Below, one piece after another: positions 1 to 33,149 of a stretch of DNA of 33,149 nucleotides. The notes under the pieces are model-generated. The model worked only from the letters and a program-made list of their open reading frames with translations. It was not told where the DNA came from and did not search any database. The position numbers and the translations under genes were made by a program. This stretch comes from an uncultured Alphaproteobacteria bacterium (GTDB lineage: Bacteria; Pseudomonadota; Alphaproteobacteria; CAAHEQ01; UBA3637): NCBI GenBank assembly GCA_947627155.1, contig CANQUX010000018.1, forward strand, positions 1 through 33,149, read 5' to 3'. How positions within the stretch are numbered: position 1 is the stretch's first letter; every line of letters begins with the position of its first letter.

Positions 1-1
1 T

Positions 2-589
2 GAATCCTGCGGGTGCCGTGATAACGGTTTGTGTTTTACAACATTCGGAAAAGAGTATTATTGTCATAAAACTAAAAAAAGTTCACTTATTGACGGCGAA
101 ACGGGAGCTTGCAAAAAAATAGACTTGCCTATTCATAAAACACTTAGCGATGGTGTGAACGTGTGGTTGTCAACAAATATTGTTAATTATTGGAATACAT
201 GTCGCTTATGCGAAGCGCGAGCCGGAAAAAACGGAACACATTGTTCGGAAAATGGTTATCAATCACCGAATATGGTAGATTTAGATTTCTTCCAATGCGC
301 GGACAAAGAAAAAATTGCACAAACATTTCAAGATAATACAAAGTTTTGGTGTCATAAAACATCGGCAGATACAACGGTATATGATGAAAACAATGTTCCG
401 GATCGTGTTAAAGAAATTGACAATCTGTTGACATCTACTGACTGGGCGCCTTGGTTAACAGATGTATCGCCGGAATTAAACAAAACACTTCGAATGGCTT
501 TGTATAAAGACGTATACGCTCCCGGATCTATAAACTATTGTACTTACGGACACGATGATACCAGTCATCATTTTCCGCTTTGCCGATGA
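2..589 (+). CDS. C-terminal part of a cysteine-rich surface protein (partial)
   Basis: The frame is open from base 2 (E-S-C-G-C-R-D...) to a TGA at 587-589, so the 5' end lies outside the window. About 195 residues are visible and they are rich in Cys, Trp, Asn and Asp. A module with Y-W-N-T-C-R-L-C-E-A-R-A, then W-C-H-K-T and a terminal P-L-C-R matches the C-terminal module of the minus-strand protein at 31168-32790 (W-W-T-S-C-R-F-C-A-A-H-A, Y-Y-C-T-E-T, A-L-C-R-E). The two are therefore paralogues. I infer that the missing N-terminus is a type IV pilin-like anchor, as in that paralogue, and that the protein is exported and disulfide-bonded. The molecular function is unknown. Confidence 0.75.
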   Translation, partial: ESCGCRDNGLCFTTFGKEYYCHKTKKSSLIDGETGACKKIDLPIHKTLSDGVNVWLSTNIVNYWNTCRLCEARAGKNGTHCSENGYQSPNMVDLDFFQCADKEKIAQTFQDNTKFWCHKTSADTTVYDENNVPDRVKEIDNLLTSTDWAPWLTDVSPELNKTLRMALYKDVYAPGSINYCTYGHDDTSHHFPLCR

Positions 590-621
590 AATAAATATTG
601 CTTTATTCGTTCAAAATCAAA

Positions 622-646
622 GCAAGCGGAAAATGTTTTCGCTTGC
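622..646 (+). terminator. Hairpin after the partial surface gene, possible terminator
   Basis: GCAAGCG (622-628) pairs with CGCTTGC (640-646), and AAAA/TTTT inside can extend the stem. It lies 33 bases after the stop of the partial gene and before the ATP synthase operon. No clear T-run follows, so intrinsic termination is uncertain. Confidence 0.35.
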
Positions 647-690
647 AGGCTTGAATTATGATAAAAAAACAGATAATTTTAATAAAAGCC

Positions 691-719
691 TTGCAAAGAA
701 AATTGAAATGTGTTACAAA
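691..719 (+). promoter_or_regulatory. Candidate sigma70 promoter of the ATP synthase operon
   Basis: TTGCAA (691-696), a 17-base spacer, then TACAAA (714-719), ending 25 bases before the chosen start at 745. A second candidate lies just upstream: TTGAAT 651-656, 17 bases, TAATTT 674-679. Both are imperfect and lie in AT-rich DNA. Confidence 0.35.
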
Positions 720-744
720 ATGCATTATTTTTTGTAAAGGATTG

Positions 745-2561
745 ATGAAAATGACAGCAGAAAAACAAGAAAATTTATTTACCGTGAATGCGCCGAAGTA
801 TGTGGAAGTGGAATCGGCCGTTTCTTTAACGGAAAAACAGTTAGACGGTTTAAAAAAACGGTTGCAGAAAGTTTTAAATAGCGAAAACTTTATTTTGCAG
901 GTGAAAGTGAATCCGTTGTTGCTCGGCGGGTTGTCGCTGAAAGTGGATTCGCTTTTAATTGACGCCTCCGTGAAAGGACAGTTGCAATCGTTTGAGAGGG
1001 AAATTGAACGCAAAGTTTCTGCCGCCGTTGATGTAACGAAAATCACCGATTTGTTTGTGGAAAGCGTGCGCGATTTTAAAGAAAAAACGGTTGTGAACGA
1101 AGTCGGTACCGTGTTATCCGTGTCGGACGGCGTTGCCAAAGTGGAAGGCTTAAACGGCATTGCCTCGGGCGAAAGGGTTGTTTTCGAATCCGGCGCGCAC
1201 GGCATGGCGTTAAACTTGAATCCCGATTCGGTCGATGTGGTTATTTTTAATGAGGCGCAAAATATTCGCGAAAAAGAGCAGGTGAAACGAACGGGGTTAA
1301 CGAATACCGTTCCCGTCGGCAAAGAATTGTTGGGGCGTGTTTTAAATCCGCTCGGGGAGCCGTTGGACGGCAAAGGCGGCTTCGATGAGTTGCCCCAAAA
1401 GCCCGTTAATGCTCCCGCACCGCCCATTATTGCTCGCGCCCCCGTGAATAAGCCCATTCAAACGGGTATTAAAGGAATTGATGCCTTGGTGCCGATCGGT
1501 CGCGGACAGCGCGAATTGATTATCGGCGATCGTCAAACGGGAAAAACCGCCATTATTTTGGATACGATTATCAGCCAGAAAGAAATCAATGCCAAAGTGT
1601 CCGATGAAGAAAAATTATTCTGTGTGTATGTGGCAATCGGACAAAAACAATCCACCGTTCGCGATATTATGCGTACGCTTGAAAAATACGGCGCCATGGA
1701 TTATACCGTGATTGTATCGGCAACGGCTGCCGACAGCGCCGCCATGCAATATTTGGCACCGTACGCCGGTTGCACCATCGGGGAATATTTCCGCGATAAT
1801 AAAATGAACGCTATTGTGTTTTATGATGATTTATCAAAGCATGCCGTGGCTTATCGGGAAATGTCGTTGTTGTTAAAACGTCCCGCCGGACGGGAAGCTT
1901 ATCCCGGCGATGTGTTTTATTTGCACTCAAAACTTTTGGAGCGTGCCGCGCAACTCAGTGCGGAAAACGGCGGCGGTTCCTTAACGGCTTTGCCCGTGAT
2001 TGAAACGCAGGAGGGCGATGTTTCCGCTTATATTCCCACAAACGTGATTTCCATTACCGACGGTCAGATTTTCTTGGAAACAACCTTGTTCCATCAGGGG
2101 GTGCGTCCGGCCATTAACGTGGGGTTGTCGGTTTCGCGTGTGGGATCGGCGGCACAAAGTAAAGCCATGAAAAAAGTGGCCGGTTCTTTAAAACTTGACT
2201 TGGCGCAATATCGGGAGGTGGTTTCGTTTTCGCAGTTTGCGTCTGATTTGGATCCCGCAACGCAGTCATTGCTTAACCGCGGGGCGCGTTTAACGGAAAT
2301 TATGAAACAAAAGCAATATAAGCCTTATTCCATGGCGCAGGAGGTTATTTCCATTTATGCCGGCGTAAACGGGCGACTGGATGAGGTTTCCTTGTCGAAA
2401 GTGGCTTTGTTTGAGCAAAAATTACAGGAAAAAGTGGCCAACCGATATCCCGAAATTTTGCAATCCGTTGAACAAACGCGCGATTTAAGCGATGCGGTTA
2501 AAACAAAACTCAATCAGGTGTTGGATCTGGTTGTTGAAGAAATGGCGGAAAGTGCGGATAA

Positions 2562-2565
<4 letters not shown>
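745..2565 (+). CDS. atpA: Fused ATP synthase delta C-terminal domain + alpha subunit
   Basis: The 606-residue product is about 95 residues longer than a normal alpha subunit. Residues ~14-86 look like the C-terminal domain of the delta/OSCP subunit (AtpH): [14 protein letters not shown] at the start and [10 protein letters not shown] near the end, as in the usual VIDGSVRGQL motif. Residues ~97-606 are a complete alpha subunit with [13 protein letters not shown], Walker A GDRQTGKT at 261-268, [16 protein letters not shown] and [12 protein letters not shown]. The delta N-terminal domain is absent, and 590-744 does not encode it. Start at 745 (ATGAAAATG) follows AAAGG at 736-740; 751 is the alternative. 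It opens the F1 operon and overlaps atpG by ATGA. Alpha forms the non-catalytic sites of the F1 hexamer, while delta normally ties F1 to the peripheral stalk. Confidence 0.93.
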
Positions 2566-5599
<3,034 letters not shown>

Positions 5600-5744
5600 C
5601 AAAATTTTTTTTGTTTAAAAAATGTTTTCGGTTGGCGGTTGCTTTGCCGAGGTGTTACTTTGCCGGATTAATGGCGTGAAAAACGAGTTTTTTAAAAAAA
5701 ACTCAAAAAAAATGAAAAAAAATAACGATTTTTTAAAAAAATGC

Positions 5745-5773
5745 TTGACAAGCATTGTTAAAATATCTATCAT
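5745..5773 (+). promoter_or_regulatory. Strong sigma70-like promoter of the NSLPPTP repeat gene
   Basis: A perfect -35 TTGACA (5745-5750), 17-base spacer and TATCAT (5768-5773). Transcription would start near 5780, giving a ~75-base leader that contains the hairpins at 5791-5835. The upstream stretch 5600-5744 is AT-rich, with oligo-A/T runs that can pair (GAGTTTTTT 5685-5693 with AAAAAACTC 5696-5704). No gene is credible there. Confidence 0.75.
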
Positions 5774-5790
5774 GCAGGAAAAATTTTTGA

Positions 5791-5835
5791 AAATCCGATT
5801 GCGGCGTTATGCCGCCTTTGTTTTTGGTCGGATTT
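5791..5835 (+). promoter_or_regulatory. Nested hairpin in the leader of the NSLPPTP gene
   Basis: The outer arms AAATCCGA (5791-5798) and TCGGATTT (5828-5835) pair perfectly. Inside them GCGGC (5801-5805) pairs with GCCGC (5811-5815) around a GTTAT loop. The structure ends 8 bases before the GAGGAAAG ribosome site at 5843-5850. It could stabilise the transcript or control translation. I do not recognise it as a known riboswitch. Confidence 0.5.
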
Positions 5836-5853
5836 AATAATAGAGGAAAGAAA

Positions 5854-6303
5854 ATGAAAAAATATATTAAAACAATAGGCAGAGGCGTATTGTGTGTCGG
5901 AATGGCTTTTTTTAATACGGCGTTTATGACGCAAAATTCTTTGCCGCCCACGCCGGATGAAGGTGCCGGAGAAAACGAACAAGGCAATACGGGTCAAAAA
6001 ATTTGCAATTCTTTACCGCCGACTCCGGAGTACCCCGTTCGCGTGATTAAGGCACAAAATTCTTTACCGCCGACGCCGGATCATGCGGTACGCGGTATTT
6101 GCAATTCTTTGCCGCCGACGCCGGAGTACCCTGTTCGCGTGATTAAGGCACAAAATTCTTTGCCGCCCACGCCGGATCATGCGGTACGCGGTATTTGTAA
6201 TTCTTTACCGCCGACTCCGGAACGGAATCGAATTGCGCGGCAGCGAATATCTTCTCCCTTGTGTTTTTATCTTATGCAACAAAGACAGCATACACGCGTT
6301 TAA
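5854..6303 (+). CDS. Secreted repeat protein with six NSLPPTP motifs
   Basis: 149 residues. The start at 5854 is set by GAGGAAAG, and the N-terminus (M-K-K-Y-I-K, then a hydrophobic stretch to about residue 24) looks like an export signal without a clear AxA cleavage site. The motif N-S-L-P-P-T-P-[DE] occurs six times, starting at residues 28, 52, 69, 84, 101 and 116. From residue 50 the protein is built of a 32-residue unit (two NSLPPTP motifs, preceded by I-C and by A-Q) repeated twice and then cut short. The two full units are identical in protein and differ by 5 bases, all synonymous, so the frame is under selection. The tail after residue 123 is basic and not repeated. I do not recognise a family; Pro-rich motifs often bind proteins. 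Confidence 0.72.
   Translation: MKKYIKTIGRGVLCVGMAFFNTAFMTQNSLPPTPDEGAGENEQGNTGQKICNSLPPTPEYPVRVIKAQNSLPPTPDHAVRGICNSLPPTPEYPVRVIKAQNSLPPTPDHAVRGICNSLPPTPERNRIARQRISSPLCFYLMQQRQHTRV
6001..6222 (+). repeat. 96-bp tandem coding repeat (2.3 copies)
   Basis: Units at 6001-6096 and 6097-6192, with a partial unit at 6193-6222. The two full units differ at five positions, all at third codon positions (TTA/TTG twice, ACT/ACG, CCC/CCT, CCG/CCC). Each unit itself contains two diverged half-units around NSLPPTP. The repeat lies within the gene at 5854-6303. Confidence 0.9.
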
Positions 6304-6340
6304 TCTTTTTCAAAAAAGTGTTTTTTTCTGAAATATCTTG

Positions 6341-6369
6341 TTGATTCTCTTTTCAATGAGTGTTATACT
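6341..6369 (+). promoter_or_regulatory. Sigma70-like promoter of the EGF-repeat gene
   Basis: TTGATT (6341-6346), 17-base spacer, TATACT (6364-6369). It lies 51 bases before the chosen start at 6421, so the gene is probably transcribed separately from the repeat gene upstream. Confidence 0.6.
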
Positions 6370-6420
6370 TTTTGAAAATAACAGAATTTTAATCAATTGT
6401 TTATGAGAAGGAGCGGGTTT

Positions 6421-7899
6421 ATGGGAATGAATTTTTCGGAAAAATCTCATTTGAAAAATCAAAAACGGTCTCATGAAAGTGGTATGGCTGTTAAAGAATT
6501 AGCCAGAGTTGTTGCTATTTGGACTGTTGTTATTTTGCTTGGATGGTTAGGCTATTCTTTTTTCACGACTTATCGTCATTGTGATAATGTGATTGATGAA
6601 TTAAAGTTTTTATCAAATGACTATTCCATTCACATGCAGCAGATGGCTCTTGTTCCGGAAGAAGGAACTGTTTTGGAAAAGGGAGCCGCTTTGAAAGACG
6701 GTTATTATTATACGGCAATGGGATATGAAGATCATTTTGTAATTGAAATTAAGGGATTGTCTGTTTCCGAATGTCGTAAATTAGCTGATTGGAATTGGCC
6801 GTTGCCTTATAAGATTGAGCCGAATATTTCGAACGGAAAGTGTGAAGCAATTTCTTTTTTATTTAAAAATAATTTATCTGTTCATGCTGATTCGGATGTT
6901 CAAGGGTGTACCGTCTTTGGCTCATGGAACGGCGAAAAATGTGTTTGTCAGGCGGGATATACCGGAAACAGATGTCAAAAATGTGATGTGGCTGCCGGTT
7001 TTGACAGTCAGGATGTAAACGGCAAGTGTTATATATCTTCAAAACGGGAATTTTGTACTGTTGATGCGTTTTGTAACGGGCATGCCTCTGCCGTTGAATT
7101 CAATCCCACATGCAGTTGCCAAAAGTGTGATATGGGATATTTCGGGGAGCATTGTGAACAGTTTGAACCGAGCGGTAATGTTTGTAACGGACACGGAAAA
7201 GATGTTTATTGGTATAATGCATCGGTACAAAGCAAAAAAGGCGGCGGTTGTGATTGTCGGGACGGTTTTTACGGTCGACGGTGTGAGTTAACGGATAAAA
7301 ATCAAGAATGTAACGGACATGGAGAAATATACGGCTACGGCTTTTGCGAATGTCAGGAAGGGTTTTCCGGAAAAGATTGTGAACAAGCCGTTTCTCTGCC
7401 ACCTTGCGGCACATCTCAATATGCTCCGCAAGGCCAACGCGTTTATTTGAACGGACAGAGTTTTTGTCTGTGTCATCAGGGGTATTACGGTGAAAATTGT
7501 TCTAATCAGTGCTTAAACAGTTGTAAATCGGGTTATCGGGTTTATAAAGGAAACGTTTGCGGGTGTGAATGTTATAACGGCTATTATGGAGATGATTGTT
7601 CCCAAAAATGCACTAATACATGCAAATATGGTTATGCCGTTTATAAAGACGGGGTCTGTGGGTGCGAATGTTACAGCGGGTATTATGGCGAAACATGTGA
7701 AATGAATTGCGCGAATCAAATTAACTGCATAAATGGCGGAAAGGCGGCTTATAAAGACGGAGCCTGTGTGTGTGAATGTCCGGAAAACGTGTTCGGTAAA
7801 GTATGCGAACATCGGTGTGCCGATGAAATAACTTGTCCGAAAGGTTCAATTGCTTTTTATGGCAACGGACAATGTCAGTGTTCTGATATTGTCAAGTAA
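6421..7899 (+). CDS. Pilin-like membrane-anchored protein with EGF-like repeats
   Basis: 492 residues. The start at 6421 is fixed by AAGGAG at 6408-6413 with 7 bases between. The N-terminus has a basic leader, then S-G|M-A-V-K-E-L (residues 20-27) and a hydrophobic helix to about residue 48. This fits a type IV prepilin peptidase site with Glu at +5. After a pilin-like domain (~50-160) come about eight EGF-like modules with the C-x-C-x(2-3)-G-[YF] pattern, beginning near residues 174, 231, 277, 309, 349, 380, 413 and 449 (e.g. CVCQAGYTGNRC, CECQEGFSGKDC). The last module is incomplete and the protein ends shortly after. Many disulfides are expected outside the cytoplasm. EGF modules are common in animal proteins and uncommon in bacteria, so a host-contact or adhesion role is inferred. 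It is related in design to 31168-32790. Confidence 0.8.
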   Translation: MGMNFSEKSHLKNQKRSHESGMAVKELARVVAIWTVVILLGWLGYSFFTTYRHCDNVIDELKFLSNDYSIHMQQMALVPEEGTVLEKGAALKDGYYYTAMGYEDHFVIEIKGLSVSECRKLADWNWPLPYKIEPNISNGKCEAISFLFKNNLSVHADSDVQGCTVFGSWNGEKCVCQAGYTGNRCQKCDVAAGFDSQDVNGKCYISSKREFCTVDAFCNGHASAVEFNPTCSCQKCDMGYFGEHCEQFEPSGNVCNGHGKDVYWYNASVQSKKGGGCDCRDGFYGRRCELTDKNQECNGHGEIYGYGFCECQEGFSGKDCEQAVSLPPCGTSQYAPQGQRVYLNGQSFCLCHQGYYGENCSNQCLNSCKSGYRVYKGNVCGCECYNGYYGDDCSQKCTNTCKYGYAVYKDGVCGCECYSGYYGETCEMNCANQINCINGGKAAYKDGACVCECPENVFGKVCEHRCADEITCPKGSIAFYGNGQCQCSDIVK

Positions 7900-7986
7900 A
7901 AGAAACACATTGTTTCGGGGGATAAGAGGTCTTCTTTTCTCTTTCGCAATTGTGATTAACCCGTTGAAACATATCATTTTATGATT

Positions 7987-8015
7987 TTGTCATACAAAGA
8001 TATTTATTTTTAAAT
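7987..8015 (+). promoter_or_regulatory. Candidate promoter of the outer-membrane protein gene
   Basis: TTGTCA (7987-7992), 17 bases, TTAAAT (8010-8015), in the 199-base gap before the gene at 8099. A small perfect hairpin, CCTATT-GTT-AATAGG (8054-8068), lies in the predicted leader. Confidence 0.35.
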
Positions 8016-8098
8016 ATTTTTGTGTGAAAGGCTGGACAAGTGCTTTTCTTCTTCCTATTGTTAATAGGCTTCGTATATTTTTAAGAAAGGAGAATAAC

Positions 8099-8686
8099 AT
8101 GAAGAAGTATTTATTATCAAGTTTGGCGGTTGCCGGGTTAATGATGTTTTCTGTCGGCGCGCAAGCTATTGATTTCAGTAAACCTTACATTGTCGGTGAA
8201 GCCGGTTATTCATTCGGCATTAAAAACACCGGAGATGCAGGTTTATTAGGTATCGGTACGGGTTATCATTTCAATGAATATGCTCGCGGCGACATTACGG
8301 TCGGTTATCGCGGTTGGGGTGATGTAAATATGAAAGGGGAACCCAAGAGAAAAACGGATGTCTGGTCTTTACCCGTTTTAGCTAATTTATATTTAACTTA
8401 TCCGGTTTATGATAATATCAGTGTTTACGGTATGGGCGGTTTAGGTATGGCTTGGAATAAAACAGACAGTATGCCCGATGCCAAAGCAGCTACAAAATCC
8501 AATTTTGCATGGACGGCCGGTATCGGTCTTGACTATTATGTCAACACATGCCTTTCATTTGATTTAGGTTATCGTTATACGGATTTAGGGCAAGCCCGTG
8601 TGAAAATCAGAGACGGCTATGTCGGACAAGGCAAGAGCGATATGCGATCGAATGATGTGAAACTTTCGGCTAGATACTATTTTTAA
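8099..8686 (+). CDS. Outer-membrane beta-barrel protein (OmpA/OmpX/Omp25-like)
   Basis: 195 residues. AAGGAG at 8087-8092 selects the ATG at 8099. A clear signal peptide ends in V-G-A-Q-A at residue 23. The rest alternates hydrophobic and polar residues in strands typical of an 8-stranded barrel: Y-I-V-G-E-A-G-Y-S-F-G, G-I-G-T-G-Y-H-F-N, L-D-Y-Y-V-N and L-G-Y-R-Y-T-D-L. It ends in A-R-Y-Y-F, the aromatic C-terminus recognised by the Bam machinery. Such proteins in Alphaproteobacteria act as surface antigens or envelope stabilisers; the exact role is not shown. It is a single gene closed by a strong terminator. Confidence 0.88.
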   Translation: MKKYLLSSLAVAGLMMFSVGAQAIDFSKPYIVGEAGYSFGIKNTGDAGLLGIGTGYHFNEYARGDITVGYRGWGDVNMKGEPKRKTDVWSLPVLANLYLTYPVYDNISVYGMGGLGMAWNKTDSMPDAKAATKSNFAWTAGIGLDYYVNTCLSFDLGYRYTDLGQARVKIRDGYVGQGKSDMRSNDVKLSARYYF

Positions 8687-8711
8687 GATATTCTCTTAAA
8701 AATACTGGGGC

Positions 8712-8746
8712 ATACGCGGCGTTTATCCTTGGACGCCGCGTATTTT
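8712..8746 (+). terminator. Intrinsic terminator after the outer-membrane protein gene
   Basis: An 11-bp perfect GC-rich stem (8712-8722 with 8733-8743), a 10-base loop, then TTTT. It sits between convergent genes and may also serve rluD, although the T-run is weaker on that strand. Confidence 0.88.
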
Positions 8747-9751
8747 CTATTGATTTGTTTCCAAAAAATTTTTTAGTTGTATCATATCTTCCGGTAAGCC
8801 CGCTTCAAAAGAAAGATGCTTTTGCGTTGTCGGATGAATAAATCCCAAAAAGCCGGCGTGGAGTGCTTGTCGCGGAAAATAACGCAAATATTCCGGCGCC
8901 GTTTTGGGAATGATGCCATAGACCGAATCGCCGATTAACGAGTGATTGATTGAAGCTAAATGAACGCGAATTTGATGTGTGCGTCCCGTTTCCAAAACAC
9001 ACCGAATATAAGAAGCCGGACCCGTTTGATAAACGGCAATGCGCTCATAATGCGTTACGGCCGGTTTTCCGTTTGTTTTCACAATAGCCATTTTTTGCCG
9101 ATTTGTCGGACTGCGTCCGATGGCGCCGGTGACAATACCTGTTTCATTGAGCATTTTTTGCCAAACAAATGCCTGATAAACCCGTTCGATGGTGTGGGCT
9201 GAAAATTGCTTCGATAATTGTTGATGTGCCAAATCGTTTTTGGCAATGACCAATATGCCGCTGGTGTCTTTATCGATGCGATGCACAATACCCGGGCGAA
9301 TCACCCCGCCGATGCCGGAAAGAGAATCGTGACAATGATAAAGCAGTGCATTAACCAAAGTGCCGCTCATATTGCCCGCCCCCGGATGAACAACCATTCC
9401 GGCCGGTTTGTTCACGACCAAAACATCGTTGTCTTCATAAAGAATATCCAGCTCAATTTTTTCGGGCTGCGGTACGGCCGGTTGCGCCTGTGGCGGAACA
9501 ACAGTGAAAAACTCATCGGGACGGATGCGATAATCGGCTTCATCAATTATTTTTCCGTTTTGATTTTTAACGCATCCGTTTTCAATAAAGCGAATAATTT
9601 GATTACGGGAATGTTGCGGAAAAGCGGCGACTAAAAATTTATCAAGGCGCATATTTTTTGTTTCCGCCGTTACTTTTTGCGTGACAAAATCATTATTTTG
9701 TGTATACAATGACTCATCGGAGAAAATATCGTCTGAAAGTAAATCAGGCAT
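8747..9751 (-). CDS. rluD: 23S rRNA pseudouridine synthase, RluD type
   Basis: 334 residues. An S4 RNA-binding domain (R-L-D-K-F-L-V-A-A-F, residues ~35-95) is followed by the RluA-type catalytic domain. The motif HRIDKDTSG carries the catalytic Asp. N-K-P-A-G-M-V-V-H-P-G and the C-terminal G-R-T-H-Q-I-R-V-H-L motif are intact. The family makes pseudouridines in 23S rRNA helix 69. AAAGGA precedes the ATG. It is divergent from the small membrane protein at 9784, with only 32 bases between starts, so the promoters must overlap. Confidence 0.93.
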   Translation of the reverse strand: MPDLLSDDIFSDESLYTQNNDFVTQKVTAETKNMRLDKFLVAAFPQHSRNQIIRFIENGCVKNQNGKIIDEADYRIRPDEFFTVVPPQAQPAVPQPEKIELDILYEDNDVLVVNKPAGMVVHPGAGNMSGTLVNALLYHCHDSLSGIGGVIRPGIVHRIDKDTSGILVIAKNDLAHQQLSKQFSAHTIERVYQAFVWQKMLNETGIVTGAIGRSPTNRQKMAIVKTNGKPAVTHYERIAVYQTGPASYIRCVLETGRTHQIRVHLASINHSLIGDSVYGIIPKTAPEYLRYFPRQALHAGFLGFIHPTTQKHLSFEAGLPEDMIQLKNFLETNQ

Positions 9752-9783
9752 TTTGATCCTTTCTGTTTAATGAGGAAAAGTAA

Positions 9784-10122
9784 ATGAAAGCTGTTCTGTT
9801 TTTAAAATTTTTGGTGTTCATTTTTTCAATTTTGTTATTGTTAGGTTTTACTTTTATCGCTTATAAAATAGCAGATACCCGTCAACAAAGCAAGATAAAA
9901 ACACAAGGAACGGCTGTTTCTTTGCCGATGGTTGAAAAAACAGATTTGCCGGACGGTGAAAAAGTGAGTCTTTCTGTTTTAATGCCCGATGAAGAAATCG
10001 TAACGGCGTTTGCCTGTTCGGAAGATGTTTGTCTGATAACGAAAAATGCCGAGAAGCAAAACCGTATTTTGGTTATTTATCCGCAAACGGGATATCTTAA
10101 AACCGTTATTCAACTCCGTTAA
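9784..10122 (+). CDS. Small single-pass membrane protein next to rluD
   Basis: 112 residues with one transmembrane segment (about residues 6-28). After it comes a short, probably periplasmic domain with two Cys in C-S-E-D-V-C (near residues 78-83), then a beta-rich end (R-I-L-V-I-Y-P-Q-T-G-Y). GAGGAAAAG precedes the ATG. Short membrane proteins divergent from an rluA-family gene occur in other Alphaproteobacteria (DUF6476-like); I suggest this assignment from layout and length, not from a clear motif. The function is unknown. Confidence 0.7.
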   Translation: MKAVLFLKFLVFIFSILLLLGFTFIAYKIADTRQQSKIKTQGTAVSLPMVEKTDLPDGEKVSLSVLMPDEEIVTAFACSEDVCLITKNAEKQNRILVIYPQTGYLKTVIQLR

Positions 10123-10164
10123 TAACAATTTTTTAATCGATTTTTAAGATTAAAAGCATTATTC

Positions 10165-10203
10165 GGTCGATTTTTTTTAATATTTTGATTAAATCGGCCT
10201 TTT
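10165..10203 (+). terminator. Terminator-like hairpin before the flagellar block
   Basis: GGTCGATTT (10165-10173) pairs with AAATCGGCC (10191-10199, one G-U pair) and is followed by TTTTATT. It separates the small membrane protein from the FliF-FliG gene. Confidence 0.6.
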
Positions 10204-10269
10204 ATTAACGGAATTTTCATTTTTTTGAGCGACAATATACCGCATCAGAAATAATTGAAGGATTTTGTT

Positions 10270-12108
10270 TTGCAAAAAAAACTTGTCGAATATATTTTTG
10301 TTATTTTCGGCGCATTTCTTATAGCCGGTATCGGGTATTTTATACCATCGTTTCTCTATAAGGTTCCGTCAGCGGAAGAACAAAATAAATTTATTAATCA
10401 GTTTGTTGAAAAATCTTTACCCAAAGAAAATGTTTTAATTCAACCGTTATATGATGCTTACCTGGAACAAAAAATTAAAGATGTTCTCATTCCCTTTTTA
10501 GGAGAAGATGCCGTTCGAACGGTTGTGCGTGCCGAATTGGAAATTCAAAAAAAGAAAATTATTGAAGAAACCTCTGTTCCTTCGATGCAATCGCATGAAA
10601 CGCCCCAAAATGATTCGTTATTGTCGCAAACAATTCGCAAAACCGTTACCGATGTTATAAATTATGATGTAAAGCACATGAATGTGTTTGTTTTTTTGGC
10701 AAAATCAACTGATGAACAACGCAATCGTTTTTTTAACACGCACAGAACCGGATTGTTGCAAACCGCTCAAATGGTTGTCGGTTATCGTTCCGAACGAGGT
10801 GATACGTTTCAGGTTATTGATTTTCCCGAAACGTTGCCGTTTGCACCCGTTGCTTTACAAAGAAGACAATATCACCAAATGATTGCCGTTGCATTTATCA
10901 CAACGAGCGTGTTGATTCTTTTTCTGGTTGCGTTGTTTTGGTATATGGGCAAACGTCGTCAAAAACAAATAGATTTTTCGTTTCTGCAAGAAAAAGAAGC
11001 GGATAATATGTATCGCCGTCAAATTATCGGTTCACCCGATGAAAATTTATTGCTTCGGGTTCAAAATTTGTGTTCACAAATGCCGGAAGTTGCCGTCAAT
11101 GCATTAAGAAATCGGTTATATGATCATTCTTCCTTCAAACCCGGTCAGGACAGTGCTTTTTCACCGGCACAACAAGCGGCGGTGATTTTGTTGTGTTTGG
11201 GTGATAAAGGTGTTCGGCTTATGTTTAAGCAAATGAGCGAGGCGGAAATTAAAGCTTTTTCGCATATTATGGCAAAATTGGGTCGCGTGAAAGCTATGGA
11301 GATTCATCCGATTTTAATGCGCTTTTGCCGACAAATGATGCATCCGCAGGATATTGTGGCACCGCTTGAACAAACAAAAGCTTTACTGCGGGCAAATTTA
11401 ACGGATGAACGCGCGCAAACTTTAATTAAGGAATTGGATAAGCCCGCATTCGGTCATTCTGTTTGGAATAAGCTGAATAAGGCGGCAGACAGTCAAATCA
11501 GCGCATTTTTGGCGCATGAATATCCGCAAACATCTGCCGAGATACTGTATCATTTGTCGGCGGAAAAAGCGGCGCGTGTTTTAAAAGCTTTTTCAATTCG
11601 ATTGGCTGCCGAAATTTTATTACGTATCAGTTCGTTTGATGAAGAGTGTTTTAAAACGAGAGTTTTTTCTTTTATTTCTGAGGAGGAAAAATCAAATTCG
11701 GTTTCTGCCGGTGAAACAAAAGCGGCAGCTGTTTTAAGTTTAACGGAAGCGGTTCGGCGGAAAAAGATATTGGAATATATTTCCAAAACGTTTCCGCAGG
11801 CTGCTTATATGCTCTCAAAACGACTGATCACGTTTGATGATTTTGCATTTTGGAGTGAAGATGATTTAAAATATCTTTTAAAACAAACGGATGAAGAAAC
11901 TTTGATTGTTGCTTTAAGTCATGTGTCAGATAATGTTAAAGAGGCATTTGTTCGGGTTATTGATCCGAAAAAATGGGTTGTTATTTTGCAAAAAACCAAA
12001 CAGACGCCGATTGAGAGTATTCAAAAAATAGAAGAGGCACAGGCTCGAATGATTCAACAGGCACAATTGTTAATTGATTCGCAAAAATGTAAAGGAAAAA
12101 TTTTATGA
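10270..12108 (+). CDS. fliF-fliG: FliF-FliG fusion with a reduced FliF periplasmic region
   Basis: 612 residues. I choose the TTG at 10270 because AAGGA (10258-10262) lies 7 bases before it; an in-frame TTG at 10255 has no ribosome site. Residues ~1-283 are FliF-like: a first membrane segment (5-28), only ~170 periplasmic residues, a second segment (~203-225) and the cytoplasmic tail V-Q-N-L-C-S-Q-M-P-E-V-A that in normal FliF binds FliG. The periplasmic part holds the last ring-building motif region (I-K-D-V-L-I-P-F-L-G-E-D-A-V-R and E-R-G-D-T-F-Q-V-I-D-F), while the first two are missing (normal FliF is ~550 residues). Residues ~296-612 are FliG: F-S-P-A-Q-Q-A-A-V-I-L-L, the H-E-Y-P-Q-T-S variant of EHPQT, and a C-terminal motor domain. 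MS-ring and C-ring base are thus one chain. It overlaps flhF by ATGA. Confidence 0.88.
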   Translation: MQKKLVEYIFVIFGAFLIAGIGYFIPSFLYKVPSAEEQNKFINQFVEKSLPKENVLIQPLYDAYLEQKIKDVLIPFLGEDAVRTVVRAELEIQKKKIIEETSVPSMQSHETPQNDSLLSQTIRKTVTDVINYDVKHMNVFVFLAKSTDEQRNRFFNTHRTGLLQTAQMVVGYRSERGDTFQVIDFPETLPFAPVALQRRQYHQMIAVAFITTSVLILFLVALFWYMGKRRQKQIDFSFLQEKEADNMYRRQIIGSPDENLLLRVQNLCSQMPEVAVNALRNRLYDHSSFKPGQDSAFSPAQQAAVILLCLGDKGVRLMFKQMSEAEIKAFSHIMAKLGRVKAMEIHPILMRFCRQMMHPQDIVAPLEQTKALLRANLTDERAQTLIKELDKPAFGHSVWNKLNKAADSQISAFLAHEYPQTSAEILYHLSAEKAARVLKAFSIRLAAEILLRISSFDEECFKTRVFSFISEEEKSNSVSAGETKAAAVLSLTEAVRRKKILEYISKTFPQAAYMLSKRLITFDDFAFWSEDDLKYLLKQTDEETLIVALSHVSDNVKEAFVRVIDPKKWVVILQKTKQTPIESIQKIEEAQARMIQQAQLLIDSQKCKGKIL

Positions 12109-13064
12109 AGCTGAAAACTTTTTCTGCCGACAGTATTCCCGAAGCCATGAACGCCGTTAAGCAAACATTCGGCGAAAATGCCGTGATTATTTCTTCCGGT
12201 CGTTTGCCGAATCATACCGTTCGATTGGTGGTTGCAATTGAAGAGAATGATTCGAATCAAGAAGAGGCGGACAAAGAAATGCGCAACCGTCGATTGGTTT
12301 ATTTTAAAAATTTATTGGCACCGCATCATGTGTTTGATTCCTATTATGAACGCCTGTTAAATGCGTTATCCCGCAAAAGTGCCAAGTTAACCGAAGAAAA
12401 ATGGTTGGTGGCAGCCTTGGAAGAAATGTATGTTTATAAATCAATTGCGCCGCTTAAAAAAAATAATGTTTCGGTGTTTTTAGGGCCTGCCGGCAGCGGT
12501 AAAACAACGGCGGTTGCCAAGGCGGCATTTCAAGCAAAAGCAAATCGTTTAAAAGTGGCTTGCGTGACGCTTGATCGGCAAAAAGTTTGCGGTGCGGCCG
12601 AATTGGAACGATTTGCCGGGTGGATGAATATTCCCTGCACTTGTTTAAATGAAATATCGAAACTCAATGAAACCGTAACGGTTTTGCGGTTGTCGCATGA
12701 TGTGATTTTAATTGATACGCCGGCTTATAATCCCTATAATTCCACGGATTTGGAGCAAATTCGTGAAATTAAAACACAACTATCCGATGCGGAAATGATT
12801 TATACGCAGCAAGCCGGACTGGATTGCAAAGAAGCCGAAACGCAAGGTGCCTTATTTGCCAAAGCCGGTTGTACGGTTTTGCTGGGAACAAAATTAGATA
12901 TGGCGCGGTCTGTCGGCGGATTGTTGCAAACGGCGCTTTTCGGCTCTTATCAATGGGGCGGATGGAGTAAAAGCAATAAAATCACGGATTATCTGTTGGA
13001 AGCCGGCAGCGGAACGTTGAATAACATTATTCGGGGAATGCTTTATAAACGAGAGGATGACTAA
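12105..13064 (+). CDS. flhF: FlhF, SRP-type GTPase for polar flagellar placement
   Basis: 319 residues, a short member of the family. The FlhF N-terminus is present (M-K-L-K-T-F-S-A-D-S-I-P-E-A-M, then G-E-N-A-V-I-I-S-S). The G-domain has G1 GPAGSGKTT (127-135), the L-D-R-Q-K-V loop, G4 T-K-L-D and a G-G-L-L-Q closing motif. The G3 motif reads D-T-P-A-Y-N where the alphaproteobacterial form is usually D-T-P-G-x-N, so the Gly that senses the gamma phosphate is Ala. FlhF recruits FliF to the pole in flagellated bacteria. Its start overlaps the fliF-fliG stop and flhG follows with no gap, so the three are one operon. Confidence 0.9.
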   Translation: MKLKTFSADSIPEAMNAVKQTFGENAVIISSGRLPNHTVRLVVAIEENDSNQEEADKEMRNRRLVYFKNLLAPHHVFDSYYERLLNALSRKSAKLTEEKWLVAALEEMYVYKSIAPLKKNNVSVFLGPAGSGKTTAVAKAAFQAKANRLKVACVTLDRQKVCGAAELERFAGWMNIPCTCLNEISKLNETVTVLRLSHDVILIDTPAYNPYNSTDLEQIREIKTQLSDAEMIYTQQAGLDCKEAETQGALFAKAGCTVLLGTKLDMARSVGGLLQTALFGSYQWGGWSKSNKITDYLLEAGSGTLNNIIRGMLYKREDD

Positions 13065-13847
13065 ATGACACAACAAAATATTTCCGATATTTATGAGCGG
13101 TTAGACGGACAAAATATTATTGCCGTTGCTTCCGGAAAAGGCGGAGTCGGCAAAACATTTTTATCCGTAACACTGGCGCATGCTTTTGCGACAAGCGGTG
13201 AAAAAGTATTGTTGGTTGACGGTGATTTAGGTTTGCCTAATATTGATATTCAGCTCGGCTTGAACACTTCTTGTGATATAGGGCAGGTGTTAACGGGAAA
13301 AATGCCGATGAATCAAGCCATTTCTCATGTTTCTGCCATTGAGTGTGATGTTTTGGCAGGCCATTCGGGTTTAATTGCGACAACATCATTGAGTGACGGG
13401 CAATTACAATTATTGCGCGATGATTTGCGCATATTGGCGCAACATTATGATCGCGTGTTTTTGGATTTGGGAACGGGTATTGAAAAAACAATCACTCTTT
13501 TAGGCAGTTCGGCCGGTACGGTGTTAATTGTTTGTACGGAGGATCCGACCTCTTTGGCTGATGCTTATACGTTGGTGAAATATTTATCAAATCAATCAAC
13601 ACCGCCACGGTTTCGGGTTGTGGTCAATATGGCCAATACGCAAAAAGAGGGTGAACGAACATATCAAACCCTTTTAAAAGCCTGTCAAAACTTTTTAAAT
13701 GCCGAGTTGGAATTGGGAGGAATTATTCATCAGGAATCGCATATTAAAGAGTGTGTGCGGCAACAGGTTCCGTTTTTAACAACTTATCCGGATTCGCCGG
13801 TCGTTCAGGACATAGAAGCTTTGGTGTCATATTTAAAAAATCGGTAA
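13065..13847 (+). CDS. flhG: FlhG (FleN/MinD-like) ATPase
   Basis: 260 residues. A deviant Walker A, S-G-K-G-G-V-G-K-T, lies near residues 25-33. V-D-G-D-L-G-L-P-N-I-D (near 50-60) and the hydrophobic-D-L-G-T-G switch match the FlhG/MinD family. FlhG controls flagellar number with FlhF. The N-terminal D-Q-A-x-x-L-R helix that stimulates FlhF in other species is not evident; the N-terminus here is I-S-D-I-Y-E-R-L-D. ATG directly follows the flhF stop. The last codons overlap a hairpin. Confidence 0.9.
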   Translation: MTQQNISDIYERLDGQNIIAVASGKGGVGKTFLSVTLAHAFATSGEKVLLVDGDLGLPNIDIQLGLNTSCDIGQVLTGKMPMNQAISHVSAIECDVLAGHSGLIATTSLSDGQLQLLRDDLRILAQHYDRVFLDLGTGIEKTITLLGSSAGTVLIVCTEDPTSLADAYTLVKYLSNQSTPPRFRVVVNMANTQKEGERTYQTLLKACQNFLNAELELGGIIHQESHIKECVRQQVPFLTTYPDSPVVQDIEALVSYLKNR

Positions 13848-13857
13848 AATCCGATTT
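13838..13857 (+). other. Hairpin overlapping the flhG stop codon
   Basis: AAATCGG (13838-13844) pairs with CCGATTT (13851-13857) around a 6-base loop containing the TAA stop. There is no T-run after it, so it may only protect the message 3' end. Confidence 0.4.
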
Positions 13858-13963
13858 AGGTGCGGCTGCATTGAATAATATGTAAAATATGTTGTTCAAG
13901 GGTTGACTTTCGGCTAAAAATAGATTATTTCATATAAATCGATTGAAATGTGAAAGGATAGAA

Positions 13964-16654
13964 ATGATATTAAAATCACTGTTTGGATCAGCAAATGACA
14001 GATATTTGCGGAAATTTAAAAAAACAATTGCCAAAATTAACGAGCTGGAAGCCTCTTATGAAAAATTAACCGATGATCAATTGCGGGATAAAACGCAAGA
14101 ATATAAAACGCGCATTCAAAACGGCGAATCGTTGGAAAGTTTATTGCCCGAAGCTTTTGCCAGTGTTCGGGAGGGAGCTAAAAGAACGTTGGGGTTGCGT
14201 CCGTTTGATGTGCAGTTGCTGGGCGGTATTATTTTAAATAACGGGCAAATTGCCGAAATGCGTACCGGTGAGGGTAAAACATTGGTGGCCACCTTGCCGG
14301 TTTATTTAAATGCTTTAACGGGTAAAGGCGTTCATGTGGTAACGGTGAACGATTATTTGGCCAAGCGCGACAGTGAATGGATGGGACAAATTTATCGCTT
14401 TTTGGGGTTAAGCGTCGGTTGTATTGTGCATGACTTAACCGTTGAGGAACGGCGGGCGGCTTATAATGCCGACATTACTTATGCCACCAACAATGAGCTG
14501 GGTTTTGATTATTTACGGGATAATATGCGCTTTGAATTAAAAGATATGGTACAACGGCCGTTTTATTATGCCATTGTTGATGAAGTCGATTCGATTTTAA
14601 TTGATGAAGCGCGAACACCGTTGATTATTTCCGGCCCGGCGGAGGATTCATCCGAGCGATATATTGCGGTTGATAAGTTAATGCGCTCCATTCGCCCCGA
14701 GCATTATGAAAAAGATGAAAAACATCGTACTGCAACGTTAACGGAAGCAGGTACGGAGTTTATTGAAGGCTTATTACAGGAGGCAGGCTTAATTCAAGGC
14801 TCCTTATATGATACGCAAAACATTGCCTTTGTTCATCATGTGGATCAGGCATTAAAAGCGCATGTTTTATTCACGCGCGATAAAGATTATATCGTGAAAA
14901 ACGATCAAGTGATTATTATTGATGAGTTTACGGGGCGTATGATGGAAGGACGGCGCTATTCCGACGGATTGCATCAAGCCATTGAAGCTAAGGAGGGTGT
15001 TACCATTCAGTCCGAAAATCAAACATTGGCCTCCATTACGTTCCAAAATTATTTCCGAATGTATCCGAAATTGGCGGGTATGACGGGAACGGCTATGACG
15101 GAAGCCGGTGAGTTTGACAGTATTTATCATTTGGAAGTGATTGAAATTCCCACCAATAAGCCGTCTGCCCGAAAAGATGAAAATGATGTGATTTATCGCA
15201 CGGCGGAAGAAAAATATGACGCCATTATTGAAGAAATTAAAGCCGCACACGCAAGAAAACAGCCGATTTTGGTCGGCACGACATCGATTGAAAAATCGGA
15301 AATTTTAGCCGATTTATTACGGAAACGTTCTAAAATTCAATTTAACGTGTTAAATGCCCGTCATCATGAGCAGGAAGCTAAAATTGTGGCGCAAGCCGGT
15401 GTGCCGGGCGCCGTTACCATTGCCACAAATATGGCAGGGCGCGGAACGGACATTCAGCTGGGCGGTAACTTTGAAATGCGACTGGCGGAGGAATTGGAAA
15501 AGAATCCGACGGCGGATAAAGAAAAATTATCTGCCAAAATTAAGGCGGAAATTGCCAAAGGGAAGGAAATTGCCTTGGCGGCCGGCGGATTATATGTGTT
15601 GGGTTCCGAACGGCATGAAAGCCGGCGAATCGATAATCAGCTGCGCGGACGGTCGGGTCGTCAGGGCGATCCGGGCTTATCGCGATTCTATATCTCGCTG
15701 GAGGATGACTTAATGCGCATTTTCGGTTCGGAGCGGATTCAACAAATGCTTAAAACCATGGGTATGAAAAAAGGGGAAGCATTGGCGCATTCGTTTTTAA
15801 GCAAAGGCATTGCCGTGGCGCAACGCAAGGTGGAATCGTATCACTTCGATGTGCGTAAAAATTTGTTGAAATATGATGATGTGATGAACGATCAGCGCAA
15901 AGTGATTTATGAGCAGCGCAAAGAGTTAATGGTGGCTCAATCGGTAACGGAAACGTTAAAAGAAATGCGCGATGATTGTATTGAAAATATGATTTATGCG
16001 CTGGCGCCGAGTCGATCCGTGCCGGAAAACTGGAACGCAGCGGATTTAGAGAATCAAACGCGGCGTTTGTTGGGGTTGGAAATTCCGTTTGCCGCTTGGA
16101 TTAAAGAGCCGGGAATGATTCCCGAAACCATGGTAGAACGGTTACAAAGCGAAGCGGATAAATCAGTGGCGGAAAAAATGAAAATTCTGCCCGAAGATGT
16201 GCGCCATCATTTGGAAAAAAGCATTTTAATTCAAGTGATTGATCAATCATGGAAAGAACATTTGCAAACGCTTGATTTTATGAAAACCGCCATTAATTTA
16301 CGGGCATACGGGCAAAAGAATCCGTTGAATGAATATAAACGGGAAGCTTTTATTTTGTTTGAAAATTTGTTGGCGCGCGTGCGTGAACGGGTAACACAGG
16401 TTATTTGTCACATGCAGTTTCAAATTCAAGAGCGCGCGCCCGTTCAAACACAGGAAAGTCATCCGTTGCCGCAATCGGCAGTGGCACCGCAACAATCAAC
16501 GCCGTTGCGGCAAAATGCGCAAAGCGATTCCATGCGGGGGCAAACATCTTCCGGCAATTCGTTTAACGGTATTGATGAACGAATCCCGCGAAATGCACCG
16601 TGTCCTTGCGGATCGGGCAAAAAATATAAACATTGTCACGGGGCTATCAAATAA
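13964..16654 (+). CDS. secA: Preprotein translocase ATPase SecA
   Basis: 896 residues, full length. SecA drives proteins through SecYEG. Walker A region [24 protein letters not shown], the DEVD box followed by [24 protein letters not shown], and the C-terminal zinc motif [13 protein letters not shown] (SecB binding) are all present. Start at 13964 (M-I-L-K-S-L-F-G) follows AAAGGA at 13954-13959. A weak promoter candidate starts with TTGACT at 13903-13908. Many genes here encode exported proteins that would need it. Confidence 0.98.
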
Positions 16655-16668
16655 AAACAAGGCTCATC

Positions 16669-16705
16669 AAAAAAAACCGGAAGAAACAATCCTCCGGTTT
16701 TTTTT
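16669..16705. terminator. Bidirectional terminator between secA and the convergent gene
   Basis: AAAAAACCGGA (16671-16681) pairs with TCCGGTTTTTT (16693-16703) around an 11-base loop. A-run on one side and T-run on the other allow termination from both strands. Confidence 0.88.
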
Positions 16706-16724
16706 AGGGACTGAAATTTTATGA

Positions 16725-17849
16725 TCAGCCTCTGGCATTATTTGCAACTACCCGTTGCCACATTAACGAATCCTCTTGAACGGAGGCGCCTGATTGAGCC
16801 AACCGACTGTTCAACTGTGATGACGTATTGCCGGCTGGATTAAGGATTTTGTTGCATTGCGCCAAAAAGCGAGACGGATTTTCGCGCAAGCAGGAATTGG
16901 AAACCAAGGCTTGGGCGGTGGCGTAAATTTTATTCGTTTCGTTCGGCGTTAATTGTTTTCCCTGCCGCTGTTGAATTTCAACCAAGGCGGAGCCGGTAAT
17001 CATGGCTAACATTTCTTCGCACCGCGGATCATTTGCCAAAATATGTCTTTGCATGGATTGTGCGGCTTGGGCAAATATGGTTTGCATTTGTTGATGAGCG
17101 GGTAAATGTGTATTTAATAAAATAACTTTTTCCGCGGCGGCCATGGCACGAATGCTGTCATTTTCAAATTGATTTCGAATCGTGGGAATATTTTTCTCGG
17201 AAATTGTGCCTTGTTGAGCCTGACGCCAACGTAACGGTGTTTTTCTTCGATCGATGGCATTCATGGAACGTAATTTGTTATAATATAATTTAACAAGGGC
17301 GGGATAAGGCTTTGAATTGGCTGTGGCTTTGGTTGCGGCTTTAACGGAAGATATGACTTTTTGAGGAGAAGCGGTAGCAACGGCCGATTTTTTGCGCGAA
17401 AACAATCTTTTCCAAAAAGAGGGTCTCGTTTGTTTTTGTGTTTGAGCGGCCAGCGCTGATTGAGATGTCATTCCGCCGAAATTTTTGGCCAAAGCTCTGT
17501 CGAGTGAAGCCGGATCCAAAGCCTGACTGCATTCCGTACGGCTGATGGCTAAACATAAAGCGCGTAAAACTTGGGGATTGTTCATATCCAGTTTAGTCGA
17601 AGCATTGACATTCAATCCGGCATTTCTTAATTGTTTAATAACGCCGGCGGCGTATTTTTGAGGATTATTTCCGTCACTGGCAGGGGCATAAACTTTAAAA
17701 ATTTGGGAGGCCGTTTTATTGTGATAACGTTTTTGTAACAATCGGATTAAAGCGTCGTAGCCTTCCTCCAAATTGGCGTAACGGGCATAGCTTCTGTCTT
17801 TTCCTCGAATACAACCGGGATTATTATTTCTGATAGCAACTTTTGTCAT
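16725..17849 (-). CDS. Protein with phage structural-protein-like N-terminal domain
   Basis: 374 residues, without signal peptide or membrane segment. Residues ~5-100 (R-N-N-N-P-G-C-I-R-G, E-G-Y-D-A-L-I-R-L-L, V-Y-A-P-A-S-D-G-N-N-P) resemble the NNNPGNIR domain found in phage virion or P5-like structural proteins and in some secreted proteins. A basic linker (~140-170) joins it to a helical, Gln/Ala/Asn-rich C-terminal half that I do not recognise. AAGGA precedes the ATG. No other phage gene is near, so it is a lone domesticated or effector-like gene. It could act on the envelope; this is a guess from the domain alone. Confidence 0.7.
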   Translation of the reverse strand: MTKVAIRNNNPGCIRGKDRSYARYANLEEGYDALIRLLQKRYHNKTASQIFKVYAPASDGNNPQKYAAGVIKQLRNAGLNVNASTKLDMNNPQVLRALCLAISRTECSQALDPASLDRALAKNFGGMTSQSALAAQTQKQTRPSFWKRLFSRKKSAVATASPQKVISSVKAATKATANSKPYPALVKLYYNKLRSMNAIDRRKTPLRWRQAQQGTISEKNIPTIRNQFENDSIRAMAAAEKVILLNTHLPAHQQMQTIFAQAAQSMQRHILANDPRCEEMLAMITGSALVEIQQRQGKQLTPNETNKIYATAQALVSNSCLRENPSRFLAQCNKILNPAGNTSSQLNSRLAQSGASVQEDSLMWQRVVANNARG

Positions 17850-18060
17850 TTTTTATTCCTTTTTCCGTTATACTTTTTAATGTTAATTATATTTTATCAC
17901 AAAAAGACAATAATGAAAAGAATTATTTTTGAAAATAGACAAAAATATTTAATTTTGTGATTGCGTAGTCTTATTTTAAAATATTTTTAACCGTTTTTAT
18001 CATTTGATAACTTCTTATTAAGAATTGTTGAGTATAGTATCAGGAAAAAGGAGTTTTGAA

Positions 18061-18480
18061 ATGCCGATTACCATTATTCTGGATGTTATTATTATAACGT
18101 TACTGGTTGCGGCTGTTGTTTATGCCGTTATTTTGGATTCTCATTTATCAGCAACCAAAGCAAATTATCGGCAACTTTCTCATTTGATTGAGCAGTTTTA
18201 TCAGGTTTCCCAAAACGTGCAGGAGGAATTAACGGCAGTGCAAAATTCCGAGCGGGAAATGCATCAGGAATTAATGAATCAAATTGATAAAGCTGTTGTG
18301 ATGAAAGAAGAATTAACGCGTCTTTTAGAAAAAATTGATCAAAAAACGCATTTAATGGATTATGTTAAAACAAAACGTTCCGTGTTGGCACCCGAGCAGG
18401 TTCCGAACGTCAATGATTTGGATTTATCCGAATCGGAGCGAGATTTACTGAATGCTTTAAATGAATTGAGGGTTTCATGA
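18061..18480 (+). CDS. DUF6468-like membrane protein of flagellar operons
   Basis: 139 residues. AAGGAG at 18047-18052 fixes the ATG at 18061. One N-terminal transmembrane segment (I-T-I-I-L-D-V-I-I-I-T-L-L-V, residues 3-24) is followed by a long heptad-like coiled coil (~28-105: L-S-H-L-I-E-Q-F-Y-Q-V, then M-N-Q-I-D-K-A-V-V-M). This layout matches DUF6468 proteins, which lie between fliM and motE in flagellar loci of Alphaproteobacteria. It overlaps by ATGA a 38-residue reading frame that resembles the start of MotE, which supports the assignment. fliM is not present in this window. Confidence 0.65.
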   Translation: MPITIILDVIIITLLVAAVVYAVILDSHLSATKANYRQLSHLIEQFYQVSQNVQEELTAVQNSEREMHQELMNQIDKAVVMKEELTRLLEKIDQKTHLMDYVKTKRSVLAPEQVPNVNDLDLSESERDLLNALNELRVS

Positions 18481-18593
18481 AACATTTGTTCCGAAATTGT
18501 CGTTTTTCCGTATTTTTTATTGTTGTTGCATTGGTGATGATCGGTGTTCGGCTGTCTGATGTTTTTTCAGTAACTGATTTTGTAATGAAATAG
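18477..18593 (+). CDS. 38-residue membrane peptide, possible MotE remnant
   Basis: M-K-H-L-F-R-N-C-R-F, a transmembrane segment V-F-F-I-V-V-A-L-V-M-I-G-V, then R-L-S-D-V-F-S-V and a TAG at 18591-18593. It starts on the ATGA of the preceding gene. MotE, the usual next gene in Alphaproteobacteria, begins with a basic stretch and a membrane helix followed by hydrophobic-x-D-L/V-W/F. Only that part is kept here; the periplasmic MotE domain is missing. uppS starts 7 bases later. It could be a functional micro-protein or a decaying gene. Confidence 0.55.
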   Translation: MKHLFRNCRFSVFFIVVALVMIGVRLSDVFSVTDFVMK

Positions 18594-18599
18594 GGTGCC

Positions 18600-19316
18600 A
18601 TGCATTTACCGAAACATGTAGCTATTATTATGGATGGAAACGGGCGTTGGGCTGAAAAACGTGGTTTACCGCGTACGGCAGGGCATAAGGTTGGTGCCGA
18701 AACATTAAAAAAAATATTAACACATGCTCAAAAAAAAGGCATTGAAGTCATAACACTTTATGCATTTTCATCGGAAAATTGGAAGCGCCCGGCAGAAGAA
18801 GTGCAAACTTTGATGAATTTGTTCCGCACTTATTTAAAAAATGATGTAAAAGAATTGATAAAAAAAGGTATTCGAGTTTCGTTTATCGGTGAACGGGAAA
18901 GATTTGATGCGGATTTACAAGAGCAAATGAATCGCTTGGAACGGCAAACGGCTGATTTTCAAGGATTTCATGTTGTTTTGGCTTTAAGTTACGGGGCGCG
19001 GAACGATATTATCAATGCGGCGCGTCAAATTGCGGCAAAAGCAGCCGGCGGACAAATAAAACCGCAGGAAATTGACGAGTCGTTTTTTTCGGCACATTTG
19101 TCAACGGCCGATTTGCCTGCACCGGATTTCATTATTCGCACCGGCGGTGAAGAGCGCATCAGCAATTTCTTACTTTGGGAAGCCGCTTATGCCGAATTAT
19201 ATTTTACCTCTGTTTTTTGGCCTGATTTTGATGAAAAAGCATTGGATGATGCCCTTGAAACATGCCAAAGACGAGAACGGCGTTACGGCGGATTGAATAT
19301 GAAACAAAAAATTTAA
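18600..19316 (+). CDS. uppS: Undecaprenyl diphosphate synthase
   Basis: 238 residues, normal length. The catalytic Asp lies in I-I-M-D-G-N-G-R-W-A near the N-terminus. G-H-K-x-G-A-E, F-S-S-E-N-W-K-R-P and R-T-G-G-E-E-R-I-S-N-F-L-L-W-E are intact. The enzyme makes the C55 lipid carrier for peptidoglycan and surface polysaccharide by adding isopentenyl diphosphate to farnesyl diphosphate. A short AGGGTG precedes the ATG, and the gene is probably read from the same message as the two small genes upstream. Its usual partners (frr, cdsA, dxr) are not here. Confidence 0.96.
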   Translation: MHLPKHVAIIMDGNGRWAEKRGLPRTAGHKVGAETLKKILTHAQKKGIEVITLYAFSSENWKRPAEEVQTLMNLFRTYLKNDVKELIKKGIRVSFIGERERFDADLQEQMNRLERQTADFQGFHVVLALSYGARNDIINAARQIAAKAAGGQIKPQEIDESFFSAHLSTADLPAPDFIIRTGGEERISNFLLWEAAYAELYFTSVFWPDFDEKALDDALETCQRRERRYGGLNMKQKI

Positions 19317-19739
19317 GTCAAACAAAGGAAAATCAATATTTTTTTGCAAAAACGATTAAGGTTTTTTGAAAAAAAAGCATCGTATGGCTTGGGGTCAGAA
19401 GAGATGCCAAAAGCGGTATGTGTAAAGCAATGTCCGAATAAAAATAATAAGCTTGGTATTCAGTTTGAGTGTTTGAAAAAGCACCCGTCAATCGGCAGTG
19501 TTTTTGGCGGGGAGGGGTAAAGTGAGCAACTTGATTGATTAAAACGCGTCTTAAAAAAATATTGATTTGGTCTCTTGATTTTTTATGCGTTCTTTCACAT
19601 ATTTTTATATCGGACAGGGGACGCGTTATCATTAACAATCATCAAACACATATACAGGTTTCCTGTCCGTTTATTTTTTCATTGCCTTTTTTATGTTTCT
19701 TTGATAAACTCGTTACCTGTTGAAACAAGGAACCGATAA
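19317..19739. other. 423-bp intergenic region between uppS and the first MFS gene
   Basis: AT-rich. Reading frames of 62 and 101 codons exist on the two strands but show no ribosome site or recognisable protein pattern. The only structured part is the inverted repeat at 19611-19669. A promoter for the MFS gene must lie here; TTGATT 19575-19580 with CATATT 19598-19603 (17 bases apart) is a weak candidate. Confidence 0.6.
19611..19677 (+). promoter_or_regulatory. Alternative-pairing inverted repeat before the MFS gene
   Basis: CGGACAGG (19611-19618) is a perfect complement of CCTGTCCG (19662-19669), which is followed by TTTATTTTTT. The same CCTGT can instead pair with ACAGG (19654-19658) across a 3-base loop. 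This resembles an attenuator with mutually exclusive stems, or a plain terminator, 60 bases before the start at 19740. Confidence 0.4.
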
Positions 19740-21008
19740 ATGGCAAGTGTTTTAAGAAAATCGTTAAATTGGGTTTATTGGGGCGGTATTGCGCAATCGG
19801 CAACCGATACGTTTGCAACGGGAACGGTTATTACCGCTTATGCGTTGTTATTGGGCGCGGGTGATTTTGCCATCGGTTTGTTGGGTGCCGTGCCGTTTAT
19901 CGGAAATTTAATGCATATTTTTGCAGCGTTTTTGTTGGAAAAAGGCATATCGGTTAAAAAATTATCGGTTGTAACGTCTGCCGTTTCCCGTCCGTTTTTT
20001 TTGGCAGCTGCCGTTTTGGCTTTTTTTCCGCATACCGTTTGGGTGGTACCTGCTTTAATTTGTTGTTTGTTAATGGTTTATTCCATCGGCAACATTGCCG
20101 GTGGCGCGTGGCGGGCGTGGATGAAAAATTTGGTGCCGGATCGGTTAATGGGCGCGTTTTTTTCAAGTCGTTTTAAAGGAATGATGATTGCCAAAATCGG
20201 CTGTTTTGCTTTTTTGTGGCTGTTTTTGGAATATTATCGAAGGTACATGGCCGCACAGGAGTTGCACGCCTATTTTTATGTGTTGTTGCTCTCGTTTCTC
20301 ATTTCCGTTTTCGGTGTTTATACCTCAACACAAGTGGCCGATGTGAAAGTTTCCGCGCCCTCGAAATTAAGTTTTCTTCAAAAAATAAAGTTTTGTATGA
20401 AAAAGAAAGCATTTGTGCGCTTAATGGAGGTGTTGGGCTGCTTAAACTTTGTGGTGAATTTTGTCACGCCGTTTTTAACCGTTTTTTTGTTGCAAAGATT
20501 GACTCTTTCCGTGCCGGCCGTTATGTTTTTAACCGTTTTTCCGCAGGTGGTTTATGTGGTGGTAATTAAAAAAATCGGTGCGCTTTCCGATTCGAAAGGC
20601 TTACCGTGTATGATGGCGGTTTTATTGCCGAGTTATTTAATTGTATTGGCATGCTTTGCGTTTTTATGTGCCGTTTCCGTGCCGGTCGGGCTTTTCTGGG
20701 CGCTTTTAATTGTGGCGCACATTTTTTTAGGCGTAGGGCAGGCGGCCGTTGCACTCGGTTCGAATAATCTGTCGTTATTGTTTATCCCGAAGCGTTCTGC
20801 CGTGGTTTATTTGGCGGTTAATTCCACCGTTATTGCCTTTTGCGGGGCTGTCGGCTCTGTTGCGGGTGGCGTGTTTATGACAATTGCCGCAAAACTGGCA
20901 CAAACCTTTTCCGTGCCGAACGGCAATTGGTACGGTTTGTTTTTATTGACCGCGGTTTTGTTGATCCCCGTTATTGCCGCGTTTAAAAACTTAAAACGCA
21001 TTGATTAA
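19740..21008 (+). CDS. MFS-type transporter
   Basis: 422 residues, almost wholly hydrophobic with about 12 predicted membrane segments. Typical features are an early Gly-rich helix (L-L-G-A-G-D-F-A-I-G-L-L-G-A-V-P) and the G-N-I-A-G-G-A-W-R-A-W-M-K loop with N-L-V-P-D-R-L-M-G after helix 4. The substrate cannot be told. AAGGAA precedes the ATG. Its stop codon overlaps that of the convergent MFS gene by two to three bases. Confidence 0.85.
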   Translation: MASVLRKSLNWVYWGGIAQSATDTFATGTVITAYALLLGAGDFAIGLLGAVPFIGNLMHIFAAFLLEKGISVKKLSVVTSAVSRPFFLAAAVLAFFPHTVWVVPALICCLLMVYSIGNIAGGAWRAWMKNLVPDRLMGAFFSSRFKGMMIAKIGCFAFLWLFLEYYRRYMAAQELHAYFYVLLLSFLISVFGVYTSTQVADVKVSAPSKLSFLQKIKFCMKKKAFVRLMEVLGCLNFVVNFVTPFLTVFLLQRLTLSVPAVMFLTVFPQVVYVVVIKKIGALSDSKGLPCMMAVLLPSYLIVLACFAFLCAVSVPVGLFWALLIVAHIFLGVGQAAVALGSNNLSLLFIPKRSAVVYLAVNSTVIAFCGAVGSVAGGVFMTIAAKLAQTFSVPNGNWYGLFLLTAVLLIPVIAAFKNLKRID

Positions 21009-22276
21009 GCTGTTTGCAATTGTTTCAAATGTTGCGCTTCTTCTTGTTTTTTCGGCAGTTTGAGTATTTGATATAACGGAACGAAACTGATGCAGAAAAC
21101 CAACAGATAAATGGTAAACGATTGCGATAAATCGAATCCGTCAAGCACAAACTTAAACATAATTTGCATAATGCCCGCCAAAGACCGCGAAATCATATTG
21201 TTCACCGATGAAGTTGTTGATCGAACGGAAGAGGGGGTTAACGCATGCAATCGGGAAATGCTTGCCATGGTAAACGAAAGCTGACAGCCGATGACAAAAC
21301 AAATGAAAATCAACAATCCCATACCGATAACGGCCGAGTGAAAATGCGTGATGAAAATAACCGATAAAAAGGCGGAAATAAAAAGAACAAAATCCAGCTT
21401 CCCCAGCTTTTCAAGCGGCACAAACCGAATGATGTGCGGTAACAAAAATCCCGCTGCCGCCCGAAAGGCATGATTGAAAAAATAAACAATGCCGAACAGG
21501 GCCGTCGGAATACCCATCAGAAGCATTAAAGGCTGAAAACTCCACACAAAAATTAAAGTGGTTGCCGCTAACATGCCCGAATAGAGAATGTAGGGCTTTA
21601 AAAGCGGGTTTGAAAGTGTGCCTTTAATAATTTGCGACAACTCAATGTATTTTTCTTTAAGCCCTTTCGTTTTATGATGAACCGACGGCACTTTCGGCAA
21701 TAACAACAATAACAAAATGGCCGATGTGTTTAAAATCATTTCCGCGACAATTAAAACCATAAAGCTGTTGAAATGTTCATATAAAACAGGGCCGACCAGT
21801 GAAGCCAGCGCCGTACCGATACTCATCCAAAAATTGAGTTTGCCGTATCCGTGCAGCATTTTCGATGTTTTTTGCCGAGATTTTAAATAATCATAAACAT
21901 ATCCGTCGGCAACGCCCGAATAGAAGGCTTTTGAAAGCGAATATAAAATTTCACCGGCCAGAATAATCCAATAACCGCGAAACGCTGCCCACAAACACAG
22001 GCGCGCCAAAAATAAAAGATAAGAGAAAATAAGAACGTTCCGTCGCGGAAAAATATCGCCGATATAACCCGCCGGCACTTCAAACAATAAGGCCGTAATG
22101 GAAAAAATGCCTTGAAATAAAAACAAATCGCCGGCCGTCAGCCCGTTTTCCTGATAAAAAAGCAACAAAACCGGCAACATTAAAATTTGTGTTTGCAAAA
22201 ATGTGGAAAAATTAAAAATTCCCAAAGAATGATCGTCGGATTTGCAGAAATGTTTTTTTAAAGCGGCTTTAATCAT
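21005..22276 (-). CDS. MFS-type transporter (second, different subfamily)
   Basis: 423 residues with about 12 membrane segments. The MFS motif A after helix 2 is visible: G-Y-I-G-D-I-F-P-R-R-N-V-L. The pattern L-F-E-V-P-A-G-Y-I-G-D resembles uncharacterised drug or metabolite efflux carriers. It is not a close copy of the convergent gene. The ribosome site before the ATG is weak. The gene is tail-to-tail with its neighbour across TTAA. Confidence 0.87.
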   Translation of the reverse strand: MIKAALKKHFCKSDDHSLGIFNFSTFLQTQILMLPVLLLFYQENGLTAGDLFLFQGIFSITALLFEVPAGYIGDIFPRRNVLIFSYLLFLARLCLWAAFRGYWIILAGEILYSLSKAFYSGVADGYVYDYLKSRQKTSKMLHGYGKLNFWMSIGTALASLVGPVLYEHFNSFMVLIVAEMILNTSAILLLLLLPKVPSVHHKTKGLKEKYIELSQIIKGTLSNPLLKPYILYSGMLAATTLIFVWSFQPLMLLMGIPTALFGIVYFFNHAFRAAAGFLLPHIIRFVPLEKLGKLDFVLFISAFLSVIFITHFHSAVIGMGLLIFICFVIGCQLSFTMASISRLHALTPSSVRSTTSSVNNMISRSLAGIMQIMFKFVLDGFDLSQSFTIYLLVFCISFVPLYQILKLPKKQEEAQHLKQLQTA

Positions 22277-22374
22277 CTGTCCCTTATCCCCTTATCATAC
22301 AATATTCATCATTGTAACGGCTTTTATGTATGAAGTCAAGGCATAAAATGCTTGAAAGCGTGATTTTTTATAAA

Positions 22375-22402
22375 AAACTCCCCGCCGATGCGCGGGGAGT
22401 TT
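22375..22402 (-). terminator. Intrinsic terminator after ydcH
   Basis: ACTCCCCGC (22377-22385) pairs with GCGGGGAGT (22392-22400) around a 6-base loop. On the minus strand a TTTTTT run follows directly. It ends the rnd-to-ydcH gene run. Confidence 0.88.
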
Positions 22403-22411
22403 GATTGTTGA

Positions 22412-22582
22412 TTATTTCTTTTCGATTTTTTCGATTTCCTGCTTAACAGCCAGTTTTTGCTTTTTCAATTCCTGAATTTTCAGCGTGTCAGGCAAAGGTC
22501 TGGCTTCTTCTTCCAGAAGTTTGGCATCTAATTCTGCATGTTTTGCTTTTAAAGCAGTTAAGTGTTTTTCTAATTTTTCCAT
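22412..22582 (-). CDS. YdcH/DUF465 family small protein
   Basis: 56 residues: M-E-K-L-E-K-H-L-T-A-L-K-A-K-H, then L-D-A-K-L-L-E-E-E-A-R-P-L-P-D and I-Q-E-L-K-K-Q-K-L. The highly charged two-helix pattern with an [ED]-x-R-P-x-P-D turn is typical of DUF465. GGAGAATAAC precedes the ATG at 22582. The family is widespread in Proteobacteria and its function is not settled. A 59-base gap follows pfk, and the terminator follows immediately. Confidence 0.9.
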   Translation of the reverse strand: MEKLEKHLTALKAKHAELDAKLLEEEARPLPDTLKIQELKKQKLAVKQEIEKIEKK

Positions 22583-22641
22583 GTTATTCTCCTTTTTAAC
22601 AATTTCATTATAATTTATTTTATTTTAAAAAGCAACCATTT

Positions 22642-23730
22642 TTAATCACCGATGTAAATACCGAGCTGACGAGCGGTTTTCACCAAGTCACTTTCCGGAT
22701 TAACCGGGGTGTTGGCAATTTTTAAAACATCGTCCAGTGCCACATCGCGAATGACGCCTTTATCTGAAACAACCACCCGATTCGATTTCCCTTCTGCAAT
22801 TAAATCAACAGCACGAACGGCAAATCGTGTGGCTAACAATCGATCGTCGGGAACGGGATTGCCTGCTCGTTGAATGTGTCCCAACACATTGCCGCGCACG
22901 TTAAATCCGTCGGTTAACAAGCGTTGCGTAAAGTAATCGGATATACCGCGGAATGTTTTTCCGTTGCCGGCAAAAGAATGATGCCCGTCGGGTTTGCGTG
23001 TTCCCTCCGCAATAACAATTAAGCCGTAGCGTTTGCCTTCGGATTGAATTTCCCGCAATTTCTTAATGACACCTTCATATGTATAATGAATTTCCGGAAT
23101 TAAAATCACATCGGCAAAACCGGCAATACCGGCGGTTAAGGCCAAATGGCCGGCACCGCGTCCCATTACTTCCGCAACCATAATCCGATTGTGAGAGGTG
23201 GCGGTTGTCGTGAGTTTATCCAACGCATCGGTGACCACGTTAACGGCCGATTCGAATCCGATGGCCAAATCGGTACCCGGGGCATCGTTATCAATGGTTT
23301 TGGGAATGCCGATCATGGAAATGCCCGCGCGTTTGCAATATTTGCTGACAATGGACATTGATCCGTCACCGCCCACGACAACCAATGCCGAAATGCCCAA
23401 TTCTTTAATACCGTCTTGAAAGCGTTGATCCAATTCCTCATCGGTTAGTTCTTCCATGGAACCGTCGCTTTTGCGTTGCTGATGCGGATTGCCCGAATTG
23501 TTGCTGCCCAGCATGGTGCCGCCCAGCGCCGCATAAGGAAAGTCAAAATCGGCAATGTGCAGCGTTTTATAGCGCATGGGACGCGAAAAAAGACCGTCCG
23601 TCGAATCATAAATACCGATAACCTCCCAGCCTTTAAACGTTGCCGCAAACACAACCCCCCGAATAGCGGTGTTTAAACCGGCACAATCGCCGCCGCTGGT
23701 TAAAATTCCTATTTTTTTTGTTTCATTCAT
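22642..23730 (-). CDS. pfkA: 6-phosphofructokinase (phosphoryl donor uncertain)
   Basis: 362 residues. The enzyme phosphorylates fructose 6-phosphate. G-I-L-T-S-G-G-D-C-A-G-L-N, V-G-G-D-G-S-M, P-K-T-I-D-N-D and M-G-R-G-A-G-H-L-A-L are the family motifs. GGDGS carries the Gly usual in ATP-dependent enzymes, whereas PKTIDND carries the Lys common in pyrophosphate-dependent ones. This Gly/Lys combination is known in group III and related clades, so ATP or PPi use cannot be decided from sequence. GGAGG precedes the ATG. It lies 23 bases after lptB and is probably cotranscribed. Confidence 0.93.
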   Translation of the reverse strand: MNETKKIGILTSGGDCAGLNTAIRGVVFAATFKGWEVIGIYDSTDGLFSRPMRYKTLHIADFDFPYAALGGTMLGSNNSGNPHQQRKSDGSMEELTDEELDQRFQDGIKELGISALVVVGGDGSMSIVSKYCKRAGISMIGIPKTIDNDAPGTDLAIGFESAVNVVTDALDKLTTTATSHNRIMVAEVMGRGAGHLALTAGIAGFADVILIPEIHYTYEGVIKKLREIQSEGKRYGLIVIAEGTRKPDGHHSFAGNGKTFRGISDYFTQRLLTDGFNVRGNVLGHIQRAGNPVPDDRLLATRFAVRAVDLIAEGKSNRVVVSDKGVIRDVALDDVLKIANTPVNPESDLVKTARQLGIYIGD

Positions 23731-23753
23731 TTTGTTTCCTCCGTTTTTCTGAA

Positions 23754-24488
23754 TTATAATTTAAAATCTTTGCCGAGATACGTTTTTCGCACATTTTCAT
23801 CAGAAATAATTTCTTCGGGTGTGCCGTGTTTTAAAACAACCCCGTCGTGTAAAATGTAGGCTCGATCGATAATGCTTAACGTTTCACGCACATTGTGATC
23901 CGTTATTAAAACACCCAACCCTCTGTGTTTGAGTTGCCCGACCAGTTCTTTGATTTCTCCGACCGCAATCGGATCAATTCCCGCAAGAGGCTCATCCAAT
24001 AAAATATAGGACGGCTTTGATGCCAAGGCTCTTGCAATTTCCAACCGACGCCGCTCGCCGCCCGATAACGCACGCGACGGCGAATGACGTAAATGCTCAA
24101 TGGAAAATTCTTTTAAAAGCGAATCTAATTCCTGCTCTCTTTTATCTTTATTCTTTTCAACAATCTCCAAAACGGCGCGAATGTTATCTTCAACATTCAA
24201 TCCCCGAAAAATAGAGGCTTCTTGCGGCAAATAACCGACACCCAGTCGCGCACGCCGATAAACGGGAAATTGCGTGATATCAATGCCGTTCAATATAATT
24301 TTGCCCGAGTTGGGCGCAATCAATCCCGTTATGCAATAAAAACAAGTTGTTTTTCCGGCGCCGTTCGGACCCAATAATCCGACGGCTTCACCTTGACGGA
24401 CAATCAGAGAAACATCTTGTAAAACAGAACGCTTCTTATAACTTTTGTTCAAATTTTTAACTGCCAGTCCTTGTTCGGAAATAATCAT
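23754..24488 (-). CDS. lptB: LPS export ABC transporter ATP-binding protein
   Basis: 244 residues. Walker A G-P-N-G-A-G-K-T-T, a Q-loop in L-P-Q-E-A-S-I-F-R, the signature A-L-S-G-G-E-R-R-R-L-E-I, Walker B Y-I-L-L-D-E-P and the switch His in I-T-D-H-N-V-R-E-T are typical of LptB, including the S-I-F-R-x-L segment that contacts LptFG. It powers extraction of lipopolysaccharide from the inner membrane. The start overlaps the stop of the lptC-lptA fusion (ATGA). Confidence 0.96.
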   Translation of the reverse strand: MIISEQGLAVKNLNKSYKKRSVLQDVSLIVRQGEAVGLLGPNGAGKTTCFYCITGLIAPNSGKIILNGIDITQFPVYRRARLGVGYLPQEASIFRGLNVEDNIRAVLEIVEKNKDKREQELDSLLKEFSIEHLRHSPSRALSGGERRRLEIARALASKPSYILLDEPLAGIDPIAVGEIKELVGQLKHRGLGVLITDHNVRETLSIIDRAYILHDGVVLKHGTPEEIISDENVRKTYLGKDFKL

Positions 24489-26110
24489 TTATCCTCACTT
24501 TCCTTAAAATTGTTCGGAACAATGCTGCCTTTAACACGTCCCTTTTGACCGTTTTTCTGTTTGGGTGCCGTTAAAGAACTGATGCCCGTTTTCATATTTA
24601 ATGAGGCATAACTGCCCTTTAACACACTGTCTTTTTCGGTTAAAACAACGTTTTTATAAACGCTTGCCACTTCGGTTGCCGTTGTGTAAACACCGTATTC
24701 GCCTTGAATTTTCTGCGTTTCGTTTTGTGCCGTCATATTTCCTACGGCAACACTTTTTTCAATTTTTTCACCCTTCGAATCATAGAGCACATATAATTTA
24801 TCGGCCGTTAGTTTGTTCGGTTTTTCATAAGCTTCGGCATTTCCTTCAATCAGCACGATTTGCCCCGGTGCTTGGGTTGAATTTATTTCTTTTATATCGG
24901 GTAAAGTTTTCAAAACGGCCTGAATTTCTTTCGGATTTTGATAAACCGTCAGTCGGTTGCCCGAAAGCGTTTTATCTTGTTGAGCGGCAAACACGTTTTG
25001 ATCGGCAATTACTTTTTCGATTTTGGTGCCGGTGCTGTCATAAAGCGCCGTGATATAATCGGCTTTTAAAGAATTTTTTTTATCTTGCAAAACGGCTTGT
25101 CCGGACAAAACAATCATTTGTGCGATATCTTGACTTGTTTTCAGTTCCGGCAGATGATTTTGTTCTTGAATAACAGTTTGAATTTCCGTTGGATTTTTAT
25201 AAAAAGTTAAATGATTTCCTGTTGCGCTTTGAGTGGGTTTGGTTACTTTAACTTTATTTTCTGCCTCTAATTTTGTTATTTCCGTTTCCCCGTTTTCAAG
25301 TTTACGATAACTTAACGTGACTTGGGGAGCGGTTAACAAGCCGTTTCCTTGGGTGATTTGAACGTTTTTTAAAGCGGTAATCGTTTGTTGCAGCTGATTT
25401 ATAATTAAACCGTTATCGGAGGTGATAAAAATATTTTGTTCATTTTGTTTTAAATACTCCCGCATGGCGTTATATTGCAATGAATCAATTTCCGAAACGG
25501 CTTTGGGTGTATGAAACAATAAACTTTCCGTATGATTTTTAAAATGAATGTAATCGCCGTTATCTTTGGTGAAAAATCCTTGTGCCGTCAGCATACCGGC
25601 GGGACCTTTAACATAAACATCGGAATCACTGCCTAATCGGCCTTGTTCATATTCGCAAATTACTTTGGAGGAATTTCCCTGATAACCGTTGGTTGAGGTC
25701 ATGTCAATCTGTTCTTCGAAATAAAGATAGTGTTCCTGTTGAAAAGCCATGCCGAACGGGGTTGTTCCCGTTAACACCGTGTTATTTTTCATCCGATATG
25801 TTGCTTTGGGTTTATCCATTAAAACAATTTGTCGGGATGAATCGGTTTCACGAACGCTTTCGGCAATAACGGTAAACGGATTTTGATTATCATCTTTGGA
25901 AAAGAAGCGAACTTGCTCCATATCATTTTGCGCTTCTTTGATATTCGTTTTAACGGAAACGGATGACGAAAACGTATCTTTTTGTTCTTTTAATGCCGGC
26001 CACGCAATCATAACACTCGTTAATAAAAAGGCACAAATCGGCAGAAGGCGTTTAAAAACCGAAACGCGTCGAGAATATATTTTAAGTTTGAGTAATCTGG
26101 GTGTAAACAT
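24485..26110 (-). CDS. lptC-lptA: LptC-LptA fusion, LPS transport bridge
   Basis: 541 residues, about twice the length of LptC or LptA. Residues ~20-40 form one membrane anchor (K-R-L-L-P-I-C-A-F-L-L-T-S-V). An LptC-type jellyroll fills to about 215. Further OstA/LptA-type repeats follow to the end: N-G-L-L-T-A-P-Q-V-T-L-S-Y, N-S-L-K-A-D-Y-I-T-A-L-Y-D, N-K-L-T-A-D-K-L-Y-V-L-Y-D and a final Y-A-S-L-N-M. The repeated A-D-x-[IL]-x-x-L-Y-D-S signals come from tandem jellyroll strands. AAGGA precedes the ATG. No separate lptA or lptC is present, although both normally lie between kdsD and lptB. I infer that the periplasmic LPS bridge is covalently tethered to the inner membrane. Confidence 0.85.
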   Translation of the reverse strand: MFTPRLLKLKIYSRRVSVFKRLLPICAFLLTSVMIAWPALKEQKDTFSSSVSVKTNIKEAQNDMEQVRFFSKDDNQNPFTVIAESVRETDSSRQIVLMDKPKATYRMKNNTVLTGTTPFGMAFQQEHYLYFEEQIDMTSTNGYQGNSSKVICEYEQGRLGSDSDVYVKGPAGMLTAQGFFTKDNGDYIHFKNHTESLLFHTPKAVSEIDSLQYNAMREYLKQNEQNIFITSDNGLIINQLQQTITALKNVQITQGNGLLTAPQVTLSYRKLENGETEITKLEAENKVKVTKPTQSATGNHLTFYKNPTEIQTVIQEQNHLPELKTSQDIAQMIVLSGQAVLQDKKNSLKADYITALYDSTGTKIEKVIADQNVFAAQQDKTLSGNRLTVYQNPKEIQAVLKTLPDIKEINSTQAPGQIVLIEGNAEAYEKPNKLTADKLYVLYDSKGEKIEKSVAVGNMTAQNETQKIQGEYGVYTTATEVASVYKNVVLTEKDSVLKGSYASLNMKTGISSLTAPKQKNGQKGRVKGSIVPNNFKESEDK

Positions 26111-26122
26111 TTGATCCTTGTT

Positions 26123-27091
26123 TTATGCAATTTTAGCCATTAGAAGCGGATGGACATGTAACAACCCGATCGGTTTGTTTTCGCCGTCAATAACAAATAA
26201 AGCGGTAATCTTTTTTGTGTTCATAATGTGCAATGCTTCCGCACACAGCATATCGGGAATAATCGTTTTCGGATTTTTTGACATAATCTCTTTGGCTGTT
26301 TTAGACATAATGTCAACAATATGCCGCCGTAAGTCGCCATCGGTAATAATGCCGACCAATTCCCCCTTTTGATTTGTCACACCCAAACAGCCCCAGCTTT
26401 TTTGTGTCATAATAATCAATGCTTCCGACATGGGCGTGTTTTCCGTTACAAGCGGTAAATCATTGCCCGTAGCCATAATGTCTTTGGCGCGCAGTAAACT
26501 GTTTCCGAGTTTGCCGCCCGGATGCCGTTGCCGGAAATCATCGGCGGAAAAGCCTTTTTGTTCAATGAGTGCGACTGCCAATGCATCGCCCATCGCCAAA
26601 GTTGTTGTTGTGGAGGTTGTGGGTGCCAATCCGAGCGGACACGCTTCCGGTGCTGTTTTTTTATCGGGAATAAGCAGGGTTAAATCGGCAGCTTTTGCCA
26701 TAGAACTTTCGGGATTGCTGGTAATGGCAATCATGGGAATGCCGAAACGGCGGGAATAAGAAATAATATCACCCATTTCTTTACTTTCACCGGAATTTGA
26801 GATGGTAATTAAAATATCATCTTCCGTTAAAATGCCCAAATCACCGTGGCTGGCTTCTCCGGGGTGAACAAAAAACGCCGGTGTGCCGGTGGAGGACATG
26901 GTTGCCGCAATTTTTTGCCCGATGTGACCGCTTTTACCCATACCGGAAATAATCACACGTCCTTTAATGCCGGCAATTTTTTGAACGGCACTGACAAATG
27001 AATCGCCGAAAGTTAATTTCATGGCTTCCAAACCTTTAATTTCCGCATCGATTGCCCGAACGGCACTTTTTATAATTTCGGTTGCTTGCAT
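26123..27091 (-). CDS. kdsD: Arabinose-5-phosphate isomerase
   Basis: 322 residues. An N-terminal SIS domain (S-G-M-G-K-S-G-H-I-G-Q-K, H-P-G-E-A-S-H-G-D-L-G, I-S-N-S-G-E-S) is followed by two CBS domains (from ~residue 205). It converts ribulose 5-phosphate to arabinose 5-phosphate, the first step to Kdo in the LPS core. AAGGAG precedes the ATG. It is 12 bases from the lptC-lptA gene and 15 from rnd, as in other Alphaproteobacteria. Confidence 0.96.
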   Translation of the reverse strand: MQATEIIKSAVRAIDAEIKGLEAMKLTFGDSFVSAVQKIAGIKGRVIISGMGKSGHIGQKIAATMSSTGTPAFFVHPGEASHGDLGILTEDDILITISNSGESKEMGDIISYSRRFGIPMIAITSNPESSMAKAADLTLLIPDKKTAPEACPLGLAPTTSTTTTLAMGDALAVALIEQKGFSADDFRQRHPGGKLGNSLLRAKDIMATGNDLPLVTENTPMSEALIIMTQKSWGCLGVTNQKGELVGIITDGDLRRHIVDIMSKTAKEIMSKNPKTIIPDMLCAEALHIMNTKKITALFVIDGENKPIGLLHVHPLLMAKIA

Positions 27092-27106
27092 AACATAACT
27101 CCTTAT

Positions 27107-27718
27107 TTAATGTGCAAATATATCCGGATCGGAAAAATCTTGTAAATCAAGTTCGGCACGAATCGGCAAAAATTGAAAGCAGGCCTGCGCCAAATGATAA
27201 CGGCCTTCGCGTTTCAGCAGATTTTCCGTTTTTTCTTTGAGTTGATGTAAATAAAGAACATCGTTTGCCGCATATTGTTTTTGGGCTTCGCTTAATTCGG
27301 CAACGCCCCAATCGGAGGTTTGCTGTTCTTTTTGCAAATCAATATTCAATAAATCGTGGCAAAGGGATTTTAAACTGTGCGACGGCGATGAGGTACGCGA
27401 AAGTTTTGAAGCAATTTTGGTGCAATAAACGGGGGTGGTGATAACCCCTAAATCATGCATGATTTTGGCAACGTCAAACCGCGCAAAATGAAATATTTTC
27501 AAAATATTTTGATCTGTGAGCAGTTTTTTTAAGTTCGGACAATCCGTTTGCGGTAAAATTTGCACCAAAACGGCCGTTCCGTCACCGGCAGACAATTGCA
27601 CAAGACATAATCTGTCGCGATGCAGGTTTAAACCCATTGTTTCGGTATCAATCGCAACCGCGCCGTGAAAAACAATATTGTCGGGCAAATCGCCTTGATA
27701 AACAAAAATTTGATTCAT
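27107..27718 (-). CDS. rnd: Ribonuclease D-like 3'-5' exonuclease, short form
   Basis: 203 residues, only the exonuclease domain; the HRDC domains of full-length RNase D are absent. The DEDDy motifs are visible: A-I-D-T-E-T-M-G-L, H-F-A-R-F-D-V-A and Y-A-A-N-D-V. This short form upstream of kdsD-lpt genes is standard in Alphaproteobacteria. AAGGA lies before the ATG. It opens the minus-strand envelope operon behind the promoter at 27752-27780. Confidence 0.93.
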   Translation of the reverse strand: MNQIFVYQGDLPDNIVFHGAVAIDTETMGLNLHRDRLCLVQLSAGDGTAVLVQILPQTDCPNLKKLLTDQNILKIFHFARFDVAKIMHDLGVITTPVYCTKIASKLSRTSSPSHSLKSLCHDLLNIDLQKEQQTSDWGVAELSEAQKQYAANDVLYLHQLKEKTENLLKREGRYHLAQACFQFLPIRAELDLQDFSDPDIFAH

Positions 27719-27751
27719 TATATTATTCCTTTATGCATAAAGTAATGTATT

Positions 27752-27780
27752 CTTATACAACATTTGTTTTAAAAAAGCAA
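27752..27780 (-). promoter_or_regulatory. Promoter of the rnd-kdsD-lpt operon
   Basis: On the minus strand, TTGCTT, a 17-base spacer and TATAAG (27752-27757), 33 bases from the rnd start. Confidence 0.55.
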
Positions 27781-27803
27781 TGAAAAACATTTTTTATGTT
27801 TAT

Positions 27804-27826
27804 AAAAAAACGCCCGTAAAGGCGTT
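27804..27826 (-). terminator. Terminator of tRNA-Leu
   Basis: AACGCC and GGCGTT (27809-27814 and 27821-27826) form a 6-bp stem, with T7 on the minus strand. It lies 8 bases after the tRNA 3' end and overlaps no gene. Confidence 0.8.
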
Positions 27827-27834
27827 GAACAAAA

Positions 27835-27921
27835 TGGTGCCCGGAAGAGGACTCGAACCTCCATACCAGTTACGGTACCAGCACCTGAAGCTGGCGCGTC
27901 TACCAATTTCGCCATCCGGGC
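27835..27921 (-). tRNA. tRNA-Leu(CAG)
   Basis: 87 bases with encoded CCA. The acceptor stem is GCCCGGA/TCCGGGC, the D-stem GCG/CGC, and the anticodon stem CCAGC/GCTGG around TTCAGGT, giving anticodon CAG. There is a class II variable arm (TACC/GGTA) and a T-arm GAGG-TTCGAGT-CCTC. Confidence 0.97.
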
Positions 27922-27931
27922 AAGTGCATTT

Positions 27932-27960
27932 ATCATATAAAAACAAATTGTTTCTGTCAA
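27932..27960 (-). promoter_or_regulatory. Strong promoter of tRNA-Leu
   Basis: On the minus strand, TTGACA (27955-27960), 17 bases and TATGAT (27932-27937), ending 10 bases before the tRNA. It is a near-consensus sigma70 site. Confidence 0.85.
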
Positions 27961-28019
27961 GCAATTTTTTACCGGGAGGTTTTAAATATGTTTTTTTGTA
28001 CCGATTTTTAAAAAAATCT

Positions 28020-28048
28020 TTGAAATTTTTCAAAAGATGGTTTATGAT
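28020..28048 (+). promoter_or_regulatory. Promoter of the psd-pssA operon
   Basis: TTGAAA (28020-28025), 17 bases, TATGAT (28043-28048), 20 bases before the psd start. The upstream part can form a small AT hairpin (TTTGAAA/TTCAAA). Confidence 0.6.
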
Positions 28049-28068
28049 AACGAAAAAGGAGTTTTGAA

Positions 28069-28848
28069 ATGAAAGCAAAAAAAGAAACTTTATCGAAATC
28101 GGCGCAAGTGAAAGCGACTCAAACGAAAACAGTCCGAATGCCGAAAAAGTCAGCTTATCAGGTGCCGACGGAAAATCATGTCGATACATCGTGGAAGCGC
28201 TATTTATTGCCGTCCATTCATCCGCAAGGGTGGCCTATTTTAGGGGGTATGCTGATTGTTTTTTGTATTATGGGTTTGTTAACCGATGAGTGGAGTTGGA
28301 TAGTCGGCTTGCCGGCTCTTGTTTTTTCCTATTATTTCTTTCGCAACCCCACGCGGGAAACGCCGCAAAATCCGAATTTAATCATTGCGCCGGCCGACGG
28401 GCTTGTCAGCAATATTAAATATGTTGTTCCGCCGAAAGAATTATCGCTCGGAAAAGAGCCGTTGTTGCGAATCAGCATTTTTATGAGCGTGTTCAGTGTT
28501 CATGTCAATCGGGCACCCGTGAGCGGAACGGTTGATGCGTTGTTTTATCGCCCGGGCAAGTTTGTGAGTGTGGCCGATAAAGACAGCGAGGATAACGAGC
28601 GCCAAGAAATTTGTATGATTGCCGAAAACAAAAAACGCATCGGTTTTGTGCAAATTGCGGGGTTAATCGCGCGGCGGATATATTGTCCGTTACAAATCGG
28701 CGATCAATTGAAAGCCGGTCAGATTTTCGGTATGATTCGATTTGGCAGTCGGTTAGATGTTTTCTTGCCGAAGGGTGTTGAGCCGAAAGTTTTGCTCGGA
28801 CAAGTTTGTGTGGCGGGTGAAACCGTTTTGGCGGATATGAGTGAATAA
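28069..28848 (+). CDS. psd: Phosphatidylserine decarboxylase proenzyme
   Basis: 259 residues. It makes phosphatidylethanolamine from phosphatidylserine. The order is a basic N-terminus, two close membrane segments (~50-90), A-P-A-D-G, then V-F-S-V-H-V-N-R-A-P-V-S-G. The cleavage site is R-F-G-S-R-L-D with Gly226-Ser227, where self-cleavage would create the pyruvoyl group. This short-type enzyme has GS within FGSR instead of the LGST of the E. coli type, as in other Alphaproteobacteria. AAGGAG precedes the ATG. pssA follows after 12 bases. Confidence 0.94.
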   Translation: MKAKKETLSKSAQVKATQTKTVRMPKKSAYQVPTENHVDTSWKRYLLPSIHPQGWPILGGMLIVFCIMGLLTDEWSWIVGLPALVFSYYFFRNPTRETPQNPNLIIAPADGLVSNIKYVVPPKELSLGKEPLLRISIFMSVFSVHVNRAPVSGTVDALFYRPGKFVSVADKDSEDNERQEICMIAENKKRIGFVQIAGLIARRIYCPLQIGDQLKAGQIFGMIRFGSRLDVFLPKGVEPKVLLGQVCVAGETVLADMSE

Positions 28849-28860
28849 CGGGATTATAAA

Positions 28861-29655
28861 ATGTCTGAAAAAGAAATTAACATTCGTCCGTTGTTTCCCA
28901 ATGCCGTAACCATGACAGCGTTGGCTTTCGGTGTGTCTTCCATCAATATGGCTTTTTGGGGACATTGGACAATTGCCGTGATTTTTATTGCTTTATCCGG
29001 TGTTTTCGATTTTCTGGACGGGAAAGTTGCACGGTTACTGAATGTCTCGTCTCGTTTCGGTGCGGAATTGGATTCGTTATCCGATTTTGTGAGCTTCGGT
29101 GTGGCGCCGGCGTTTTTAATGTATTTATGGACCATGGATGCCGAAACGAGAATCAGCGTTTTGCAACATCAGGCGGGGCGCAGTGAAGCTATCGGCATTT
29201 ATTGGGTGTTGGTTTTGTTTGTGGCTATGTGTTGTGCCACGCGCTTAGCGCGGTTTAATTCGTTGTTGGATACAAAGCAACCGGCCTATTGGAAACATTT
29301 TTTTATGGGTGTGCCGGCACCGGCGGGCGCCTATTTAACAATTTTACCGCTTATTTTTTGGTTGGCAACCGATATTGAATTGTTTCGGCACCCGCTGTTT
29401 GCCGGCGCGTTTTTAATTTTAAGCGGCGTGATGATGGCCAGCAAAATTCCCACGCTTTGTTTAAAACATTTACACATTCCGGCTGATTATTCATCTCTGT
29501 TTCTCATTATCACCATTTTTGTTTTAGCGGGATTGGTTTCCATGACATGGATTACATTAAGCGTATTGGGTATTTGTTATCTGATTTCCATTCCAATCGG
29601 AATCGGGTGGTTTTTAAAATTAAAAAAGACAGAAAAGGGAGGAAAGCATGTTTAA
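28861..29655 (+). CDS. pssA: CDP-diacylglycerol-serine O-phosphatidyltransferase
   Basis: 264 residues with about 7-8 membrane segments. The CDP-alcohol phosphotransferase motif is complete: D-F-L-D-G-K-V-A-R, then F-G-A-E-L-D-S-L-S-D. It supplies phosphatidylserine for Psd, so the two genes form one PE-making unit. The ribosome site is weak, which suggests coupling to psd. The 3' end overlaps the next gene by 8 bases. Confidence 0.95.
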   Translation: MSEKEINIRPLFPNAVTMTALAFGVSSINMAFWGHWTIAVIFIALSGVFDFLDGKVARLLNVSSRFGAELDSLSDFVSFGVAPAFLMYLWTMDAETRISVLQHQAGRSEAIGIYWVLVLFVAMCCATRLARFNSLLDTKQPAYWKHFFMGVPAPAGAYLTILPLIFWLATDIELFRHPLFAGAFLILSGVMMASKIPTLCLKHLHIPADYSSLFLIITIFVLAGLVSMTWITLSVLGICYLISIPIGIGWFLKLKKTEKGGKHV

Positions 29656-30358
29656 AAAAGTTTTATGCGGCGTTTTGTTTTTCGGGTGTCTGCCTGTGGT
29701 TGCACAAACGGTTGATTCGGGGGCAAATCAAGTGAATGCACCCGCCGCGCCGACGCAAGAGGCAACGGCAGCCGGTGTTCCCGGCGATGATTCGCGCGTA
29801 ACGGAAGCGCTTCAAAAAACGTTGGAAAAAGATCCGAATTTAGGGCCTTATGAAACAAAGCTGATTTATCGGCAAATGTTAAAAAATCAAAATGAACAAA
29901 AGAATGAAACAAAAACCTTAAAGCAAATGGCCGATACGTTTAAATATGATGAAAGTCAATTGCAGCAGGCGGCGGAGTTATATAAAAATGATCAAAAGCC
30001 GGTTGATTATCAATTGCCCAACAATAGTTCGTTTATAGCGTCCGTTGATGCCAATCCGGCGCAGGCTTTAAATAATTTGGCTGTTTCGGCACCGGTCAAT
30101 CAAGCCTTTTTACCGCAACATTTGAAAAAGAAAGCACCGGAGGAGGGTGCGCCTGCCGTGGCAACACGTCCGCAAGTACAATCGCAGCAGCCGCAAGCGC
30201 AACAAGCCGCGCCAACGGTGGCAGCCAACAATAATCGCAGGCCTGTTCAGTCGGTACGGAATATTTCTTTGCGTCCGACAAGCGGCACCTCTGCGGCAAC
30301 GCCGAAAAAACGGTTGGGTGTAAAGGCTTATGCGTTTAATCCGGAAAACTTCTATTAA
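29648..30358 (+). CDS. Secreted Gln/Pro/Ala-rich protein of unknown function
   Basis: 236 residues. A signal peptide runs to about residue 20 (V-L-F-F-G-C-L-P-V-V-A-Q). GGGAGG precedes the ATG, and the gene overlaps pssA by 8 bases. A helical, charged middle (Y-E-T-K-L-I-Y-R-Q-M-L-K, residues ~75-125) is followed by a disordered Q/P/A tail (Q-S-Q-Q-P-Q-A-Q-Q-A-A) that ends in a conserved-looking A-Y-A-F-N-P-E-N-F-Y. I do not recognise a family. Position suggests an envelope role, for instance periplasmic. Confidence 0.75.
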   Translation: MFKKVLCGVLFFGCLPVVAQTVDSGANQVNAPAAPTQEATAAGVPGDDSRVTEALQKTLEKDPNLGPYETKLIYRQMLKNQNEQKNETKTLKQMADTFKYDESQLQQAAELYKNDQKPVDYQLPNNSSFIASVDANPAQALNNLAVSAPVNQAFLPQHLKKKAPEEGAPAVATRPQVQSQQPQAQQAAPTVAANNNRRPVQSVRNISLRPTSGTSAATPKKRLGVKAYAFNPENFY

Positions 30359-30361
30359 AAA

Positions 30362-31114
30362 ATGAAAAAAGTGAAGTGTGCGTTTTTTGAAAAGGCGCCG
30401 AGCATTATTTTGGTGCGCCCGCAGTTGGCTGAAAATATGGGAATGGTTGCGCGTGCCATGATGAATTGCGCGCTGTCTGATTTACGGCTTGTGTTGCCGC
30501 GGGATTCTCATTTATCGGAAAAAGCGCGGGCGGCGTCATCGGGTGCGCAGGAAATTTTGGAAAAAGCGGTTGTTTATTCTTCTTTATCGGAGGCTGTTGC
30601 CGATTGTCAGCTTGTTTTTGCCACAACGGCGCGTTCGCGCGATATGACAAAGCCTGTTTTATCGCCCGTGAAAGCCGTTGAACGTTTATGGCAGGCAGAA
30701 AATCAGGGGCAGAAAACGGCGGTCTTATTCGGTGCCGAGCGAACGGGGCTTGAAAACGAGGAAATTGTGTGTGCTGACGGCATTATTGAAATTCCTTTAA
30801 ATCCGGCGCATTGTTCGTTAAATTTATCGCAGGCGGTGTTGTTAATCGGATATGAATGGTTTCAAAAACGGCATTTCAGTGATTGTTCGCATTATGAAAC
30901 GGGCGGTTCCGCTTTGGCCAACAAGGCGGAAGTCGATGCGTTTTTAACGCATTTGGAAAAAGAACTGCGTTTAAGGGGCTATTTTCGGTTTCAAGACAAA
31001 GAAGAGCGAATGAAAAACAATTTGCGAAACATTTTTACGCGTTTACCGCTCACGCATTCGGAAATGAAAACCCTGCACGGCGTTATTACCGATTTGGTGC
31101 GTCCGCTGAAATAA
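30362..31114 (+). CDS. trmJ: tRNA/rRNA 2'-O-methyltransferase, TrmJ type
   Basis: 250 residues. The SPOUT motifs are present: R-P-Q-L-A-E-N-M-G-M-V-A-R-A-M, L-F-G-A-E-R-T-G-L and I-P-L-N-P-A-H-C-S-L-N-L-S-Q-A-V. These fit TrmJ, which 2'-O-methylates position 32 of tRNAs. A C-terminal helical extension (to L-P-L-T-H-S-E-M-K-T) is also typical. It follows the secreted protein by 3 bases. A weak stem AATTC/GAATT (31125-31138) with a T-run follows the stop. Confidence 0.92.
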   Translation: MKKVKCAFFEKAPSIILVRPQLAENMGMVARAMMNCALSDLRLVLPRDSHLSEKARAASSGAQEILEKAVVYSSLSEAVADCQLVFATTARSRDMTKPVLSPVKAVERLWQAENQGQKTAVLFGAERTGLENEEIVCADGIIEIPLNPAHCSLNLSQAVLLIGYEWFQKRHFSDCSHYETGGSALANKAEVDAFLTHLEKELRLRGYFRFQDKEERMKNNLRNIFTRLPLTHSEMKTLHGVITDLVRPLK

Positions 31115-31167
31115 AGATTGCTTCAATTCGGCTGAATTTGATTGTTTTTCCTTTCATCATAAATGCT

Positions 31168-32790
31168 TTATTCACGACATAATGCCCGATCAACTTCTCT
31201 TGTACTATATCTTAACAGAACTAAATCGCGAGCGCCATTAGATAATTCTATACCTCTGTATCGATCGGCTTCGCGAAACCAAAGCCATCTGCCATCCGTA
31301 TAATTTTCATCATTATCAAACATTTTTCTGAATTGTTTAATTGATGACGGAACATTATTAATGGCGGGATTTGCATCTGTTTCCGTGCAGTAATACTTTC
31401 CGTTGCTGGCAGGTTTTTCATTATTACATTGCCAATCAATATCATGATAAGCAGCCATAAAAGAGGGGCCGTCTGCCGTTCCGACACAGCCTTCATCGCT
31501 TTTTTTGGCGTGCGCTGCACAGAACCGACAGCTTGTCCACCAATTCATCATTTTATTGGAACCGTAAAAATCTTTGCCTTGTATATTTGTCGGCTCTTTT
31601 TTCAATAAATCATCGGAAACTTTATGACATTCACCCGAATAATTTTCTCCGTTCGGATCATCATCTTGCCATTCTGATGTAGGGGAAGCACCGGCTGCTA
31701 AATAGCAATATTTTTCAAATCCGCCGTCGGGATTACAATCTTCATTGGTGCGGCATTCATAAGCAACACACCCTTGTGCCGATTTTTTCCAACTTTCGCC
31801 CTCGGGACATGGTTCACATTTGCCTTCTGTGGTATTACAAATCGGATTTTCCGTGCCTTTCGCCAAACAATCTTCATCTGCCATGCATTCCACACAAATA
31901 TGTTCATCGGTTTTGCATATGGGTGTATCGAAAGTGTCTGCACAATCAGTATCTGTCATACAATCAACACAAGCCGTGCCGCTCCATATTTTTCCTTCCG
32001 GACAGCTGATACATTCGTTATTTTCGCAGTGTTGCGTATTGCTTTCGCAATCTAAATCATCCAAACATTCCACGCATCTTTCGTTCTCGCAAAAGGGTTT
32101 TTCATCAGGACAATCGTCATCTTTGGCGCACCAGCCTTTTGGGCGCCCCGAATCATAATTACCGTTCACTTCTTCCGCATCGAATTCAATATAAATTTCA
32201 TTATTTTCATCACTTGAACATAAATCATCTTCTGTGTAGGAAATACCATTGATATCCATTTCCCAACGGCCGTCCATGGCGCTGACAAGTGTTGTGAGCG
32301 GTTTACAAACTCCCTTTGAAATGTTTCCAACCTTAATATAATAAGCATCTGTTTCGCGACAGTTATAAAATTCTGCTTTGTCTTTGCGGATACAATCATA
32401 ATCAACGGGATAACGATCATATTGTGTTGATAAATGCCCGCTGTAATGTTCATCTTCAGGTGTTTCATCATAAGGGTCACCCAATATCAATTCTTCGTTT
32501 CCCAAAGCATATTTTACCTTTAAATCGTTACGCATGAGATTGATTTCATTTGCTATTTGGTCAGCTTGATAGTAATTCATGGCTAATTTATAGCCCACGA
32601 TTCCACCGATTGACAGAACAGCAATAATGGCCAGCACGCCGAGCATTTCAACCATTGATCGCCCGCTTTGCGAGTGTGTTTTGATTCTATTTTGCTTTTC
32701 TTCTTCCCCGCTCACGATTTGCGGTTCATTGCTTTGCATATATTCTGTTTGAGATTGATTTTTAAATTGTTTTTTGAACTGTCTTGTCAT
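31168..32790 (-). CDS. Type IV pilin-like, cysteine-rich surface protein
   Basis: 540 residues. An upstream in-frame ATG at 32883 exists, but AAGGGAG before 32790 and the promoter at 32818-32846 favour the start at 32790. The N-terminus is a long, polar leader (1-43) ending S-Q-S-G|R-S-M-V-E-M-L-G, with Glu at +5 and a hydrophobic helix (~46-70): a type IV prepilin peptidase site. Residues ~205-345 are Cys repeats with the pattern C-V-E-C-x-x-D-x-D-C (C-V-E-C-L-D-D-L-D-C, C-V-D-C-M-T-D-T-D-C, C-V-E-C-M-A-D-E-D-C), likely disulfide-bonded and possibly Ca2+ binding. The C-terminal module (W-W-T-S-C-R-F-C-A-A-H-A onward) is shared with the partial gene at 2-589. Long leaders are unusual for pilins. 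It is a candidate minor pilin, adhesin or pseudopilin-anchored protein. Confidence 0.85.
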   Translation of the reverse strand: MTRQFKKQFKNQSQTEYMQSNEPQIVSGEEEKQNRIKTHSQSGRSMVEMLGVLAIIAVLSIGGIVGYKLAMNYYQADQIANEINLMRNDLKVKYALGNEELILGDPYDETPEDEHYSGHLSTQYDRYPVDYDCIRKDKAEFYNCRETDAYYIKVGNISKGVCKPLTTLVSAMDGRWEMDINGISYTEDDLCSSDENNEIYIEFDAEEVNGNYDSGRPKGWCAKDDDCPDEKPFCENERCVECLDDLDCESNTQHCENNECISCPEGKIWSGTACVDCMTDTDCADTFDTPICKTDEHICVECMADEDCLAKGTENPICNTTEGKCEPCPEGESWKKSAQGCVAYECRTNEDCNPDGGFEKYCYLAAGASPTSEWQDDDPNGENYSGECHKVSDDLLKKEPTNIQGKDFYGSNKMMNWWTSCRFCAAHAKKSDEGCVGTADGPSFMAAYHDIDWQCNNEKPASNGKYYCTETDANPAINNVPSSIKQFRKMFDNDENYTDGRWLWFREADRYRGIELSNGARDLVLLRYSTREVDRALCRE

Positions 32791-32817
32791 TTTCCGACTC
32801 CCTTTCAGTATACGAAT

Positions 32818-32846
32818 AGCATAAATTAAACGTACCTTTAATGCAA
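32818..32846 (-). promoter_or_regulatory. Promoter of the pilin-like gene
   Basis: On the minus strand, TTGCAT (32841-32846), 17 bases, TATGCT (32818-32823), 27 bases from the start codon. The spacer holds GTACGTTTAATT, repeated at 32976-32987. Confidence 0.55.
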
Positions 32847-32857
32847 CGCAGATTCCG

Positions 32858-32872
32858 GGGTAAAATTTACCC
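32858..32872. promoter_or_regulatory. Palindrome upstream of the pilin promoter
   Basis: GGGTAAA-A-TTTACCC, a perfect 7-bp dyad around one base. It lies 11 bases upstream of the -35 box, a likely activator or regulator site. No regulator is encoded in the window. Confidence 0.45.
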
Positions 32873-33149
32873 TCAAAAGACAAAAAATCCCCACTAAAAA
32901 ACAGTCACAAAATCAATGGATTCCGGCCAAAATAAATTTTTTTTGAAAAAATCAAAAAAAAGTGTTGCAAAAATCGTACGTTTAATTGGGGAAAGAGAAA
33001 CAGGAAAAAACCGTTTTTTTTAATCTATGCGATTGCTCTGTTGAATTTATCTTATGTTTGAATACATATGTTTTATTTTTTCAATTTTTTATTTGTTTTC
33101 AAAAGGTAATTTAACTTTTTATCTGCTCAATTTAATAGAACGTTTTTGT
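32873..33149. other. AT-rich end of window with a second 23-bp element
   Basis: No gene is seen. At 32965-32987 TTGCA(6 bases)GTACGTTTAATT matches 19 of 23 positions of 32824-32846 on the other strand. A divergent gene probably starts to the right of the window. The remainder is runs of A and T. Confidence 0.6.

Follow-up and report, generated by a model that had tools for sequence, protein, structure and literature searches.

The fliFG locus

The window analysed here is a 33-kb contig (33,149 nucleotides) from the 1.56-Mb genome, 96% complete, of an uncultured alphaproteobacterium. It carries the gene order rluD, a DUF6476 gene, fliFG, flhF, flhG and secA. The fliFG frame is open over 612 codons from a TTG start and runs in the order TM1, ring-building motif 3 (RBM3), TM2, FliG-binding tail and the N, M and C domains of FliG (Table 1). 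The same order of neighbours is conserved across the family as rluD-fliF-fliG-(fliN-motA)-flhF-flhG-secA. NCBIfam and Pfam assigned the two genes after fliFG to FlhF and FlhG, in part with scores under the curated cut-offs. The best solved-structure matches of the FlhF profile were the FlhF structures 2px0 and 8r9r, and the window protein joins an SRP-type NG GTPase to a conserved N-terminus, the putative FliG-interaction domain, as expected for FlhF.

Table 1. Positions of the features of the fliFG locus in the window and of the related gene set in sister genera.
Feature	Position	Strand	Evidence and remarks
DUF6476 gene, upstream of fliFG	9784-10122	+	conserved neighbour in most fused genera
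Ribosome-binding site GAAGGA	10257-10262	+	sequence; spacing of 7 nt to the TTG start (10270)
fliFG, shortened FliF naturally fused to FliG, 612 aa	10270-12108	+	Pfam/NCBIfam, HMMs, structure alignment, family profile
TM1, residues 9-27	10294-10350	+	hydropathy; long helix 2-28 in the AF2 model
FliF RBM3, residues 52-188, with shortened low-confidence collar loop	10423-10833	+	alignment to 6sd1/6scn/8wjr, Z about 10
TM2, residues 205-223	10882-10938	+	hydropathy; helix 196-231 in the AF2 model
FliG-binding tail of FliF, PEVAVNALRNRLY, residues 260-284	11047-11121	+	aligns to the C-terminal end of full-length FliF (model positions 513-538)
FliG N, M and C domains, residues 296-609	11155-12096	+	Pfam, structure alignment, residue check; torque charges lost
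flhF, SRP-type GTPase	12105-13064	+	ATG overlaps the fliFG stop; TIGR03499 118 bits against a 174-bit cut-off; family alignment
flhG, ATPase of MinD type, Walker A (GKGGVGKT) intact	13065-13847	+	closest solved structures FleN/FlhG; alignment
Rotor and stator gene set without FlhA/FliP	L044, L046-L049, L051, L052, L055 with L076-L083		genera g5, g8 and g9

The original prediction of a natural FliF-FliG fusion was borne out, as full or near-full fusions occur in at least 16 genomes belonging to five genera. The best-matching records are from uncultured Alphaproteobacteria of rabbit and ruminant guts, which may belong to GTDB order RF32, and the fusion was also found in independently assembled genomes from both sources, which excludes an assembly or frame error joining two genes. 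A six-member alignment of the fusion, compared with the genome contigs, corresponded to five loci. FliG_C and the fusion profile each matched once in the window genome, which therefore gave no separate FliF or FliG; a second full-length fliF or fliG was thus discounted, and no fliM, fliN or flhA was found there either. A 925-aa open frame in genome G057 was considered as a full-length natural FliF-FliG fusion and rejected, fliF and fliG having separate stops in that genome.

The FliF portion: RBM3 without RBM1 and RBM2

Two membrane segments separated by about 170 periplasmic residues had been predicted, and hydropathy placed them at residues 9-27 and 205-223 with a span of ~177 residues between them. 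The Pfam model YscJ_FliF_C scored 21.4 bits in the window protein, just below its cut-off of 23.8, whereas five relatives scored 59-76 bits. With an HMM built from five full-length alphaproteobacterial FliFs the window protein was again among the weakest matches (E 0.005). The short FliFs and the fusions aligned to this model at positions 215-285, 320-410 and 510-538, with a gap at the collar insert, and gave no significant match to RBM1 and RBM2 at positions 60-210. When a family profile of 16 fusions was compared with solved structures it matched Salmonella FliF over residues 228-510 only (E 3.6e-24), FliG over its whole length and the engineered Vibrio FliF-FliG chain with E 1.6e-67.

The AF2 monomer model was of modest confidence (pLDDT 63, pTM 0.27) and was made with only six sequences in the input. 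Residues 52-188 were predicted to fold as helix-strand-strand-helix-strand, as ring-building motifs do, and superposed on RBM3 of solved S-rings (Salmonella 231-438) with a Z of about 10. An RGD motif at 181-183 (numbered from 10255) is nearly invariant in the RBM3 region. The window chain thus has RBM3 between two membrane segments and a C-terminal FliG-binding helix that aligns with the tail of full-length FliF, and the claim that RBM3 and the tail were kept while RBM1 and RBM2 were lost agrees with the five-FliF HMM, the family profile and the AF2 alignment alike. Judged from these comparisons, the FliF part is genuine but diverged, and on its own it is a weak FliF match.

A smaller ring had been expected from so short a chain. 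However, in solved structures from Salmonella and Vibrio the 33-35-fold S-ring is built of RBM3 alone, so a hollow ring of undiminished diameter would be expected, the part lost being the inner rings of RBM1 and RBM2. These two motifs surround the export gate in the MS ring, and for that reason their loss along with the export gate makes sense. The fusion does fix the C-ring stoichiometry at 1:1, as foreseen; since native FliF and FliG already occur at about 1:1, this is less special than first implied.

The FliG portion and the question of rotation

The FliG part was described at the outset as complete, and this is so in terms of domains: FliG_N, FliG_M and FliG_C all exceeded their Pfam cut-offs, and AF2 residues 296-609 superposed on solved FliG with a Z of about 15. 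NCBIfam and Pfam matches put FliG at residues 300-610. It is not so for the torque residues, which read S K Q K S in place of K264, R281, D288, D289 and R297 (E. coli numbering), four of the five charges being replaced. Searches of the window genome for FliM/FliN and for the MotB plug found no match. Together with the lost charges these absences argue strongly against rotation in the window genome and against fliFG as a working rotor, and the suggestion that it forms a minimal rotor base there was dropped.

Among family members the torque charges were kept by all eight that have stator genes and by none of the 17 that lack them (Fisher p 9e-7, kinship ignored). Genome G015, which lies within the unfused clade, represents a separate co-loss of torque charges and stator. 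The survival of these charges only in genomes that keep stator genes amounts to a natural experiment on the role of the residues concerned.

Flagellar genes across the family

Family genomes are small (0.7-1.8 Mb), and most of the 43 keep FliF and FliG. FlhA and FliP were found in none of them, the window genome included, although positive controls were matched, in keeping with the non-flagellar role that had been proposed as an alternative. Rod and hook proteins (Flg_bb_rod) gave no match in the window genome and a single stray 137-aa match (genome G014) in the family as a whole. FliF and FliG are separate genes in nine genomes (g5, g7, g8 and g9), where FliF already lacks RBM1 and RBM2; the loss of these motifs therefore preceded the fusion.

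Genera g5, g8 and g9 have the operon fliF-fliG-fliN-motA-flhF-flhG and a second cluster encoding FliL, FliM, DUF6468, a MotE-like protein, two MotB-like proteins and a large periplasmic protein. One of the MotB-like proteins has the proton-binding Asp and the other an OmpA-like domain. The second cluster resembles the stator set fliL-pflI-motE-motA-motK of the Cereibacter Fla2 system (PMC10954123). It adjoins a DUF4167 gene in other genera; the DUF4167 gene of the window genome lacks flagellar neighbours, and in g3 the cluster is missing from between DUF4167 and acpS. MotA of the sister genera has H or Y for E. coli R90 and Q for E98 yet retains the two key prolines, and the Asp of MotB is also conserved, so that torque generation is plausible and the motor may work. 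The idea of a rotor base fits these genera, whose genes may specify a flagellar motor without a flagellum, and they make it testable whether such a motor can drive a non-flagellar load.

Phylogeny, stepwise loss and selection

In a tree of RluD and SecA, with a midpoint root only, all fused genera (g1, g2, g3, g11 and g13) fell on one side with 100% bootstrap, consistent with a single fusion event in the ancestor of the five. Further losses differ between lineages. Genus g13 keeps FliN together with a degenerate FliM, and g2 keeps fliFG without flhF. Genus g3 has no FlhF, and its FlhG lacks Walker A. FliG_N, which binds FliF, is gone from some g3 members, in a chain where FliG is covalently held. 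The shortest fusions, of 365-420 aa, are at the g3 loci L063, L062, L059 and L060, the neighbouring FlhG-like protein lacking Walker A; FliG_N gave no match in the two that were scanned (L062 and L063). Within the genus of the window, fliFG has been cleanly lost from G003 and G005, which keep flhF and flhG, and RBM3 has been lost from G002, in which RBM3 ring formation therefore cannot be required. FliG M and C are missing from G021, and g4, g6, g10 and g12 gave no match to fliFG. The family thus shows what can persist of a flagellar base once the flagellum is gone. The order of loss suggested is that the export gate, RBM1 and RBM2 went before the deepest family split sampled and the stator and FliM/FliN went later, while the FliF-FliG core and FlhF/FlhG often lasted longest.

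The dN/dS of fliFG was 0.06-0.24, against 0.04-0.12 for flhF and flhG, 0.03-0.13 for most neighbours and 0.32 for the DUF6476 gene. The fusion is thus under purifying selection, more weakly constrained than secA or flhG. Its FliF part is changing rapidly (identity to G007 62%, compared with 86-88% in neighbouring genes), and the frames are intact across the five genera with very little damage. A genome of another alphaproteobacterial family, G291, has an independent RBM3-only FliF-FliG fusion of 651 aa (L127:5210-7165) with a degenerate FlhG-like gene nearby, and another member of that family has full-length FliF. That a fusion of the same make-up arose twice argues that the architecture is useful.

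Proposed role

The window genome keeps the components of the first step of polar assembly, with FliF and FliG made inseparable, and this favours a placed, non-rotating oligomer. It is accordingly proposed, at about an even chance of being right, that fliFG is the remnant of a flagellar motor base and now a non-rotary, ring-forming membrane scaffold, probably polar and placed by FlhF and FlhG. The flagellum would have been lost first, the loss of the export gate making RBM1 and RBM2 around it dispensable. Before it joined FliG, FliF would have been trimmed to TM1-RBM3-TM2-tail, and the fusion with fliG would have followed in the ancestor of the five genera, FliM/FliN and the stator being lost. 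The product would oligomerise in the inner membrane, probably into an RBM3 ring resembling the S-ring, from which FliG projects into the cell, and FlhF and FlhG would set the place and amount of its assembly. The helical-repeat surface of FliG would then offer a docking scaffold, most likely at the pole, for a client. In other bacteria FlhF binds FliG-MC (Shewanella, PMC11236974). Ring formation, polar position and scaffold role are what we infer, whereas the sequences themselves show the domain content, the fusion, the operon, the missing FlhA/FliP, FliM/FliN and MotB, purifying selection and the loss of torque charges along with the stator. The RBM3 and FliG folds, the absence of FlhA and FliP from all 43 genomes, the conserved operon order, the single-fusion tree, the low dN/dS, the start of flhF inside the fliFG stop, the loss of FliG_N in g3 and the G291 fusion speak for this reading. 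Against a scaffold stand the separability of fliFG and flhFG (flhFG only in G003 and G005, fliFG without flhF in g2), the loss of RBM3 in G002 and of FliG M and C in G021, and the fast evolution of the FliF part.

A fuller history can be offered tentatively and with some doubt, namely that the family inherited a flagellum-less rotary motor for a non-flagellar load and that the fusion of the window later gave up rotation while keeping a placed pole scaffold. Such a motor might have comprised a hollow RBM3-only S-ring, FliG/FliM/FliN, MotA, a split MotB, FliL, the MotE-like protein and the large periplasmic protein, placed by FlhF and FlhG; one chain of the split MotB would supply the channel part and the other the part that binds peptidoglycan.

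The main rival to a scaffold is slow decay, since different lineages have lost different single domains. On this explanation nothing essential has depended on the motor since the loss of the flagellum, its parts have been dropped at differing rates, and the window represents a late stage with weak residual function. The small genomes fit, as does the fact that FliM/FliN, MotA/MotB, FlhF, the Walker A of FlhG and FliG_N (both in g3), FliG M and C, RBM3 and the whole of fliFG have each gone somewhere. A neutral relic, however, would not remain open over such divergence, and the open frames of five genera, their low dN/dS and the independent fusion in G291 make decay rather unlikely.

A second rival, a division or cell-cycle placement factor in which FliFG, FlhF and FlhG protect the poles from division, draws on Campylobacter, where flhF, flhG, fliF, fliM and fliN mutants make minicells and there is no Min system (PMC3228812). 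MinC is likewise absent from all 43 family genomes. However, 42 of the 43, that of the window among them, have MipZ, which usually serves as the placement ATPase in Alphaproteobacteria, so a Campylobacter-like division role is not required, and the case for a Min-like division factor as the main reading is weakened. A Campylobacter fliG mutant has little phenotype, family members without fliFG or flhFG exist, and such a role is thus improbable. It is more doubtful still that the fliFG ring serves a different envelope machine, for secretion or transport, as its base in the inner membrane and is not a placement scaffold. RBM3 resembles SpoIIIAG and RBM rings also occur in injectisomes and sporulation channels (PMC4768692), and SpoIIIAG (5wc3) was weakly matched, but no secretion genes adjoin fliFG in any genome seen and FlhA and FliP are absent. 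The still-turning rotor of a small rotary machine is extremely unlikely in the window genome, for although artificial full-length FliF-FliG fusions assemble and rotate in Salmonella (PMC4768692) and sister genera retain stator genes, the missing FliM/FliN and MotB-plug matches, the replaced torque residues and their pattern across stator-less relatives all speak against it.

Comparison with known systems

Natural fusion of FliF to FliG is already known from the Chlamydiaceae, with a different choice of domains. There too a shortened FliF with two membrane segments is joined to FliG in bacteria without flagella (Bergeron 2016, PMC4768692). The Chlamydia protein, however, has about 330 aa, with an RBM2-like and an unassigned RBM-like region and FliG_M only, and occurs with FlhA and an injectisome (PMC4768692). 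The window chain has RBM3 and all three FliG domains, is accompanied by FlhF and FlhG, and no export gate was found with it; a Chlamydiaceae-type fusion was therefore rejected as its class. Engineered FliF-FliG chains of Salmonella and Vibrio share the covalent 1:1 arrangement and, in the Vibrio work, were used for the solved 34- and 35-fold S-rings (PMC11481574; PDB 8z4d/8z4g), but are man-made, with a full-length FliF and a working flagellum. A simple natural test of what determines S-ring size, and of ring placement by FlhF alone, is offered by the RBM3-only chain fused to FliG.

The Shewanella polar initiation complex, in which FlhF binds FliG-MC, FliG holds FliF and FlhG regulates (PMC11236974), resembles the gene set of the window; there a flagellum follows, whereas here FliF is trimmed and none does. 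Flagellar basal bodies of Buchnera (PMC8109811) likewise combine a partial flagellar gene set with a small genome and lack of motility, but with the opposite outcome: export gate, rod and rings are kept and motA/motB lost, while the family of the window lacks export gate and rod and keeps the motor base. In Campylobacter the MS ring, FlhF and FlhG act outside motility, as proposed here, although with a complete flagellum, no Min system and the involvement of FliM/FliN (PMC3228812). No description of an RBM3-only FliF, an RBM3-only FliF-FliG fusion or rotor and stator genes without an export gate was found in the open-licence literature.

Other genes of the window

The ATP synthase alpha subunit at 658-2565 (635 aa) carries at its N-terminus a fused C-terminal portion of the delta (OSCP) subunit; the ORF upstream of it (29-589) gave no Pfam match. 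A 500-aa protein at 6397-7899 has one membrane segment near its N-terminus and a C-terminal, sub-cut-off Pfam match to teneurin-like EGF, unusual in a bacterium. On the minus strand at 31168-32883 an ORF with a prepilin-like N-terminus (GRSMVEMLGVLAIIAVLSIGG) has a long C-terminus, and similar ORFs with long, unrelated C-termini are scattered through the family (L036, L037, L039, L059, L062, L117 and L118).
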